A stretch of DNA of 64,000 nucleotides from Bacteroidales bacterium (lineage in GTDB: Bacteria; Bacteroidota; Bacteroidia; Bacteroidales; UBA932), in the NCBI GenBank assembly GCA_017627955.1, contig JAGAFU010000055.1:60309-124308 (forward strand), read 5' to 3'. The notes beneath the pieces were generated by a model, which saw only the letters and a program-made list of their open reading frames with translations, was not told where the DNA came from and did no database searches. The stretch's first letter is position 1. The number at the start of each line of letters is the position of its first letter. This document shows, piece after piece, positions 1 through 64,000 of this stretch. Both the position numbers and the translations under genes were made by a program.

Positions 1-2
1 CC

Positions 3-2969
3 ATCATGAAGTCGACTGCCCGCAGGTTCAAGGAGAATGAGTCTATCGTGGTGAATGCCACACAGTTCGATAAGGATCTCAGTATCAATCATGATTTCGT
101 GACCATCGACGGAGACAAGGCCGTGTATCACAACCATTGGATGGCCGGTGGCAACGAGATCACCTGGGATATGGTCCACTATGACGTTCAGCTCATCGGT
201 GGTATCGTCCTGAACGGAGGAGTAAAATCCAACAAGGAGCAGATGGGTAGCATAGCCGAGATGGCTACCGGTGAGGGTAAGACCCTCGTGGCGACCTTGC
301 CGGTGTTCCTCAACGCCCTTGCGGGGAAGGGAGTCCATGTCGTGACTGTCAACGACTACCTCTCCAAGCGAGACTCCGAGTGGATGGGACCTCTCTACAT
401 GTTCCATGGCCTTTCGGTCGACTGCATTGACAAGCATGAGCCGAACAGCGACGCCCGAAAGAGGGCCTACAACTGCGACATCACTTTCGGTACCAACAAT
501 GAGTTCGGTTTCGACTACTTGAGGGACAACATGGCCGTCAACATGAACGACCTTGTCCAGCGCAAGCATCACTACGCCATCGTCGATGAGGTCGACTCAG
601 TCTTGATCGATGATGCCCGTACCCCTCTGATCATTTCCGGTCCTGTGGCGAAAGCGGAGGATGACGAGCAGTACATGGAGTACCGTCCGTATGTCGAGAG
701 TCTGTACCAGAAGCAGCGCAACCTTGTCAACCAGGTGCTTAACGAGGCGAAGAAAGCTATCGCCGCGGGCAAGATGGACGAAGGCGGCATGCTCCTCTAC
801 AGGGCCTACAAGGGACTCCCCAAGTACCAGCCGCTCATCAAGTTCCTCAGCGAGCAAGGCATGAAAGCCCTCATGCAGAAGGCCGAGAACTTCTACATGC
901 AGGACAATGAGAGCCAGATGCACATCGTGACCGACGAGCTGTATTTCGTGATCAGCGAGCAGCAGCACTCTGTGGACATGACCGACAAGGGTCATGACGC
1001 CCTGGCGAACGCGGTTTCCGATCCTGATTTCTTCGTCCTTCCCGACATGGGCAGCAAGATCGCTGACATCAAGAAGGACGAGAACATGACACCCGAGCAG
1101 AAGCAGGAGGCCCAGGACAGGCTCATGGAGGAATATTCACTCAAGAGTGAGAGGGTCCATGCCATGATCCAGCTCCTGAAGGCTTACGCGATGTTCCAGA
1201 AGGACGTCGACTACGTCGTCATCGACAACAAGGTCAAGATCGTCGATGAGCAGACCGGCCGTATCATGGAGGGACGCCGCTGGAGCGACGGTCTCCATCA
1301 GGCTGTCGAGGCAAAGGAAAATGTCAAGGTCGAGGCCGCTACCCAGACCTTCGCGACCATCACCCTGCAGAACTACTTCAGGATGTATCACAAGCTTGCT
1401 GGTATGACCGGTACCGCCGAGACTGAGGCTGGTGAGTTCTGGTCCATCTACAAGCTGGATGTCGTCGTGATCCCGACCAACCGTCCTGTGATAAGGAACG
1501 ACCAGGACGATCTCATCTACAAGACCAAAAAAGCCAAGTATCAGGCTGTTATCAATAAGGTAAAAGAGCTGACCGATGCCGGCAGGCCGGTCCTGGTGGG
1601 AACGACCGATGTCGAGACCTCCGAGCTTCTCAGCCGTATGCTCCGTATGAGGGGAATCAAGCATAATGTCTTGAATGCCAAGGAGCATGCACGTGAGGCT
1701 GAAATCGTCGCTCAGGCTGGACAGAAGGGGAATGTCACCATCGCAACCAACATGGCAGGCCGTGGAACCGACATCAAGCTGACTCCTGAGGTCAAGGCCG
1801 CGGGTGGACTCGCGATCATCGGTACGGAAAGGCATGACAGCCGCCGTGTGGACCGTCAGCTGCGTGGCCGTTCCGGCCGACAGGGCGACCCGGGTTCCTC
1901 TGAGTTCTACATCTCCCTTGAGGATAAGCTGATGCGTCTGTTCGGTTCCGAGAGGATCGCCGGAGTCGTGGATAAGCTTGTCATGGCGGATGACGAGGCT
2001 CTTGTCAACGGAATGCTCTCCAAGTCGATAGAGAACGCGCAGAAGAAGGTGGAAGAGAACAACTTCGGTGTTCGTAAGAGACTCCTTGAGTATGACGACG
2101 TGATGAACTATCAGCGCGAGGCTGTCTACGCCCGCCGTCGTAACGCCTTGTCCGGCGAGAGGATCGAGATCGATGTCCAGAACATGATGATCGACTCCTC
2201 CAACATAATCTCCGAGAGGGCGGAAGGCATGTCGTACCAGGCCTTTGAGGAATATGTAATGGGCCAGATGTCCATCGACCTCGGTTTCGACGAGGCCTTC
2301 TATACTTCAGCTAAGCCGGAGGACATCTCCAAAGCCTTGTGCGCTCACATGCAGGAGGTCTATGACCGCAGGATGAACACTCTTTCCGAGAAGGTCTATC
2401 CCTTCATCAAGCAGATATTCGAGAAGCAGGGGAGTATGTATCAGAACATCGCCATCCCTATCTCTGATGGACGTAAGATGTTGACCCTCAGTGTTAATCT
2501 CGAGAAGGCCTACAACACCCAGGGCAAGGAGATCGCTAAGGCTTTGAGCCGTACGATCATTCTCTACCAGATTGATGAGCACTGGAAGCAGCACCTCCGC
2601 GAGATGGACGATCTTCGTACAAGTGTCCAGAACGCCGCTTACGAGCAGAAGGATCCGCTGGTGGTCTACAAGCTTGAGAGTTACAACCTTTTCGCCTCGA
2701 TGCTTGAAGATCTCAACAAGGATGTTCTCTCATTCCTCCTGAGGGCCTTCGTGCCGCTGAGAGACGAGAATGAGGCCCGTCCGGCCCAGGCGCCGAGGCG
2801 CCGTACCGACATGAGCCAGATGCAGACCCGTCGCAATGACCTTGTCACTAACGGGGAGCAGAAGGCGAACGCCCCGGTCCATGTGGAGAAGAGGGTTGGA
2901 AGGAACGATCCTTGCCCTTGCGGCTCTGGCAAGAAATACAAGAACTGCCATGGTGCAGGCCTAGTGTAA
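3..2969 (+). CDS. secA: Preprotein translocase ATPase SecA (5' end outside window)
   Basis: SecA is the ATPase motor that drives unfolded preproteins through the SecYEG channel at the inner membrane. The frame is open to the left edge, so the first roughly 100 residues are missing; numbering here is from the ATG at position 6. Walker A (ATGEGKT) is at residues 87-93 and the DEAD-like box (VDEVD) near 193. The helicase motif with AGRGTDI and the [13 protein letters not shown] segment follow in the second ATPase half. The C-terminus (about 966-984) is a zinc-binding SEC-C tail, [19 protein letters not shown], which binds SecB or the ribosome in other bacteria. The bactofilin gene follows after one base, so the two are probably co-transcribed. 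Identity is certain. Confidence 0.97.
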
Positions 2970-2970
2970 A

Positions 2971-3504
2971 ATGTTGAATATTAACAATAAAATGATAAAG
3001 AATATGGCAGCGAATTATGACAGGTCCGGCGATAGTGTCGGTGTCAACGACATCAGCAGAATCTCGGCTGGCTCGAGCATCAAGGGAGAGATCACATCTC
3101 CTAACGACATCAGGATAGACGGTACTTTTGAAGGTAAGATAGTTTCACAGGCAAAGGTTGTTGTCGGAGAGAAGGCAATCGTCAAAGGTGACATCATCTG
3201 CTCAAGTTGCGACTTCTGGGGAAAGATCGACGGTAATTTCTATGTCAAGGACACCCTCAGCCTCAAAGACACGTGCGTCGTGACCGGCGACCTTCACATC
3301 AGAAGGCTCCAGGTCGATCTTGACGCCACCTTCAACGGCAATTGCAAGATGATCACTGAAGGCGAGTTCACCCAGTTGACCACTGGTGAGCGTCCCTCCA
3401 TGTATGATATTCCCGGTAATGAGGACAATGATGAGACCTTCAAGGTCGGTTCATCCTCTTCTCCTTTCTCAACTCCCGCCGGGAGCGATATTCCCGAAGC
3501 ATAA
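2971..3504 (+). CDS. Bactofilin (polymer-forming cytoskeletal protein)
   Basis: Bactofilins assemble spontaneously into membrane-associated filaments that scaffold cell-wall or envelope enzymes. The 177-aa product has a central region (about residues 30-130) of short glycine- and valine-punctuated beta repeats, such as SSIKGEITSPNDIRIDGTFE and KAIVKGDIICSS, typical of the DUF583 right-handed beta-helix. The flanking tails are polar and disordered. Alternative starts lie at 2992 and 3004 (MAANYD); the beta-helix is unaffected by the choice. The gene lies 1 nt after secA and ends at a short hairpin shared with the convergent efflux operon. Family assignment is firm, the specific cellular role is not known from sequence. 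Confidence 0.88.
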   Translation: MLNINNKMIKNMAANYDRSGDSVGVNDISRISAGSSIKGEITSPNDIRIDGTFEGKIVSQAKVVVGEKAIVKGDIICSSCDFWGKIDGNFYVKDTLSLKDTCVVTGDLHIRRLQVDLDATFNGNCKMITEGEFTQLTTGERPSMYDIPGNEDNDETFKVGSSSSPFSTPAGSDIPEA

Positions 3505-3523
3505 GAAAAACCGTAAGGTTTTC
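3505..3523. terminator. Short bidirectional terminator
   Basis: AAAACC-GTAA-GGTTTT hairpin flanked by A and T runs lies between the convergent ends of the bactofilin gene and the efflux lipoprotein gene. It overlaps the stop codon of the latter. The stem is short, so efficiency is uncertain. Confidence 0.5.
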
Positions 3524-4809
3524 TATTCTACTCCTCCGCCCAAGGCCTGGTATAAGGCTATCTGGGCGGAGGTTATTGATTGTAAGTCGCTGATAATCCC
3601 CAGCTCAGCGCTCAGAAGGGACTGTTGGGCCGTGAGAACTTCCAGATAATTGGTTGAGGAATAGATCATCGTCAGCTCGATCTTCTCCATGGCTTCGGCG
3701 AGGGCGTCGCGCTGGAGTTCGTCTGTCTTCAGTTTCTCGGCGGCGGTGCGGCAAAGAGATATCGCGTTGTCGATTTCCGCTCCGGCGTCAAGCAGAGTCT
3801 GCTTGAAGGAAAGCTTGGCCTCCTCCTGTCGGGCTTGCGCGCTCTTGAGGGCAGCCTTGTTGATCTTCCTGTTCAGTATCGGCGCGGCCAGGTTGCCCAA
3901 GGCGGACCAGGCCAAGTCGCTGTCAGAGGCCCAAGTGCCTCTGCCATCGAGGGTAAGGTCCGGATAGAAGGATGATCTCGCGAGGGCGGTGTTGTAGAAA
4001 GCCTCGGCAAGGGCCATCTCCGCTTGCCTGACATCCGGGCGGGAGACCGCGACTTTCAATGGGATCTCAAGGTAACGTTCCATGGGCAGTGAGCTCTCTC
4101 CCAGAACCCCTCTCTCAATATTCATTTCCCTGTCTCCAATCAAGGCTTTCAGACTGTTCTCCTCCATCTCTATGCTTCCTCTCAGGCCGATCGCCGATGA
4201 CTCAAGTTTCATCCTGGTCGCCTTAGCCTGCAGGATTGAGATGCTGTTGGTCTTGCCCGCCGCTTTCAATGATTCCAGGACGGAGATGGTCCGATCCCAG
4301 TTATCCAGCGTCTTGAGGCTTATGTCCAACTCTGCATCCAGAACGAGGAGGGTGTAATAGTTCTGCGCCACGGCGGCGATAAGGGAAGCTTTCACTGCCT
4401 GGCTGTAAGCCTCGCTGCCTTGGAGGGCTGAACGGGCGGCCATGGTGGCGTTCCTTGCCTTCCCGAATATGTCCAGTTGCCACGATGCCCGAAGACCGGC
4501 CCCAAGGGTTCCGTAACGGATGTCCGCTGAACCGCTTCCGTCAAGTGATGGAAGGAATTGGCCTCTGGCTTTCTCCAACGCGGCTTCCGCTTCCTGAACC
4601 TTGAGTTCGGCTATAGCCGGGGAGGTCGCGTCGGCCAAAGCTTTCTCGATGAGAGTCCGCAAACGGGGATCAGTGTACATATCCCTCCATCCGGGTATCT
4701 CTATGGTCTCGGTGAAAGGGACATCAATCTCCGGACGCTCGTATTTCGGATACAGCCCGCAAGATCCGGCGACCACAGCGGCGATTATCAGTATCAAAGT
4801 CTTTCTCAT
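3523..4809 (-). CDS. RND efflux outer-membrane lipoprotein (OprM/NodT family)
   Basis: This is the TolC-like outer-membrane exit duct of a tripartite efflux pump. The 428-aa product begins with a lipoprotein signal (MRKTLILIIAAVVAGSCG; lipobox AGSC). It then has two tandem outer-membrane efflux repeats rich in long amphipathic helices, for example around EAEAALEKARGQFLPSLDG and later AEAMEKIELTMIYSSTNYLE. Length is slightly shorter than proteobacterial OprM, as is common for the NodT/CusC type. Its start codon overlaps the stop region of the upstream pump gene, so it is the third gene of the operon adaptor-pump-duct. The exported substrate cannot be read from the sequence. Confidence 0.92.
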   Translation of the reverse strand: MRKTLILIIAAVVAGSCGLYPKYERPEIDVPFTETIEIPGWRDMYTDPRLRTLIEKALADATSPAIAELKVQEAEAALEKARGQFLPSLDGSGSADIRYGTLGAGLRASWQLDIFGKARNATMAARSALQGSEAYSQAVKASLIAAVAQNYYTLLVLDAELDISLKTLDNWDRTISVLESLKAAGKTNSISILQAKATRMKLESSAIGLRGSIEMEENSLKALIGDREMNIERGVLGESSLPMERYLEIPLKVAVSRPDVRQAEMALAEAFYNTALARSSFYPDLTLDGRGTWASDSDLAWSALGNLAAPILNRKINKAALKSAQARQEEAKLSFKQTLLDAGAEIDNAISLCRTAAEKLKTDELQRDALAEAMEKIELTMIYSSTNYLEVLTAQQSLLSAELGIISDLQSITSAQIALYQALGGGVE

Positions 4810-7800
4810 GACAATTCCTCCTCTCTATTCTTCCTCCCGGGGAACATTTTCTCGTCAAGGTAAATGAATATGATTGTCAGCACGGGAGTGACCAGCAGCA
4901 AGGCGATGGTCCCTATCAGCATTCCTCCGGCGGCTCCGACGCCGACCGAGATATTCCCGTTGGCCCCGACACCGGACGCGAATACCAGTGGCAGCAAGCC
5001 GATTATCATGGTCAGGGAGGTCATCAGGATCGGACGCAAGCGGTCCTTCGCGGCGCTCATCGCGGCTTGGGTTATGCTGGCTCCCTCCCTTCTGGCTATC
5101 GTGGCATATTCAGTGAGCAGCACGGCGGTCTTTGCGAGAAGACCGATCAGCATGATGAGTCCGATCTGTAGATAGATGTTATTGTCCAGGCCCCACAGCT
5201 TGGCGCAGAGGAAACTGCCGGCAAGGCCGAAGGGGACCGAGAGGATGATCGCGAGGGGAATCGTCACGCTTTCGTACAAGGCGCACAGGATCAAGAATAT
5301 GAACAAGAGGCAGATGGCGAACACGAGAACCGTCGTGTTCCCGCCTTCGACCTCTTCCCTGGACATTCCTCCGAACTCAAAGCCATATCCTTCGGGCAGG
5401 GCGGTGCGGGAAGTCTCCTCGATAGCCGCGATCGCCTGACCGGAGCTGTGTCCCTGGCCATTCTCGCCATAGACGGCTATGGAGGGGAAGAGGTTGAACC
5501 TGGAGAGTGACTCGGAACCGTAGACTTTCGTCAGCTTGATGTACTGGCTGACGGGAGACATCTCGCCAGCGCTGTTGCGGACGTAAATATTGTTGAAAGA
5601 CTCGGGGCTGGACCTGAACTCGGGGGAGGCCTGGACCATCACCCTGTAGATTTTGGTGAAGCGGTTGATGTTCGAGGCGTAGACTCCTCCCACATAGCCC
5701 GCGAGAACGCTCAGGACTGATCTCGGGGAGACTCCGGCCCTCTTGCACTTGACGGCGTCCACATCGACGATGTACTGGGGGTACTTCGTGTCGAAACTGG
5801 TGTACGCCCTGGAGATCTCCGGCCTCGCGTTCAGGGCATCGATAAACTCTCTGGTGTATTTCAGAAGGTCCTCCACGCTGCCGCCTTTCTTGTCCTGGAC
5901 ATAAAGCTCGAAGCCGCTGGAACTGCCATATCCGGAGATCATTGGTCTCGTGGAAAGGCGTATCTGGGCCGCTGAGATATGGGATGTCCTGCGGTAGATC
6001 TCTTCCATCACCGCCCTCTCGGAATCATTTTTCCCCTTGCGCTCACTCCAGTTCTTCAGCCTCAAGTTGAATGAGGCGGCGGCTGTGGTCGTCGTGCGTC
6101 TCGCATCTGAACCTGTAGTCCTTGAATATAGCTCTATCTGAGGTATTTCCCGTATGACCTCCTCGACTTCGGAAACGATTTTGCCGGTTTCCTCCAGGTT
6201 GGTGCCAGGAGCCGCCTGAACATTGACGGTGATGCTGCCAAGGTCCTCTTGGGGCACGAGGCTGCTTTTGGTCGTCATCAGCATGTAGGCGAGCGAGCCG
6301 ATCGCGGCAGCCACCAGCAACCAGCAAAGCCACTTGTTCTTGAACAGGTTGAGCTCGGCGAATGAATATCCGCGCTTGAACACGTCGAAACGCTTGTTGA
6401 AAGCGTAATGGAATTTGTCCGACATCCCGGCTCCCTGTCCTTCCGGAGCCCTCGGCTTCAGAAGCAAGGCGCTTAACGCTGGACTGAGCGTCAGGGAGTT
6501 GATGCAGGAGATACCGACCGCGACCGCCATCGTGAGACCGAACTGGGTGTAGAATATTCCCGTTGTCCCACCCATGAAGCAGACAGGCACAAACACCGCC
6601 ATGAACACCAGTGTGTTGGTGACAATGGCCGAGGTCAGGTCTTTCATGGCGTCGATCGTCGCTTTGTAGGCGGAGGTGTATCCCTCATCAAACTTGGCCT
6701 GAACGGCCTCCACAACGACTATCGAGTCGTCCACCACTGTGCCTATCACCAGGACCAGCGCGAACAGGGTCAGAAGGTTGAGACTGAAACCGGCGGCGTA
6801 GATGAACGCGAAAGTTCCTACCAGCGAAACTATGATGGATAAGGAAGGGATCAGAGTCGCCTTGAAATCGTGGAGGAAGAGGTAGACCACGATGATGACA
6901 AGGAGAATGGCCAGCAGCAGGGTTTTGATGACTTCCGCGATGGATGCGTCAAGGAAGTCCTTGATACTCATAACGGTGACAAGCTTCATTCCCCTTGGGA
7001 GATCCTTCTCGAACTCCTTGAACTCTTTCTGGACCTTCTTGATGACCTCATTGGCGTTGGAGCCTGAAGTCTGGACGATCATCATGTTGCACGAAGGGTG
7101 GCCGTTGACCTCGTTGAAGAAGTTGTACTGCTGGGCTCCGAGCTCAATCGTGGCGACATCCCCGAGGCGGAGCAGACGTCCGTCCGGCAGGGACTTGATC
7201 ACCATCTTCTCGAAATCTTCCTCCTTCTCGTAACGTCCCCTGTACTTGAGCGTGTAGACGAACACATTGTCGGTCTCAAGTCCCAGCTTGCCAGTAGCGG
7301 CCTCGATGTTTTGCTCGGCGAGCACTTCAGAGATGTCCGAGGGCACCAGGGAGTACATCGCCATCTTCCCGGGATCCAGCCATATTCTCATAGAGTACCT
7401 CGCTCCGAACACATTGACCTCACCGACTCCCGGAATACGGCTCAGGCGGGGCTCAAGGTTGATCTGGAGGTAGTTCGTGAGGAAGTTGGCGGCGAAAGAG
7501 TCGTCGGGGCTGTACAGCGACACGAACATCAGGGTACTCGTCTGCATTTTACGCACGGTGACTCCGCTTTGCACGACCTCGGCCGGGAGAAGCCTCTGGG
7601 CTTCACCGACTCGGTTCTGCACATTGACGACCGACATGTCGGGATCGGTACCCTGCTTGAAGAATATCCTTATGGAGGCCCCTCCGGCATTGGTGGCGTT
7701 GGAGGTCATGTACATCATATTCTCCACTCCGTTAATGGATTCCTCGAGCGGGACGACGACACTCTTCATGACGGTCTCGGCGCTTGCTCCGGAATAGTTG

Positions 7801-7943
7801 GCCATCACGGTGACGGTCGGGGGAGCGATGTCGGGATATTGCTCAAGAGGGAGCCTGGAAAGACAGATGAGACCAATTATCAGTACGGCGACGGAGATGA
7901 CACTTGAGAGTATCGGCCGGTCTATGAAAGTCTTGACGTTCAT
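4806..7943 (-). CDS. RND multidrug efflux pump, HAE1/AcrB family
   Basis: This inner-membrane proton/drug antiporter is the motor of the tripartite pump. The 1045-aa length matches AcrB/MexB. The N-terminus (MNVKTFIDRPILSSVISVAV) is the usual first transmembrane helix, followed by the periplasmic porter domain. TM4 carries the proton-relay pair of aspartates in VLVIGTVVDDSIVVVEA. The second half repeats the porter and TM bundle, with AKTAVLLTEYA near the end. The downstream lipoprotein start overlaps its stop. The upstream adaptor stop overlaps its start as ATGA. AcrB-like rather than heavy-metal (CzcA) type is inferred from the overall motif pattern; drug, bile-salt or fatty-acid export are all possible. 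Confidence 0.95.
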   Translation of the reverse strand: MNVKTFIDRPILSSVISVAVLIIGLICLSRLPLEQYPDIAPPTVTVMANYSGASAETVMKSVVVPLEESINGVENMMYMTSNATNAGGASIRIFFKQGTDPDMSVVNVQNRVGEAQRLLPAEVVQSGVTVRKMQTSTLMFVSLYSPDDSFAANFLTNYLQINLEPRLSRIPGVGEVNVFGARYSMRIWLDPGKMAMYSLVPSDISEVLAEQNIEAATGKLGLETDNVFVYTLKYRGRYEKEEDFEKMVIKSLPDGRLLRLGDVATIELGAQQYNFFNEVNGHPSCNMMIVQTSGSNANEVIKKVQKEFKEFEKDLPRGMKLVTVMSIKDFLDASIAEVIKTLLLAILLVIIVVYLFLHDFKATLIPSLSIIVSLVGTFAFIYAAGFSLNLLTLFALVLVIGTVVDDSIVVVEAVQAKFDEGYTSAYKATIDAMKDLTSAIVTNTLVFMAVFVPVCFMGGTTGIFYTQFGLTMAVAVGISCINSLTLSPALSALLLKPRAPEGQGAGMSDKFHYAFNKRFDVFKRGYSFAELNLFKNKWLCWLLVAAAIGSLAYMLMTTKSSLVPQEDLGSITVNVQAAPGTNLEETGKIVSEVEEVIREIPQIELYSRTTGSDARRTTTTAAASFNLRLKNWSERKGKNDSERAVMEEIYRRTSHISAAQIRLSTRPMISGYGSSSGFELYVQDKKGGSVEDLLKYTREFIDALNARPEISRAYTSFDTKYPQYIVDVDAVKCKRAGVSPRSVLSVLAGYVGGVYASNINRFTKIYRVMVQASPEFRSSPESFNNIYVRNSAGEMSPVSQYIKLTKVYGSESLSRFNLFPSIAVYGENGQGHSSGQAIAAIEETSRTALPEGYGFEFGGMSREEVEGGNTTVLVFAICLLFIFLILCALYESVTIPLAIILSVPFGLAGSFLCAKLWGLDNNIYLQIGLIMLIGLLAKTAVLLTEYATIARREGASITQAAMSAAKDRLRPILMTSLTMIIGLLPLVFASGVGANGNISVGVGAAGGMLIGTIALLLVTPVLTIIFIYLDEKMFPGRKNREEELS

Positions 7944-9040
7944 TCTCCGGCGACTTTAATGGGTGTACCTTCGCGCACGAGTCCGGCACCTTCTGCGATG
8001 ATGATGTCTCCTTCCTCAAGCCCGCTCTCGACGACATAGTCGGAACCATTGTTGAGCTTGAATACTTTGACAGGGGCTGAAACGGCTTTCCCTTCCTCAA
8101 CCTTGAAGGCGAAAACCCTTTCCTGAATCTCATAAGTGGCTGTCTGGGGGATGACTATGCAGTCTTTGATGTCCGTGGGAACCACGACCGTGGCTGTGCC
8201 CCCGCTCCTCAGCAGACGCCCTTTGTTGGGATATTTAGCCCTCATCCTGACGGATCCTGTGCTCTGGTCCACTATGCCGCTGACCGCGTCAATCCGCCCT
8301 TTTGCGGGATATTCCTCCCCGTCGCTCATGATGAGTCCCACATCTGGCATGTCCCGCAGGAAAGCCTCCTGCGATCCCGCCTGACGGATATATTCCAGAA
8401 TCTGGTTCTCGCTCAGGGAGAAGTAGGCGTAGACATGGCTGTCGTCAGAGACTGTCACGAGCGGGCTCGTGATCGAGCTGCTGACAAGGGCTCCGACCCT
8501 GTAAGGGATCATACCGGCCACTCCATCGACTGGGCTCTTTATGACTGTGTAGGAGAGATTGTTCCGGGCGGTGGTAACTTGGGCCTCTGCCTGGGCGTAG
8601 GCGGCCTCAGCGGCGGCGAGGGCGTTTTTAGAGGTCTGGAGCTCGTAGGCGGAGATCACTTCCTTGTCAAACAGCATCTGGTTGCTTTCGGCTGTAAGCT
8701 TCGCGGTTGAGAGCTGTGCCTCGGCGCTTTTCTTGTTGGCCTGAGCCACTTCCAGCGCGGCGGTGTAGGGAATCTGGTCGAGAATGAACAAAGTCTGGCC
8801 TTTGCGTACGTTGTCTCCCTCCTCAAAACAGATCCTTGTGATAGTGCCGGTTACCTGGGGCCTTATCTCAACCATTTGCTGTCCTTCAAGCGAGGCGGCG
8901 TAACGGGACTCTAGGGTTTGGTCAGATCTTGTGACAGTAAGTGTTTTGTACTCCGCGGGAGCTTTCCCCGCTTCTTTCTTTCCGGTGCATCCGGCCGCTA
9001 GAAGGGCTAATGTGCCCAGAATAAAAAATGATCTCCTCAT
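7940..9040 (-). CDS. RND efflux periplasmic adaptor (AcrA family lipoprotein)
   Basis: This membrane-fusion protein bridges the RND pump and the outer-membrane duct. The 366-aa product has a lipoprotein signal with lipobox LAAGC near residue 18. A barrel-sandwich segment follows (VEIRPQVTGTITRICFEEGD), then a coiled-coil hairpin of alanine-rich helices (about 95-150). The second lipoyl half is VIKSPVDGVAGMIPYRVGAL, with beta-barrel and membrane-proximal domains at the end. It is the first gene of the operon, and its TGA overlaps the pump start by four bases. A palindrome and a TATTTTTG promoter box lie upstream. Confidence 0.94.
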   Translation of the reverse strand: MRRSFFILGTLALLAAGCTGKKEAGKAPAEYKTLTVTRSDQTLESRYAASLEGQQMVEIRPQVTGTITRICFEEGDNVRKGQTLFILDQIPYTAALEVAQANKKSAEAQLSTAKLTAESNQMLFDKEVISAYELQTSKNALAAAEAAYAQAEAQVTTARNNLSYTVIKSPVDGVAGMIPYRVGALVSSSITSPLVTVSDDSHVYAYFSLSENQILEYIRQAGSQEAFLRDMPDVGLIMSDGEEYPAKGRIDAVSGIVDQSTGSVRMRAKYPNKGRLLRSGGTATVVVPTDIKDCIVIPQTATYEIQERVFAFKVEEGKAVSAPVKVFKLNNGSDYVVESGLEEGDIIIAEGAGLVREGTPIKVAGE

Positions 9041-9057
9041 TGAATATTGTCAAGTCG

Positions 9058-9090
9058 CTAAAATACACTGTATTTTAGACAGCAAAAATA
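9058..9090 (-). promoter_or_regulatory. Efflux operon promoter with 21-bp palindromic operator candidate
   Basis: On the minus strand a Bacteroidota-type -7 box TATTTTTG lies at 9083-9090. Immediately downstream, over the expected transcription start, sits a perfect palindrome CTAAAATAC-ACT-GTATTTTAG (9058-9078). The first pump gene starts at 9040. The position over the start site suits a dimeric repressor such as a TetR or MarR type. No such regulator gene is adjacent, so the binding protein is unknown. Confidence 0.6.
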
Positions 9091-9124
9091 AGGCAAGGTT
9101 TAAAAGGAGTGGAGATATACAACC

Positions 9125-9155
9125 AAAAAAACGGACAGCCAAATAGACTGTCCGT
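9125..9155 (-). terminator. Terminator hairpin downstream of duplicated tRNA end
   Basis: Stem ACGGACAG/CTGTCCGT with an 9-nt loop, followed on the minus strand by a run of seven T. It lies about 9 nt past the duplicated tRNA-Gly 3' end, so it would end any transcript crossing that element. Confidence 0.7.
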
Positions 9156-9163
9156 TGTCTCGT

Positions 9164-9294
9164 CGAGCGGAATACGAGATTCGAGCCCGAGGCTGCGCCT
9201 CGGTCAAACTCGCGCCTTCCACGTTACCCCCGCCGCCTGGAAGGCGGCTGCCCCTCGGGGGCTATGAGGGTCGCTCGGCCGAATCTCGTATTCC
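9164..9294. repeat. Duplicated tRNA-Gly 3' end within a hairpin-rich element
   Basis: The 21 bases at 9164-9184 (CGAGCGGAATACGAGATTCGA) are identical in content to 9337-9357, which is the 3' end of tRNA-Gly. The distance between them is 173 bp. A 15-bp inverted copy lies at 9280-9294. Between them are GC-rich hairpins, CCGAGG/CCTCGG and GCCGCCT/AGGCGGC. No open reading frame is evident. It may be an attachment-site scar from an element that once used the tRNA gene, or a degenerate tRNA duplication. The nearby gene order looks undisturbed. Confidence 0.6.
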
Positions 9295-9302
9295 TGAAAC
9301 CG

Positions 9303-9326
9303 AAAAAACAGCCTAAAAGGCTGTCT
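9303..9326 (-). terminator. Terminator of the rplS-tRNA-Arg-tRNA-Gly unit
   Basis: On the minus strand, hairpin ACAGCC...GGCTGT followed by TTTTTT lies 13-15 nt past the tRNA-Gly 3' end. This is a classic intrinsic terminator. Confidence 0.8.
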
Positions 9327-9338
9327 TTTCAATTTCCG

Positions 9339-9411
9339 AGCGGAATACGAGATTCGAACTCGCGACCCTCAGCTTGGGAAGCTGATGCTCTACCAACTGA
9401 GCTAATTCCGC
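9339..9411 (-). tRNA. tRNA-Gly (anticodon CCC)
   Basis: Cloverleaf read on the minus strand. Acceptor GCGGAAT pairs with ATTCCGC, discriminator T. The D-arm has GCTCAGTTGGTAGAGC, the anticodon arm TCAGC-TTCCCAA-GCTGA gives CCC, and the T-arm GCGAG-TTCGAAT-CTCGT closes the fold. CCA is not encoded. It lies 4 bp from tRNA-Arg and shares its transcript. Confidence 0.95.
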
Positions 9412-9415
9412 CAAG

Positions 9416-9492
9416 TGGTGATCCCCACAGGATTCAAACCTGTAACCTTCTGATCCGTAGTCAGATGCTCTATTCAATTGAGCTAGGGGACC
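9416..9492 (-). tRNA. tRNA-Arg (anticodon ACG), CCA encoded
   Basis: Cloverleaf on the minus strand. Acceptor GGTCCCC pairs with GGGGATC, discriminator A, then encoded CCA (9416-9418). The anticodon arm TCTGA-CTACGGA-TCAGA gives ACG, which needs A34-to-inosine editing by TadA. The T-arm is ACAGG-TTTGAAT-CCTGT. It begins 8 nt after the rplS stop, indicating co-transcription with L19. Confidence 0.95.
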
Positions 9493-9500
9493 TGGTCTTT

Positions 9501-9884
9501 CTATTCAGCGGCCTCGGCTTTCTTGCCCGCGAACTTGCGCTCCTTGATCCTGGCCTTCTTACCAGAGAGCTCACGCAGGTAGAATATTCTGGCCCTGCGG
9601 ACCTTACCGACCTTGTTCAGCTCGATGTTCTCGATGAACGGGGACTGGAAGGGGAAAATCCTCTCAACTCCGATTCCACCGGAAATCTTGCGGACTGTGA
9701 AGGTCCTTGTGGTAGGAGTGGCGCCTCTTTCCTGGATGACAACACCCCTGAAGTTCTGAAGCCTCTCTTTATCTCCCTCCTTGATCCTATAAGTGACGGT
9801 GATAGTGTCACCGGCCTTGAACTTGGGGAAGGTAGCAACTTTCTCGTTAGCGAAAGACTGCTCAACAATTTTCATTAAATCCAT
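9501..9884 (-). CDS. rplS: 50S ribosomal protein L19
   Basis: L19 sits at the 30S-50S interface of the ribosome. The 127-aa product carries the family core [20 protein letters not shown], the [10 protein letters not shown] segment, and the basic motif [18 protein letters not shown] followed by [13 protein letters not shown] lysine/glutamate tail extends the C-terminus. The start (MDLMKIVEQ) is the first ATG; the internal ATG at residue 4 is an alternative. Two tRNA genes follow in the same direction. A TACTTTTG promoter box at 9960-9967 implies an untranslated leader of about 70 nt. Confidence 0.97.
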
Positions 9885-9959
9885 CTCTCAATACTTTTTA
9901 TCGCAACATTACGCACATCTGATAACGACCCGCAAGAGGTTGCCTTTAATTTTGGACTG

Positions 9960-9988
9960 CAAAAGTACGAATTATTTTACAATCACAA
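9960..9988 (-). promoter_or_regulatory. rplS promoter
   Basis: On the minus strand the -7 box TACTTTTG (9960-9967) fits TAnnTTTG. A TTTG box at 9985-9988 lies 17 bp further upstream, close to the usual -33 spacing. Confidence 0.55.
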
Positions 9989-10007
9989 AATTTTTTTCAA
10001 AGAATAT

Positions 10008-11192
10008 TTAAAAAATATCCTTTATCTTGTCAAAGACGGCCTTGTCTTCCTTTGAAGGATCGGGAGTGAACGACCTGCTGGCCCTCATTCCCTGCAGCGC
10101 GGCCTTCTCGTCACTGGACAGTCTCTTCGGTATCCAGACGAGTATCTTGACGTACATGTCACCGGTACCGCTGCCGTAGCCTTTCACGGCCGGAAGCCCT
10201 TTGCCGCGAAGCTTGACGACTGAGCCGGACTGTGTCCCGGGGTCCACTTTTACTTTATAGGCCCCGTCGAGGCAGGGGACAGCGATCTCTGTTCCGAGGA
10301 TCGCGTCCGTCACCGAGATTGTCGTAGTGTAGAAAAGGTTGTTACCGTCTCTCTTGAGGTTGGAGTGGGCGACTTCCTCGATGATCACCAGAAGATCGCC
10401 GTTGACTCCGTTGTGCGGGGCGGCATGTCCCTCACCGCGGAGAGTCAGTTGCATCCCGTCCTCGACACCGGCCGGAATCTTCACTTTCACGGTCTCGCGT
10501 TTACGGACCAGCCCTGTGCCACCGCAAGTCCGGCACGGGTTTGTCACGATCTTGCCTTCTCCACCGCACTGGGGACAGGTGGAGTACGTCATCGTCCTGC
10601 CGAAAAGAGTGCTGGTCACATGCTGCACCTGGCCTGAACCCTTGCAAGTAGGGCAAGTCTTAATGTCGGAAGAGTTCTTCGCGCCCTTTCCGCCACAATC
10701 CGGACAAGGCCTGTTGCGCTCGATCGTGATCTCTTTCTCGGTACCTTTGGCGATCTCCTCGAGAGTGAGCCGGACCCTTGTGCGGATGTCCCTGCCTTTG
10801 TAGACTCTTGTCTGTGACCTGGAACCGTCACCGCCGAATCCGCTGAAACCACCGAATCCGCCGAACCCTCCAAAACCGCCTCCGAAGAGGTCCCTGAGGA
10901 TGTCTTCAAGATTTCCGAAGCCGCCGCTGAAATCAGGCCCGGCCTGGCCTTCAACTCCAGCGAATCCGAACTGGTCGTACCGTGCCTTCTTGTCAGGATC
11001 ACTGAGAACTGAATATGCCTCAGAAGCCTCCTTGAATTTCTCCTCGGCGGTCTTCTTCTCGGCATCGGTTCCCTCAACCCAGCGGTCAGGATGCCACTTC
11101 ATGGCAGCTTTCCTGTAGGCAATCTTTATATCGTCGGCCGTCGCGTTCTTGCCGACGCCGAGAACCTCGTAGTAATCTTTTTTCTCTGCCAT
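10008..11192 (-). CDS. dnaJ: Chaperone protein DnaJ
   Basis: DnaJ is the Hsp40 co-chaperone that delivers substrates to DnaK and stimulates its ATPase. The 394-aa product has a J domain with HPD at residues 34-36, then a glycine/phenylalanine-rich linker (GGFGGFGGFGGFSGFGG). The zinc domain contains four CxxCxGxG-type repeats: CPDCGGKG, CPTCKGSG, CPQCGGEG and CRTCGGTG. A C-terminal substrate-binding region follows. It lies 14 nt downstream of grpE and is co-directional, forming a grpE-dnaJ operon. DnaK is not in the window. Confidence 0.97.
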   Translation of the reverse strand: MAEKKDYYEVLGVGKNATADDIKIAYRKAAMKWHPDRWVEGTDAEKKTAEEKFKEASEAYSVLSDPDKKARYDQFGFAGVEGQAGPDFSGGFGNLEDILRDLFGGGFGGFGGFGGFSGFGGDGSRSQTRVYKGRDIRTRVRLTLEEIAKGTEKEITIERNRPCPDCGGKGAKNSSDIKTCPTCKGSGQVQHVTSTLFGRTMTYSTCPQCGGEGKIVTNPCRTCGGTGLVRKRETVKVKIPAGVEDGMQLTLRGEGHAAPHNGVNGDLLVIIEEVAHSNLKRDGNNLFYTTTISVTDAILGTEIAVPCLDGAYKVKVDPGTQSGSVVKLRGKGLPAVKGYGSGTGDMYVKILVWIPKRLSSDEKAALQGMRASRSFTPDPSKEDKAVFDKIKDIF

Positions 11193-11206
11193 ATCCGGTT
11201 AATCTC

Positions 11207-11779
11207 CTATATCCCGACCACTACCTTGGCGTAGCGGATGACTTTTCCCGAAAGAGTGTAGCCGGTCTGGACCACATCGAACACCAGACCTTTCTTGTTC
11301 TCTTCGGCGACAGGCATCTGCGCGACCGCCTCATGGAAGTCAGTGTCAAACTTCTCGTCCTTGGCCTTGATCACTTCCAGGCCCTTTGTCTTCAGGAAGG
11401 CCATCAGTTTGTTGTAGATGAGCTCCGTGCCTTCAACGGCGACCTTGTCGTCGGCGTCCGAAAGCATCTTGAGGGCCCTCTCGCAGTCGTCAAGGACTGG
11501 CAGCAGGCCTTTAATTATGTCGGCCGAGGCAGTGCTCACAAGCTCCAGCTTGGCTTCAGCCGAGTGACGGCGGAAATTCTCGAAATCTGCCATCAGACGG
11601 ATGTAATCGTCTTTCTCCTTTGCCACGCTGGCCTTGAGGGATTCGATCTCTTCCTTCAGAGCCTTGGTCTCATCCTCATTCTTATTCTCTTTCTCTTTGA
11701 TATTGTCTTCAACTTTCTCTTCCACCTTCTCCTTCACGGGTTTGGCGGCTGGTTTCTTGACGTTTTGCTTCTTGCTCAT
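11207..11779 (-). CDS. grpE: Nucleotide exchange factor GrpE
   Basis: GrpE releases ADP from DnaK. The 190-aa product has a charged, lysine/glutamate-rich N-terminal tail, a long coiled coil (about 35-90) containing LMADFENFRRHSAEAKLE, and the C-terminal beta domain with FDTDFHEAVAQMPVAEENKK and GYTLSGKVIRYAKVVV. It is the first gene of the grpE-dnaJ operon. A TATCTTTG box lies at 11806-11813 on the minus strand, giving a leader of about 20 nt. No CIRCE-type inverted repeat was seen upstream. Confidence 0.96.
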   Translation of the reverse strand: MSKKQNVKKPAAKPVKEKVEEKVEDNIKEKENKNEDETKALKEEIESLKASVAKEKDDYIRLMADFENFRRHSAEAKLELVSTASADIIKGLLPVLDDCERALKMLSDADDKVAVEGTELIYNKLMAFLKTKGLEVIKAKDEKFDTDFHEAVAQMPVAEENKKGLVFDVVQTGYTLSGKVIRYAKVVVGI

Positions 11780-11805
11780 AATCTGTAATAATTCATCTGC
11801 GACTG

Positions 11806-11813
11806 CAAAGATA
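11806..11813 (-). promoter_or_regulatory. grpE-dnaJ promoter -7 box
   Basis: TATCTTTG on the minus strand matches TAnnTTTG and lies 26 nt upstream of the grpE ATG. No clear -33 element was found at the usual distance. Confidence 0.5.
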
Positions 11814-11840
11814 TCAAATAATCTGCCAACGGCGAATCGC

Positions 11841-11945
11841 TGACAGAATGTCAGAAGATTCCTCGTCGGCTTCGCCAGAGATTCTTCGTCGGCTACGCCT
11901 CCTCAGAATGACATGATTGTCATTCTGAACGAAGTGAAGAATCTA
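11841..11945. repeat. Interspersed repeat, palindromic cluster
   Basis: Two inverted members of the TAGATTCTTC...CAGAATGACA family face each other around TGAT, preceded by a degraded copy. The left end pairs AGATTCTTC with GAAGAATCT at 11936-11944, and AGAATGACA with TGTCATTCT. The right-hand copy ends in CTA, which is the stop codon of the minus-strand transporter gene. It fills the gap between that gene and grpE. Confidence 0.7.
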
Positions 11946-13325
11946 TTCTTTTTTTGTGAGGTACTGCTCCGCCTTGTATGTGAGCCCCATGAAGATGATG
12001 GAGATGACACAGGCGGCCAGGAACATGATGAACACGGTGTCCAACCCGCCGCTCCTCATGACGAAACCAACCAGGATGTTGGCGAGCACGGCGGTACCGA
12101 GGACATAACCGAGAAAACCGGTCAACCCGGCCGCGGTCCCGGCGGCATTCTTCGGGGCAAGGTCAAGGGCCTGGACGCCGATCAGCATGACAGGTCCGTA
12201 GATGAAGAAGCCGATGGCGATCAGGCACGCGATGATGACCGTCAGGTTGTCGAGGTTCTTCCAATAGATGAATATCGCTACCGCCACAAGTGCCATGAAC
12301 AGCATTGTCGGGAGAGCCCTCCGTCCACTGAACACCTTGTCGCTGAGCCAGCCGCAGAACAGGGTTCCCGGAATCGCCGCGAACTCGTAGGCGAAATATG
12401 CCCATCCCGTGCTGGTCAGGTCTATCCCTTTATCTGTCAATATCTTCGGTGCCCAGTCAAGGCATCCGTAGCGGACCATGTAGACGAACGCGTTGGCGAA
12501 GGCGATGTACCAGAGGAGCCGGTTGGAGAGGACTGTCTGGAATATTTCCTTGACGGAGATGACGTGCTCGCTTTTCTCGGAATAGTGCTTGGCGGCATGT
12601 CCGGACCACTTCTCGATGGAGGGGAGCCCAAGCGACTGCGGCGTGTCCCTGATAAGGCAATATGCGATGATAGCTACCAGGATAGCGACGGCCGCGGGAA
12701 ACACGAAGGATCCGATCAGGAAATAATGGTCGGCGTGGGCTCCGTAGAACCACGACCCGAACCATACGGCACCGTAAGTCGCCATGGGACCGACGAGGGC
12801 GCCACCCACATTGTGCGCGCAGTTCCACACGGACATCCAAGTGCCTCTCTCCTTGATTGAGAACCAGTGTGTCATCACCCTTCCGCACGGGGGCCAGCCC
12901 ATTCCGTTGAACCATCCCACAAGGAAGTTCAGGACGGACATCAACACGATAGCCAATCCTTTATTCTCAATTCCAAGCCATTGGACAGGGACTATCATGA
13001 ACGCCATCGAAAGGGCCGCCATCACCAGACCGAGGGGGAGGAACTTGCGAGCGTCGCTCCTGTCGGAGACGCTGGCCATCAAGAACTTTGAGAAACCATA
13101 GGCTATGGCATTCATGGACAGGACGACAGCCAGCTCCTCGGTCTTGAATCCCAAGGCCTCAAGCCCAGGGATGGCCATCGAGAAATTCTTGCGGACTATG
13201 TAGAATCCAGCGTATCCTATGAATATGCCCAGGAAAACCTGCAGACGTTTCTTCTTGTAGGTTGAATCGACCTCCGGGCCGGTCATTTCCTTCTTGTAAG
13301 GAGGTGGTGCTAGAAATGAGCTCAT
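11943..13325 (-). CDS. Organophosphate:phosphate antiporter-type MFS transporter (GlpT/UhpT family)
   Basis: This is a twelve-helix major facilitator of the organophosphate:inorganic-phosphate antiporter group, which imports glycerol-3-phosphate or hexose phosphates. The 460-aa product shows the family N-terminal pattern GYAGFYIVRKNFSMAIPGL and the loop SDRSDARKFLP after helix 2. It also has the segment NGMGWPPCGRVMTHWFSIKERG with the conserved arginines of GlpT. Length matches GlpT. No glycerol catabolic genes are nearby, so the substrate is unproven. Its stop codon is supplied by the interspersed repeat. A TATATTCG box lies at 13329-13336 on the minus strand, just upstream of the ATG. Confidence 0.85.
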   Translation of the reverse strand: MSSFLAPPPYKKEMTGPEVDSTYKKKRLQVFLGIFIGYAGFYIVRKNFSMAIPGLEALGFKTEELAVVLSMNAIAYGFSKFLMASVSDRSDARKFLPLGLVMAALSMAFMIVPVQWLGIENKGLAIVLMSVLNFLVGWFNGMGWPPCGRVMTHWFSIKERGTWMSVWNCAHNVGGALVGPMATYGAVWFGSWFYGAHADHYFLIGSFVFPAAVAILVAIIAYCLIRDTPQSLGLPSIEKWSGHAAKHYSEKSEHVISVKEIFQTVLSNRLLWYIAFANAFVYMVRYGCLDWAPKILTDKGIDLTSTGWAYFAYEFAAIPGTLFCGWLSDKVFSGRRALPTMLFMALVAVAIFIYWKNLDNLTVIIACLIAIGFFIYGPVMLIGVQALDLAPKNAAGTAAGLTGFLGYVLGTAVLANILVGFVMRSGGLDTVFIMFLAACVISIIFMGLTYKAEQYLTKKE

Positions 13326-13358
13326 ACGCGAATATAGTCATTTATGGATGATTTTTCG

Positions 13359-13366
13359 TATATTTA
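13359..13366 (+). promoter_or_regulatory. Promoter -7 box of the DUF1232 gene
   Basis: TATATTTA lies 8 nt before the ATG at 13375. The predicted start of transcription therefore falls at or very near the start codon, which argues against the further-upstream ATG at 13348. Confidence 0.5.
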
Positions 13367-13374
13367 CGCTCGTT

Positions 13375-13755
13375 ATGCAAGTATTGGATAATTACGAAAA
13401 GTACCGTAGATATTTCTCGGACGACCAGTTCTGGGGAAAGCTTAAGAAGCTCGCCCGGAAAGCAGGGATAAAGGTAGTGTACGTCGCTCTCCTCCTTTAT
13501 TATGTCGTTCGTAATCCGGCGACTCCCAAGGCGGACAGGACAAAGATTCTGGGCGCTCTTGGGTATCTGATCCTCCCGACTGACCTTATTCCTGACCTCC
13601 TCCCCGCTATCGGTTATACCGATGACCTGGCGGCCCTGATGTGGGCCTTGTATTCAGTGGCGAAGAACATCACGCCGGAAGTGAAGATCCAGGCCAGGGT
13701 GAAACTCGGGGAGTGGTTCAACGATTACGACAGCAACGACATTGAGGGATTGTAG
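13375..13755 (+). CDS. DUF1232 (YkvA-type) small membrane protein
   Basis: The 126-aa product has the DUF1232 core: a hydrophobic helix (VVYVALLLYYVV) then a loop and second hydrophobic segment LGALGYLILPTDLIPDLLPAIGYTDDLAALMWAL. The ILPTDLIPDLLP..GYTDD pattern is the family signature. The ATG at 13375 (MQVLDNYEKYRRYF) was chosen over 13348 because the -7 box lies between them. It ends 3 nt before the ABC-F gene and is probably co-transcribed. Molecular function of the family is not established. Confidence 0.85.
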   Translation: MQVLDNYEKYRRYFSDDQFWGKLKKLARKAGIKVVYVALLLYYVVRNPATPKADRTKILGALGYLILPTDLIPDLLPAIGYTDDLAALMWALYSVAKNITPEVKIQARVKLGEWFNDYDSNDIEGL

Positions 13756-13758
13756 CGG

Positions 13759-15588
13759 ATGCCAAGTTATCTCCAAATAGAGAATATCTCGAAATCATAC
13801 GGCCCGAAGATCCTCTTCGAGCATATCGGTTTCAACGTCAACGAAGGTGACAAGATCGCCTTGATAGCCCCGAACGGGACAGGCAAGACCAGTCTGCTGA
13901 GGATCCTGGCCGGTAAAGACAGCTCTGATTCGGGCGGCAGGGTACTCTTCCTCAAAGACATAAGGATCGCTTTTCTGGAACAGGAATATGATTTCGACCC
14001 CGAGGCATCGGTGTGGGACCAGATCATCAATGACAGCTCCAAGTGGATCGAACATCTTGATCCTGAGCATGTGGCGGACTACGAGCTGCGTGTCCGGCAG
14101 CTGCTCTACTCTTTCGGCCTGACGGATTCAGACAGGAAGATGGGAGAATTGTCAGGCGGTGAAGTCAAAAGGGTGGCGATCATAGTGATGCTGGCCAGCG
14201 AGGCCGATTTCTACATCATGGACGAGCCCACTAACCACCTTGACATCGATGCGATCGAGTACCTGGAGAATTACTTGTCTCATGCCAGATGTACCCTGCT
14301 GATGGTGACTCACGACAGGTATTTCCTTGACAGCGTGGCGAATATCGTGATGGAACTGGACAGGGGACAGGTGTATGTCTATAAAGGGGACTACGAGAAC
14401 TATCTGGAAAAGCGCCAGGAGCGGATCGACAATTACAACGCCGAGACAGACAAGGTTAGGAATATCCTTCGCAGGGAATTGGAGTGGATGCATGCCAGTC
14501 CGTGCGCCCGGACTGGGAAGGCCAAATCCCGCAAGAACGCGTTCTACGAGCTTCAGGACAGGGCTTCGCAGGCCTATAGGACCAATCAGCTGAGTCTCGA
14601 GGAGATGGGACCGGCCACTCGTCTGGGAACCAAGATAATAAACTGCAGGAATCTTGGAATAAGCCTTGGATCCAGGACCCTTGTCAAGGATTTCACCTAC
14701 AATTTCCAGCGTTATGAGAGAGTCGGCATAGTCGGAGGAAACGGGGCGGGGAAGACAACCCTGGTCAATTTCCTGGTCGGGGCGGTTGGATTTGGGCATC
14801 CTTTCGAGGTGACTGGCTCGATCGAGAGAGGGGAGTCCTTGAACATCGGATATTACCGTCAGGACGGGATGGCTTTTGATGAGGACCAGACAGTCCTGGA
14901 AACCGTCAATGACACCCATCTGCTCGGACGCTTCATGTTCCCTCACGAGATGCTGAACAACAAGATCCGCAAGCTCTCCGGAGGGGAGAAACGCAGGCTT
15001 TACCTGTTGACCATCCTGATGCGGCAGCCCAACCTCCTGGTCATGGATGAGCCGACCAATGACCTGGACATCGTGACTCTTAATGTTCTCGAGGAATATC
15101 TCCGGGAATATAAAGGAACCTTGATCATCGTCTCGCATGACCGTCATTTCCTCGACCGTCTGGTGGAGCACATATTCATAATCAATGATGACGGGACGGT
15201 CAAGGACTTTGTCGGAAGTTATAGTCAGTACCGTGCCCTTCGACTCCGCTCAGGGACCGACCTTCGACTCCGCTCAGGGTCCGACCTTCGACTCCGCTCA
15301 GGCGCCGGTAAGGCGGAGGGTAAAGCCGACAAGGGCACCCTCGGCGGCCCACAAAGCCCGGCGAATGGCGAAAGCAAACCCCGCAAGCTGACCTACAAGG
15401 AGCAGAGGGAATTGGAAACCCTGGAAAAGGACATCGCAGCCTTGACCGCAGAGAAGGAGGAACTGGAGACGAAGCTTCAAGGAGGAATTACGGAAGTCTC
15501 TGAAATACAAAAGGTCAGCGAGCGCTTCTCCGAAGTCTCATCCCTCCTGGACGCGGCCGAGACCCGCTGGCTGGAATTGTCTATTTAA
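13759..15588 (+). CDS. ABC-F family ATPase with an in-frame repeat insertion
   Basis: This is a soluble tandem-ATPase protein of the ABC-F (Uup/EttA-like) class, which acts on ribosomes rather than membranes. The first nucleotide-binding domain has APNGTGKTS (about residue 34), LSGGEVKR and MDEPTNHLD. The second has GGNGAGKTT, LSGGEKRR and MDEPTNDLD. The linker between domains carries the charged P-site region. A C-terminal coiled coil (about 535-600) gives the Uup-like layout. Residues about 494-515 are three 8-aa repeats (LRLRSGTD, LRLRSGSD, LRLRSGAG) encoded by a 24-bp tandem repeat, which looks inserted. The 3' end overlaps convergent trkA by 8 bp. Confidence 0.92.
   Translation: MPSYLQIENISKSYGPKILFEHIGFNVNEGDKIALIAPNGTGKTSLLRILAGKDSSDSGGRVLFLKDIRIAFLEQEYDFDPEASVWDQIINDSSKWIEHLDPEHVADYELRVRQLLYSFGLTDSDRKMGELSGGEVKRVAIIVMLASEADFYIMDEPTNHLDIDAIEYLENYLSHARCTLLMVTHDRYFLDSVANIVMELDRGQVYVYKGDYENYLEKRQERIDNYNAETDKVRNILRRELEWMHASPCARTGKAKSRKNAFYELQDRASQAYRTNQLSLEEMGPATRLGTKIINCRNLGISLGSRTLVKDFTYNFQRYERVGIVGGNGAGKTTLVNFLVGAVGFGHPFEVTGSIERGESLNIGYYRQDGMAFDEDQTVLETVNDTHLLGRFMFPHEMLNNKIRKLSGGEKRRLYLLTILMRQPNLLVMDEPTNDLDIVTLNVLEEYLREYKGTLIIVSHDRHFLDRLVEHIFIINDDGTVKDFVGSYSQYRALRLRSGTDLRLRSGSDLRLRSGAGKAEGKADKGTLGGPQSPANGESKPRKLTYKEQRELETLEKDIAALTAEKEELETKLQGGITEVSEIQKVSERFSEVSSLLDAAETRWLELSI
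15238..15302 (+). repeat. Translated 24-bp tandem repeat, three units
   Basis: Units start at 15238, 15262 and 15286, each beginning CTTCGACTCCGCTCAGG. The 24-bp period keeps the frame and encodes LRLRSG plus two residues. The same core occurs at 28809-28832 and 30922-30953 inside other genes. Confidence 0.9.
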
Positions 15589-16939
15589 AGAATTTGTCAA
15601 CATCCTTGACCACATGCGGCAGGGCGAACACGACAACCCTGTCGTAAGGCTCTATCTTGGTCGAACCTATCGCGATCATCGATTCACTGCCCCTGATCAC
15701 TCCGCCGATCACGGCCTCCTTGGGGAAACTCAAGTCTTTCAGGGTGCCCTTGGTGATGGCGCTTCCCGGAGGCACGGTGAACTCGAGCACCTCCGCGTCA
15801 GTGCCGCTCATGTATTTGACGAGACGGGCCTTGCCGCTCAAGGTGAATTTGAACAGCCTTCCGGCGGTTATCAGTTTCTTGTTGATGACCGAGTCGACAC
15901 CCATCTCCTCGGCGAGGTGGATGTACTCGATGTTCTCGACCTCGGCGATCGTTTTTTCTATCCCGAATTTCTTCGCGGAAACACATGCCAGCACATTGGC
16001 CTCGTCCTTTCCCGTTAATGCCAGGAAAGCGTCGAAGTCCTTGATTCCCTCGTCTACAAGCAACTCGGAGTTACGGCCGTCTCCGACCACCACCACGACA
16101 TTGTCGGGCAGCCTTTCGGATAGGACCATCGCTCTTTCCTTGTCTTTCTCGAGTATTTTCACGAGACTGATCTTGCGGCTTAGCTGGGCGGCTGTCAGCT
16201 CGGCGATCTGGGACCCGCCAAGGATCATCACCTTGTCGGTCTCGATGTTGCTCTTCCCGAGGAATTTCATCAGGAATCCCATTCCTTCCCGGGTCGCGAT
16301 TATGAACACCAGGTCGTGATACATCAGCTTGGTGTCGAATTTGGGCATGATCGTGCGGCCACCCCTTGAGATCGCGATGACGCGGAACTGCAAGTCATCC
16401 TTGGCGGTTATGGCGGCGAACTCGGCGATCTTCATGTCCAGCAGGGGAGAGTCCTCCTCCAGCTTGAAGACCTCAACCTGGAGCTTGCCCCTCGCGAAGT
16501 CCATCGACTCGGTAGTTGAGGAATGCTTGAGAAGATCGTAGATCTCGTCCGCTGCCAATTTCTCCGGGCAAAACATGAGCTCTATGCCCATCTGCTTGAA
16601 TAACAGCTTGTTCTCCGGGGTTAGGAAGTCGTTGTCGTCAATCCTTGCGGTGACCTTTTTGGCGCCCAGGTTCTTCGCCAGCAGGGCGCTCACGATGTTG
16701 ACGTCCTGGTGGACGAACGGCACGACAGATATGAAAAGGTCGGCATCGCTGACGTCCGCTTCCCTGAGCGTCTTGAGCGACGAAGGCGGCCCCTCGATCG
16801 CTATTACGTCGGCAATGGCGGTCAAGGCGGCGATTCTCTGGGGATTATCGTCGATGACGGTGATCTCGTTGGCCTCTTTGCTCAACATTTTGGCGAGGTG
16901 GGATCCGATCTCCCCGGCTCCTTGGATGACGATTTTCAT
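15581..16939 (-). CDS. trkA: Trk potassium uptake regulatory protein TrkA
   Basis: TrkA is the cytoplasmic NAD-binding gating subunit of Trk potassium channels. The 452-aa product has two RCK_N Rossmann domains. The first starts MKIVIQGAGEIGSHLAKML, and the second contains VMILGGSQIAELTAAQLSRK near residue 230. Each is followed by an RCK_C domain (for example GKLQVEVFKLEEDSPLLDMK). The ATG at 16939 was chosen because it opens the Rossmann motif and overlaps the upstream glycosyltransferase stop as ATGA. Longer in-frame starts exist upstream but add unrelated residues. No trkH gene lies in the window. Confidence 0.94.
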   Translation of the reverse strand: MKIVIQGAGEIGSHLAKMLSKEANEITVIDDNPQRIAALTAIADVIAIEGPPSSLKTLREADVSDADLFISVVPFVHQDVNIVSALLAKNLGAKKVTARIDDNDFLTPENKLLFKQMGIELMFCPEKLAADEIYDLLKHSSTTESMDFARGKLQVEVFKLEEDSPLLDMKIAEFAAITAKDDLQFRVIAISRGGRTIMPKFDTKLMYHDLVFIIATREGMGFLMKFLGKSNIETDKVMILGGSQIAELTAAQLSRKISLVKILEKDKERAMVLSERLPDNVVVVVGDGRNSELLVDEGIKDFDAFLALTGKDEANVLACVSAKKFGIEKTIAEVENIEYIHLAEEMGVDSVINKKLITAGRLFKFTLSGKARLVKYMSGTDAEVLEFTVPPGSAITKGTLKDLSFPKEAVIGGVIRGSESMIAIGSTKIEPYDRVVVFALPHVVKDVDKFFK

Positions 16940-18042
16940 ATTCTTTTCCTTAAGTAAGCAAATATACCATTTCCTTTGGTCATAGCCAAAAGAACGATCC
17001 ACTGAGGGAACAACGCCGGAGCGGAAATCCCATTGTGGGATGCCAGATATTCTTGAATATCAGTAACTTCCAATTTGGATACCATGGACTTGAATTCCTT
17101 GTGCGCCTCAATTACGGACTTCGTCAAAGCGGCTTTCCCGGTCAGCAGGTACACGAGGGCGGAACACCCGTCAAGACATTTTCTCATGAATATGATCCTC
17201 CCGGCCTTTCGAGAGGCCCTTTCCGCGGCCTTCCTTATCGGCAGCCGCCCGGCCTCTTTGAGCGCTATGGTCTTCGCGAGGTTATTCCTGAGCATCAGCA
17301 GGTTGTTGCGATAATTGAGCTTGAGTTTCCACGGCGAGTCGTTTGGCAGGGTGCCGCCTCCCACGTGGTACACCACGGACTGGGGGACAACCCAGATCTC
17401 CTTTCCTTCAAGTTGGAGCCTCCAGCAAAGGTCAATCTCCTCCATGTGAGCGAAGAATCTGTCGTCCAGCCCTTCCATTCTCTCATATTCCTTCGCCCTG
17501 ACCATCAGGCAAGCTCCTGTCGCCCAGAACACCTTGGAAGGAGTGTCGTATTGTCCGTTGTCCTTTTCAAGGCGTTTGAGCACCCGGCCCCTGCAGAAAG
17601 GGTAGCCGAATTTGTCGAGGAGGCCTCCGGCCGCTCCGGCGTACTCGAAACTGTCCCTGTCTTGCCAGGAGTGGAGTTTCGGGGCGCAGGCCGCGCAGTC
17701 GGGATGGGAGTCCATCCAGCTGACCAGAGGCTCAAGCCATCCTTCCGGGACTTCTATGTCAGAGTTAATCAGCACGAAGTAATCCAAGTCAGAGGCTTCC
17801 GGCATTTGGGAAAGAGCTTTGAACGCTTGGTTGTACCCTCCTGTGAAACCGTAGTTCTTATCCAGTTCTATCAGTTTGATACTCTGGAACTTGTCCTTCA
17901 TTAACTCCACGGAACCATCTGTCGATCCATTGTCCGCGACGGCTACCTCCGCCCCTTCGGGCATGGATGCTGAAAGCCCCGGAAGGAAGCGTCCCAGAAA
18001 GTCCTTCGTGTTCCAATTCAGTATGACTACAGCGGTTCTCAT
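16936..18042 (-). CDS. Glycosyltransferase family 2 (rhamnosyltransferase-like)
   Basis: The 368-aa product transfers a sugar from a nucleotide donor, probably for an envelope glycan. It opens with MRTAVVILNWNTKDFLGRFL, followed by VADNGSTDGS (donor-binding aspartate), YGFTGGYNQAF and the DxD-like INSDIEV. A later acceptor-region motif, HMEEIDLCWRLQLEG, is typical of the WbbL/rhamnosyltransferase subgroup. The C-terminus has a hydrophobic helix. The start at 18042 is supported by a TAAGTTTG promoter box at 18048-18055 just upstream. Overlap of four bases with trkA links the two in one transcript, with no obvious functional tie. Confidence 0.87.
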   Translation of the reverse strand: MRTAVVILNWNTKDFLGRFLPGLSASMPEGAEVAVADNGSTDGSVELMKDKFQSIKLIELDKNYGFTGGYNQAFKALSQMPEASDLDYFVLINSDIEVPEGWLEPLVSWMDSHPDCAACAPKLHSWQDRDSFEYAGAAGGLLDKFGYPFCRGRVLKRLEKDNGQYDTPSKVFWATGACLMVRAKEYERMEGLDDRFFAHMEEIDLCWRLQLEGKEIWVVPQSVVYHVGGGTLPNDSPWKLKLNYRNNLLMLRNNLAKTIALKEAGRLPIRKAAERASRKAGRIIFMRKCLDGCSALVYLLTGKAALTKSVIEAHKEFKSMVSKLEVTDIQEYLASHNGISAPALFPQWIVLLAMTKGNGIFAYLRKRI

Positions 18043-18047
18043 GAGTG

Positions 18048-18055
18048 CAAACTTA
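18048..18055 (-). promoter_or_regulatory. Glycosyltransferase-trkA promoter -7 box
   Basis: TAAGTTTG on the minus strand matches TAnnTTTG and ends 5 nt before the ATG at 18042, implying a leaderless or nearly leaderless transcript. Confidence 0.5.
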
Positions 18056-18115
18056 TGAAAAAAAAGTGTCAATGCCGATTTTCAGGTGAAAAAGTGCTTA
18101 AGATGTTCCGATTTT

Positions 18116-18136
18116 GAAATATAATACCTATATTTC
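18116..18136 (+). promoter_or_regulatory. SusC operon upstream palindrome / promoter
   Basis: A 21-bp palindrome GAAATATA-ATACC-TATATTTC lies 76 nt before the SusC start. Its right arm resembles a -7 box. It could be the promoter, an operator, or both. No sigma-factor or two-component regulator gene lies next to the operon. Confidence 0.4.
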
Positions 18137-18211
18137 GAAAACAAACCACAAATCGCGCAGACGCATCTTTTTTAACACTATACTATAACCATTTTTTTAA
18201 ACCACAAACCT

Positions 18212-21200
18212 ATGTCTCACAAACAATCTTTGATCTTGACATTGTTTTTGTCAATGGTCACGGTTTTGGGTTTGCATGCCCAGAACCGTACGGTGACGGG
18301 TGTGGTCCGTGACGCCAAAGGCGAGGCCCTTATGGGGGCCGGTGTTGTCGTTCAAGGCACCACCAACGGAACTGTCACTAATCTGGACGGTACCTTCTCG
18401 TTGTCGGTCCCGTCCGGAGCTGTTGTTCTTGAGGTCTCCTCGCTGGGTTACGCGACCAAGTCAGTCCCTGTCCCGGCAGGGCAGAACCGTGTCGCGGTCG
18501 TACTCGAGGATGATGCTCTCTCATTGACCGAGACCGTTGTTGTCGGTTACGGTACTCAAAAGAAAGTCAACTTGACCGGTGCCGTCGAGGCCATCGGAGA
18601 GGAGGCTTTCGAAGGCCGCACAAGCGCCAACCTGACCCAGATGCTTGTCGGTGCCGTGCCTAACCTCAACATCACCCTGGCTGATGGTAAGCCTGGCCGT
18701 ACGGCTGACTTCAATGTCCGTGGTACCGGATCCATCAACGGTGGCTCCGCCCTCGTCCTTGTCGACGGTGTCGAAAGCGACCCTTCGATGGTGAACCCTG
18801 ATGACATCGAGAGTGTCTCGGTCCTGAAGGATGCGGCCGCGTCAGCCATCTACGGAGCCCGCGCTCCTTACGGTGTCGTCCTCATCACAACCAAGAGCGC
18901 TTCCGCAGGCAAGCCGAAGGTCAATTATTCGGCCAACTTCAACGTCCAGCGCCCGTCCAACGTGATCGATCTCGTGACGGACGGTTATGTCTGGGCCGAG
19001 CACTTCTACAAGGCCTACTACGCCTACCAGCTCTCAAACCCTTCAGGTATCAACAAGACCCAGCAGTTCTCACTGGCTTGGCTTGATGAATACAAGAGAA
19101 GGCATGACAGCGGAAACTTCGGCCAGGTCATCTCCGACGGATCGATCGGAACCAAGGGCCGTTATGTCTATTATCCTGAGGAAGTTGACTACTACGGGGA
19201 ACTCTACAAGAAAAACGTCTTCTCCCAGAGCCACAATCTTTCCTTGTCCGGTTCCGACGGCAAGTTCGACTACTACATCTCCGGGCGTCTGTACAAGTAC
19301 GACGGACTGTACAACAGCGATGTCCAGACCGACAGGTACAAATCCTACAACACCCGCTTCAAGGCCGGTTACCAGGTCGCTCCGTGGTTGAAGATCAACG
19401 ACAACATCGAGATGGCCTACAACAACTACTACAACCCGATGACTTTCTCCGAGGGATCCGGCGGCATCTGGAGGAACATGGCTGACGAGGGTCACCCCTC
19501 ATCCCCGATTTACAATGAGGACGGAACAATCTCCTACTGCGGTGTCTACACCGTCGGTGACCTCCTCATGGGAAAGAGCGGAATGACGACCGTGAACGAA
19601 GTCTTCCGTAACACAGCCTCCTTCAACGCCAAGTTCCTGGACAACCGCCTGCGCTTCTTCGGCGACTTCACCTACAAGAAGACCACCTACGACCGCAACA
19701 TCAAGCGTGTCCGCAGCCAGTACTCCAAGGGAGTCGACGGCAACGGTGATCCCCTCCTTGAGACGATCTCCTCAGCTCCCCAGACCTCGATGGCCGAATA
19801 TGCTGACAACACCCGCTACATAGCCACGAACGTCTACGGCGAGTTTGAGCAGACTTTCGCCGACAAGCACTATTTCAAGGCGATGGCCGGTTGGAACTAC
19901 GAGCAGTCCCGCTACAAGAGGATATATGCCTACAACACCGACCTCCTGACCCCTGACGTGGAGAACATCAACCTGACCTTCGGAACCGACACCAAGAGCA
20001 TCACCTCATCCTGGTCGGCTTTCGATTTCGGTGGTTTCTTCGGCAGGATCAACTATGCGTTCGACAACCGTTACCTTATAGAGATCAACGGCCGTTATGA
20101 CGTTTCTTCCCGTTTCCCGGCCAATCACCGCTGGGCATTCTTCCCTTCAGTCTCCATCGGTTGGAGAGTGACCGAGGAGCCTTGGTGGCACGTCAGTCCC
20201 GATGCTGTTTCGCAGCTGAAGGTCCGCGCTTCTTACGGATCCCTTGGTAACGCCAGGGGACTGGGCAACTACCAGTACAAACAGACGCTCAGCGTCTCGA
20301 CCTCGGATTACATCCTGGACGGGTTGCGTCAGAGGTACCTTTCTTCCCCGGCCGCCCTCCCCGAGGACCTGACCTGGGAGACCGCGACTACTTACAATGC
20401 CGGTGTCGACTTCGGATTCCTGAACGGAAGGCTTTCCGGATCAGCTGATTACTATGTGCGTAAGACCACGGACATGATCGTTGCCGGACCTACTGTCCCG
20501 GACACGTTCGGAGCCGCTTCCCCGAAGGGTAACTACGCTGACCTCAGCACCTACGGATTCGAGATCACCCTTGGTTGGAAGGATTCCTTCGAGCTGGGAG
20601 GCAAGCCTTTCAACTACAACATCAGGGCGTCCTTGTCCGACTACTACTCGATCATCGACAAGTACAACAACAAGAACTTCTCCCTGGACAACAACGCCAA
20701 CCAGTCTCTCGCAGGTAACTACTACGAGGGTATGCGCATCGGCGAACTCTGGGGCTTCGTCTCCAACGGCCTCTGGCAGGACCAGGCGGCCATCGACGCG
20801 GCTGAAGCCGGAGCGAAAGCTGCCGGACAGAGCTATTTCAACCCTCTCATCAGGGCGACGAAGGACTACAAGACCCGCCTTGGAGACACCAAGTACGAAG
20901 ACCTGAACGGCAACGGCTACATCGACCGCGGCGAGAACACCGTCAACAACCCCGGAGACCGTAAGATCATCGGTAACGAGGAGCCTCGCTACATGTACAG
21001 CCTCAACCTTGGTTTCGACTGGAACAACATCTGGTTCACCGCGTTCTTCCAGGGTGTCGGCAAGCAGGACTGGTACCCCTCCAACGAGGCTTCGATGATG
21101 TGGGGACAGTACAACCGTCCTTACGGCTACCTTCCGAAGTGGCACATCGGCAACTACTGGACCGAGGATAACCGGGATGCCTACCTGCCCCGTTATTCCG

Positions 21201-21520
21201 GCTACAACGACACCTTCTATAAAGGTACCTGGGCGGCCAACACCCGTTACATCCAGAACGTGGCCTACATCCGTCTCAAGAATGTCCAGCTCGGTTACAA
21301 CCTGCCGAAGGCGTGGACCCGCAAGATCCGCATCGAGCAGGTCGGAGTCTACTTCTCCGCAGAGAACATCTGGACATGGTCTCCTATGTACAAGCTCACC
21401 AAGGACATCAACGTCTCCAACATCGGAACTTCCGACATCGACTTCAACAGTGGTCGTGGAGACGCCTACAACTACCCGATGATGAGCACTGTATCACTTG
21501 GTCTCAACATTACCTTCTAA
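18212..21520 (+). CDS. SusC/RagA-family TonB-dependent outer-membrane transporter
   Basis: This outer-membrane barrel imports a nutrient captured by its SusD partner, powered by TonB. The 1102-aa product starts with a signal peptide ending near LHAQ. A carboxypeptidase-regulatory-like domain follows (TVTGVVRDAKGEALMGAGVV), then the TonB box and plug with VVVGYGTQKKVNLTGAVE. The SusC signature VLKDAAASAIYGARAPYGVV is near residue 210. The barrel fills the rest and ends in an aromatic C-terminus (LGLNITF). It has a 75-nt AT-rich leader. The SusD gene starts directly after its stop. The downstream phosphatases suggest a phosphorylated substrate. Confidence 0.95.
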   Translation: MSHKQSLILTLFLSMVTVLGLHAQNRTVTGVVRDAKGEALMGAGVVVQGTTNGTVTNLDGTFSLSVPSGAVVLEVSSLGYATKSVPVPAGQNRVAVVLEDDALSLTETVVVGYGTQKKVNLTGAVEAIGEEAFEGRTSANLTQMLVGAVPNLNITLADGKPGRTADFNVRGTGSINGGSALVLVDGVESDPSMVNPDDIESVSVLKDAAASAIYGARAPYGVVLITTKSASAGKPKVNYSANFNVQRPSNVIDLVTDGYVWAEHFYKAYYAYQLSNPSGINKTQQFSLAWLDEYKRRHDSGNFGQVISDGSIGTKGRYVYYPEEVDYYGELYKKNVFSQSHNLSLSGSDGKFDYYISGRLYKYDGLYNSDVQTDRYKSYNTRFKAGYQVAPWLKINDNIEMAYNNYYNPMTFSEGSGGIWRNMADEGHPSSPIYNEDGTISYCGVYTVGDLLMGKSGMTTVNEVFRNTASFNAKFLDNRLRFFGDFTYKKTTYDRNIKRVRSQYSKGVDGNGDPLLETISSAPQTSMAEYADNTRYIATNVYGEFEQTFADKHYFKAMAGWNYEQSRYKRIYAYNTDLLTPDVENINLTFGTDTKSITSSWSAFDFGGFFGRINYAFDNRYLIEINGRYDVSSRFPANHRWAFFPSVSIGWRVTEEPWWHVSPDAVSQLKVRASYGSLGNARGLGNYQYKQTLSVSTSDYILDGLRQRYLSSPAALPEDLTWETATTYNAGVDFGFLNGRLSGSADYYVRKTTDMIVAGPTVPDTFGAASPKGNYADLSTYGFEITLGWKDSFELGGKPFNYNIRASLSDYYSIIDKYNNKNFSLDNNANQSLAGNYYEGMRIGELWGFVSNGLWQDQAAIDAAEAGAKAAGQSYFNPLIRATKDYKTRLGDTKYEDLNGNGYIDRGENTVNNPGDRKIIGNEEPRYMYSLNLGFDWNNIWFTAFFQGVGKQDWYPSNEASMMWGQYNRPYGYLPKWHIGNYWTEDNRDAYLPRYSGYNDTFYKGTWAANTRYIQNVAYIRLKNVQLGYNLPKAWTRKIRIEQVGVYFSAENIWTWSPMYKLTKDINVSNIGTSDIDFNSGRGDAYNYPMMSTVSLGLNITF

Positions 21521-23368
21521 ATGACGAAAGCGATGAAAAAGAATATATTCACATTGCTGGCTCTCGGAGCGTTGCTCGCTACCGCCTGCGATTTCGATGA
21601 GGAACCCCAATCCTCTGCCAGCGTCGATATGGTTTTCAGTTCTGAAGGAGGCTTGAAGACATACGCTTATTCCTTCTACAACGTCCTTCCGACCAATAAT
21701 GACGCCGCCCACCGCTCCGCCACTCTCGACTACGGAGCGAAGCAGTCCATCAGCGGCATGGAGGTCGGTGCCTACACGGTGAACTCCTCCAACAGCTGGT
21801 CCTGGACCGCGCTCAGGAACATCAATTTCTTCCTGGAGAACAACACGAACGATAAGGTCCCGGAGGCCGTGCGTAACAACTACAACGGAATCGCCCGCCT
21901 TTTCAGGGCCCGGTTCTACTTTGACAAACTGGTCACCTACGGCCCCGTTCCGTGGATCGACAAGGTCTTCAACTCTCCCGAGGATGAGGACTTGAAGAAA
22001 GGCCAGGACAGCCGTGATTTCATTATCGAGAAGATCATTGAGGATCTTGACTACGCCTACAACAACATCACCGTCGTCTCCACGGCCAACGCGGCTATGG
22101 TGACCAAGTGGGTGGCTCCGGCCTTCAAGTCCCGCGTCTGCCTCTTCGAGGCCGCCTGGAGAAAGTACCATGCCACCGACGAGCTCGATATCGCCCGCAC
22201 CGGCTGCACCAAGTACTCCGCCAATGACCTGTATAACCTCGCGGCCGCCGCTGCCAAGGAAGTTATGGACAAGGGCCCCTTCAAGCTTCATGGAGGCGCC
22301 GCCTATAAGGGTGGTGGCACTGGAGCCTACCGCGATCTGTTCACTTCGATCGACACCCAGACGGACGAGGTCATATTCGCCATCGTCGCTGACGCCGCCA
22401 TCGACCTTGGAGAGCAGAACTGGTGGTGGAACTCATCCACTTACGGACCTCACCTCTGCATGTCCAGGAAGTTCGCGAAGACCTACTTGAACATCGACGG
22501 AACTCCTTACAATGAGTTCAACGAGGATGGCACGTACAAGACCTTTGATGTCGAGACCAAAAACCGTGACTATCGCATGAACCAGACGATCCGCGCTTAC
22601 GACTACACCCGTAAGCTCGCGACCGGAGCTATCGTTCTCACTCCCGCCAACTTCCAGGGACACTCACTGACCGGCTACCAGGTGACGAAATTCGTCATGG
22701 ATGACGTGACCTACGATGATGCCGCGACCAACGACAACAACACCCCGTTGCTCCGTTACGCTGAAGTCCTGCTCAACTACGCCGAGGCGAAAGCCGAGCT
22801 CGGCCAGCTGACCGATGCCGACTGGGCCGCCACCGTGGGCGCTCTGCGTTCAAGGGCCGGCATCACCGGTGGTACCGACGAGACCGGAACCCTGACCACG
22901 TTGCCGAAGAAGGCCGAGCCTTACATCGCCTCCTACTACCCCAAGATGGCGTCTAACCCCGCTTTGCTTGAGGTAATGAGGGAGAGGGAGATAGAGCTCG
23001 CCTTCGAAGGCTTCCGTCTTAACGACCTCAAGCGCTGGGGAATTTGCGACCTTTGGGTCAGCGATCCTTGGGAGGGAATATTCATCCCAGCCATCAATTC
23101 CCCTGTCGATCTCAATGGCGACGGAGTGGCTGACGCCTACTTCTACGACACCGATTCCATTGGTGATACCAGCTATGCTTCCATCGGAGTCTATGTCGGG
23201 AAGAACAAGAGCAACTACCTCAATGTCAAGCCTGTTGAGGGTGGGTATATGATTTACTTCTCCATCCCTGGCAGGGACTGGCCGCAGAGGCAGTACCTCT
23301 ATCCGATTCCATCCAACGTCCTGACTCTGTTCGACGACGACCAGTTGACACAGAATCCTGGATGGTAG
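21521..23368 (+). CDS. SusD/RagB-family nutrient-binding outer-membrane lipoprotein
   Basis: This surface lipoprotein lids the SusC barrel and captures ligand. The 615-aa product has a lipoprotein signal with LLATAC at residues 18-23; starting at the second ATG (21533, MKKNIF) gives a cleaner signal. The helical TPR-like scaffold of SusD is seen in FRARFYFDKLVTYGPVPWID (about 130), and later LLRYAEVLLNYAEAKAELG. The closing EREIELAFEGFRLNDLKRWG is the SusD_RagB C-terminal hallmark. The ATG abuts the SusC stop. The ligand cannot be deduced directly. The next gene overlaps its 3' end by 7 nt. Confidence 0.94.
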   Translation: MTKAMKKNIFTLLALGALLATACDFDEEPQSSASVDMVFSSEGGLKTYAYSFYNVLPTNNDAAHRSATLDYGAKQSISGMEVGAYTVNSSNSWSWTALRNINFFLENNTNDKVPEAVRNNYNGIARLFRARFYFDKLVTYGPVPWIDKVFNSPEDEDLKKGQDSRDFIIEKIIEDLDYAYNNITVVSTANAAMVTKWVAPAFKSRVCLFEAAWRKYHATDELDIARTGCTKYSANDLYNLAAAAAKEVMDKGPFKLHGGAAYKGGGTGAYRDLFTSIDTQTDEVIFAIVADAAIDLGEQNWWWNSSTYGPHLCMSRKFAKTYLNIDGTPYNEFNEDGTYKTFDVETKNRDYRMNQTIRAYDYTRKLATGAIVLTPANFQGHSLTGYQVTKFVMDDVTYDDAATNDNNTPLLRYAEVLLNYAEAKAELGQLTDADWAATVGALRSRAGITGGTDETGTLTTLPKKAEPYIASYYPKMASNPALLEVMREREIELAFEGFRLNDLKRWGICDLWVSDPWEGIFIPAINSPVDLNGDGVADAYFYDTDSIGDTSYASIGVYVGKNKSNYLNVKPVEGGYMIYFSIPGRDWPQRQYLYPIPSNVLTLFDDDQLTQNPGW

Positions 23369-24294
23369 TGTGCCTTTCATACATCAAGCAGGCAGGGCTC
23401 GCGCTCTGCCTGCTTATTCTTTTTACGCAATGCTCGAAAAAGGATGTCGAGCTCGTTGTCCCGGAAATCGAGTATACCGATGTCAAGCTGCGGAAATACC
23501 CTCGCGAGGGTGAGGTCAAGATAATGAGTTTCAATGTCCGTTACGGGACGGCGAAAGAGAGCAATTCCTCAAATAACTAGTCCAATCGGAAGAAAGCCTG
23601 CGTGGCCATGATAAAGGATCAGAAACCATCCTGTCTGGGCTTCCAGGAAGCTCTCTATGATCTTCAGTTTGAATGGTTTATGGATCAGCTGAAAGATGAG
23701 TATGACGGCTATGGAGTGGGACGTGACGACGGGAAGCGCTCAGGGGAATGCATGGGAATCTTGTGGCGCAAATCCGAGATCAAGATGATCGACATCGGGA
23801 CTTTCTGGCTGTCTCCGACTCCTGACACGCCTTCCAAAGCTGATTCTTGGGATGCGGCATGCTTCCGGTCCGCCACGTGGGGAATATTTGAGGTGATCTC
23901 AACCGGGAAGCGTTTCTGCTACATCAACACCCATCTGGACCATAAAGGCGCCAAGGCTCGGGAAGAATCCATGAAGCTGATTTCCAAAAGGTTCGGGCAA
24001 TATAACCCTGGTGGTCTGCCGCAGATACTTTCGGCCGATTTCAACGCGTCTCCCTCTTCGGAAATATTCGGCAACCTGTCAGGAATGCACAATTCCAGGA
24101 ATATGGCTCCACCCGGTTATACCGACGAGAACACCACTTACCACTCCTGGGGGGCTGTGTCAGGCTCCCAGATTGACAATATTCTTTTTTCTTATCCCGC
24201 CACGACAAAAGAGTACCACACGGTTATAGAACCGTATGAGAATGTTGCCTACCTGTCAGACCATTACCCGGTTTACGCCATATTCTCTTTATAA
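23362..24294 (+). pseudogene. Endonuclease/exonuclease/phosphatase-family lipoprotein, interrupted by an in-frame TAG
   Basis: The reading frame is continuous from 23362 to 24294 except for one amber codon at 23578-23580 (codon 73). The first part has a lipoprotein signal (LFTQC) and the EEP opening IMSFNVRYGT. The second continues in the same frame with LGFQEAL (metal-binding Glu), INTHLDHKG, ADFNASP and SDHYPVYA, so all catalytic motifs are intact. Relatives have NSWxNRK at the break, so TGG-to-TAG is the simplest change. A restart at 23602 would lack the first active-site strand. EEP lipoproteins hydrolyse phosphodiesters or phosphoinositides. Recent pseudogene, sequencing error and readthrough are all possible. 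Confidence 0.82.
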
Positions 24295-24305
24295 TCTCGC
24301 CACAA

Positions 24306-25568
24306 ATGAAAAAGATACTCATCCTCATCACCGCTGGTCTTTTTTCTGTCCTCCTTTCCGCCCAGGATGTCAGGTCACTGGCCTGGTCGTACCAGCCCTA
24401 TCCTGATGTCGAGACTCCTTGGACAAAGGCTCCGACAGGTTACAAGCCCTTCTATCTGGCTAATTTCGCCAGGCACGGGAGCCGTTATCTGATGTCGGAC
24501 AACAATTATTCTAAACCTCTTGATATACTGAAAAAGGCGGATCAGGAAGGGCTCTTGACAGAGTTGGGAAAGTCCCTTCTGGAAGATGTGGGTAAGATAG
24601 CCCAGGATGCTGACGGCAACCTCGGCATGCTTCTTCCCCGTGGGGGCAGGGAACATCGCCACATTATGGAAAGGACAATCGCGAGGTATCCCGAAATATT
24701 CAAAGGAAAAGATTGCAAGATAGATGTTTACGCCTCGACTGTCCAGCGTTGCATCATGAGTATGGCCTACAGTCTGGACGCGATCACGGCCAAGAACCCG
24801 AAGGTGTGGTACGACCGTCATTGCGGAACCAAGGTGCAGGCGACCGTGTTCAATACTCCGCATGTTTCTCCCGCGGCTAAAGAGGCGGGCTTTGACTTTG
24901 ACACAAGGCTCTATGCCGAGACGGACAATGACACCCTTTTCGCCAAGATATTCTCTTGCGATGAGAAGCGGAAACAAGAGTTTTTGAGCACATCTGATAG
25001 GGTCAACTTCTTGAGGTGGATCTGGGAGCTGGCCATTGACAACGCCCTGAACGACGAGCTTGGGGTGGATCTGTTTAAGTATTTCGATTACAATGACTTC
25101 TATAAGACCTGGAGGGTCAATAACTGGAAAGAATACTTTATCATCGGCCCATCAAAAGAGTTCGGTGACATTGTCCGTAGGGGGGCGGCCGTTGATCTGA
25201 AGCACATCATCGAACATGCCGACAAAGCCCTTGCGGGAGGGGAGTACAGGGCCACACTGCGCTATGGCCACGATTCCCAGCTTACCCCTTTGGCTGTGGT
25301 GATGGACATTGAGGGAGCCTGCTCACCGGCGGCCGATCCTGATCACCCGGAGGCTTCCTGGATCCTGGATAACATCTGTCCGATGGGCGCGAATATCCAG
25401 TTGGTGTTTTTCAGGAAAAAGCGTTCCGATGATATTCTCGTGAAGGTCTTGCTCAATGAGAGGGAGTCCCGGATAGTCGGAATAGAAACTGACCAGTGGC
25501 CTTTCTACCACTGGTCAGATCTTCGTGCCCATTATATGAGCGTTATAGACGCTCTAACGGCTGAATAG
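24306..25568 (+). CDS. Histidine acid phosphatase, MINPP/phytase-like
   Basis: This secreted branch-2 histidine phosphatase would remove phosphate from an organic phosphoester; Bacteroidota relatives include inositol-polyphosphate phosphatases. The 420-aa product has a signal peptide (ends LLSAQ), the catalytic RHGSR at 56-60, and the proton-donor motif RYGHDSQLTP with HD at 322-323. These are the expected N-terminal and C-terminal halves of the active site. It is the last gene of the SusC-SusD-EEP-phosphatase operon, 11 nt after the EEP frame. Its stop lies in the arm of a 122-bp palindrome. Phytate as substrate is inference. Confidence 0.86.
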   Translation: MKKILILITAGLFSVLLSAQDVRSLAWSYQPYPDVETPWTKAPTGYKPFYLANFARHGSRYLMSDNNYSKPLDILKKADQEGLLTELGKSLLEDVGKIAQDADGNLGMLLPRGGREHRHIMERTIARYPEIFKGKDCKIDVYASTVQRCIMSMAYSLDAITAKNPKVWYDRHCGTKVQATVFNTPHVSPAAKEAGFDFDTRLYAETDNDTLFAKIFSCDEKRKQEFLSTSDRVNFLRWIWELAIDNALNDELGVDLFKYFDYNDFYKTWRVNNWKEYFIIGPSKEFGDIVRRGAAVDLKHIIEHADKALAGGEYRATLRYGHDSQLTPLAVVMDIEGACSPAADPDHPEASWILDNICPMGANIQLVFFRKKRSDDILVKVLLNERESRIVGIETDQWPFYHWSDLRAHYMSVIDALTAE

Positions 25569-25681
25569 AAGTATCCCCTCCAGAACCCATGCCACCCTCG
25601 GCACTGTAAGAGGGGGGACCGGAGCGTAGCGAGCGGTGGGGCCGCGCAGCGGCGGTTCGGGAGGGGATACTTCTATTCAGC
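25560..25681. repeat. Large palindrome between convergent genes
   Basis: Perfect 22-nt arms (starting GCTGAATAGAAG on each strand) lie at 25560-25581 and 25660-25681. A GC-rich centre contains the smaller inverted segments GGAGCGTAGCGAGC and GCCGCGCAGCGGCGG. The arms carry the last two sense codons and TAG stop of both flanking genes, so both proteins end in Ala-Glu. It probably works as a bidirectional terminator and may be a repetitive palindromic element. Confidence 0.75.
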
Positions 25682-26236
25682 GTCTTTATGACAGTCACCA
25701 CCTTGGCAGCAGTCGCCGTCACCTTCGTGCTTGTGGCAGCAGTCGCCGTCACCATGGTGCTTGCATGGGTGTCCCTTCTGGAGCTCCTTCTCGGTCGCGT
25801 CACGGACAGCGATAACCTTGCCAGTGAAATTGAGAGTCTTTCCTGCCATCGGGTGATTGAAATTCATTGTGACTTTGTTGTCGGTAACCTCATGGACAAT
25901 GCCATTGACCACCTGGCCCGCGTCATTCATCATAGGAATCATCTTTCCGACGACCAGAAGGTCATCCCTGACCTTTCCGTCCATCATGAACGCCTCCATC
26001 GGAAGAGCGACAAGCATCCTCTCGTCGAATGTGCCGTAACCCTCCTCAGGAGTCAATGTGAAGGCGAATTCCTCACCGGGTTCCTTGCCCTCAACCTCGC
26101 TCTCGAACTTGGGGAGGAGCATTCCGGTGCCATGGATGTAATCAAGGGGACGGGTCTCGTCGGCTTTGTCGGCCAAGGCTCCGTCGACGATCAGCTCATA
26201 GGTCAAGCTGACGACTTTGTTCTTTTCTGCTTTCAT
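25673..26236 (-). CDS. slyD: FKBP-type peptidyl-prolyl isomerase, SlyD-like with Cys/His tail
   Basis: SlyD-type proteins catalyse proline isomerisation and chaperone metalloproteins. The 187-aa product has the split FKBP domain: LTYELIVDGALADKADETRP, then the GTGMLLPKFESEVEGKEPGE flap, an insert-in-flap chaperone region, and FNHPMAGKTLNFTGKVIAVR. The last 35 residues are rich in Cys and His (CKHHGDGDCCHKHEGDGDCC), a probable nickel or zinc-binding tail like that of E. coli SlyD. It is a single-gene unit between a palindrome and the pmbA/tldD operon, with a family repeat just upstream of its leader. Confidence 0.9.
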   Translation of the reverse strand: MKAEKNKVVSLTYELIVDGALADKADETRPLDYIHGTGMLLPKFESEVEGKEPGEEFAFTLTPEEGYGTFDERMLVALPMEAFMMDGKVRDDLLVVGKMIPMMNDAGQVVNGIVHEVTDNKVTMNFNHPMAGKTLNFTGKVIAVRDATEKELQKGHPCKHHGDGDCCHKHEGDGDCCQGGDCHKDAE

Positions 26237-26258
26237 AAAATATTTATCTCAGTATTAA

Positions 26259-26286
26259 TAGATTCTTCGCTTCGCTCAGAATGACA
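26259..26286. repeat. Interspersed repeat, single copy
   Basis: One copy of TAGATTCTTCG, a short variable centre, then CGCTCAGAATGACA. It sits between the slyD start and the pmbA stop. Confidence 0.8.
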
Positions 26287-26290
26287 TTAC

Positions 26291-27658
26291 TCAGGCGCTG
26301 AAATCCACGTCCTTGAACGCCAAGGTAGGGATGACCTTCGACTTGCAGAGACGGGCATCGTCTCCCGCGGCCAGCAGGTTGTTCCAAAGGGTCAAGAGGT
26401 TCCCTGTGATGAGGATTTCCCTGACCGGATGGACAATCTTCCCACCCTTGAACAAAAATCCTTCCACACCGAACGAGAAATCTCCCGTCGCGGAGTTGCT
26501 GTTCCCGCCATTGAACCCGGTGACCAGGATCCCGTCACCGACAAGCTCCATGATCCCGTCCCGATCCATCCTTGAAGGCTTGGCGAGGGATGGCGCCACG
26601 CAAGGGGTGAGAACAGGCCTCATGACGTCCTCGATCGTCGGAGCGATCCCCATCTTCTTGGACATGTAGGTATTGACAAAATATTCCTTGACAACCCCAT
26701 TCTCGATGACAGGCATCTCCTTGGCGGCAACTCCTTCTGAGTCAAAGAGTTTTGATCCAGTCTGTCCTTTTTCCAAGGGCTTGTCCATCAAGGTCATCCA
26801 CTCGGGGAAGACCTTCTTCCCGAGGGTGTCGAGAAGGAAGGAGTTCTTCTGCTGCAAGGCGAAAGCCCCCAGGGCGGAGGTGACGGGCGTCAAAAGCCTT
26901 GAGGAGTTCTCGCTGTCGACCACCATAGTGTATTTACCGGAGGGGATCTTCTTCGGCCCTATCTGGGCCATGGCTCTCGTGAACGCTGTCTCGCCGCATG
27001 TGGAAATTTCCAGGTCGGCGAGCCTGGGCTTGGAATCCCACCAATAGCCGCTGTAGCAGTTGCCCTCAGGGTCCTTGACTGTCATCTCGACCCCATATTC
27101 AAAAGAAGTCTCAATGTGGCGGCAACGCAGGCCGTTCGAGTCCAAGGTCAGAGTGTCGTAGATTGAGTCTGAATACTCTCCCTCTTCCGAGATGAGGCCT
27201 TCCGGCTCATGCTTCTTGAATACGGAAGCGCCAAGAGCCATTCGGAGTCTCTGGTCGGGAGTGAGGGACGGGTATGAGTCATCGTAGAGGTCCAATTCCT
27301 TGCCCGTAATGGCTTCTTTCGCGGTTCTGGATGGGTCTGGCAGATCCCTGCAAGGGTCCTCGGCTAGCATCCTGACAGTGGCTAATGACTTTGCCAGGAA
27401 ATCATCCAGCTCGTCTTCAACAAACCTGTTGGTGGAGAACGTGCCGTACTTTCCATCCGTGAAAAGACAGACGCTCATCGAGCGGTCCATGCAATGGCTG
27501 ACCTTGTCCAGCTCACCGTTCAGTATGCCGAAAAGTTCCATGAGGCTTTTGCTCAAGGTAACCCGGACTTTCGTGGCCCCCATTCCGAGGGCTTTTTCGA
27601 CACATTTGTCCGCTATTTTTATCTCCTCAGGGGATAACATTCCAATAATCTCTTCCAT
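26291..27658 (-). CDS. pmbA: PmbA/TldE-type metalloprotease subunit
   Basis: PmbA (TldE) pairs with TldD in a heterodimeric zinc peptidase known to mature microcins and degrade the CcdA antitoxin. The 455-aa product starts MEEIIGMLSPEEIKIADKCV; 27658 was chosen because the longer frame adds an unrelated 51 residues that overlap tldD. It lacks the HExxxH zinc motif, as expected for the non-catalytic partner. It shows the shared domain with KYTMVVDSENSSRLLTPVTS and the C-terminal glycine-rich VTGFNGGNSNSATGDFSFGV. Its start lies 1 nt after the tldD stop, so the two are translated from one transcript. Confidence 0.9.
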   Translation of the reverse strand: MEEIIGMLSPEEIKIADKCVEKALGMGATKVRVTLSKSLMELFGILNGELDKVSHCMDRSMSVCLFTDGKYGTFSTNRFVEDELDDFLAKSLATVRMLAEDPCRDLPDPSRTAKEAITGKELDLYDDSYPSLTPDQRLRMALGASVFKKHEPEGLISEEGEYSDSIYDTLTLDSNGLRCRHIETSFEYGVEMTVKDPEGNCYSGYWWDSKPRLADLEISTCGETAFTRAMAQIGPKKIPSGKYTMVVDSENSSRLLTPVTSALGAFALQQKNSFLLDTLGKKVFPEWMTLMDKPLEKGQTGSKLFDSEGVAAKEMPVIENGVVKEYFVNTYMSKKMGIAPTIEDVMRPVLTPCVAPSLAKPSRMDRDGIMELVGDGILVTGFNGGNSNSATGDFSFGVEGFLFKGGKIVHPVREILITGNLLTLWNNLLAAGDDARLCKSKVIPTLAFKDVDFSA

Positions 27659-27659
27659 C

Positions 27660-29174
27660 TTATTCTCCTCCAACTGTAAGATTGCTGACCAGCACGGTCG
27701 GAATCCCGCATGAGACCGGGCAGCTCTGGCCTTTCCCGCATGTCCAAGCCCCTTCGTCCACCTTGGGGTCGTTCCCGACCGCCACGATGTCAGCCAACGC
27801 CTGGGGACCATTGCCTATTATATTAATATCCTTGACAGGCATTGTCAGGCGGCCGTCCTCGATCAGGAAGCCGCTCTTGACGAAGAAGGTGAAGTCTCCC
27901 TCTCCGATCTGGACCTGCCCGTTGCTGAACTGGTCGACATATATTCCTTTCTTCACGGAGGCGATTATGTCTTCTTTGGTGGAGTTGCCTCCGAGCATGT
28001 AAGTGGCTCTCATCCTTGGGATAGGGGCGTACCGGAAGCTCTCCCTGCGGCCGTTACCCGTGGGCGCGACTCCGAAATGGGCCGCGCTTATCCTGTCGTG
28101 GAGATATGACTCCAGCACTCCGTTCCTGACCATGAATGTGTTCTGCCCGGGAACTCCTTCGTCATCGAAATTGACGGCGCCCCTGTTGCCGGGGATGGTC
28201 CCGTCATCGACAATCGAGATCTCCTCGCGGCAGACTTTCTCTCCGATCCTTCCGCTGAATATGGACTGGCCCTTCCGGTTGAAATCAGCCTCGAAAGCGT
28301 GGCCCATGGCTTCGTGGAGGAGGATTCCGGATGCTCCGGCACCCATCACGACAGGCATCTGACCGCCTTTTGGCCTTCTGGCGGCGAATCTTTCGTCGAT
28401 TCCATTGACGGCCTCCGATGCGATCTCGTCGAGAAGCTCCTGGGTGAGCATCTCCGCTCCGGTGCGGAAACTCCTGGAAACGGTCTTGTTCTCGACCTTC
28501 CCGTCTTGCCCGAATACGACCGAGACCGCGATTGTGCCCATAGGGCGAGTGTCGAAGGTGAGTTCGCCGAGGGAGTTGTACATCATGATGTCGCTGACTT
28601 GGTCAGACAGGGAGACTATGACTTTCAAGACACGCTGGTCAGCGGCGCTGATCTTCCTCTGCAGCTTCTCCATGTAAGGAACGAACCCTCCCGCCTCAGC
28701 GGCTCTCCAATCCTGCTTGAACGGGTAGTAGTCCGTGGCTCGAGTGCTCTGCCGGCTCGCCACCTGGTGCCGGAGCCGACCTTGGTCACCGGCCGTACTC
28801 AGCCGCAGCGGTCCCTGAGCGGAGTCGAAGGGCGCGAGGATGGACGCGGACGGGGCCAGAGGTCGGTCCGGCCCTGAGGCAGCGATTAGCGACGCGGCCT
28901 TGACAGCATCCCGCATTGAACGGGCATCCGTGCTTTCGGAGTAGGCGTAGCCGGTGCGGTCGCCTTTAAGGACACGTATGCCGACACCATAATCAATATG
29001 GAAACCACCCGACGAGACGATACCGTCCCGCAGCAGCAACTCGTGGTAAGTAGTGTTCTCGAAAAACAGGTCACAATAACTGCCGCCCTCCTTGATTCCC
29101 AAACCAGAAAGCTCCTCAAGCGTCCCGGGCGTGACCTGGAACAAGTCCAAGTAATAATTCTCTGGATTAAACAT
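27660..29174 (-). CDS. tldD: TldD metalloprotease catalytic subunit with translated repeat
   Basis: TldD carries the catalytic zinc site of the TldD/PmbA peptidase. The 504-aa product has the HEAMGHAFEAD motif near residue 285, and closing segments GEGDFTFFVKSGFLIEDGRL and NIIGNGPQALADIVAVGNDP. Residues about 112-145 (including LAPFDSAQGPLRLST) are a low-complexity stretch encoded partly by the interspersed repeat CTTCGACTCCGCTCAGG. This falls between the N-terminal domain and FKQDWRAAEAGGFVPYM, and looks inserted. Its start overlaps the upstream kinase stop by 8 bp, and pmbA follows after 1 nt. Confidence 0.92.
   Translation of the reverse strand: MFNPENYYLDLFQVTPGTLEELSGLGIKEGGSYCDLFFENTTYHELLLRDGIVSSGGFHIDYGVGIRVLKGDRTGYAYSESTDARSMRDAVKAASLIAASGPDRPLAPSASILAPFDSAQGPLRLSTAGDQGRLRHQVASRQSTRATDYYPFKQDWRAAEAGGFVPYMEKLQRKISAADQRVLKVIVSLSDQVSDIMMYNSLGELTFDTRPMGTIAVSVVFGQDGKVENKTVSRSFRTGAEMLTQELLDEIASEAVNGIDERFAARRPKGGQMPVVMGAGASGILLHEAMGHAFEADFNRKGQSIFSGRIGEKVCREEISIVDDGTIPGNRGAVNFDDEGVPGQNTFMVRNGVLESYLHDRISAAHFGVAPTGNGRRESFRYAPIPRMRATYMLGGNSTKEDIIASVKKGIYVDQFSNGQVQIGEGDFTFFVKSGFLIEDGRLTMPVKDINIIGNGPQALADIVAVGNDPKVDEGAWTCGKGQSCPVSCGIPTVLVSNLTVGGE
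28809..28832 (-). repeat. Translated interspersed repeat in tldD
   Basis: On the minus strand CCCTTCGACTCCGCTCAGGG, translated as PFDSAQGP. It is read in a different phase from the copies in the ABC-F gene, where the same core gives LRLRSG. Confidence 0.9.
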
Positions 29175-29781
29175 TCTTCTTCTTTCCCTCTTCTTTCAAT
29201 TCTTTCTCGTACTCGTAATTCACCGACTTTATCTTTCCGAAAGTCTCCGGATTCCTGACGGTGATGCCAGCCTCTGAACTCTCGGCCACTATCTCGAGCC
29301 TGTCCTCGGAGTTGTCGCACAGGATCCACCTGTCGCACAGGGGCATGAAGTCCCTGAACAGGTAGTGGAGCCCCACGCTGTAGCGCCTCCGGATTGTCTC
29401 CTCCTTGATGTTGTGCCCTCCGGCCGCCACCCTTGCCTTGACTCTCGCGACGGCAAGGTCTGGGGAATTCAGCCAAAGGTAGAGGATGGTCACGAAATAA
29501 CCTGCCTCCTGCGCGTCCTTAATCATCTTCAGCATAGACCTTGTGGCCAGAGTTGTCTCTATGGCGAAATCGGCCCGCCGCTCCAGAAGGCGCCTCATTT
29601 TAAGGAGCATGTAACGGCTGGCGCCGACAGAAGCCTTTTCCGGGCTGAAAGGCGAAAGGCTCTTGGCGAACTCGTCCGAATTCACAAACTCGCTGCAGCC
29701 CAGAAGTTCGGGCAGCACAGCGTACGACGCGGTCGTCTTACCTGAGCCATTACAGCCGGATATGATGAAAAGCCGTGGCAT
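29167..29781 (-). CDS. Zeta-toxin-like P-loop kinase
   Basis: Stand-alone zeta-like proteins are P-loop kinases; true zeta toxins phosphorylate UDP-N-acetylglucosamine. The 204-aa product has Walker A GCNGSGKTTA at residues 9-18. NSDEFAKSLSPFSPEKA follows, with the substrate-site aspartate, and then FAIETTLATRSMLKMIKDA and the R-rich lid RVAAGGHNIKEETIRRRYS. These match the zeta fold order. No epsilon-type antitoxin gene is adjacent, so a metabolic role is at least as likely as toxicity. It overlaps tldD by 8 bp. A TATTTTTG box (29789-29796) sits 7 nt upstream of the ATG. Confidence 0.78.
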   Translation of the reverse strand: MPRLFIISGCNGSGKTTASYAVLPELLGCSEFVNSDEFAKSLSPFSPEKASVGASRYMLLKMRRLLERRADFAIETTLATRSMLKMIKDAQEAGYFVTILYLWLNSPDLAVARVKARVAAGGHNIKEETIRRRYSVGLHYLFRDFMPLCDRWILCDNSEDRLEIVAESSEAGITVRNPETFGKIKSVNYEYEKELKEEGKKKNV

Positions 29782-29788
29782 AGTCCTG

Positions 29789-29796
29789 CAAAAATA
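29789..29796 (-). promoter_or_regulatory. Promoter -7 box of the kinase-tldD-pmbA operon
   Basis: TATTTTTG on the minus strand, 7 nt before the kinase ATG, fits TAnnTTTG and implies a very short or absent leader. Confidence 0.5.
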
Positions 29797-29825
29797 CTAA
29801 ATTCGCGTCAATAGGCAGCTATCCA

Positions 29826-31814
29826 ATGAATAATTCCCGGACAGTCACTCTCGCCGATGCCGTGAAAGAGTCGCGGCCGACCGCCTTCTCCACCATCGTG
29901 AAGCCGGCCGGATCGGCCTGCAACCTCGATTGCTCCTATTGCTACTACCTCGACAAGGCCATCCAGTATGGAGGGAAGGAGGCGGTGATGAGCGACGACT
30001 TGCTCCGGGAATATATCCGGCAATATATTACCTCCAACGCGGTCCCTGAAGTCACATTCTGCTGGCACGGAGGTGAGCCCCTTCTGCTCGGGCTGGACTT
30101 CTACAAGAAAGCCGTGGCCTGGCAGAGGGAATATTCATGCGGCAAGAAGATTGTCAACACGATCCAGACTAACGCCACCCTTATTGATGAAAGGTGGGCT
30201 GAGTTCTTCAGAATGAATAACTTCCTTGTCGGAGTGTCTCTCGACGGACCGGAGGATATCCACGACGGGTTCCGCCGGGACAAAATGGGGAGGCCGACCT
30301 GGGAGAGGGTGATGATCTCCGTTGATCTGCTCCGCCGTTTCGGAGTGGAGTTCAATACCCTCAGTGTCGTGAGTGCCCAATGCGAGGGTAGGGGAAAGGA
30401 GATATATTCTTTCTTCAAGTCTATAGGAAGCCATTACATGCAGTTCCTTCCGGCGGTTGAGCATGTCGTTGACAGGCCTGATTTCAAACGTCCGGTGATA
30501 GTTTCTCCGGAGACTGATGGGGCCCGTCTGGCTCCGTGGTGCGTCAGCGCCGAGGGGTACGGGAAGTTCCTGAATGACATCTTCGACGAGTGGGTCGTGA
30601 GCGATGTGGGAGAGTACTTTGTCCAGATGTTCGACGCTACCCTGGCGCAATACTGCCATGTCCAGCCGGGAGTCTGCTCGATGTGCGAGACTTGCGGGGA
30701 TTGCCTGGTTGTGGAGCATAATGGTGACGTCTATAACTGCGACCATTTCGTCTATCCTGAATATCTTCTCGGGAATATTCTCGAGCGTCCTTTGGCTGAG
30801 ATTTACCAGGATCCCAAACGCTTCCGTTTCGGTGTGGCCAAAAGGGAAAGCCTGCCTCTGGAGTGTAAGAAATGCCGTTTTTATTTCGCTTGCCGTGGAG
30901 AGTGTCCCAAGCACCGGTTTGACCGGCCCTTCGACTCCGCTCAGGGACCGGTTGGTGAGAGGAATCGAACCACCGGCAAGAACTCCCTTTGCCTTGGGCT
31001 GAAAGCGTATTTCAGATACACCCAGCCATATTTCGAGAAAATGAGAGACCTTATATTGCTTAAGAAGTCCCCGGCAAAGGTATGCCATGGGCACGTAAAC
31101 AAATGTCAGACAATGGATAAGAACACAAGAGACCTGCTCGTCATCTGGGCCGAGACATATAATGATCCTAAATATTTCGAAGAAGATCCGATAGCCTTCC
31201 CGAGAAAGTTTGCGGAACTGGTTCGCTCCGGTAAGGCATCAGTCAAGGATGTTGAGGTGGCCGCTGTTTTCGCCGCCCATTTCGCCTGGGGCAGAAGAGC
31301 GATGATTGTCCGGGACTGCGGGAGGCTTTTTGACGAGATGGCCTGGAAGCCCTACGACTATGTGATGAGAGGGGAGTGGAGGTGCGACGACTGCAGCGCC
31401 CACCGTACTGTCAAGTGGAGCGAGGTGGCGGCGATATGCGCCCGCCTTAAGGCTGTGTATGAGGAACTTCCGAGCCTTGAACCCTTATCTCAAGAGGAAA
31501 TACGTGTCCGTATTTACGGCCAGAAACCCGACCCCAAGGCTCCCAACAAGAAGATCAACATGATGCGTCGTTGGATGGTCCGCCGTGACGGGAAAGTCGA
31601 TCTCGGCCTTTGGAAAGACACCGATCCGGCTTCTCTTCTGATCCCCCTGGATGTCCATGTTTACGACGAGGCCGTGGCTCTCGGACTGACCTGCCGCAAG
31701 CCCAAGGACATAGTGACAGTAAAAGAAATCACCGGGGTGTTCGATGACATCTTCCCCGGTGATCCATGTAAAGGCGACTTCGCTCTGTTCGGCTACGGAG
31801 TCACTAAGAGTTAG
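29826..31814 (+). CDS. anSME-like radical SAM protein fused to a DUF2400 domain
   Basis: Residues about 20-410 form an anaerobic sulfatase-maturating enzyme, which converts Cys or Ser of sulfatases to formylglycine. The radical SAM motif CNLDCSYCY has cysteines at 32, 36 and 39. CWHGGEPLLLG follows, then the SPASM cysteines (CSMCETCGDC and CKKCRFYFACRGECPKHRF). From about Met430 the chain continues as a roughly 230-aa DUF2400/TIGR02757-like domain (DVEVAAVFAAHFAWGRRAMI, LGLWKDTDPASLLIPLDVHV). These are normally separate proteins. Residues near 368-376 (PFDSAQGPVG) come from the interspersed repeat. The 3' end overlaps the convergent peptide transporter by 11 bp. No sulfatase gene is nearby. 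Confidence 0.85.
   Translation: MNNSRTVTLADAVKESRPTAFSTIVKPAGSACNLDCSYCYYLDKAIQYGGKEAVMSDDLLREYIRQYITSNAVPEVTFCWHGGEPLLLGLDFYKKAVAWQREYSCGKKIVNTIQTNATLIDERWAEFFRMNNFLVGVSLDGPEDIHDGFRRDKMGRPTWERVMISVDLLRRFGVEFNTLSVVSAQCEGRGKEIYSFFKSIGSHYMQFLPAVEHVVDRPDFKRPVIVSPETDGARLAPWCVSAEGYGKFLNDIFDEWVVSDVGEYFVQMFDATLAQYCHVQPGVCSMCETCGDCLVVEHNGDVYNCDHFVYPEYLLGNILERPLAEIYQDPKRFRFGVAKRESLPLECKKCRFYFACRGECPKHRFDRPFDSAQGPVGERNRTTGKNSLCLGLKAYFRYTQPYFEKMRDLILLKKSPAKVCHGHVNKCQTMDKNTRDLLVIWAETYNDPKYFEEDPIAFPRKFAELVRSGKASVKDVEVAAVFAAHFAWGRRAMIVRDCGRLFDEMAWKPYDYVMRGEWRCDDCSAHRTVKWSEVAAICARLKAVYEELPSLEPLSQEEIRVRIYGQKPDPKAPNKKINMMRRWMVRRDGKVDLGLWKDTDPASLLIPLDVHVYDEAVALGLTCRKPKDIVTVKEITGVFDDIFPGDPCKGDFALFGYGVTKS
30922..30953 (+). 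repeat. Translated interspersed repeat in the anSME domain
   Basis: Core CCTTCGACTCCGCTCAGGG, bounded by near-inverted ACCGGCC and GGACCGGT. It encodes PFDSAQGP within the loop after GECPKHRF, a place where family members vary. Confidence 0.88.
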
Positions 31815-33366
31815 TTACTCTCTCGAGCCATTTCACCATACCGAACATAACTCCCATAGACAGGAGGCATAGGCAGGCGAACACTCCCCAGCACCAGCCC
31901 AGAGGCATGACGTTGTACATCTTCGGGCCGAGGAAGAGGAAGAGGTTTCCGACCGCTGTGGCGCCAAGCCAGAGACCCTGGCAAAGGCCCTGCATGCTCT
32001 TCGGAGCTACCTTCGAGACGAAGGAAAGTCCCAGCGGGGAGATAAAGAGCTCAGCGACGGTCAGGAAGAAGTAGAGGACTATAAGTACCCAAGGACCGGC
32101 CTTCATTGAAGCTTGGGCAGCGGAATCTTGGGCGAGGAAATCCTGGGCTGAAGGATAACCCATCTTGAATGAGAACAGCGACAGGAATATGTAAGCCAAG
32201 GCGGCGATACCCATTCCGTAAGCGATCTTGCGGGGGGTGGAAATCTGCTTGCCGCGCTTTCCGAGCCAGCCGAAGAACCACATGATGACAGGAGTCAGCA
32301 CAATCACGAAGAACGGATTGACGGCCTGCCAGATCTCTGGGGCTATCTTGCTGGTGTTGACAAAGTCACGGGCGAAGAATGACAGGGACTGGCCGTTCTG
32401 GTGGAAGGAGAACCAGAAGAAGATCACCACGCCGAGGACGGCGAAAAGGGCGTACATTCTCTGCTTGATCTCTTTTGCCATAGCGAGCTTCTCCTCCTCG
32501 GTGTAACCTGCGGAGACGGCGGTCTCTTTCTTCCCGGGAGTGGGGAGTATCTTCTTGGTGGCCAGGAATATGCAAAGAGAGATCAGCATGGCGGCCACAG
32601 AAGCTATAAAGGAATAGTGAATACCTGTGTTGAAGTAGTTGAGGTAATTCCCGCAGAATTGTCCGACAGCCTCAAGATTTGAGGGATCCAGGACCGCTCC
32701 GGCGTTGGCGGCTTCGGTGATAAGGTTATTGGACACCGTGCCGTTCGCGATGAAGTCGTGGCAAAGTTTCGGAAGCTGGGCGTTGTAGGAAAGGTTGTGG
32801 AGCCCGAGCCACCACTGGCGGATAAGAGGAGCCACGAAAGGAGCGATCAATCCTCCTATATTGATGAACACATAGAAAATCTGGAATCCGGAGTCACGCT
32901 GTCCCTGTGCCCATTTAAGCTTCTCGGGGCCTTCCTTGGCGGCCTCGGCCTCAAAGTTATCGTAAAGTTGTCCGACTATGGCCTGCAGGTTGCCCTTGAA
33001 CAGACCGTTACCGAAGGCGATCATGAAGAGGGCCACGCAAGTCAGGACCAAAAGGCCAACCTTATTGGCAGGTGTGGCGAGAATGGGAATAGAAAGGACG
33101 ACATATCCCAAGGCCATGATAATGAGACCTTTCTGGATGGTGCCCTTGTAGTTCGATGTGCGGTCGGCGATGATACCTCCAACGAGGCTCAGCACATAGA
33201 TGCCGCAGTAGAAGAATGAGTAGATAAGACCGGCGCTCGTGTCCGTCAGACCGAACTTCGAGCAGAGGAATAGGGTGAGGACCGCGTTCATGATGTAGTA
33301 GCCGAAACGCTCTCCCATGTTGCTGAGAGCGGCGGCCAGCAGTCCTTTCGGATGGTTTTTGAACAT
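31804..33366 (-). CDS. Peptide MFS transporter (POT/PTR2 family)
   Basis: This proton-coupled di/tripeptide importer sits in the inner membrane. The 520-aa product has the family opening MFKNHPKGLLAAALSNMGERFGYY, with the ExxERFxYY-like motif in helix 1. The loop GGIIADRTSNYKGTIQKG follows helix 2, and a QGxxNVGGL-like segment occurs as FQIFYVFINIGGLIAPF. Fourteen hydrophobic segments are expected for the longer POT proteins. It is a single-gene unit convergent with the anSME fusion. Peptide uptake fits with the nearby peptidase genes but is not operon-linked to them. Confidence 0.92.
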   Translation of the reverse strand: MFKNHPKGLLAAALSNMGERFGYYIMNAVLTLFLCSKFGLTDTSAGLIYSFFYCGIYVLSLVGGIIADRTSNYKGTIQKGLIIMALGYVVLSIPILATPANKVGLLVLTCVALFMIAFGNGLFKGNLQAIVGQLYDNFEAEAAKEGPEKLKWAQGQRDSGFQIFYVFINIGGLIAPFVAPLIRQWWLGLHNLSYNAQLPKLCHDFIANGTVSNNLITEAANAGAVLDPSNLEAVGQFCGNYLNYFNTGIHYSFIASVAAMLISLCIFLATKKILPTPGKKETAVSAGYTEEEKLAMAKEIKQRMYALFAVLGVVIFFWFSFHQNGQSLSFFARDFVNTSKIAPEIWQAVNPFFVIVLTPVIMWFFGWLGKRGKQISTPRKIAYGMGIAALAYIFLSLFSFKMGYPSAQDFLAQDSAAQASMKAGPWVLIVLYFFLTVAELFISPLGLSFVSKVAPKSMQGLCQGLWLGATAVGNLFLFLGPKMYNVMPLGWCWGVFACLCLLSMGVMFGMVKWLERVTNS

Positions 33367-33458
33367 ATCTTAGAATATTGGTTTGATTCCAAATTGACCA
33401 TCTAATTTACTAAATCCCCTCATATTCTCCAAATTTTCGATATTTGGCACTGTTTTGT

Positions 33459-33466
33459 TATATTTG
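33459..33466 (+). promoter_or_regulatory. Acyltransferase promoter -7 box
   Basis: TATATTTG, 21 nt before the ATG at 33488. An upstream TTTTC at 33434 is at about -33 but is a poor match. Confidence 0.6.
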
Positions 33467-33487
33467 TGGAATTGGTAATCTGACGAT

Positions 33488-34405
33488 ATGTTGATAGGAA
33501 CAATCATAATGCTTGGACTCATGAGGGCTCTTTCGGCCCTTCCGTTGAAGGTCCATTATGCTTTCGCCCGTTTCCTGTCATGGTTCCTGAAAAATGTCAT
33601 GCGCTACCGCAGGGATGTCGTGATGACCAATCTGTCACGCTCTTTCCCTGACAAGAAGTACCACGAGATCAGCGCGATAGCGGACGAGTTCTACAAGCAT
33701 TTCGGCCGCCTTGTCGCGGAGGCGGTCTGGTTCGGGGGATGCCGGAATCCCGAGCGTCTCCGCCGGCAGAGGATCGTGGAATATTCCAACATCGATGTTT
33801 TTGAGAAGGCATATTCAGAGAGCCCCGGGGTGGCGGTCCTGACCTCGCATTTCGGAAATTGGGAGCTCCTCGGGGGTTGCCTTAACTACGATTACCGCCC
33901 GGACGGCAAGATAATTGATGGCCTTGTCCCGGACGATTTGATATTCGTTTACAAGCCCCTGAAGAGCCGCATGTGGGACAAGATTATGGGTGACAGCCGC
34001 TGCGCTCCCGTGAAGCGTATTGATTATAAAGGTTATATCTCAACTGAGAGTATCCTGCGTCATGTCCTTGAGAACAAAGACCGGAAGCTGGTGGTCAACA
34101 TGCTCTCGGACCAGTGCCCCTACAGGGACTCAGTGGCGGACCTCCCGGTTGAGTTCCTCCATCAGGAGACCAAGACGATGTTCGGGGGAGCGTCCCTGGC
34201 CCGGAAGTTCGGCTGGAGCGTGCTGTACGCCAGCCTGTTCCCGACAGGGAAGGGTCATTACGAATGGCGGTTCACCCAGATCTGCCCCGACGCTTCGAAG
34301 CTTTCGGTGAAGGAGATCATGGAGGAGTATTACGCCTTGCTACAGAAAGACATCGAGGCCGCGCCCTGGTGCTACCTCTGGACACATAAAAGATGGAAAA
34401 AGTAA
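33488..34405 (+). CDS. Lipid A biosynthesis acyltransferase (LpxL/HtrB family)
   Basis: The enzyme adds a secondary acyl chain to lipid A or a related lipid at the inner membrane. The 305-aa product has an N-terminal hydrophobic anchor and the motif MRYRRDVVMTNLSRSFPDKK. The catalytic H(x)4E is SHFGNWE with H121 and E126. Later comes VNMLSDQCPYRD (family MxxDQ) and the closing DIEAAPWCYLWTHKRWK, which is typical of LpxL. DUF4831 follows after 21 nt, so the two probably form an operon. Confidence 0.9.
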   Translation: MLIGTIIMLGLMRALSALPLKVHYAFARFLSWFLKNVMRYRRDVVMTNLSRSFPDKKYHEISAIADEFYKHFGRLVAEAVWFGGCRNPERLRRQRIVEYSNIDVFEKAYSESPGVAVLTSHFGNWELLGGCLNYDYRPDGKIIDGLVPDDLIFVYKPLKSRMWDKIMGDSRCAPVKRIDYKGYISTESILRHVLENKDRKLVVNMLSDQCPYRDSVADLPVEFLHQETKTMFGGASLARKFGWSVLYASLFPTGKGHYEWRFTQICPDASKLSVKEIMEEYYALLQKDIEAAPWCYLWTHKRWKK

Positions 34406-34426
34406 TAATTGTAAAATTCTAAGAAT

Positions 34427-35440
34427 ATGCGACTGAACACAAAACTGACAATCGCCCTGGCTTTGATCCCTCTGGTCGGAGCCAAGGCCCAGGACGCCAT
34501 GGGGACTGTCTCCTACGCCCTGCCGCAGACCACGATAACCCTTGAGGTCGAGGCCGTCCGGGAGAGTTTCCACGCTGGCCCTTATGCCAAGTTCGCCCAG
34601 AAGTACCTGGGTGTCAACGCTCGCCAGGAAGACCAGCAGACCTGCTCTTTGAGCTCTGTCAAGATGACTCCCCATATCGAGGCTGACCAGAACTGCCGGT
34701 ACTATATCACTCCCGATAAAGGAGCGATGGCCTTCCTCGCCCTTACTTCGCAGGGACTTGTGGCCGTTAACGACGGCTCATTCGGGAACGGGGCCGAGTG
34801 GCGGTTCGCCTCCCAGGCTGATGCTGATTTCTCCGACAAGGGTGTGAGCTCTAACCTCACCTCCGAGGCTACGACCCTTTACCGCGGGGTCGACGGCAGT
34901 CGGGTGGCCGTGCAGCAGAATATGGTGGTCCAGAAGACTCTTGAGCAAAGAGCCAAAGAGGCTGCCGACATGATTTTCGACCTGAGGAAGAAGAGAGTCC
35001 AGATCGTGACCGGAGACACTGACGCTACCTATAGTGGCGAGGCCATGGGAGCGGCTCTTTCGGAGATCGCCGCTTTGGAGAAGGAATATATGTCCATGTT
35101 TGTGGGTTACAGTGATTTCCAGACCCAGAAGATGAAATGTGACGTCGTTCCCCAGAAAGATCGCAAGTCTCAGGCTTATGTTGCGTTCCGTCTTTCGGAC
35201 TCCGAGGGCATCGTCTCCGCCGACAATGTGTCCGGGAAGCCTTACCTTCTCGAGCTTGTCCCTCAGCCTGTGTCCCAGGCTTCTGGCAAGGCGTCTGCCG
35301 CCAAGGGAGCCGTCGCTGTCTATAGGATTCCCGCGATTTGTGCCGTCAAGCTCACCGACGGGGTCAACCCGATCCTCCAGGACAGGGTTGCCGTCTATCA
35401 GCTCGGCGTCGAGAGCTATTTCCCGATTTCGTCGAAGTAG
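34427..35440 (+). CDS. DUF4831-type exported protein
   Basis: The 337-aa product has a signal peptide (MRLNTKLTIALALIPLVGAKAQ) and no lipobox. The sequence GTVSYALPQTTITLEVEAVR with FHAGPYAKFAQKYLGVNAR matches my recollection of the Bacteroidota family DUF4831, of unknown function. The remainder is beta-rich with no recognised catalytic motif. It follows the lipid A acyltransferase gene, hinting at an envelope role. Its stop codon TAG is the first three bases of an interspersed repeat. Confidence 0.7.
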   Translation: MRLNTKLTIALALIPLVGAKAQDAMGTVSYALPQTTITLEVEAVRESFHAGPYAKFAQKYLGVNARQEDQQTCSLSSVKMTPHIEADQNCRYYITPDKGAMAFLALTSQGLVAVNDGSFGNGAEWRFASQADADFSDKGVSSNLTSEATTLYRGVDGSRVAVQQNMVVQKTLEQRAKEAADMIFDLRKKRVQIVTGDTDATYSGEAMGAALSEIAALEKEYMSMFVGYSDFQTQKMKCDVVPQKDRKSQAYVAFRLSDSEGIVSADNVSGKPYLLELVPQPVSQASGKASAAKGAVAVYRIPAICAVKLTDGVNPILQDRVAVYQLGVESYFPISSK

Positions 35441-35500
35441 ATCTTTCGCCGCTTCGCGGCTCAAGATGACAATGTCATTCTGAGCGAAGCGAAGAATCTA
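35438..35500. repeat. Interspersed repeat, inverted pair
   Basis: TAGATCTTTCG...CTCAAGATGACA faces an inverted copy, TGTCATTCTGAG...GAAGAATCTA, around a 2-3 nt centre. The first TAG is the stop of the DUF4831 gene. The pair can form a long hairpin and may terminate transcription before pepD. Confidence 0.8.
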
Positions 35501-35532
35501 TTGCCAATTATAACATTAAACATAATAACATT

Positions 35533-36993
35533 ATGACAATTAGAGATTTAGAGCCAAAGGCCGTATGGGAGAACTTCTATGGCCTGACAAGGATTCCCCG
35601 TCCGTCGAAGCACGAGGAGAAAGTCCAGGAATATCTGCTCGAATGGGGCAAGAAACACGGCGTCGATGTCAAGCGTGACGACACCGGCAACATCATATTC
35701 ACCGCTCCTGCCACCCCTGGCTATGAGAACCTCAAGGGTGTCATCATGCAGGCCCACATGGATATGGTTCCGCAGAAGACAGCCGAGACAAAACATGACT
35801 TCCTCACTGATCCGATCGAGACCGAGATCAAAGGGGAGTGGGTCGCCGCGAAGGGAACTACCCTCGGAGCCGACAATGGCATCGGAGTAGCCCTCGCTCT
35901 TTCAGTCCTTCAGGACAAGACCTTGAAGCATGGACCTCTGGAGGCCCTCATCACATACGACGAGGAGACCGGAATGACCGGAGCCAGCTCCCTGAAGCCT
36001 GGCGTCTTGAAAGGCGACATATTGCTGAACCTCGACTCCGAGGAGGAAGGAGAGCTCTGCACCGGTTGCGCCGGTGGAATCGACGGGACCGCCGATTTCT
36101 CCTACAGGACTTACAAGACCCCCGAGGGGTATGTCTCCTATATGATTACTATCAAAGGCCTTAAGGGTGGACATTCTGGAATGGACATTTCCCTCTTCAG
36201 GGGCAATGCCAATAAGGCGATATGCCGTATCCTCAAGGCTGTCACCGGCAAGTTCGCCGAGGTCAAGGTCGCCGGAATCTCCGGAGGATCCCTGCGCAAC
36301 GCCATCCCGTTCGAGGCGCAGGCTGTCATCGTCCTACCTTCCGAGCTGACCAAGGAGGTCAAAGAAGTTGTCGAGTGCACCTTTGAGGAGTGCAGGTTCG
36401 AGTTCCAATATTCCGATCCCGGCATGGTCATGTATGTCGAGAGCGTGGATAAGGTTCCCGCCCGTTACATCAGCCCCAAGGTCATCGATAGGGCCCTGAA
36501 GGCCATCATCGCCTGCCCGCATGGAGTGCGCAGGATGAGCGACACCATCCCCGGCCTCACGGAGACTTCCACCAATATGGCTATCATTCGCACCGCCAAG
36601 GGCCACTTGACAGTCCATTCCCTGACGAGAAGCTCCATCGACTCCGCGAAGATGTATCTCGCCGACTCGATCCGCTATGTCTTTGAGCTCGCTGGCGCCA
36701 AGTATTCAACATCAGGAGCTTACAGCGGTTGGACACCGAAGCTTGGTACTCCGATGATCAAAGTCCTCGAGGACACTTACAAGAGCCTCTTCGGCAAGGA
36801 GCTCAAGATCACCGCAACTCATGGTGGACTTGAGTGCGCCATCATGGGGGCCAAGTATCCGAACTGGGAGATGGTCTCGATAGGACCCACCATCGTGCAT
36901 CCTCATTCTCCGGATGAGAGGGTGAAGATCGACACTGTCGCCCAGACCTGGAAGTTCCTCACCACCGTGCTGGAGAACATTCCGGAGAAGTAG
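35533..36993 (+). CDS. pepD: Aminoacyl-histidine dipeptidase (peptidase D, M20C)
   Basis: This cytosolic dizinc dipeptidase cleaves Xaa-His and other dipeptides. The 486-aa length is standard for the family. Zinc-ligand regions are visible: MQAHMDMVPQ (H75, D77), TTLGADNGIG (Asp), YDEETGMTG (Glu pair) and the distant NLDSEEEGE. KGLKGGHSGMDIS marks the dimerisation domain, and IGPTIVHPHSPDERV supplies the C-terminal His. Its stop TAG opens another interspersed repeat. Identity is firm. Confidence 0.95.
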   Translation: MTIRDLEPKAVWENFYGLTRIPRPSKHEEKVQEYLLEWGKKHGVDVKRDDTGNIIFTAPATPGYENLKGVIMQAHMDMVPQKTAETKHDFLTDPIETEIKGEWVAAKGTTLGADNGIGVALALSVLQDKTLKHGPLEALITYDEETGMTGASSLKPGVLKGDILLNLDSEEEGELCTGCAGGIDGTADFSYRTYKTPEGYVSYMITIKGLKGGHSGMDISLFRGNANKAICRILKAVTGKFAEVKVAGISGGSLRNAIPFEAQAVIVLPSELTKEVKEVVECTFEECRFEFQYSDPGMVMYVESVDKVPARYISPKVIDRALKAIIACPHGVRRMSDTIPGLTETSTNMAIIRTAKGHLTVHSLTRSSIDSAKMYLADSIRYVFELAGAKYSTSGAYSGWTPKLGTPMIKVLEDTYKSLFGKELKITATHGGLECAIMGAKYPNWEMVSIGPTIVHPHSPDERVKIDTVAQTWKFLTTVLENIPEK

Positions 36994-37075
36994 ATCCTTC
37001 GGCGCTCCCGCGCCTCAGGATGACAACATTGTCATGGCGGCAAGCCATTGTCATTCTGAGCGAAGCGAAGAATCT
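36991..37075. repeat. Interspersed repeat, inverted pair with spacer
   Basis: TAGATCCTTCG...CTCAGGATGACA, a 20-25 nt spacer holding ATTGTCATGGCGG, then the inverted copy TGTCATTCTGAG...GAAGAATCT. The first TAG is the pepD stop codon. Confidence 0.8.
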
Positions 37076-37099
37076 TTTTGCGGATTCAGGAATAATTGC

Positions 37100-37145
37100 T
37101 ATATTTGCAGTCCTTTTGAGAAGGCATACGTTCTCGAAAGGACTG
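37100..37145 (+). promoter_or_regulatory. rpsF promoter and leader hairpin
   Basis: -7 box TATATTTG at 37100-37107 is followed directly by a near-perfect inverted repeat, AGTCCTTTTGAGAA and TTCTCGAAAGGACT with an 8-nt loop (37109-37144). It lies at the start of a 70-nt leader before S6. It may be an autoregulatory ribosomal-protein leader or an operator; the CCG loop of the known S6:S18 leader was not seen. Confidence 0.55.
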
Positions 37146-37177
37146 TATTTTATTAATTATCAAAACTTTACAGCAAA

Positions 37178-37645
37178 ATGTTAAAACAGTACGAGACCGT
37201 TTTCATCGCTACTCCCGTTTTGTCTGACCAACAGATGAAGGAAGCGGTTACAAAGTACACCAAGCTCATCGCTGATAACGGCGGCGAGGTTGTGTACGAG
37301 GAAGACTGGGGACTCCGTCAGCTGGCTTATCCGATCCAGCACAAGACCTCTGGCTTCTATTATCTTATCCAGTTCCAGGCTGAGCCCTCTTTCGTGGAGA
37401 CTCTGGAGACCCAGTATTTCCGTGATGAGAGGATCATCAGGTACCTGACAGTCGCTCTTGACAAGGACGCCGTCGAATACGCCGAGCGCCGCCGTCAGAA
37501 CAGGGCCAAGGCTGCTGCCGCCCCTGCTGAGCCTGTCGTCGAGGAGGCCGCTCCCGCCGAGCCCGTCGTTGAGCCCGTCGTCGAGGAAGCCGCTCCCGCT
37601 GAGCCTGCCCAGGCCGAAGAGAACACTGAAGAGAACAACGCTTAA
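37178..37645 (+). CDS. rpsF: 30S ribosomal protein S6
   Basis: S6 binds 16S rRNA as a dimer with S18. The 155-aa product has the normal S6 fold in the first 100 residues (YETVFIATPVLSDQQMKEAV, YEEDWGLRQLAYPIQHKTSG, DERIIRYLTVALDKDA). A long acidic tail then repeats PAEPVVEEAAPAEP, with an internal duplication. Such tails are common in Bacteroidota S6. It heads the rpsF-rpsR-rplI operon. Confidence 0.97.
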   Translation: MLKQYETVFIATPVLSDQQMKEAVTKYTKLIADNGGEVVYEEDWGLRQLAYPIQHKTSGFYYLIQFQAEPSFVETLETQYFRDERIIRYLTVALDKDAVEYAERRRQNRAKAAAAPAEPVVEEAAPAEPVVEPVVEEAAPAEPAQAEENTEENNA

Positions 37646-37663
37646 TTATAGGAGGATATCACT

Positions 37664-37942
37664 ATGGCACAGAATGACGCTCAGAACGCTGGAATCCGCT
37701 ATCTGAACCCTCCGACAGTCGAGGTCAGGAAGAAGAAATATTGCCGCTTCAAGAAGGCTGGCATCAAGTATGTCGATTATAAGGACCCCGAGTTCCTCAA
37801 GAAGTTCCTCAACGAGCAGGGTAAGATCCTTCCCCGTCGTATCACCGGTACTTCCCTCAAGTTCCAGAGGAAGGTTGCCAAGGCCGTCAAAAGGGCCCGC
37901 TCCCTCGCTCTGCTTCCTTATGTCACTGACCTTCTTAAATAA
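37664..37942 (+). CDS. rpsR: 30S ribosomal protein S18
   Basis: S18 pairs with S6 on the 30S platform. The 92-aa product contains [20 protein letters not shown], then [20 protein letters not shown] and [20 protein letters not shown], the complete family signature. It starts 18 nt after rpsF and is followed 15 nt later by rplI. Confidence 0.97.
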
Positions 37943-37957
37943 TAGGAGACCGAGATT

Positions 37958-38404
37958 ATGAAGATTATACTCAAGAAAGAAGTTGCCAATCTCGGCGAGG
38001 CCGGTGATGTGGTCGAGGTCAAGGGTGGTTATGGACTTAACTATCTGATTCCTCAGGGATTCGCTATTGTCGCTACTCCTTCTGCCATCAAGCAGCTTGA
38101 GGAGACAAAGCGTCAGAGGGCTCATAAAGAGGCCAAACTCGTCGCTGACGCCGAGGCTCTCGCCGCCAAGATCGAGGCTACGACCGCCAAGGTCACCGTC
38201 AAGGTCAGCGAGGCCGGTAAGATCTACGGTTCTGTTACCACAGCTCAGATCGAGGATGCTTTCAAAGCTCTCGGCATTGAGATTGACAAGAAGAACATCA
38301 CTATTCCCGAGGACATCAAAGCCCTTGGCGAGTACGAGGGTACTGTCAAGATCTACAAGGCTGTCAAGGCCGCTGTCAAGTTCGTCGTCGAGGCCGAAGC
38401 CTAA
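37958..38404 (+). CDS. rplI: 50S ribosomal protein L9
   Basis: L9 binds 23S rRNA near L1 and has two globular domains joined by a long helix. The 148-aa product begins MKIILKKEVANLGEAGDVVE, then VKGGYGLNYLIPQGFAIVAT (RNA-binding domain). The connecting helix is residues 40-75 and the C-terminal domain carries GKIYGSVTTAQIEDAFKALG. Last gene of the operon, ending at a strong terminator. Confidence 0.97.
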   Translation: MKIILKKEVANLGEAGDVVEVKGGYGLNYLIPQGFAIVATPSAIKQLEETKRQRAHKEAKLVADAEALAAKIEATTAKVTVKVSEAGKIYGSVTTAQIEDAFKALGIEIDKKNITIPEDIKALGEYEGTVKIYKAVKAAVKFVVEAEA

Positions 38405-38424
38405 GACATCGAATGAAAATGATA

Positions 38425-38461
38425 AAGCGATGCCCATACGGGTGTCGCTTTTTTCTTTTTT
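38425..38461 (+). terminator. rpsF-rpsR-rplI terminator
   Basis: AAGCGATGCCC-ATAC-GGGTGTCGCTT hairpin (two wobble pairs) followed by TTTTCTTTTTTT, 20 nt after the L9 stop. Confidence 0.88.
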
Positions 38462-38465
38462 TAGA

Positions 38466-38611
38466 CCGTGCCCATTAAGGCCGTAATTTCGGCACGGGGC
38501 GATGATACTTCAGTGCTGGTAGATCCTTCGCCGCGCTCAGGATGACAGGGCTTCGCTCAGGATGACAGGGCTTCGCTCAGGATGACAGGCTGCGCTTAGG
38601 ATGACAGCGGG
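38466..38611. repeat. Left flanking repeat of the HEPN/MNT cassette
   Basis: CCGTGCC...GGCACGG hairpin, then GGCGATGATACTTCAGTGCT, then tandem units of CTTCGCTCAGGATGACAGGG. It matches 40096-40202 nearly base for base apart from having two more tandem units. Together the two copies bracket the toxin-antitoxin genes. Confidence 0.85.
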
Positions 38612-38655
38612 ATTGGTCGAGAGGATAGCGACTACATGAGTTGTTTTCGGCAATA

Positions 38656-38687
38656 TTTGTAAAATATTGCCATAATAGTTATATTTG
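38656..38687 (+). promoter_or_regulatory. Promoter of the MNT/HEPN cassette
   Basis: -33 box TTTG (38656-38659), 20-bp spacer and -7 box TATATTTG (38680-38687) form a textbook Bacteroidota promoter. The start codon at 38701 is only 13 nt past the -7 box. Confidence 0.75.
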
Positions 38688-38700
38688 CGAAAACGATAAT

Positions 38701-39468
38701 ATGCGGTTTAAACTGGACATTTCTCCTAAAATGTTGGAGGTTAACGGATTCCTCACATCTCGCTTTGTGGGGATGAATCACTGCATTTCCGGTCTCGGTG
38801 GGAATCTCCTCGTTGAGGTGCCAAAGAATGATGTTGATGAGGTTGCCCGGGAGCTGAAAGCTAATTTTGGAAGAGCGGTAAACATCAAGAAAGCATATCT
38901 GATGATTGATGAACTCACTGATTTTATCCTGGTTAAACCACTTGTCTCTGAAGCTCCTGTTAACTTGCAAGATAGTGTTCCAGTTCCTTCCATTGAGAAG
39001 TTACTTGTCGATCAAGCTTCTGATAAGGAGTACTCATCTGCCTCGAAATCTCTCAACAAGATCTTCCAGAAAGCTTTTGAAACTTACGATGTGAACAAAA
39101 GTAAATTATTGAGATATGCATCCAGAAAAGGAGAGAAAGAAGAGGTCTCGCTGATGATATCCGGGATTGACCGGAATAGAATTGAGGTCGTTAGGATTAT
39201 CCAAGATTATTTACGGGATACTCCCATCATCAAAGCTTGGTTGTTCGGATCTTATGCTCGGATGGAGGAAACAGAAAATAGTGACATTGATATTTTAGTG
39301 GATTTCCAACGTGGTTCAAAGGTTGGACTGCTTCAAATGTCCCAGTTCTCGATCGATCTGGAGCAACGTCTTAAAAAGAGTATTGACTTGGTGGCGGAAG
39401 GTTCTTTGAAGCCTTTTGCGGCAGATAATGTGATGAATGAAAGAGTCTTGATATATGAGAGAACCTGA
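38701..39468 (+). CDS. MntA-type nucleotidyltransferase antitoxin with N-terminal DUF6577/AbiEi-like domain
   Basis: Residues about 170-255 form a minimal nucleotidyltransferase with GSX10DXD (G183, S184, D195, D197) in LFGSYARMEETENSDIDILV and a third acid in SIDLV (D229). In MntA antitoxins this domain AMPylates the HEPN toxin. Typical MntA is only 100-140 aa. Here residues 1-150 form an extra domain (ILVKPLVSEAPVNLQ, VPSIEKLLVDQASDKE, NKSKLLRYASRKGEKEE). From memory this resembles the C-terminal half of DUF6577/AbiEi-like type IV antitoxins, without their N-terminal helix-turn-helix. The start at 38701 is set by the promoter position. The stop overlaps the HEPN gene by 14 nt. Confidence 0.82.
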   Translation: MRFKLDISPKMLEVNGFLTSRFVGMNHCISGLGGNLLVEVPKNDVDEVARELKANFGRAVNIKKAYLMIDELTDFILVKPLVSEAPVNLQDSVPVPSIEKLLVDQASDKEYSSASKSLNKIFQKAFETYDVNKSKLLRYASRKGEKEEVSLMISGIDRNRIEVVRIIQDYLRDTPIIKAWLFGSYARMEETENSDIDILVDFQRGSKVGLLQMSQFSIDLEQRLKKSIDLVAEGSLKPFAADNVMNERVLIYERT

Positions 39469-39805
39469 TAGGGACAAAGGTCGAATTGAGGATATGATAG
39501 AAGCCTCGAATAATGTTATCAGTTTTGTGGATGGTTTATCCTTTATTGATTTTTCAAAAGACAAGCTTCGGTATTATGCTGTTTTGAAAAATGTAGAAAT
39601 TATAGGGGAAGCAGCCTATATGCTGACTAAAGACTTCAGGGATAGCGTCAATTCAATTCCATGGGATGCGGTAATCAAGATGAGGCATATCCTTGTGCAT
39701 GGATACGCCTCAGTCCTTCCTGAAGTTTTATGGGATACCGCTGTTAACGATGTGCCCTGGTTAAAACGGGAACTTGACAAGCTCTTTGATGAGTTCCCTA
39801 AGTAG
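39455..39805 (+). CDS. HepT-like HEPN toxin (DUF86)
   Basis: HepT is a HEPN ribonuclease or tRNA-targeting toxin neutralised by AMPylation of a tyrosine by MntA. The 116-aa helical product has the RX4HXY motif exactly: R77, H82 and Y84 in KMRHILVHGYASV. The helix KNVEIIGEAAYMLTKDF is also typical of DUF86. Length matches the family. It overlaps the end of the upstream nucleotidyltransferase by 14 nt, the normal antitoxin-toxin coupling. Strong family assignment, activity inferred. Confidence 0.92.
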   Translation: MREPDRDKGRIEDMIEASNNVISFVDGLSFIDFSKDKLRYYAVLKNVEIIGEAAYMLTKDFRDSVNSIPWDAVIKMRHILVHGYASVLPEVLWDTAVNDVPWLKRELDKLFDEFPK

Positions 39806-39815
39806 TCAATTATGG

Positions 39816-39920
39816 CTATCTAAGCCTATTGGCGGCTAATGCGATGCGGGCTGCGGTGTCGGTCTTGCCGACGAACCAGACTATGTCGGTGATTCCGAGG
39901 CCGGTTAGGATATCAGGGAA
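39816..39920 (-). pseudogene. C-terminal remnant of an unidentified gene
   Basis: A 34-codon minus-strand frame ending in TAG reads PDILTGLGITDIVWFVGKTD then TAARIALAANRLR. It looks protein-like but has no start, being preceded by a stop codon at 39921-39923. It may be the left-over 3' end of a gene removed when the cassette inserted or decayed. I do not recognise the parent family. Confidence 0.35.
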
Positions 39921-39929
39921 CTAACCATA

Positions 39930-40095
39930 AATGAAGCACATCGGGCAAGGTCTGATTTTAGGCTTTAGACCTTGCCTTGTGAAAATGCCCCACAGGGCTC
40001 TGGGAGGCCGATTCGGCAGGCAAGGTCCCCAGCTCATTTTAAGACCTTGCCCGAAATTGGCCGTTTTTCGGCACGGGAAGGCGTTTTTGGGGCTG
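39930..40095. repeat. Hairpin-forming repeats downstream of the TA cassette
   Basis: GGGCAAGGTCT...AGACCTTGCC (about 39944-39976) is echoed by GGCAAGGTC...GACCTTGCCCG (about 40019-40053). Next comes TTTTCGGCACGG, which pairs with the CCGTGCC of the right flanking repeat. No coding potential is seen in this stretch. Confidence 0.6.
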
Positions 40096-40202
40096 CCGTG
40101 CCCGTTGAGGCCGTAATTCCGGCACGGGGCGATGATACTTCAGTGCTGGTAGATCCTTCGCTGCGCTCAGGATGACAGGGCTTCGCTCAGGATGACAGCG
40201 GG
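40096..40202. repeat. Right flanking repeat of the HEPN/MNT cassette
   Basis: Direct copy of 38466-38611: hairpin CCGTGCC/GGCACGG, GGCGATGATACTTCAGTGCT, TAGATCCTTCG and two CTTCGCTCAGGATGACAG units. It differs from the left copy by a few substitutions and fewer tandem units. Confidence 0.85.
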
Positions 40203-40268
40203 TGCATTTGGAAAAGACGTTCTAATTGCCTAAATTAGCATTTCCAAGGAAGTAATCAACGTTTTATA

Positions 40269-40844
40269 ATGAATAACACTATGGCAAGAAAGAATTTCGG
40301 GGCGAAGCCCTACACATACCCCCAGCCTGTGCTGATCATCGCCGCTTACGGCGAGAATGATGTTCCCTCAGCTATGAATGCGGCCTGGGGTGGAATATCT
40401 GATTATAAGGAGATTACTATGGATCTCAGCAAAGGCCACAAGACCGTCAAGGATCTCCGGGAGAGGGGAGCCTTCACAGTGAGTATGGGCACCCTGTCCC
40501 AGCTGGTCGCTTGTGACTATGTGGGCGTCGTCTCCGGCAACAAGGTTCCTGACAAGGTCGCCCGAGCTGGATGGCATGTGGAGAAGTCCTCTTTTGTCGA
40601 CGCTCCTCTCATCCAGGAACTACCGCTCGCTCTTGAGTGCAAGCTCATCTCCTACGATGAGGAGACTGGAGTCCTTAAAGGCGAGATCGTCAATGTGAGC
40701 GCCGACGAGAGCATTCTTGACGAGAACGGAAATGTGGATGTGAAAAAGCTTCAGCCCATCACGTTCGATCCGTTCAACAACAAGTACATCGTCCTCGGCG
40801 AGACCGTCGGCAATGCCTTCAAGGACGGTCTCCAGCTGAAATAG
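40269..40844 (+). CDS. Flavin reductase-like (flavoredoxin) protein
   Basis: The 191-aa product has the split-barrel flavin-binding fold. KPYTYPQPVLIIAAYGENDV, then PSAMNAAWGGISDYKEITMD and RERGAFTVSMGTLSQLVACD are the FMN-contact segments of the flavin reductase/flavoredoxin family. Substrate and electron donor are unknown. The ATG at 40281 (MARKNFG) is an equally good start. It is a single-gene unit ending in a large terminator. Confidence 0.85.
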   Translation: MNNTMARKNFGAKPYTYPQPVLIIAAYGENDVPSAMNAAWGGISDYKEITMDLSKGHKTVKDLRERGAFTVSMGTLSQLVACDYVGVVSGNKVPDKVARAGWHVEKSSFVDAPLIQELPLALECKLISYDEETGVLKGEIVNVSADESILDENGNVDVKKLQPITFDPFNNKYIVLGETVGNAFKDGLQLK

Positions 40845-40856
40845 ACCTATTTACTT

Positions 40857-40929
40857 AGGACCGCATAGAAAGTTCCTTTTTGTCTGAGAGCCTTCGGGCT
40901 TCGTTTTACTTTCCGCGGTCCTTTTTTTA
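40857..40929 (+). terminator. Long bulged terminator
   Basis: AGGACCGC pairs with GCGGTCCT across a 50-nt interior containing GAAAGT/ACTTTC and the small hairpin AGCCTTCGGGCT, followed by TTTTTTT. It ends 7 nt before the next gene. Confidence 0.8.
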
Positions 40930-40935
40930 TTGAAT

Positions 40936-42780
40936 ATGCATCCTGTCCTCATAAAATTCTTCAAGGCGGCGACGACGGCTTCCAAGCCGGTTCAAGATCC
41001 GGAAGCCCTTCAGGCTGAAGCCCTTAAAAGGGGTTTCATCATTCATCCTGAGATTCTCAACGAGGATGTCGCCGCTTTTGTCAAGGCCGAGGCCATTGAT
41101 CCCAACTCCACTTTTTACAAGGCTTGGGACGATGTGGTCTCGAAGGACAGGTGGGAACTGTTCCTGGATCAGGTCGCGCATTATTCCACGACCTACGGGA
41201 CGGATTATACTTTGTCAGGTAACGGCTATGTCCCCAATGATGGGGCGGAGGCTCCGGATTTCTCCCGGTACACTGTCATCCGGCCAATATCCCGGGAAGA
41301 GTTATACAAGCGCTGCATGGGTCTGGTGACCAGCGGGATCGCCCTTAATCCGGTCACTGTAAAGGCGGTCAGCGGGGAAATTGTAGATTACCTCAAGTCC
41401 AATCCTGACGCGAAGCTCGACATCGATTCTGTACGTAACAGGGAGGCTCTCTCGATCCTGGCGTCAAAGCTTGGGATAAGACCCTCCGACCCTGTTGCCC
41501 TCCTGAGATACATCGTCTATGAGTCGACCGGGATGACGCTCCTGATTAAGAACAACGATCTGATAAGAAGGATCAAGCAAACCGCCAGCCAGTTTGATTT
41601 CAATAAGTTGACAGATGAGGAAACGGATGCCTTGGCTTCCGTCTTCTACCGTTTCAAAGACCTATTCCTGGCGTTCAGGACGCATGAGGCAAGGTTTTAC
41701 GACACCGTTGAGAAAAAGATGGTGACGGAGCTTTCTCCTTCCAGAAAAGTGATTAACCAGATCCGCAGGAAAGCAGTGAAGCTCCATAAGCCTCTTAAAC
41801 CTGGGTATTGGGAGACTTTGCTTGCGGAAAAGCGCCCCATGGAGGAAATCTCCAGTCGTCTGGAGGGCCTCAACGCGTTCAAGACGGTCTCTTTGCTTCA
41901 GGCGGTTCGGGAACGTGTCCTCATGATGGAATCGCCTTCAAAGCGTATGTTCATGATCCGGAATGGGAAGACCTATGTGGCTCCTGTTGAAGAGACGGAA
42001 TTCGCTGGTTTGAAGGACTATTATGCTGACCTTGAGGGACTTCTGGAGAATCGCCTGGTCCAAATCCTGTCCCCGAAGGCCTGCCCGGTGAAGTTCCCGG
42101 AGAAAGTCGTCCTGGCATGCCCTTCCTCGGAGAAGAACTTCATAGGGAACTATCCTTTCGGCTCATGGTACCCTCTGAGCGAGAACAACTTTTTCGGAAT
42201 ATATTGGAAGAACGAGTGGGGGACTTATGATTTCGACATCAGTTTTGTTGATCTTGGCGGTCAGAAGGTCGGTTGGAACAGCGTCTACAATACCGGCCAC
42301 GCCGTCTATTCCGGCGACATGACCAACGCGGATCCGGAAGCCAGCGAGATCCTTTATTGCAAAGGGACCTGTGATGACGGAATCATATTCTGCAACCGTT
42401 ACAATGGGGAACAGGGGAGCCGGTTCCGCTTCTTCTTCGGTCAGGAAAAGATCCTCAACTTGAAGAGGGGATATATGGTCGATCCCAACAGCATGGTAGT
42501 CAATGAGGATCTGACTTCCGATCTTCGCCAGTCCATGATCGCGGCTGTGAGCGGCGGAAAGATATTCATGATGAGTCTTGGGGTGGGGAATTCCCGTGTC
42601 AGCGCTGGGATGGATGCCTCCGACAAAGCCTCCATCATCGCCAGGAAGGCCGCCTGTTTTGTGGACCTGAAGTTACTCCTTCTTAAGGCAAGATTTACGG
42701 AAGCCGCTGAAAATGAGCAGGCTGAACTGGACCTTGGGGATCTCCGCAAGGACACGCTGATAAGCTTGTTCTCTGAATAG
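40936..42780 (+). CDS. 614-aa protein of unknown function, possibly MXAN_6230/SCO0854-like
   Basis: No catalytic motif is obvious and there is no signal peptide or membrane span, so it is probably cytoplasmic. The N-terminal 330 residues are helical (for example SVRNREALSILASKLGIRPS). The C-terminal third is beta-rich: FGIYWKNEWGTYDFDISFVD, GWNSVYNTGHAVYSGDMTNA, CNRYNGEQGSRFRFFFGQEK. The pattern DIDLS...HSGDLTxAP...E recalls the C-terminal domain of MXAN_6230/SCO0854-family and TerD-associated proteins, from memory only. The start is the ATG at 40936, six bases inside a longer TTG frame. It stands alone after a terminator. Confidence 0.6.
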   Translation: MHPVLIKFFKAATTASKPVQDPEALQAEALKRGFIIHPEILNEDVAAFVKAEAIDPNSTFYKAWDDVVSKDRWELFLDQVAHYSTTYGTDYTLSGNGYVPNDGAEAPDFSRYTVIRPISREELYKRCMGLVTSGIALNPVTVKAVSGEIVDYLKSNPDAKLDIDSVRNREALSILASKLGIRPSDPVALLRYIVYESTGMTLLIKNNDLIRRIKQTASQFDFNKLTDEETDALASVFYRFKDLFLAFRTHEARFYDTVEKKMVTELSPSRKVINQIRRKAVKLHKPLKPGYWETLLAEKRPMEEISSRLEGLNAFKTVSLLQAVRERVLMMESPSKRMFMIRNGKTYVAPVEETEFAGLKDYYADLEGLLENRLVQILSPKACPVKFPEKVVLACPSSEKNFIGNYPFGSWYPLSENNFFGIYWKNEWGTYDFDISFVDLGGQKVGWNSVYNTGHAVYSGDMTNADPEASEILYCKGTCDDGIIFCNRYNGEQGSRFRFFFGQEKILNLKRGYMVDPNSMVVNEDLTSDLRQSMIAAVSGGKIFMMSLGVGNSRVSAGMDASDKASIIARKAACFVDLKLLLLKARFTEAAENEQAELDLGDLRKDTLISLFSE

Positions 42781-42783
42781 GGT

Positions 42784-44466
42784 TTATTCTTCCTTCTTGT
42801 CCTCTGGTCCGTCCTCGGGCTTGAAGGATTTGTACTTGAACCGGCGGATCTTCTGCGTGGCTGTCTTCTCGAAGTCTTCTTTCATGGCATTCACCTCTCC
42901 GATGTTGGACTGCTTGCCGACCCTCTTGTTGACATATTCCATCACGGCCTTCTTCCAGGACTCCAGATTCTCGAAGAACTTCTCCTCCTTCTCGATCATC
43001 CCCCAGTCGATGACATTCTCGTCGAATTTCACCAAGGCTACCAGCTTGCCGTCCCTTTCGATGACAAGGGATTCGTTGACCCCTCTCATGTTGTTGATGA
43101 CCTGCTCGATCTCCTCGGGATAGATGTTCTCTCCGGACGGGCCGACGATCATGTTTCCCAGGCGGCCTTTGATGTAATACCGGCCTTTGGCGTCCATGCA
43201 GGCGAGATCGCCGGTGCGGAACCAGCCGTCGTCGGTCAACGCGGCCCTGGTGCGCTCCGGATCCCTGTAGTACCCAAGCATGACGTTGTCACCCTTGGCG
43301 ATTATCTCGCCCTCACCAGTTTCCGGATCGACATTCTGGAGCTTGACCTGGACATTGTAGGCCGGGACTCCGATCGAGCCGACAACGGTCTTTCCGACGC
43401 ACGCGTTAGTGATCAACGGGGCAGTCTCGGTCAGGCCGTAGCCGATGGCGTAAGGGAAGCGGGCCTTGTTGAGGAAGTCCTCGACCGTGGAGTCCAGCTT
43501 GGACCCTCCCACGCCGAAAAATTTGAGCCTGCCGCCGAAAGACTTGTACAGCTTCTTGCCCACGAGCCAATATAGCACCCTCGGCATCTTCTTTTTCATC
43601 CACGAGAGCGTGCGGCTCTTGGAAATGGTGGGGACGACGCTGTTCCTGTAGACCTTCTCGATGATAAGGGGGACGGCGCACATTATCGTCGGCCTTACCT
43701 TCTCCATGGCCTCCATGAGAATGGAGGGTGTCGGCGGTTTCTTGATATAATACACGCAGCCTCCTACGAACAGCGGATACAGCACACTGAAAGCCATCTC
43801 GTAGGTGTGGGACATCGGTAATATGGAAAGCCAGCGGTCTTTCTTCCCGGCGGGTTGGGCATGGAAGGCCGCGATGATGTTCTGGCAGAAGTTGCGGTGA
43901 GAGAGCATAACTCCCTTGGCGTTGCCGGAAGTGCCTGAAGTGTAGATTATTGAGGCAAGGTCATCGGCCTGTGGCTCGGCGGAATGGCCTTCGCAGGTGA
44001 AAGCGTGGTCGTCTTTCTTGATGAACTCGAAAGTCTCGATGTCAATGACCAGGGTCATCTTCTCCCGGATCTCGTCGGAGAGTTTCTTCAGAAGGCGCCT
44101 GGAAATGAATATCGCCTTGCATTCGGAGTGGGTCAGGATATTGGTCACCTCACTTTCTGAAGAATCAGGTAATATCGGGACTGTCACCCTGCCGAAAGGC
44201 ACGCAGGAGAACATCGCCACCGTCCAGTTGGGCATGTTGTTCGAGAGTATCGCCACCTTGTCTCCGGCGCTGATTCCGAAGCGGTTGAAACGCTGCGACA
44301 GCTCAAGGCACTTGTGCTTGAAGGAGTCATAGGTATATTCCTGGCCTCCATCAACGAAGCGGGATAACGGCCTCTTGGCGAAGGTGTCTGTCGCCATCTC
44401 GAATAGTTTGGACAGGGTCGTGACGTAATTCTCCCTGCTCTGCTTCAATAGGGTCTGGATTGACAT
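42784..44466 (-). CDS. AMP-binding long-chain acyl-CoA synthetase-like ligase
   Basis: The enzyme adenylates a fatty acid and transfers it to CoA. The 560-aa product has the P-loop IIYTSGTSGNAKGVMLSH (about residue 165), GYGLTETAPLITN (about 330), and the hinge region GWFRTGDLACMDAKGRYYIK with KGRLGNMIVGPSGENIYPEE. This is a complete adenylate-forming enzyme of the FadD15-like group. The PlsC-like acyltransferase gene lies 10 nt upstream, so the pair may activate and transfer acyl chains for lipid synthesis. Confidence 0.9.
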   Translation of the reverse strand: MSIQTLLKQSRENYVTTLSKLFEMATDTFAKRPLSRFVDGGQEYTYDSFKHKCLELSQRFNRFGISAGDKVAILSNNMPNWTVAMFSCVPFGRVTVPILPDSSESEVTNILTHSECKAIFISRRLLKKLSDEIREKMTLVIDIETFEFIKKDDHAFTCEGHSAEPQADDLASIIYTSGTSGNAKGVMLSHRNFCQNIIAAFHAQPAGKKDRWLSILPMSHTYEMAFSVLYPLFVGGCVYYIKKPPTPSILMEAMEKVRPTIMCAVPLIIEKVYRNSVVPTISKSRTLSWMKKKMPRVLYWLVGKKLYKSFGGRLKFFGVGGSKLDSTVEDFLNKARFPYAIGYGLTETAPLITNACVGKTVVGSIGVPAYNVQVKLQNVDPETGEGEIIAKGDNVMLGYYRDPERTRAALTDDGWFRTGDLACMDAKGRYYIKGRLGNMIVGPSGENIYPEEIEQVINNMRGVNESLVIERDGKLVALVKFDENVIDWGMIEKEEKFFENLESWKKAVMEYVNKRVGKQSNIGEVNAMKEDFEKTATQKIRRFKYKSFKPEDGPEDKKEE

Positions 44467-44476
44467 TATGTCTATA

Positions 44477-45037
44477 TTAGTGAGTTACAAATCCTTCGGG
44501 ATGCTTCCCTTTCAACTCCATCTTCTCGTAAATCGCCTGGATCCGTTCTGTGTCGGCCCGGGCGTCATCAGTGAGCTCGACCTTCTCCCCGGCGCTTACT
44601 CTCTTCCGCCCCCAGTCGAAATATCCCAGATACACGGGGCATCCGACGGCCTTGGCGATCAAATGGTACCCCGTTTTCCACTTCTTGATGGCCTTACGGG
44701 TGCCTTCTGGAGCTATCGCTAGGATGAATGTCTCTTTGTCTTCCATCTGGTCGATCAGGCTCTTTACCATAGCCGTGGCGTTGGTCCTGTCCACGGGAAC
44801 CGCTCCCATCTTGCGGATGATGGGACCTATCGGCCAGAAGAAGAACTCTTTCTTGATCATCACATGTGCCTTCTGGGCATCGAACTGGGTGTAGAACAAG
44901 TACGAGACGATGAAGTCCATCACTGAGGTGTGCGGCACCCCGAGGATGATGGCTTTCTTTTCCGGGACAGGGCCGCCCACCGTGGTCCATCCCATCTTCT
45001 TAAGCATCCACCTGCAGAATCTCGACCATTGTGACAT
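44477..45037 (-). CDS. 1-acyl-glycerol-3-phosphate acyltransferase-like (PlsC family)
   Basis: The 186-aa product is a short PlsC-type acyltransferase. The H(x)4D catalytic motif is PHTSVMD (H36, D41), and the glycerophosphate-binding motif is APEGTRK (about 112). GAVPVDRTNATAMVKSLIDQ matches the block between them. The length is at the small end of the family and there is no clear membrane helix. It precedes the acyl-CoA ligase by 10 nt and follows parE by 12 nt, all on one strand. Confidence 0.85.
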   Translation of the reverse strand: MSQWSRFCRWMLKKMGWTTVGGPVPEKKAIILGVPHTSVMDFIVSYLFYTQFDAQKAHVMIKKEFFFWPIGPIIRKMGAVPVDRTNATAMVKSLIDQMEDKETFILAIAPEGTRKAIKKWKTGYHLIAKAVGCPVYLGYFDWGRKRVSAGEKVELTDDARADTERIQAIYEKMELKGKHPEGFVTH

Positions 45038-45049
45038 CTCGGTAAGTAT

Positions 45050-46942
45050 TTAAATGTTAACGTCTTCCAATTCTTCTTCGGACTTGAGGTTCGCCCTGAT
45101 GAAATTCTGGCGGTCGATTGTGTTGTCTCCCATGTAGAATTCCATGATGTCGGCGATTGATTCCTCGTCGGAGAGCTTCACGAGATCCAGCCTCATGTCG
45201 TCCCCGATGAAGTCCACGAACTCGTTTGAGGAGATCTCGCCAAGACCCTTGAACCTGGTGATCTGGACAGATGTCTTGAGCTCTTTTATGGCCTTCTCCT
45301 TTTCATCGGAGGAATAGCAGTAACGCCTTTCCTTCTTGTTCGCGACCCTGAAGAGGGGAGTCTGGAGGATGTGGACGTGACCGCGCCGGATGAGGTCCGG
45401 GTAATATTTCATGAAGAAAGTCAGGACCAGCATGCGGATGTGCATCCCGTCGTCATCGGCATCGGTGGCCACAATGATGTTGTTGTAGCGCAGGTTGTCC
45501 AGGTCGTCTTCCACTCCGAGGGCGGAGATCAGAAGATTCAGCTCCTCATTCTCGGCGACCCTCTTGCGGCTCTCCTTGTAGCAGTTGATAGGCTTTCCCC
45601 TGAGGCTGAACACTGCCTGGTAGTTGGCGTTCCTTACCTTCGTGATGGTTCCGGAAGCGGAGTCTCCCTCGGTTATGAATATGCTGGTCTTTTCCGCCAT
45701 GTCCTCCTTGTCCTTGGGCATCTTGTCGCAGAAATGGTACCGGCAGTCACGTAATTTCTTGTTGTAGAGGTTGGTCCTCTTGTTTCTCTCACGCGTCTTC
45801 TTCTGGATCCCGGCGATCTCCTCCCTCTCGGCCTGTGACTCCTTGATCTTGTTCTCGATGATCGGAACCAGGTCGAGATGGATCCTCAGGTAATTGTCAA
45901 GGTGCCTCGCGACGAAATCATTCACGAAGGAGCGGATGGTGGGACCGTGCTCGTCGTTCTTGTATTTCTCCCACATGTAGGTGGATCCGAGCTTGGTCTT
46001 TGTCTGTCCTTCGAAGTTTGGCTCCTGGATCTGGATGCTGATAGCCCCTATGATGCCCTGACGGCAGTCCTCGGGCTTATAGTCCTTTTTGAAATAATCC
46101 TTGAGAGTCTTGGCTATCGCCTCCCTGAACGCTGCCAGATGAGTGCCTCCGTCCCTGGTATTCTGGCCATTGACGAAAGACGCGATGTTCTCGCCGTAGG
46201 AGTTGCCGTGGGTAAGGACTATCTCGATGTCGTCATCCTCGAGGTGGATCGGCTCGTACAGAGGGGTCTCGGCCATATTCTCCTTCACAAGGTCGAGGAG
46301 ACCGTTCTCTGACTTGTAGGAAACTCCGTTGAGGACAAGTGTCAGGCCTTTTTTGAGGTAGGAATAGTTCTTGACCATGGTCTCGACGTAGTCCATGTTG
46401 AACTCGAAACCTCCGAACATCTCGTCATCAGGTGTGAAAATCACAAGGGTCCCGTTTTTCTCGCTGACCTTGTCTTTCTTCCCGCTGCCTTTCAGCTCAC
46501 CTCTCTCATAATCCGCCCAGGAACTTTCGCCCTCGCGGAACGACTCGACGTAGAATTTCTCAGAAAGCGCGTTGACAGCCTTTGTTCCGACACCGTTGAG
46601 TCCCACTGATTTCTTGAAGACCTTGTCGTCAAACTTTCCTCCGGTGTTGAGCTCGCTGGTCGCCTTGACAACGGATCCGAGCGGAATACCGCGGCCGAAG
46701 TCCCTGACCCTGACTTGTTTACCCTCGATGTCGATAAGAACTTTGTTACCGAACCCGGCGGAGAACTCGTCGATACAGTTGTCCACGATCTCCTTAAGAA
46801 GGACATAGATGCCGTCTCCAGGGTTTGAACCGTTCCCAAGCCGGCCGATGTACATTCCCGGTCTTCTTCGTATATGCTCGACCCCTTCCAGGGTCTTTAT
46901 GTTGGCGTCAGTGTATTCTTCGAATGTCCTTTTTTCTGCCAT
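45050..46942 (-). CDS. parE: DNA topoisomerase IV subunit B
   Basis: ParE supplies ATPase and TOPRIM functions for decatenation. The 630-aa product starts MAEKRTFEEYTDANIKTLEG; the longer frame upstream adds unrelated sequence. The GHKL ATPase has IRRRPGMYIG, EIVDNCIDEFSAG and GLNGVGTKAVNALS. The TOPRIM domain has ITEGDSASGTI and ATDADDDGMHIRMLVLTF. The short C-terminus lacks the GyrB insert, which favours ParE over GyrB. parC is not adjacent in this window, as would be expected if the subunits are encoded apart. A TAAATTTG box at 46970-46977 lies upstream. Confidence 0.9.
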   Translation of the reverse strand: MAEKRTFEEYTDANIKTLEGVEHIRRRPGMYIGRLGNGSNPGDGIYVLLKEIVDNCIDEFSAGFGNKVLIDIEGKQVRVRDFGRGIPLGSVVKATSELNTGGKFDDKVFKKSVGLNGVGTKAVNALSEKFYVESFREGESSWADYERGELKGSGKKDKVSEKNGTLVIFTPDDEMFGGFEFNMDYVETMVKNYSYLKKGLTLVLNGVSYKSENGLLDLVKENMAETPLYEPIHLEDDDIEIVLTHGNSYGENIASFVNGQNTRDGGTHLAAFREAIAKTLKDYFKKDYKPEDCRQGIIGAISIQIQEPNFEGQTKTKLGSTYMWEKYKNDEHGPTIRSFVNDFVARHLDNYLRIHLDLVPIIENKIKESQAEREEIAGIQKKTRERNKRTNLYNKKLRDCRYHFCDKMPKDKEDMAEKTSIFITEGDSASGTITKVRNANYQAVFSLRGKPINCYKESRKRVAENEELNLLISALGVEDDLDNLRYNNIIVATDADDDGMHIRMLVLTFFMKYYPDLIRRGHVHILQTPLFRVANKKERRYCYSSDEKEKAIKELKTSVQITRFKGLGEISSNEFVDFIGDDMRLDLVKLSDEESIADIMEFYMGDNTIDRQNFIRANLKSEEELEDVNI

Positions 46943-46969
46943 TTCCTTTCTCCTTGATGCGAAATCATA

Positions 46970-47011
46970 CAAATTTACGCATTTTTGCCGGGATTTGAAA
47001 TAGTATCTTTG
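46970..47011. promoter_or_regulatory. Divergent promoters for parE and the DUF1573 gene
   Basis: Minus strand -7 box TAAATTTG (46970-46977) serves parE at 46942. Plus strand -7 box TATCTTTG (47004-47011) serves the DUF1573 gene at 47073. -33 elements are weak. Confidence 0.5.
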
Positions 47012-47072
47012 CCGACTATCTCCGGGAGTTTGGAAAGGTATTTGCAAAGGCCTTACGGAAAAGAGGAATATT

Positions 47073-48266
47073 ATGGGACATCGTGTCATTAACATATTGC
47101 TCGCGCTGCTTCCGCTTGTCGCTGGGATTCCTGCCTGGGGACAGGGCTCCGGGGCAGGGAACACCTTTGGAGGAACCGTGAAAATGGACAAGACTGTCCA
47201 TGATTTCGGGGACATCCTTGTGACTGACGGCCCTGTCACGGCCACCTTCACCGCCACGAATATCGGGGACAAGCCCCTGGTGATCTACAGCGTGGTTTCT
47301 TCTTGCGGCTGCACCGATGTGGAATGGACCCGCTCCCCGCTGAAACCTGGCGAGAAGGGAACCATCAAGGCTACCTACAAGAATGATGAGGGCGGTTATC
47401 CTTTTGACAAGAACCTGACCGTTTACTTCTCCGAGCCCAAGCAACCTGTTATCCTCCGCCTGCGGGGCGAGAGTCACAAAAAGAAGCTGAGCCTCGGGGA
47501 ATTGTACCCTGTCCGTTTCGGTAACCTGGCCTTCAAATCCGTCGACATCAAGGGTGGCAATCTTTCTCAGGGACAGCAGCGTAGCGGGGAGGTGATGGTG
47601 GCCAATCTCGGCACCAAGCCTTTGACCGTCAAGTTCTCGAATGTCAGCGAAGGGTTGTCCGTCAAGCTGTCAGAGAACCCGATTCCCGCGGGTGGAACCT
47701 CCAAGATGGTGTACACCGTGACTGCCGACCGGCAGCATTGGGGCAAGAATTATTACTACGCTACCCCTCTCGTTGACGGAAAAGTCTATAAAGCGGTTGT
47801 CAGGCCTTCAGCGGAGGCTTCGAAAGAGGAGGCCGGAACAGAGGCGCTCGTCTCGGATCCTAATCCCGAGTTGGGAGCTGGAAAGTCCAAGATAGGAATA
47901 TACACCGTCACCAAAGAGGATTTCTCCTCCTACACCAAAGAACAGAGAGATGCGGCTCCTGTCCCCATGGCCGCCGAGAGCACATTCTCATTCGGGAAGG
48001 TCAAGGTAGGGACGAAGGTAAAGGGCTCTTATGAGATAGCCAATCAGGGAAAGAGCGTTTTTAAAGTCTATAAGGTTGATTCTGAGAGTTCTAAGGTGAG
48101 CGTGATGCCTTTCGGGGATGTCGCTCCAGGAAGCAAGGGGAAACTTGAAGTCACATTGGACACGTCAACTTTCCCCAAAGGGGAATGCCTGGTGATCCTG
48201 ACTCTCACCACCAACTCTCCTTCGAGACCAATAATGAACCTCTTCCTAACTGGTTGGATTGATTGA
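47073..48266 (+). CDS. DUF1573 exported protein, two-domain
   Basis: The 397-aa product has a signal peptide ending near AWGQ. Residues about 35-125 form a DUF1573 immunoglobulin-like domain (VHDFGDILVTDGPVTATFTA, SSCGCTDVEWTRSPLKPGEK). Similar sandwich segments follow (FGKVKVGTKVKGSYEIANQG near 300). These ASH/DUF1573 domains are common in Bacteroidota secreted proteins; function is unknown. It is divergent from parE, and the ferredoxin gene downstream has its own promoter. Confidence 0.85.
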   Translation: MGHRVINILLALLPLVAGIPAWGQGSGAGNTFGGTVKMDKTVHDFGDILVTDGPVTATFTATNIGDKPLVIYSVVSSCGCTDVEWTRSPLKPGEKGTIKATYKNDEGGYPFDKNLTVYFSEPKQPVILRLRGESHKKKLSLGELYPVRFGNLAFKSVDIKGGNLSQGQQRSGEVMVANLGTKPLTVKFSNVSEGLSVKLSENPIPAGGTSKMVYTVTADRQHWGKNYYYATPLVDGKVYKAVVRPSAEASKEEAGTEALVSDPNPELGAGKSKIGIYTVTKEDFSSYTKEQRDAAPVPMAAESTFSFGKVKVGTKVKGSYEIANQGKSVFKVYKVDSESSKVSVMPFGDVAPGSKGKLEVTLDTSTFPKGECLVILTLTTNSPSRPIMNLFLTGWID

Positions 48267-48274
48267 TTTTTTTA

Positions 48275-48282
48275 GTATATTT
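48275..48282 (+). promoter_or_regulatory. Ferredoxin promoter -7 box
   Basis: TATATTTG, 66 nt upstream of the ferredoxin ATG, with a TTG at 48253-48255 near -33. The leader contains CCCGCGACGAGCGGG. Confidence 0.6.
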
Positions 48283-48348
48283 GTAAATATATTCCCGCGA
48301 CGAGCGGGAAAGACATGAAAGGGAAACTTTTTTAATTTTAAAGGTATT

Positions 48349-48522
48349 ATGGCTTACAAGATTTCTGAAACTGATTGCATCGCTTGCGGAACCTGCGCCG
48401 GTGAGTGCCCCCAGGGCGCCATCCACGAGGGAGATTTCTACACTATCGACCCTGAGGTCTGCATTGATTGCGGAACCTGCGCTGACGCTTGCCCCATGGG
48501 CGCTATCAGCCCTGCGGAGTAG
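48349..48522 (+). CDS. 2[4Fe-4S] clostridial-type ferredoxin
   Basis: A 57-aa electron carrier. The first cluster motif has C10, C13, C16 and C20 (CIACGTCAGECP) and the second C38, C41, C44 and C48 (CIDCGTCADACP), with a pseudo-twofold repeat around GAIHEGDFY. Its likely partners are ferredoxin-dependent oxidoreductases such as NifJ in this window. It is a monocistronic gene with its own promoter and terminator, consistent with high expression. Confidence 0.95.
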   Translation: MAYKISETDCIACGTCAGECPQGAIHEGDFYTIDPEVCIDCGTCADACPMGAISPAE

Positions 48523-48540
48523 TTTCCGTCAAACGTTATT

Positions 48541-48571
48541 TGAACTCCGTGCCGGGTGGTGCGGAGTTTTT
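48541..48571 (+). terminator. Ferredoxin terminator
   Basis: AACTCCGTGCC and GGTGCGGAGTT form a stem with a GGGT loop, followed by TTT. It ends 27 nt before the next gene. Confidence 0.8.
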
Positions 48572-48597
48572 AATAGAATAACGCTAATACACTTGAT

Positions 48598-51405
48598 ATG
48601 AAGAAGTTATTAACATTACTCGCAGCCTTGGCTTTCGGATTCACTTTTGCCGGAGCCCAGCAGCTGCCTAACGATCCGGCTGTCAGAAAAGGAAAGCTGG
48701 ATAATGGCTTGACTTATTACATCAGGCACAACGACAAGCCTGCCCAGAGGGCGGAGTTTTACCTTGCCACTAACGTTGGCGCCATCCAGGAGACACCCGA
48801 CCAGGACGGTCTGGCGCATTTCCTGGAGCACATGTGCTTCAATGGAACCAAGAATTTCCCCGGGAAGGGCATTCTCAACTGGCTCCAGAGCATCGGCGCT
48901 TCTTTCGGGGGCAACGTCAACGCGTCGACTGGCTTTGACCAGACACAGTACATGCTCAACAACATCCCGCTTGTCCGTGAGACTGTTGTTGACACCTGCC
49001 TGTTGATTCTCCACGACTACTCCCATTTCGTGACCAATGATCCGGTCGAGATCGACAAGGAGCGTCCTGTCATCATCGAGGAGAGACGTAGTCGCCGCAA
49101 TGCCCAGTGGAGGACATTCGAGCGTTCACTCCCTTATTATTACGGTGACAACAAGTATTCGACTTGCACCCTTATCGGCCTTCAGGAAAGCCTAGAGTCT
49201 TTCAAGCCGGAGAGCCTGGTCTCCTTCTACGAGACTTGGTATCATCCCGGAAACCAGGCCGTCGTGGTTGTGGGAGACGTCGATGTGGACGCTGTCGAGG
49301 CGAAGATCAAGAAGATCTGGGCTGATATTCCCGCGGCGGTGAACCCGAAGGCGAAAGAGAAATTTACTCTTGCCCCGTTCTCGGAGCCCCGAGTGGGAAT
49401 CATCACCGATCCTGAGACCACAATTCCTTCCGTTGAGATCCTTTGGGAGAGCGATGCCCGGGACGAAGCGCTCAACAGCACTCCCGCGGGTTACTCCGTC
49501 GATCTTATCGAGAACCTGGTCGCTTCAGTTATGTCAGAGAGGTTCACGGACATCACTTCGAAGGCTGATGCCCCCTATCTTGCCGGAATGTTCGGCTCTG
49601 GAAGACTGTGCGAGTCATTCGAGGCCGTGATGGGCCGGGTGACGCTCAAGGAGGACAACATCCTCGGTGGACTTGGGGCCTTCCTTACCGAGCTCAAGAA
49701 GATGAGTGAGTACGGTTTCTCTGACGCTGAAGTGACGAGAGCGAAGGACAACATCCTCGCTTCTCTCGAGAAATCCATGAATGAGGCGGATTCCCGCAAG
49801 AATCCGGAGTTTGTCCATCCTCTGATCAGCAACTTCTTCGACAACTATTCCTACATGGAACCGAAGATGGAATACGAGCTGGCCAAGGCCTTCCTCGACC
49901 AGATCGACGCTTCCATCCTGAACCAGATGATCAAGCAGATGATCCCTGGCGAGGAGAATATGGTCGTCATCTACAGCGGCCCCGAGAAGGCCGGTATAGC
50001 CACGCCTACCAAGGATCAGCTTCTTGGTGTTTTCAAAGAGGTCGAGTCTGCCGAGATCGAGGCTCCTGCCCAGGAGACCGCTTCCGAGCCTTTGATGGAT
50101 CCTTCCTCTCTGAAGGGCTCCAAGGTCAAGAAGACAAAGACCTCTATCTATGGCGCCACTGAGTGGACTCTCAAGAACGGGGTCAAGGTTATCGTCCTGC
50201 CCACCGACCACAAGAAAGACCAGATACTCTTTAATATGTATAAGGCCGGTGGCCGGACTCTCATCCCCACCGAAGACTTGGCTTCTTTCGATGGTAACAT
50301 CTACGGCACATTCTCAGCCATGCAGGGCTTGTCCAAGTTCAAAGGCACCGATGTCACGAAGATGCTGTCCGGAAAGAATGTCCGTGTCGGATCTTATATT
50401 GACGCGATCTATAATGGTGTGACCGGATCGTCTTCAGTCAAGGATCTGGAGACCGCGTTCCAGCTCCTTTACTTGACATTTGTCGAGCCTCGTTTCGATC
50501 AGGAGGAGTGGGACAACGCCGTCGCCCAATTGAAGGCTGTCCTTCCCAATGCCCTCGCCACCCCGGCGTTCAAGTTGCAGAAGGAACTTAATGATTATCT
50601 GTACAATAACGATCCTCGTAACAAGTTCATCTCGATGGAGACTTTCGACGAGGCTAACCTCCAGACCGTTGAGAAGGATTACCGCGGATTGTTCGCCGAC
50701 GCCGCCGGGTCGACTATGGTGATCACCGGAGATGTCGATCTCGAGACTCTCAAACCTCTTGTTGAGAAATATGTCGGATCGCTTCCAAAGGGCAAGAAGG
50801 CTCCCAAGTGGGTCAACAATACCCCGAAACTCGTCAGGGGCGAGAACGTCAAGGAAATCCGGACCGACATGGAGACTCCCAAGTCAACCGTGATCGAGGT
50901 ATATTCCGACTACAGGCCTTATTCTGTCAAGGACGATGTCATGGCCAAGGCTGTCAGCTATGTGCTTGACCAGATCTATGTCGACACGATGCGTGAGGAT
51001 GAAGGCGGCACCTACGGCGCCTCTTCCGCGGCCAGCGCCGCGCAGGAGCCCGAGCCGATGTATCTTCTCCAGGTGGCCTTCGAGTGCAAGCCTGAGATGA
51101 CTGACAGGCTCCGGGAGATCGCCAGGGAAGAGTTCCGCAAGCTTGCCGAGAATGGCCCGACTGACGAGCAGTTCACCCGCACGCTTGAGAACTTCAAGAA
51201 GAATGTTCCTGAGAACAGGATCAGCAACAACTACTGGATGAGCAACATTGTCCGCTACGCGAGGTTCGGCTTCGACTACGACAAGGAATATGAGGAGGCT
51301 GTCTCCGCCATTACCAAGGAGGGAATCAAGGAAGCAGCCGCCAGATTCTACAAGTCCGGAAACTTCATTGAGTTCACCCAGAAACCCGGGAAAACCACCG
51401 AGTAA
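48598..51405 (+). CDS. M16 family zinc metalloprotease (pitrilysin/insulinase-like)
   Basis: The 935-aa exported protein (signal peptide ends AGAQ) has two M16 halves. The inverted zinc motif HFLEH is at 74-78 with the third ligand in the downstream acidic helix. The closing half starts about TEWTLKNGVKVIVLPTDHKK (residue 520) and lacks a second zinc motif, as expected. Bacteroidota homologues are periplasmic or surface peptidases. It stands alone after the ferredoxin gene. Confidence 0.92.
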   Translation: MKKLLTLLAALAFGFTFAGAQQLPNDPAVRKGKLDNGLTYYIRHNDKPAQRAEFYLATNVGAIQETPDQDGLAHFLEHMCFNGTKNFPGKGILNWLQSIGASFGGNVNASTGFDQTQYMLNNIPLVRETVVDTCLLILHDYSHFVTNDPVEIDKERPVIIEERRSRRNAQWRTFERSLPYYYGDNKYSTCTLIGLQESLESFKPESLVSFYETWYHPGNQAVVVVGDVDVDAVEAKIKKIWADIPAAVNPKAKEKFTLAPFSEPRVGIITDPETTIPSVEILWESDARDEALNSTPAGYSVDLIENLVASVMSERFTDITSKADAPYLAGMFGSGRLCESFEAVMGRVTLKEDNILGGLGAFLTELKKMSEYGFSDAEVTRAKDNILASLEKSMNEADSRKNPEFVHPLISNFFDNYSYMEPKMEYELAKAFLDQIDASILNQMIKQMIPGEENMVVIYSGPEKAGIATPTKDQLLGVFKEVESAEIEAPAQETASEPLMDPSSLKGSKVKKTKTSIYGATEWTLKNGVKVIVLPTDHKKDQILFNMYKAGGRTLIPTEDLASFDGNIYGTFSAMQGLSKFKGTDVTKMLSGKNVRVGSYIDAIYNGVTGSSSVKDLETAFQLLYLTFVEPRFDQEEWDNAVAQLKAVLPNALATPAFKLQKELNDYLYNNDPRNKFISMETFDEANLQTVEKDYRGLFADAAGSTMVITGDVDLETLKPLVEKYVGSLPKGKKAPKWVNNTPKLVRGENVKEIRTDMETPKSTVIEVYSDYRPYSVKDDVMAKAVSYVLDQIYVDTMREDEGGTYGASSAASAAQEPEPMYLLQVAFECKPEMTDRLREIAREEFRKLAENGPTDEQFTRTLENFKKNVPENRISNNYWMSNIVRYARFGFDYDKEYEEAVSAITKEGIKEAAARFYKSGNFIEFTQKPGKTTE

Positions 51406-51455
51406 AAATATTTACAAAATTTTTTAAAAAATTATTGTCTTTCGTAAATTTTTTA

Positions 51456-51463
51456 TATATTTG
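51456..51463 (+). promoter_or_regulatory. NfeD-flotillin operon promoter -7 box
   Basis: TATATTTG, 26 nt before the ATG at 51490, with TTG at 51435-51437 about 18 bp upstream. Confidence 0.6.
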
Positions 51464-51489
51464 CGGAAGACAATAATCTTTTTTGCGTT

Positions 51490-52107
51490 ATGATTGCATG
51501 GTGGAATTCTCTTAGTACGGTTATGCAGGTCCTTTGGGCCATAACTCTTTCCGCTTCCCTGATCTTTGTGATCCAGACTATCTTGACTTTCCTTGGACTC
51601 GGAGGTGACGGTGGTGTCGACACTGATTTCGACGCCGCGGGAAACATCGAGCTCGGAGGCGCTGACGGTTCCTTTGATGCCGATCCTTCGATGAATCTCT
51701 TGACTTTCCGCAACTTCGTCAATTTCTGCCTGGGTTTCGGCTGGACCGCTGTCCTGATGCATGACAAGATTGGCTCGGACTTCCTTGTGATGCTCCTTGC
51801 CGTGGTCGTGGGTGTCGCCCTTGTGGCGGCTGTGATGTGGATGTTCAAATGGCTCAGCGGAATGCAGCAGAGCGGGAACATCGATGTCCATACCGCGGCT
51901 GTCGGCTGCGAGGGCAAGGTCTACCTTACCATCCCGGGAGAGCGCAAAGGCGAAGGCAAGATCCAGATCACGATCAATAACGCCGTCCGGGAATATGACG
52001 CTCTTTGCGAGGGCGACACAATTCCGACCGGCACTCCCATCAAAGTCATAGGTGTCGTCAATGACCACACTTTGCTTGTTGAAGAACTGAATCCTACAAT
52101 CATCTAA
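51490..52107 (+). CDS. NfeD/YuaF-like membrane OB-fold protein
   Basis: The 205-aa product has an N-terminal transmembrane helix (about 13-36), an acidic loop, two more hydrophobic segments (about 70-115) and a C-terminal OB-fold of about 75 residues (VGCEGKVYLTIPGERKGEGK to NDHTLLVEEL). This layout matches the NfeD-type partner of flotillin, such as B. subtilis YuaF. It is 11 nt upstream of the flotillin gene, which supports the call. Confidence 0.8.
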   Translation: MIAWWNSLSTVMQVLWAITLSASLIFVIQTILTFLGLGGDGGVDTDFDAAGNIELGGADGSFDADPSMNLLTFRNFVNFCLGFGWTAVLMHDKIGSDFLVMLLAVVVGVALVAAVMWMFKWLSGMQQSGNIDVHTAAVGCEGKVYLTIPGERKGEGKIQITINNAVREYDALCEGDTIPTGTPIKVIGVVNDHTLLVEELNPTII

Positions 52108-52118
52108 AACTAATAATC

Positions 52119-53543
52119 ATGGACATTTCTCTTATCTTGATCCTCGTGGCCGTCCTTTTTGTGACGTTCACGGCCATCCTGAGGCGCTACAAGCGCTGCC
52201 CTTCAGACAAAGTCATGGTCATCTATGGTAAGACCGGCAAGAACAAGAGCGGCTCGATCTCGTCCGCGAGGTGCATCCATGGAGGTGCCTCCTTCATTTG
52301 GCCTGTTTTCCAGGACTATGCTTTCCTTGACCTCAAGCCTATCTCAATCGAGTGCAACCTTACCAACGCCCTTTCAAAGCAGAATATTCGTGTTGACGTG
52401 CCTTGCCGCTTCACCGTCGGTATCTCCACCGAGGCTGACAGCATGACCAACGCCGCCGAGCGTCTGCTCGGTCTCACGATCGAGAACATCCAGAATATCG
52501 CCACTGATATCCTTTTCGGTCAGCTCCGTCTCGTTATCGCGACGATGGACATCGAGGAGATCAACGCCGACCGCGACAAGTTCCTCGCCGCCGTCAGCCA
52601 GAACGTCGAGGCCGAGCTCCGCAAGATCGGCTTGAAGCTTATCAACGTCAATGTCACCGATATCCGTGACGACTCCGGCTACATCGAGGCTCTTGGTAAG
52701 GAGGCTGCCGCGAAGGCTATCAATGATGCGAAGAAGAGTGTCGCCGAGCAGAACCGTTTCGGAGAGATCGGAAAGGCCGAGGCTGACAGGGATAAGGACA
52801 TCAGAATCGCTGAGACCCAGAGAGATACACGTATCAAGACGGCCGCCGCCAACGCTATGGCTGTTCAGGGTGAGAACACCTCCAAGATTGACATCGCCAA
52901 CTCTGACGCTATGCGTCGTGAGAAGGAGGCTGAGGCCGCTCGCATAGCTGTCGCCGCTGAGAAGGTCCAGGCCGCTAAGGCTCTCCAGGAGGCTTATCAG
53001 AGCGAGCGTGACGCTGAGCTTGCCCGTGCTGAGAGGGAGAAGGCTACCCAGCAGGCCAACATCGTCGTTCCCGCCCAGATCGACAAGGAGCGCCAGATCA
53101 TTGAGGCCGAGGCTGAGGCCGAGAAGCTCCGCAGGACCGCCAAGGGAGAGGCTGACGCCATTTACGCCAAGATGGAGGCCCAGGCTCGCGGTACCCTCGA
53201 GATCCTGACCAAGCAGGCTGACGGTTTCGCCCAGTTGGTCGGTGCCGCTGAGGGTGACGCCCAGAAGGCTGTGCTGATGATGATTTCCGACCGTCTGCCT
53301 GAGCTCGTCAAGACCCAGGTCGAGGCCGTGAAGGGCATCAAGATCGACAAGGTCACCGTCTGGGACGGCAATAACGGCAAGGACGGGAAAACTTCCACCG
53401 CCAACTTCATTTCCGGGCTCATGGGTTCCGTCCCTCCGCTCCAGGACCTGTTCAAGATGGCCGGCATGAGTCTTCCCGAATACATGAAGGGCAAGGAGGT
53501 CGCTCCCGAGGGACAGGAGCCGGCCAAAAAGGAGGGTAAGTAA
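52119..53543 (+). CDS. Flotillin (SPFH domain membrane scaffold)
   Basis: Flotillins organise membrane microdomains. The 474-aa product has one N-terminal transmembrane helix, then the SPFH domain (KVMVIYGKTGKNKSGSISSA, CRFTVGISTEADSMTNAAER). A long alanine/glutamate coiled coil (about 200-370) has AEAEAEKLRRTAKGEADAIY, and the C-terminus has NFISGLMGSVPPLQDLFKMA. This matches FloT/YuaG architecture. It is flanked by the NfeD-like gene upstream and a small HTH gene 2 nt downstream. Confidence 0.93.
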   Translation: MDISLILILVAVLFVTFTAILRRYKRCPSDKVMVIYGKTGKNKSGSISSARCIHGGASFIWPVFQDYAFLDLKPISIECNLTNALSKQNIRVDVPCRFTVGISTEADSMTNAAERLLGLTIENIQNIATDILFGQLRLVIATMDIEEINADRDKFLAAVSQNVEAELRKIGLKLINVNVTDIRDDSGYIEALGKEAAAKAINDAKKSVAEQNRFGEIGKAEADRDKDIRIAETQRDTRIKTAAANAMAVQGENTSKIDIANSDAMRREKEAEAARIAVAAEKVQAAKALQEAYQSERDAELARAEREKATQQANIVVPAQIDKERQIIEAEAEAEKLRRTAKGEADAIYAKMEAQARGTLEILTKQADGFAQLVGAAEGDAQKAVLMMISDRLPELVKTQVEAVKGIKIDKVTVWDGNNGKDGKTSTANFISGLMGSVPPLQDLFKMAGMSLPEYMKGKEVAPEGQEPAKKEGK

Positions 53544-53545
53544 TC

Positions 53546-53758
53546 ATGCCGATAATCGTTAATGTCGATGTGATGCTCGCGAAGCGGAAGATGACTTCCG
53601 CCGAACTGGCTGAAAAGATCGGGATCTCGGCCGTGAACCTCTCGATCCTTAAGACCGGGAAGGCCAAAGGTGTCCGTTTCAGCACGCTCGACGCTATCTG
53701 CAAAGCTCTTGACTGCCAGCCCGGCGACCTTCTTGAATACCGGCCGCCTGAGGAATAG
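53546..53758 (+). CDS. Small Cro/C1-type HTH regulator (YozG-like)
   Basis: A 70-aa DNA-binding protein with the Xre fold: MLAKRKMTSAELAEKIGISA then VNLSILKTGKAKGVRFSTLD and ICKALDCQPGDLLEY. The GKAKGVRFSTLDAICKAL pattern is that of the YozG subgroup. It starts 2 nt after the flotillin stop and so is probably translated from the same transcript. A role in controlling this operon is possible but unproven. Confidence 0.88.
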   Translation: MPIIVNVDVMLAKRKMTSAELAEKIGISAVNLSILKTGKAKGVRFSTLDAICKALDCQPGDLLEYRPPEE

Positions 53759-53790
53759 AAGCCGTTGATAATAACGGTAATACTGAAAAG

Positions 53791-53848
53791 ATACTGACCA
53801 AACTGTCATTCTGAACGAAGTGAAGAATCTCTTTGGTCAGTATTTTTA
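53791..53848 (+). terminator. Terminator with an interspersed repeat as its loop
   Basis: 12-nt arms ATACTGACCAAA (53791-53802) and TTTGGTCAGTAT (53832-53843), followed by TTTTATT. The loop between them is exactly one copy of the repeat TGTCATTCTGAACGAAG...GAAGAATCT (53804-53830). It closes the flotillin operon. Confidence 0.8.
53804..53830. repeat. Interspersed repeat, single copy
   Basis: TGTCATTCTGAACGAAG...GAAGAATCT, minus orientation of the family consensus, inside the flotillin-operon terminator loop. Confidence 0.85.
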
Positions 53849-53860
53849 TTGAAAAAATGC

Positions 53861-53868
53861 TATATTTA
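53861..53868 (+). promoter_or_regulatory. Lipoprotein gene -7 box
   Basis: TATATTTA, only 5 nt before the ATG at 53874, implying a leaderless message or that the true promoter is elsewhere. Confidence 0.45.
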
Positions 53869-53873
53869 CCAGC

Positions 53874-55085
53874 ATGAGAAAACTAGCTTTCCTTTTTATC
53901 TCCTTTTTGGTCAGCTGCGCAGCGGCGCCTGACAATGGTCCTGTCCCATTCGAACAGATCCGGGACGGTTGGAAAACCAAGACATGTTCCGTGAAAAACG
54001 GAGGTGAGAATCCGAGCGTCATGGACTTGCTGAAGGCATTCAACTCAGTGTGGCGCACTCAGATCGCTGATTCAATCATATTCTATGTTGGAGACAAAAC
54101 CTTCGTCTCTTACGACGATGAAACCGGTGCCTCGGGCAATCTATATGTGGACACCGAGGACTTCAACTCCGGCTGGTACAACCATGGCGACACCGGTGAT
54201 GAGGCGATAGAGTTCCGGTCATATTCAAGGGAGAACGGCCACACCCTTTTCGCCGTATGCCTTGAACGGTCAAATCCCGAGGAAATCGCTTTTTGCTGCT
54301 TCTACGACTATGATCCGGCCTCTTCCGTGATGACCCCGGAGGATGAGCCTTACGCTGGTTTCAAGCCCACGTACGAGGATTCGGGTATGAACTACATGAT
54401 CGCGCAGGACGATTACGGGCAGGATGTCATATTGCTTGAAATCCCCAAGGACGATGAAGCGGCTCCGCTTTACCACCATTTCGTGTTCAATGGTATGAAA
54501 CACGAGTTCGAGGGCACATCCTATGAATATATTTATCCTGAATATGAGGAAGACTATGATCCGCTTCCTGAAGAAGCTGTTCTGCGGGCGGAGTCAGACC
54601 ACTACTGGTTCTATACATCCGTGGCCAGACCGGCTTCGGAGGAGGATCCCGAAGTCCTGGCGCTTTGGATAAAGGATAAGGGGGAGGCTGAGGAGACCCA
54701 TTGGATCTGCACAACATTCGCTTCAGCGGAACCAAAGTGGTCTTTGATGAAGGACGGGAACGCCATCCCTGTCAGAGTTGATTCCGGTGATATCGCTTGT
54801 GCGGATAACATCATTCCTGTCCCATGGGATCCGACTAAGTTCTATATTGACGGATGTCCGGACGCCAGGAACATCTGGTCATATATCCTTGATGTGAGCG
54901 ATCCGGATGACATCAAGGCCATCCAGTTCCCTTCTACGGAGGGATTCATATCTTTCGATGTCCCTGGGAAGAAGATTCATCTTGGGGCGTACGGTTATCA
55001 TCCCGAGGGAGGCCGTTATTCGATCGAGCAGATCTATACCATTGACGGTAAGTTTATTAGCCAAAAAGTTTTAAGTGATGAATAA
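53874..55085 (+). CDS. Lipoprotein of unknown function
   Basis: The 403-aa product has a lipoprotein signal (MRKLAFLFISFLVSCAAAPD; lipobox LVSC). The mature part is acidic, rich in Asp, Glu and Tyr, and looks beta-rich (FVSYDDETGASGNLYVDTED, FDVPGKKIHLGAYGYHPEGG). I recognise no family motif. It overlaps the following YARHG-domain gene by 8 nt, so the two are translationally coupled and probably exported together. Confidence 0.7.
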   Translation: MRKLAFLFISFLVSCAAAPDNGPVPFEQIRDGWKTKTCSVKNGGENPSVMDLLKAFNSVWRTQIADSIIFYVGDKTFVSYDDETGASGNLYVDTEDFNSGWYNHGDTGDEAIEFRSYSRENGHTLFAVCLERSNPEEIAFCCFYDYDPASSVMTPEDEPYAGFKPTYEDSGMNYMIAQDDYGQDVILLEIPKDDEAAPLYHHFVFNGMKHEFEGTSYEYIYPEYEEDYDPLPEEAVLRAESDHYWFYTSVARPASEEDPEVLALWIKDKGEAEETHWICTTFASAEPKWSLMKDGNAIPVRVDSGDIACADNIIPVPWDPTKFYIDGCPDARNIWSYILDVSDPDDIKAIQFPSTEGFISFDVPGKKIHLGAYGYHPEGGRYSIEQIYTIDGKFISQKVLSDE

Positions 55086-56022
55086 GATTTTCGCGATATT
55101 GGCCGGACTGGTTCTGGCCGTCTCCCTGAATGCCCAAGGCATTAAGTCTGGCACGGATTGGTACGACGGGTCCATCAATTATACGGCGACGGTCCAGGCT
55201 GACGGAACTGTCCTGATGGAGGCCATGGACGAAGGCCAGGAAATGGAGTTCGTTCTGGTTCCGAAGGATGGGCAACCTGGGGCCTACACCGTCGCTGAAG
55301 GCTCGAATGAAGGAGCGATCAATCCTTTCGGTCCCGGCCAGAACGTGAAGTATCGCCACCAGGATGGTATGACAGTCTTGTGCGTCTATGACGGACCCAC
55401 CACGCTGGACAATATTCTCGTGCTGACTCCGGACGACAGCAGGTTCAACAACATCTGGGGCTGGATTCCTCAGATCAAAGGCCTTTACAAGACCGAGCCT
55501 TATGGCTACGAAGTCGAGATCAAGGACGATGCCCTTGTTGTCGAGGGAAGCAGGGGCAGGTATGAGGTGATGACCTTCAATGGACTGGTCATCGGGGTTA
55601 TGAAAGTCGAGGGCACTTCCCTGGACGGCTATTGGCAGCTTGTTCCGACCCTCGAGGGATTCAAAGTCTATTCGGGTTCTTTTGATGAATATGGAATATT
55701 CAAGACCACTGACGGGCCGTACTATTTGGTGGCTAGAGACCGGTACACTCCACGTTTCAAGTTCGCCTCTTATCTTCTCCTTAACAAGTTCATCTTGAGG
55801 AACTACAAGAAATCCACTCTGCGGATAATGCGCAACTCAATTCTCGCGAGGCACGGCTATCGCTTCCAGTCCAGCGATCTTCAGACATATTTCGGGAGCC
55901 AGGACTGGTACATGCCGCAGAACAACGACGCCATAAAACTCTCCTTCGTTGAGCAGCTCAACATAGAGATGATCAAAGCCGCCGAAGCCGAACCCGGCCA
56001 CGACGACTACGTCAGCGAATAG
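55078..56022 (+). CDS. YARHG-domain exported protein
   Basis: The 314-aa product has a signal peptide (MNKIFAILAGLVLAVSLNAQ). Residues about 235-300 form a YARHG domain (MRNSILARHGYRFQSSDLQT, YFGSQDWYMPQNNDA), an extracellular domain of unknown function named for a similar motif. The N-terminal 200 residues are beta-rich. The ATG at 55078 is preferred to the GTG one codon before. It overlaps the upstream lipoprotein gene. Confidence 0.82.
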   Translation: MNKIFAILAGLVLAVSLNAQGIKSGTDWYDGSINYTATVQADGTVLMEAMDEGQEMEFVLVPKDGQPGAYTVAEGSNEGAINPFGPGQNVKYRHQDGMTVLCVYDGPTTLDNILVLTPDDSRFNNIWGWIPQIKGLYKTEPYGYEVEIKDDALVVEGSRGRYEVMTFNGLVIGVMKVEGTSLDGYWQLVPTLEGFKVYSGSFDEYGIFKTTDGPYYLVARDRYTPRFKFASYLLLNKFILRNYKKSTLRIMRNSILARHGYRFQSSDLQTYFGSQDWYMPQNNDAIKLSFVEQLNIEMIKAAEAEPGHDDYVSE

Positions 56023-56065
56023 TGAAGTGTGTTTCTCGCAAATTATTGATGATCAATGAAAAACA

Positions 56066-56098
56066 AAAAACGCGTAGCTTATTTGGCTACGCGTTTTT
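56066..56098. terminator. Bidirectional terminator between YARHG gene and nifJ
   Basis: AAAAACGCGTAGC-TTATTTG-GCTACGCGTTTTT: 13-bp stem with A and T runs on both sides, serving both convergent genes. Confidence 0.92.
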
Positions 56099-56118
56099 CA
56101 TAACAACTTATCAGCGAA

Positions 56119-59100
56119 CTACTTCCCGGCGAGGCGGGCGTAGGTGCCGTAGCGGACTTTGGCGAATTCCTCGGTCAGTGTCAGAAGTTCCTGAGCCTTG
56201 TCGGGGAACAGCTTGTACAGGGAAGCGAACCTGACCTCACCCTTGAGGAAGTCCTGGAACTTGGTCCAGTCGGGCTCCTTGGAGTCAAGGCTGAACGGGT
56301 TCTTGCCCTGGGCCTCGAGATCCGGGTTGTACCTGTAGAGATGCCAGTAACCGCAATCGACAGCGAGTTTCTCCTCCTTCTGGCTCAGTCCCATTCCGGC
56401 CTTCAGACCGTGGTTGATACAAGGAGCGTAGGCGATGATCAGTGAAGGTCCGTCATAAGCCTCAGCTTCCTTGATGGCGTTGAGATACTGGGCAGGAGAA
56501 GCTCCCATAGCGACCTGGGCGACATAGACATAGCCATAGCTGATGGCCATCATGCCGAGGTCCTTCTTGCGGATCTTCTTACCAGAGGCGGCGAACTTGG
56601 CGATAGCGCCGGCAGGAGTTGACTTGGAGCTCTGTCCGCCGGTGTTGGAATAAACCTCGGTGTCGAGAACAAGGACGTTGACATTCTTGCCGGAGGCGAG
56701 GACATGGTCCAGTCCGCCGTAGCCGATGTCGTAAGCCCAACCGTCACCACCGAATATCCACTGGCTGCGGGCGGCGATGAAACGCTTGTATTCAATAAGC
56801 CTTGAGCAGCAGTCGCACTTGCAATCCTCGGCGAGAGGGACGATCTTGTCGGCCACCTCGCGGGTGATAGCGGCGTTCTCCTTGTTGTCGAGCCACTGCT
56901 GGGCGAGAGCCTTGATGTCCTCACCGCAGCAATCGCAAGCGACGATCTGGCCCATGATGTTGGCCACAGTCTCGCGGGCGCGGTCCGAACCGATCTTCAT
57001 TCCGAGACCGAACTCGGCGTTGTCCTCGAACAGGGAGTTCTGCCATGCCGGGCCATGGCCCTGGGCGTTCGTGCAGTAAGGCGAGGCAGGGAAGGAGGCT
57101 CCGTAGATGGAGGAGCAACCGGTAGCGTTAGCTATCATCATCCTGTCTCCGAAGAGCTGGGTGATATTCTTGATGTAAGGGGTCTCACCGCAGCCGGCGC
57201 AAGCGCCGCTGAACTCGAACAGAGGCTGGGCGAACTGGGAGTTCTTCACATTGGCGGCCTTGTTCACGACATTGTCCTTGTAGCCGACCTTGCTGTGGAG
57301 CCAGTTGAAGTTCTCCTGCTCCTGATGCTGGTCGAGGGCGGAAACCATTGTGAGGGCCTTCTCCTTGGCAGGGCAGACATCGGCGCAGTTGCCGCAACCG
57401 GTGCAGTCGTCGACGGAGATGGCCAGGGCGAATGAATATTCCTTCAGGACAGCCTTGCCGGCGGTCTTCTTGACACTTGCGGGAGCCTTTTCGGCTTCCT
57501 CGGCGGTGAGAAGGAACGGACGGATGGCGGCGTGAGGGCAGACGAAGGCGCAGGTGTTGCACTGGATACACTTGTCCGGATCCCAGCTGGGCACCATGAC
57601 GGCGACTCCGCGCTTTTCGTAAGCGGCTGTGCCGGCGGGCATCGTTCCGTCCATGTAGGGCAGGAAGGCGCTGACAGGCAGCGAGTCACCATTCTGGGAA
57701 TTGACGACGTCGGCGATCTCCTTGACGAAGGCGGGAGCCAGACGATCCTTGTTCGGAGTCTCGAACTTGGCGCTGATCTCGGCCCACTCGGCGGGGATGG
57801 TAACCTCTGTATATTCACCACCGCGATCGACGGCGGCATAGTTCATATTCACGACATTCTCGCCCTTCTTGCCGTAGCTCTTGACGATGGCGTCCTTCAT
57901 GTACTTCACGGCCTCCTCGTAAGGAATGATGCCGGTGATCTTGAAGAAAGCGGACTGGAGGATCGTGTTGGTCCTGTTGCCGAGGCCGATCTCAGAGGCG
58001 ATCTTGGTGGCGTTGATGATGTAGAGCTTGATGTGCTTCTTGCCGATGACAGCCTTGACGTTGTCAGGAATCCTCTTGACGGTCTCAGCCTCGTCCCAGA
58101 GGGAGTTCAGAAGGAGGGTACCACCTTCCTTGATGCCCTTCAGCACGTCATATTTCTCAAGATAGGAAGGCACGTGGCAGGCCACGAAGTCGGGAGTGCT
58201 GACAAGGTAAGGAGCCTTGATGGGCAGGTCGCCGAAACGAAGGTGCGAGCAGGTGTAACCGCCGGACTTCTTGGAATCGTAGTCAAAGTAAGCCTGGCAA
58301 TACTTCGGAGTGTGGCTTCCGATGATCTTGATGGTGTTCTTGTTGGCACCGACGGTACCGTCAGATCCGAGTCCGTAGAACTTGCACTCGGTGGTGCCGG
58401 GCTTGACGATTGAGATCTCATCCTTCAGGACGAGTGACTTGAAGGTCACATCGTCGACGATGCCGATAGTGAAGTCGGTCTTGGGCTCCTTGAGAGCGAG
58501 GTTATCATAGACAGCGACGATCTGGGCGGGAGTGGTGTCCTTTGAGGACAGTCCATAGCGGCCACCGATCACAAGAGGGGAGTCCTCCTTGCCCTGGAAC
58601 AGGGCCTTGACATCGAGGAAGAGGGGCTCTCCGAGAGCTCCGGGCTCCTTTGTGCGGTCGAGGACGGCGATCCTCTTGACGGACTTCGGGAGAACCTTCA
58701 TGAAATATTTCTCGGCGAAAGGCCTGTAAAGGTGGACGGTGATAAGTCCGCACTTCTTGCCCTGGGACGCGAGATAGTCAATGGTCTCCTTGATTGTCTC
58801 GGTGACAGAACCCATGGCGACGATGATATTCTCGGCGTCGGGGGCTCCGTAATATGTGAACGGGCGGTACTCGCGGCCGGTCAGCTCGCTGATCTCGCCC
58901 ATGTAACGCGCGACGATGTCGGGAACGCCGGCGTAGACATTATTCCTGGACTCAACAGCCTGGAAGTAGACGTCTCCGTTCTGTGCGGTACCGCGGGTGA
59001 CGGGAGCGTCGGGATTGAGGGCCCTCTCGCGGAAAGCCTTCAATGACTTCTCGCTGACCATGCCCTTGAGGGCCTCCTCGTCGAGAGCCTCGATCTTCTG

Positions 59101-59646
59101 GATCTCGTGGGAGGTACGGAAACCGTCGAAGAAATGAAGGAAAGGAACGCTGGACTTGATCGCCGCAAGGTGGGCGACGGCAGCGATGTCCTGGGCCTCC
59201 TGGACAGATCCGGAGGCGAGCAGGGCGAAGCCGGTCTGGCGGCACGCCATGACATCCTGGTGGTCTCCGAAGATGGAGAGAGCGTGGGAAGCGAGGGCGC
59301 GGGCGCTGACATGGAAGACACCGGGAAGAAGCTCACCGGCAATCTTGTACATGTTGGGGATCATCAGGAGGAGACCCTGGGAAGCGGTGTAGGTGGTGGT
59401 GAGCACACCGGCCTGGAGGGAACCGTGGACGGCTCCGGAGGCACCGGCCTCGCTCTCCATCTCAGTGACGCTCACTGTCTCGCCCCAGAGGTTCTTTTTC
59501 CCGTGGGCTGCCCATTCGTCAATGTTCTCCGCCATGGGAGAAGAGGGGGTGATAGGGTAAATGCAGGCGTTCTCGCTGAAAAGGTAAGCGACGTTCGCCA
59601 CAGCGGTGTTACCATCACAGGTGATGAATTTCTTTTCTTTTGCCAT
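56119..59646 (-). CDS. nifJ: Pyruvate:ferredoxin (flavodoxin) oxidoreductase
   Basis: The enzyme decarboxylates pyruvate to acetyl-CoA and reduces ferredoxin, a central step of anaerobic energy metabolism. The 1175-aa single chain fuses all domains: the pyrimidine-binding domain (MEASEAGASGAVHGSLQAG-like region), the gamma domain, two [4Fe-4S] clusters (CIQCNTCAFVCPHA near 697, CTGCGNCADVCPAKEKA near 748), and the TPP-binding C-terminus with GDGWAYDIGYGGLDHV and NTGGQSSKSTPAGA. The extra cysteines CAGCGE and CDCCGED bind a third cluster. It is a single-gene unit; fabD is upstream in the same direction. Confidence 0.96.
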   Translation of the reverse strand: MAKEKKFITCDGNTAVANVAYLFSENACIYPITPSSPMAENIDEWAAHGKKNLWGETVSVTEMESEAGASGAVHGSLQAGVLTTTYTASQGLLLMIPNMYKIAGELLPGVFHVSARALASHALSIFGDHQDVMACRQTGFALLASGSVQEAQDIAAVAHLAAIKSSVPFLHFFDGFRTSHEIQKIEALDEEALKGMVSEKSLKAFRERALNPDAPVTRGTAQNGDVYFQAVESRNNVYAGVPDIVARYMGEISELTGREYRPFTYYGAPDAENIIVAMGSVTETIKETIDYLASQGKKCGLITVHLYRPFAEKYFMKVLPKSVKRIAVLDRTKEPGALGEPLFLDVKALFQGKEDSPLVIGGRYGLSSKDTTPAQIVAVYDNLALKEPKTDFTIGIVDDVTFKSLVLKDEISIVKPGTTECKFYGLGSDGTVGANKNTIKIIGSHTPKYCQAYFDYDSKKSGGYTCSHLRFGDLPIKAPYLVSTPDFVACHVPSYLEKYDVLKGIKEGGTLLLNSLWDEAETVKRIPDNVKAVIGKKHIKLYIINATKIASEIGLGNRTNTILQSAFFKITGIIPYEEAVKYMKDAIVKSYGKKGENVVNMNYAAVDRGGEYTEVTIPAEWAEISAKFETPNKDRLAPAFVKEIADVVNSQNGDSLPVSAFLPYMDGTMPAGTAAYEKRGVAVMVPSWDPDKCIQCNTCAFVCPHAAIRPFLLTAEEAEKAPASVKKTAGKAVLKEYSFALAISVDDCTGCGNCADVCPAKEKALTMVSALDQHQEQENFNWLHSKVGYKDNVVNKAANVKNSQFAQPLFEFSGACAGCGETPYIKNITQLFGDRMMIANATGCSSIYGASFPASPYCTNAQGHGPAWQNSLFEDNAEFGLGMKIGSDRARETVANIMGQIVACDCCGEDIKALAQQWLDNKENAAITREVADKIVPLAEDCKCDCCSRLIEYKRFIAARSQWIFGGDGWAYDIGYGGLDHVLASGKNVNVLVLDTEVYSNTGGQSSKSTPAGAIAKFAASGKKIRKKDLGMMAISYGYVYVAQVAMGASPAQYLNAIKEAEAYDGPSLIIAYAPCINHGLKAGMGLSQKEEKLAVDCGYWHLYRYNPDLEAQGKNPFSLDSKEPDWTKFQDFLKGEVRFASLYKLFPDKAQELLTLTEEFAKVRYGTYARLAGK

Positions 59647-59667
59647 ATCGTTTAAAATGTGAATATT

Positions 59668-60561
59668 CTATAATGATGAAACTCCTTCGATGACAATGCC
59701 TTCCGTGCCCCCGGAAATCCTTTTGACAAGGCCTTGGAGGACTGTTCCGGGGCCGATCTCCATGAAGTAGCCGGCTCCGTCGGCGATCATGTTCTCGACT
59801 GTGGCTGTCCATCTTACGGGAGAGGTCAGCTGCTTGAGGAGGTTCTCTTTGATGAGAACGGGATCAGTTGTGGGCTTCGCGGTGACATTCTGGTAAATAG
59901 GGCAGACCGGAGCCACGATCTCTGTCTCCTGGATGGCTTTGCCGAGCTCGACCCTGGCGGGTTCCATGAGAGGGGAGTGGAAAGCTCCGCCAACCTGGAG
60001 GGGTAAGGCCCTCTTGGCTCCAGCAGCTTTAGCGGCCTCGCAGGCCTTCTCAATGGCCTCTTTCTCTCCGGAAATGACGATCTGTCCGTGGCAGTTGAAA
60101 TTGGCCGGGATGACGATTCCCTCGACTCCCGAGCAGATATCCTCGACCTTCTCGTCCGGCAGGCCGATGATGGCGGCCATGCCTCCTGGCACTTTCTCGC
60201 AGCATTTCTGCATCTCTGTGGCCCTTATGGAGACAAGCCTCAGGGCGTCCTCGAACGCCATGGCTCCGGCTGCGGCCAGGGCGGAAAATTCTCCGAGGGA
60301 GTGGCCTGCGACCATGTCAGGAGCGAATCCTTCAAGGCATTTCGCCAGAACGACAGAATGTAGGAATATGGCGGGCTGGGTGACCTTAGTGGCTTTAAGG
60401 TCCTCTGCCGTGCCGCTGAACATGATGTCAGTTATCTTGAAACCAAGGACTTCGTCAGCCCTTTCCAGCAGTTCTTTTCCTTTGGCGCTGTTCTCGTAGA
60501 GATCTTTGGCCATGCCGGGGAACTGTGACCCTTGACCGGGAAATACGTATGCTTTTTTCAT
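59668..60561 (-). CDS. fabD: Malonyl-CoA:ACP transacylase FabD
   Basis: FabD loads malonate onto acyl-carrier protein for fatty-acid synthesis. The 297-aa product begins MKKAYVFPGQGSQFPGM and has the nucleophile elbow VAGHSLGEFSAL (S88), the downstream arginine region, the catalytic His in GAFHSPLMEPA and the late GYFMEIGPGTVLQGL. The ATG at 60561 is preferred to a TTG three codons upstream. A TATTTTTG box at 60568-60575 sits 6 nt before it. It precedes nifJ by 21 nt on the same strand. Confidence 0.95.
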   Translation of the reverse strand: MKKAYVFPGQGSQFPGMAKDLYENSAKGKELLERADEVLGFKITDIMFSGTAEDLKATKVTQPAIFLHSVVLAKCLEGFAPDMVAGHSLGEFSALAAAGAMAFEDALRLVSIRATEMQKCCEKVPGGMAAIIGLPDEKVEDICSGVEGIVIPANFNCHGQIVISGEKEAIEKACEAAKAAGAKRALPLQVGGAFHSPLMEPARVELGKAIQETEIVAPVCPIYQNVTAKPTTDPVLIKENLLKQLTSPVRWTATVENMIADGAGYFMEIGPGTVLQGLVKRISGGTEGIVIEGVSSL

Positions 60562-60567
60562 ATCTGA

Positions 60568-60575
60568 CAAAAATA
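60568..60575 (-). promoter_or_regulatory. fabD-nifJ promoter -7 box
   Basis: TATTTTTG on the minus strand, 6 nt before the ATG, again implying little or no leader. Confidence 0.5.
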
Positions 60576-60666
60576 CAACTTATTATTTGAATATCCGAAA
60601 ATAAAAATTCCGAATTTGATTTCAATTTAGTATTTTCGCGAATGGTTTCCAGCAGGGACTGTTATC

Positions 60667-60738
60667 GCCCCCATAGTTTAATGGATAGAATTTAGGATTC
60701 CGGTTCCTACGATTGGCGTTCGATTCGCCATGGGGGTA
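60667..60738 (+). tRNA. tRNA-Arg (anticodon CCG)
   Basis: Acceptor GCCCCCA pairs with TGGGGGT (terminal G-U), discriminator A. The anticodon arm TAGGA-TTCCGGT-TCCTA gives CCG. The T-arm is TGGCG-TTCGATT-CGCCA. CCA is not encoded. A TATTTTCG box lies upstream at 60631-60638. Confidence 0.93.
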
Positions 60739-60772
60739 CGAGAAAAGGCGGCTTTGCCGCCTTTTCTCGTAC
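60736..60772 (+). terminator. 17-bp-arm terminator hairpin after tRNA-Arg
   Basis: GTACGAGAAAAGGCGGC-TTT-GCCGCCTTTTCTCGTAC is a perfect hairpin that begins within the last three bases of the tRNA, with a T-poor tail. It may be a terminator or a palindromic repeat. Confidence 0.65.
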
Positions 60773-61230
60773 CTTGTCTTCGACTTACTTGGGGGCGTTC
60801 CCCCCAGACCCCCTGAACTCACTTCGTTCGGAATTAGTATAAAGCAAAGGTTTTTGTTGCCGGGACAAAGCGTTTATTGCCGGATCAAAGTGTCTTTTCC
60901 GAAGATATTACCGAAGGGCGGTGACGAGCCTAAGGTTTAGTGTCCAGATCAGTTTACTCTACATGTACCAATAACTCGTCTGACAGCTGCCGGGGTCTGG
61001 AATTTCCTCTGTTGGAAATTATTGATTATTAATGTATTATAAAACGCCAAAATCCAGGCACCTTTTTTTTCTTGGGGCCTGGATTACGACAATTTATATA
61101 TATCTGATAATCAACACTTTCACTCAGTATGGATTCCAGGGGGTCTGTATCGTCCTGAAAGTAGTTTACCAAAAAAGAAAACCAACCGGAATGGAAAGGA
61201 GTAATTCAACAAGGAATACTATTAACTTTA
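60773..61230. other. Intergenic stretch without identified genes
   Basis: No convincing coding frame. It contains a GGGGGCGTTCCCCC palindrome (60791 onward), an imperfect 20-bp tandem repeat (TTGCCGGGACAAAGCGTTTA, TTGCCGGATCAAAGTGTCTT) near 60857-60896, and then AT-rich sequence. Confidence 0.5.
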
Positions 61231-61242
61231 CATGAAAAACCG

Positions 61243-61250
61243 TATATTTG
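61243..61250 (+). promoter_or_regulatory. Small membrane protein -7 box
   Basis: TATATTTG, 20 nt before the ATG at 61271. No good -33 box was found. Confidence 0.45.
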
Positions 61251-61270
61251 GTTTCATTAATCGTGATTGT

Positions 61271-61474
61271 ATGAACAGATTGAAACTCCTTCGATTTCTT
61301 TTTGTCCTTTTCATTGTGTTGACGGTGATTTTTGGCATTGGGCTTATTGTTCCGGAAAACAGGGACAATGCTCTTGGCAGAATTGGACTGTGGTGCGGTT
61401 TTATCGCTATGCTTGGTGATGCGGTGGTTATGTTTACGGAGATTAGACGTGAAAAGAAAGAGCAAGACAGTTGA
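61271..61474 (+). CDS. Small two-helix membrane protein
   Basis: The 67-aa product has two hydrophobic segments (FLFVLFIVLTVIFGIGLIV and IGLWCGFIAMLGDAVVMF) joined by a short polar loop, and a charged tail (RREKKEQDS). No family is recognised. The ATG at 61271 was chosen because a TATATTTG box (61243-61250) lies just upstream; a longer frame from 61232 would begin upstream of it. It precedes a DUF7010-like membrane protein that has its own -7 box. Confidence 0.6.
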   Translation: MNRLKLLRFLFVLFIVLTVIFGIGLIVPENRDNALGRIGLWCGFIAMLGDAVVMFTEIRREKKEQDS

Positions 61475-61510
61475 TTCGGTCTTGGTGAAAATATAGTATA
61501 TTTACCACAA

Positions 61511-62062
61511 ATGAATCAGTTATTTATGGAATTGGATGAATTGCATAAAGACTGTGCGAGACGTCAGAAGAGAGGTCTGCACTTTATCTTGGCGTCCGTT
61601 GTCATCTGGGGACTGATCCTTGTCGCGCATCTGACACATCTGGACATCGAGACAAAGAATCTCATCACATTCTGCTGCTCGGCGGTTTTGTTCCCTCTGG
61701 CCTGGGGGCTCGCGAAAGCTCTCAATATAGATTTCGAAGGTAAGGGAAACCCGCTCACGAAAGCCGGCATTATATTCAGCATCAATCAGATGCTGTACAT
61801 TCTGATTGCCATGTGGGTATTCGCCGCCGTCCCTGACAAGATGCTGATGGTGTACGCGATGATTTTTGGAGCGCATCTGATGCCCTTCTCATGGCTCTAC
61901 CAATCGAAGAGTTATCTTGTATTGTCCATTGTTATCCCGATTCTGTCCCTTGTCGTTGGGCTTTCTTTCCCTCCATATATCCTGGCCATCATCATGGTCG
62001 CGATAGAGTCGCTCTTCTCATTCTTATTGAGCAGGGAATGCAAGGTCCAAAACCAGCTGTAG
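61511..62062 (+). CDS. DUF7010-like integral membrane protein
   Basis: The 183-aa product has about six hydrophobic segments between residues 24 and 172, after a charged N-terminus (ELDELHKDCARRQKRGLHFI). The pattern RQKRGLHFILASVVIWGLI, IETKNLITFCCSAVLFPLAW and MVYAMIFGAHLMPFSWLYQS matches DUF7010 as I remember it; function is unknown. A TATATTTA box at 61497-61504 lies only 6 nt before the ATG. Confidence 0.72.
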   Translation: MNQLFMELDELHKDCARRQKRGLHFILASVVIWGLILVAHLTHLDIETKNLITFCCSAVLFPLAWGLAKALNIDFEGKGNPLTKAGIIFSINQMLYILIAMWVFAAVPDKMLMVYAMIFGAHLMPFSWLYQSKSYLVLSIVIPILSLVVGLSFPPYILAIIMVAIESLFSFLLSRECKVQNQL

Positions 62063-62142
62063 GCATGGAATTTGTTTTTTTTATGAAGTATGTCTAAATT
62101 CGCGGCGTTTTAAACAAAGCGTTTATTTTTTTTAAAGCAAGA

Positions 62143-62766
62143 ATGAAAATGAAAAGAATCATCACTCTTATCGCGGCCGCGGTCATGATGACCATCGCCA
62201 CGAACTCTTTCGCCCAGATGCAGGTGGGCGCCGGATTCCTCCATTCAAACGAGCAGATCACATTGACTGGAATTGACCCCGTCGATGTCGGTATTAACGG
62301 AGCTTACGCGGGTCTGTCCTACAACCTTCCTATCGCCGGTAATTTCGGTATCGCTCCCGGTCTCTATTATTCACTCCTTATGTCCAACGAGAGCACCAGC
62401 GTTGTTGGTATTAACCTCGGTTCCAAGGTCAGGGAGCATTACGTGAATGTGCCTGTGTATCTCAATTTCGGATTCAATCTTGGCCAGAACGCCAAGCTCT
62501 TCCTCTTCGCTGGCCCTACCGCCCAGTTCGGAGTCGCTTCTACGACTGAACTTTCCGCCGGCAGCGCTTCCACTGGTAAGTTCGACAGGTACAAGGACGG
62601 TAACCTGAGCCGTACCAACGTCCTTCTTGGTGGCGGACTTGGCCTGAACATCAGCAAGTTCCAGATCACCCTCGGCTACGACCAGGGACTCTTCGACCTC
62701 GACACTACCGACGGGACCAAGATCACCAAGAGCTACGCCAAGGCTGGCATCGCTTATCTCTTCTAA
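62143..62766 (+). CDS. Outer-membrane beta-barrel protein
   Basis: The 207-aa product has a signal peptide ending SFAQ, then about eight amphipathic strands (QVGAGFLHSNEQITLTGIDP, INGAYAGLSYNLPIAGNFGI, YLNFGFNLGQNAKLFLFAGP), ending with IAYLF, the aromatic C-terminus recognised by the BAM complex. This is the PorT/OMP_b-brl type of Bacteroidota. Ligand or role is unknown. A TAAATTCG box lies near 62095. Confidence 0.82.
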   Translation: MKMKRIITLIAAAVMMTIATNSFAQMQVGAGFLHSNEQITLTGIDPVDVGINGAYAGLSYNLPIAGNFGIAPGLYYSLLMSNESTSVVGINLGSKVREHYVNVPVYLNFGFNLGQNAKLFLFAGPTAQFGVASTTELSAGSASTGKFDRYKDGNLSRTNVLLGGGLGLNISKFQITLGYDQGLFDLDTTDGTKITKSYAKAGIAYLF

Positions 62767-62773
62767 AAATACG

Positions 62774-62790
62774 GGAATTTAGAAATTCCA
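62774..62790. terminator. Short convergent terminator
   Basis: GGAATTT-AG-AAATTCC lies between the barrel protein and the convergent outer-membrane protein, overlapping the latter's stop. Short stem, weak evidence. Confidence 0.4.
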
Positions 62791-64000
62791 TTTGAATCCT
62801 AGCAGGATGAGCCTCCGGTTCATCCTGCTTTCTTCTTCCCAAGAGTCCACCATGTCCTGTGAGAAGTATTGGACAACCCTCTTCCTGTCAAGAAGATCTC
62901 TTCCCTCAAGGGTGAGGGCAATCTTCTTGAATTGTTTGGAAATCCTGGCGTTGACGGTGATATATTCCTTTAGGATGGAGTAGAAGGTGACTATATTGCC
63001 CTGATAAGTCCCGTCAGCGGCAAAGTCCCAGCCGTGGCCCGGATGAACCCCGATGCCGGCCCTTAATATCCATCTGTTGCTGTCCAGGATCTTGTCGTGT
63101 GTTCCATATTTGTGGCGACGCTCCTGGCGGTAGTCGGCCGTCAGTGAACTGGTGACGACCCTCCCGTTCCACGACACACCGAACTGTTCAGTGAAACTGT
63201 CGCCATAGGCCGTGTTGTCCCACATGAACACTGTGTATGGTCTTCCGTCGATATCTTCAGTAATGAAGAATTGCTCGATCTCATTGGCCGAGTGTGACAG
63301 GGTTGAACGGGAAGAGAAATGGAACTTCTTGATGGTTAATTGATAATCGATATATTCAGAGGTCCATACGGTGGGATAGAGATCCGGGTCGCCCCTGAAA
63401 AGCTGTCCTTCGACCGCCGCCTGACGCTCGTACCAGCAAATCTGCTGATAGGAGGGATGGGCGATGGTACGGGAGCCTCCAATCGCGATAATATGCGCTG
63501 GAGAGGGTTTCCAGTAGAACTGGATATTCCCAATCAGGGACAGGGGTCTCCAATTGACTTTATGTGCTTTACCCTTGTCCGTGAGGTGGTTCCCGTATTG
63601 TTGGATGGTAGAGTTCAAGTCAGCGCCGTACCTGCTCTTGTTGTAGCTCAACCTTATGTTCGGCTCCGCGAACAATTCAAGGTAGTTGAAATTCTCCCTT
63701 AGCCTCAAACTGTCCTCCCACACATCCTGGGTTATCATGTTGGCTCCGCTATAATGGTCCAAAAGCCGGCTTCCCCTCAGTCTTAATCCTCCTTCGGCAA
63801 ACAGGGCAGGAATCCCGGCCAGGGTGGAGTCCCGGAATGTGACGGAAACTCCTGAATTAATCGGGACACTTGCAAATTTCCGTGTCTGATATGATGTAAA
63901 TGTTTGACTATAGAGGTAGATTCGGAGGAAGGATGTACCTTTGTAGTCATGGAAGACAAGAAAGCAATCAACGTATATGAGTACCTCACTAGCTTCTTCC
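62779..64000 (-). CDS. Large outer-membrane beta-barrel (TonB-receptor-like), 5' end outside window
   Basis: The minus-strand frame is open from 62779 to the right edge, so the N-terminus is missing. The visible 406 residues are barrel strands with alternating polar and aromatic residues (LRLRENFNYLELFAEPNIRL, NWRPLSLIGNIQFYWKPSPA, RRLILLGFKWNF at the end). The terminal phenylalanine is typical. The sequence resembles the C-terminal barrel of Bacteroidota outer-membrane beta-barrel family 3 or TonB-dependent receptors. A carboxypeptidase-like or plug domain would be upstream. No catalytic motif is present. Confidence 0.72.
   Translation of the reverse strand, partial: EEASEVLIYVDCFLVFHDYKGTSFLRIYLYSQTFTSYQTRKFASVPINSGVSVTFRDSTLAGIPALFAEGGLRLRGSRLLDHYSGANMITQDVWEDSLRLRENFNYLELFAEPNIRLSYNKSRYGADLNSTIQQYGNHLTDKGKAHKVNWRPLSLIGNIQFYWKPSPAHIIAIGGSRTIAHPSYQQICWYERQAAVEGQLFRGDPDLYPTVWTSEYIDYQLTIKKFHFSSRSTLSHSANEIEQFFITEDIDGRPYTVFMWDNTAYGDSFTEQFGVSWNGRVVTSSLTADYRQERRHKYGTHDKILDSNRWILRAGIGVHPGHGWDFAADGTYQGNIVTFYSILKEYITVNARISKQFKKIALTLEGRDLLDRKRVVQYFSQDMVDSWEEESRMNRRLILLGFKWNF

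Follow-up and report, generated by a model that had tools for sequence, protein, structure and literature searches.

A nucleotidyltransferase antitoxin fused to an AbiEi domain in Bacteroidales, and a promoter palindrome kept where the winged helix is absent

What does an AbiEi domain do when it forms half of an MntA-like antitoxin? The question is raised by a locus in a window of 64,000 nucleotides, the whole stretch of DNA analysed here, from a Bacteroidales bacterium. An initial annotation, made from the letters of the window, had described an MntA/HepT toxin–antitoxin pair whose antitoxin begins with about 150 extra residues resembling AbiEi, and had proposed a hybrid of two toxin–antitoxin types. 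Both open reading frames lie where it had placed them, and the GSX10DXD motif of the antitoxin and the RX4HXY motif of a canonical HepT are intact (Table 1).

Table 1. Features of the module and its surroundings, in window coordinates
Feature	Position	Strand	Basis
Fusion antitoxin, AbiEi C-terminal domain and minimal nucleotidyltransferase, P0001, 255 aa	38701..39468	+	Pfam, PADLOC
AbiEi/DUF6577 domain without winged helix, residues 36-154	38806..39162	+	Pfam 7.1e-26, PADLOC AbiEi 8.1e-29
Minimal nucleotidyltransferase domain, residues 167-254	39199..39462	+	Pfam Polbeta 3.3e-14
GSX10DXD motif, antitoxin residues 183-197	39247-39291	+	motif read in sequence
HepT ribonuclease-like toxin, P0002, 116 aa	39455..39805	+	Pfam HepT-like 2.3e-20
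RX4HXY motif, HepT residues 77-84	39683-39706	+	motif read in sequence
Palindromic putative operator GGCAATATTT-gta-AAATATTGCC	38649..38671		sole site, conserved in relatives
Putative -7 promoter element TATATTTG	38680..38687	+	read in sequence
Direct repeat, 103 nt, upstream copy	38466..38568		brackets module
Direct repeat, 103 nt, downstream copy, 96% identical	40096..40198		brackets module

The DUF6577 match of P0001 spans profile positions 76–199 of 204. Since it begins only at position 76, the N-terminal third of the profile, which contains the winged helix in the long relatives described below, is missing, and P0001 thus has no N-terminal winged helix of the AbiE type. This agrees with the description of the N-terminal part as AbiEi-like without a helix-turn-helix. 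Residues 1–153 alone also matched DUF6577 (1.1e-25), and the PADLOC AbiEi match covers residues 35–154. The similarity claimed for the extra residues is therefore real, but it extends over only ∼120 of the ∼150, the number that align to the profile. Among solved structures, the best matches of the antitoxin profile were minimal nucleotidyltransferases (1wot, 6.7e-12; 9xbd, 0.00027; 5yep, 0.0085), with no AbiEi-like structure up to an E-value of 1; HepT gave no match to a solved structure at an E-value of 0.1, and a search of PHROGs gave no match. In NCBIfam, P0001 scored 45.2 bits against an MntA equivalog cut-off of 60 and P0002 scored 24 bits against a HepT equivalog cut-off of 60; both scores fall below the cut-off and count against the reading that we favour. 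The antitoxin and HepT frames share 14 bases, and the module is AT-rich (40.4% G+C, compared with 53.5% for the window). From reading the translations, we take its neighbours to be a ribosomal-protein cluster, rpsF-rpsR-rplI, on one side and a flavin-reductase-like gene on the other.

The accessible part of PMC7641770 gives MNT antitoxins as ∼80–150 amino acids long and without a DNA-binding domain, in keeping with the annotation's statement that known MntA proteins are short, and has the known ones AMPylating HepT. The window locus resembles the MntA/HepT systems of that source (HEPN-MNT, type VII) in having the antitoxin gene first, a GSX10DXD antitoxin and a HepT of the RX4HXY type, but its antitoxin also carries an AbiEi domain, together with an AbiEi-type palindrome. 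With AbiE (AbiEi/AbiEii, type IV) it shares the DUF6577/AbiEi domain and an inverted repeat in the promoter, here a putative operator. Unlike AbiE, it has HepT and not AbiEii beside the antitoxin, the antitoxin of the fusion bears a nucleotidyltransferase, and the window form has no winged helix. We examined 18 loci with stand-alone DUF6577 genes and scanned the next open reading frame in 15; it was AbiEii in 13, as expected from the claim that AbiEi normally pairs with AbiEii (in L022 and L026 it was a short frame without a match). An AbiEi domain with HepT here, and stand-alone DUF6577 with AbiEii elsewhere, bear out the proposed hybrid of type IV and type VII systems. We found no published account of an AbiEi–MntA fusion in titles and abstract openings, with the subscription literature thinly covered, and no description of it in the available portions of PMC10435456, PMC3710099, PMC7641770, PMC7319586, PMC11586414 and PMC3985639. 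The fusion is apparently undescribed so far; it joins two known toxin–antitoxin kinds and, in our samples, occurs in one family only. A further type of MntA that includes a DNA-binding domain was seen at L029:1495-2037 (− strand), where an Xre-type HTH is joined to a minimal nucleotidyltransferase. It is like the AbiEi fusion in placing a DNA-binding domain before the nucleotidyltransferase and HepT downstream, but the DNA-binding family is another one and there is no AbiEi domain.

A genomic survey for the same fusion gave 103 distinct loci after copies identical across the last 230 residues were dropped, all of them, in the samples searched, from one family of uncultured Bacteroidales. This number rules out an assembly artefact or a chance fusion of reading frames. 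The set comprises 57 long forms with a winged helix, 43 short forms (the window's included) and three truncated forms. GSX10DXD is kept in 102 of the 103; the exception, L170, is also without an intact HepT. Among 101 genomes, the window's and its relatives, 39 matched P0001 at an E-value of 0.001, and both halves of the antitoxin were spanned by seven loci in six genomes. A scan of genome collections gave five further loci, all from Bacteroidales or Bacteroidia MAGs and all with identical copies (last 230 residues) among the genomes of the family. These 12 loci made up the alignment (A1) used as the query for samples of the order, phylum, genus and family. Matches were found in 52 of 393 genomes of the order sample (at 1e-30) and in 3 of 395 of the phylum sample, with both halves in one frame only in the window's genome in either case; at most five candidates were scored per genome in these two samples, and a fusion may have been missed. 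The genus sample gave 77 matches in 400 genomes at 1e-40, among them one cut by a contig end (G1161) and three without the N-terminal part (G1137, G985 and G1124). In the family sample, 30 of 299 genomes matched, with 28 fusions, spread over 4 of 25 genera, and two cases of AbiEi only.

A tree of the AbiEi part showed two changes, and a single fusion clade was not rejected (p-AU 0.129); L174, counted there among 26 ‘stand-alone’ rows, is in fact a fusion truncated at a contig end. The tree of the nucleotidyltransferase part required three changes. Separate origins of the fusion were considered; the AbiEi part is compatible with a single clade.

For the 100 non-truncated fusions, the next gene was a complete HepT in 71 and a broken or absent HepT in 26; three were cut by a contig end, leaving 97 loci that we count as evaluable. 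RX4HXY is present in all 71 complete neighbours. The 26 loci (e.g. L036, L084, L086, L089 and L090) have kept the antitoxin and the palindrome with HepT broken or gone, and in many of those with a broken HepT its first codons persist. The antitoxin thus seems to outlive its toxin where HepT is not intact. In some loci another gene starts at the HepT position: a DUF1016/YhcG PDDEXK nuclease gene at L094:360-1511 (a short form, where the gene opens with the first HepT codons) and at L138:378-1508 (a long form), and a Schlafen/AlbA_2 gene in L151. A conserved third gene in the module was ruled out, as clusters of flanking open reading frames (flanks of 1.5 to 3 kb) joined at most two wingless loci each.

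The putative operator of the window is the only such site, allowing up to three mismatches, both in the window and in its own genome (G000). We take TATATTTG to be a putative −7 element from the Bacteroidetes consensus TAnnTTTG, and the TTTG at 38656-38659, in the middle of the palindrome, presumably fits the −33 element. TAnnTT[TG] follows the palindrome by 8–9 nt in 40 of the 43 wingless loci. Within 110 nt upstream of the antitoxin gene, GGCAA-N12-14-TTGCC was exact in 75 of 100 fusions and had no more than one mismatch in 90; among 1,786 control stretches the corresponding counts were 0 and 19, and among 2,000 shuffles 0 and 6. The long loci L124 and L146 have no convincing palindrome, which counts against our preferred reading. 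Upstream of stand-alone DUF6577 genes the palindrome was exact in 12 of 26 (11 of 25 without L174) and within one mismatch in 15 of 26, whereas MNT-only loci gave no exact copy in 33 and two with one mismatch, so that the layout of the fusion loci is not that of a standard MntA. Given its presence at stand-alone AbiEi genes and near absence at MNT-only loci, the operator was most likely brought in by the AbiEi half; it tracks that half and not plain MntA. All 26 loci without an intact HepT keep the palindrome, 25 of them exactly, and HepT is therefore not likely to be the protein that binds it. A second GGCAA–TTGCC palindrome occurs at the 3′ end of the AbiEi gene at L015:1798 and L018:1773; in L018 this gene is followed by AbiEii.

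At an E-value of 1e-3 a winged-helix model matched 57 of the 57 long proteins and none of the 43 short proteins, which gave only weak hits (E-values of 0.59–1.0). A winged helix hidden upstream in another frame was ruled out, since a search of 800 nt of upstream sequence gave no match at an E-value of 1 at any wingless locus. The short forms are set apart as a group by a branch with full support. They diverge to 42% identity, and 42 of the 43 have the catalytic residues. The tree shows a single change of the winged helix; with the root among the long forms this would be a single loss, and the long form would be the ancestor.

Where a site is present in the long forms (55 of 57), its outer arms read AATAA-TC, with a mean complementarity of 6.78 of 8 positions, and the spacers are 12–14. 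In the short forms, the outer complementarity is 3.4 of 8 positions and TTT/AAA stands beside the core. As the winged helix changed only once on the tree, the match between its presence and that of the outer arms counts as a single event and not as many, which speaks against our preferred reading. The palindrome is found in all 43 wingless loci within one mismatch, exactly in 41, and with a spacer of 13 in all 43. Over 33 clusters of short forms, the information content is 1.96 and 2.00 bits per base in the two arms, compared with 0.38 in the left flank. The search itself relied on the five-base arms; the bases that directly adjoin them on the outside (94% and 97% conserved in the same clusters) and on the inside (94% and 100%) played no part in it. 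A spacer of 13 is also a point of likeness to AbiE; the accessible text of PMC7319586 gives a 13-bp gap within each repeat pair for Rv2827c. As the wingless clade keeps the core, the fixed spacing and the inner arms, the protein that remains, the wingless antitoxin, probably still binds there. It is this part that is surprising, the palindrome outliving the winged helix.

On the evidence of domains and promoters we consider it fairly probable that the locus is a hybrid type IV/VII module, in which the nucleotidyltransferase would AMPylate HepT and the AbiEi half would repress its own operon. HepT would be a HEPN ribonuclease-like toxin, to be silenced by transfer of AMP to Y84, the tyrosine of RX4HXY, as in MntA/HepT. 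The AbiEi half would act as an autorepressor on the palindrome overlapping the promoter, and a falling antitoxin level would derepress the operon. Two toxin–antitoxin types meet in one antitoxin, and, if this reading is true, an enzyme-type, AMPylating antitoxin would thereby gain a transcriptional feedback loop that is missing from ordinary MntA. The initial annotation had foreseen an added binding or sensing step. From the 57 winged relatives and the AbiEi-type operator upstream, autoregulation of the operon is the likely added step; the sensing of a signal found no support, and neither did phage defence by the module, which is possible by analogy only.

The winged helix of the long form would read the outer arms, with the AbiEi C-terminal domain contributing to the GGCAA core. 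We put forward only tentatively, from comparison of the two forms, that the C-terminal domain is a sequence-specific reader of GGCAA and that the wingless fusions are autorepressors without a recognised DNA-binding domain. With similar caution, these fusions may be regarded as a natural deletion experiment in which the winged helix and the outer arms are gone and the core stays. The wingless clade makes it testable which part of AbiEi reads DNA, a question for which ∼100 natural variants and the palindromes that go with them are available.

A partial Mantel test, run on 55 long forms together with 15 stand-alone genes (of which L174 is one), was used to assess covariation. The core and inner arms covaried with the AbiEi C-terminal domain (partial r 0.136, p 0.008) but showed no covariation with the winged helix (partial r −0.077, p 0.88), while the outer arms covaried with both the winged helix (partial r 0.265) and the C-terminal domain (partial r 0.208; p 0.001 each); the effects are small and the p values of these four tests are uncorrected. 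The covariation of the outer arms with the C-terminal domain as well counts against our preferred reading. So do published findings: in the portions available of PMC7319586 and PMC3985639, full-length AbiEi was necessary for repression. The same portion of PMC3985639 describes AbiEi as a repressor whose C-terminal domain is needed for repression and is sufficient to neutralise AbiEii, and that of PMC7319586 places basic DNA-binding residues in both domains.

The requirement for full-length AbiEi would suit an unrelated host regulator that reads the palindrome of the wingless clade in trans, the AbiEi remnant having no transcriptional role. We regard this as rather unlikely. The charge of the wingless C-terminal domain, net negative with a median of −4 and a range of −9 to 2, favours such a regulator and counts against binding by the antitoxin itself. 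The distribution of the site argues the other way. A short fusion is present in 42 genomes, and 30 of these were searched for sites and for winged DUF6577 proteins (G1173 is the one high-quality genome outside the 30, and a copy of its locus is also in G871). GGCAAT-N11-ATTGCC was present in 29 of the 30, at 32 sites in all; by coordinates 30 of these lie in promoters of short fusions, the exceptions being G1111:C55 and G1403:C24. The uniqueness of the window's palindrome in its own genome and the want of a conserved third gene within the flanks examined also speak against a regulator in trans. Eighteen of the genomes have a completeness of 90% or more and a contamination of 5% or less. Eight of them, the window's included, have winged DUF6577 proteins, which would provide a candidate reader, but the other ten (G930, G996, G1043, G944, G1001, G1054, G1239, G1207, G845 and G1101) gave no DUF6577 match beyond the short fusions at 1e-5 and no AbiEi_4 match over the cut-off, with one weak match in G1101. 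A winged AbiEi acting in trans was thus not found in 10 of the 18 by searches for DUF6577 and AbiEi_4.

It is still less probable that the AbiEi half is only a protein–protein module, for docking HepT, for oligomerising or for buffering an AbiEii-type toxin elsewhere, with the palindrome an inherited feature of the −33 promoter region. The neutralisation of its own toxin by the AbiEi C-terminal domain, cited above, is in line with such a role, and the −33 element assumed to lie in mid-palindrome may account for the fixed spacing. It does not account for the arms: a promoter element leaves two symmetric GGCAAT arms unexplained, the MNT-only promoters are almost devoid of them, and the 33 wingless clusters keep them with their flanking bases. 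A decaying antitoxin, in which the winged helix was deleted and the remainder is on its way out, is very improbable. In its favour, 26 of the 97 evaluable loci have a broken or absent HepT (wingless fusions account for 13 of the 26) and GSX10DXD is lost in L170, but the wingless form is a single, well-diverged clade that has kept its palindrome throughout and its catalytic residues with one exception, and 28 of its fusions adjoin an intact HepT.

Turning to the edges of the module, mobility on phages or plasmids was considered and rejected: no match over 80% of the query was found in 50,697 phage records or 72,556 plasmid records, and viral contigs, in a pattern-based scan that may miss relatives, gave four relatives of the nucleotidyltransferase half only. 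Among the candidates scored in the window's own genome (40 of 91), full-length copies of the 103-nt repeat occurred only at the window locus; in that genome the 103-nt query gave at least 44 matches, mostly to the part formed by a dispersed element. This short element, around CGCTCAGGATGACAG, has copies at 38530-38611 and 40160-40218 of the window. Locus-specific direct repeats at both module edges, 28–143 nt long and 93.7–100% identical, were seen in L132, L093, L085, L006, L005 and L097, where they end 11–55 nt before the palindrome and start 0–19 nt after the HepT stop codon. The window's repeat sits further out downstream, and the window is not one of these six loci. Edge repeats were found in 6 of 66 own pairs compared with 1 of 4,290 swapped pairs, and exact shared stretches of at least 10 nt near both edges in 7 of 68 compared with 0.6 expected. 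This suggests that, in a minority of loci, the module was inserted as a compact cassette with duplication of the target.
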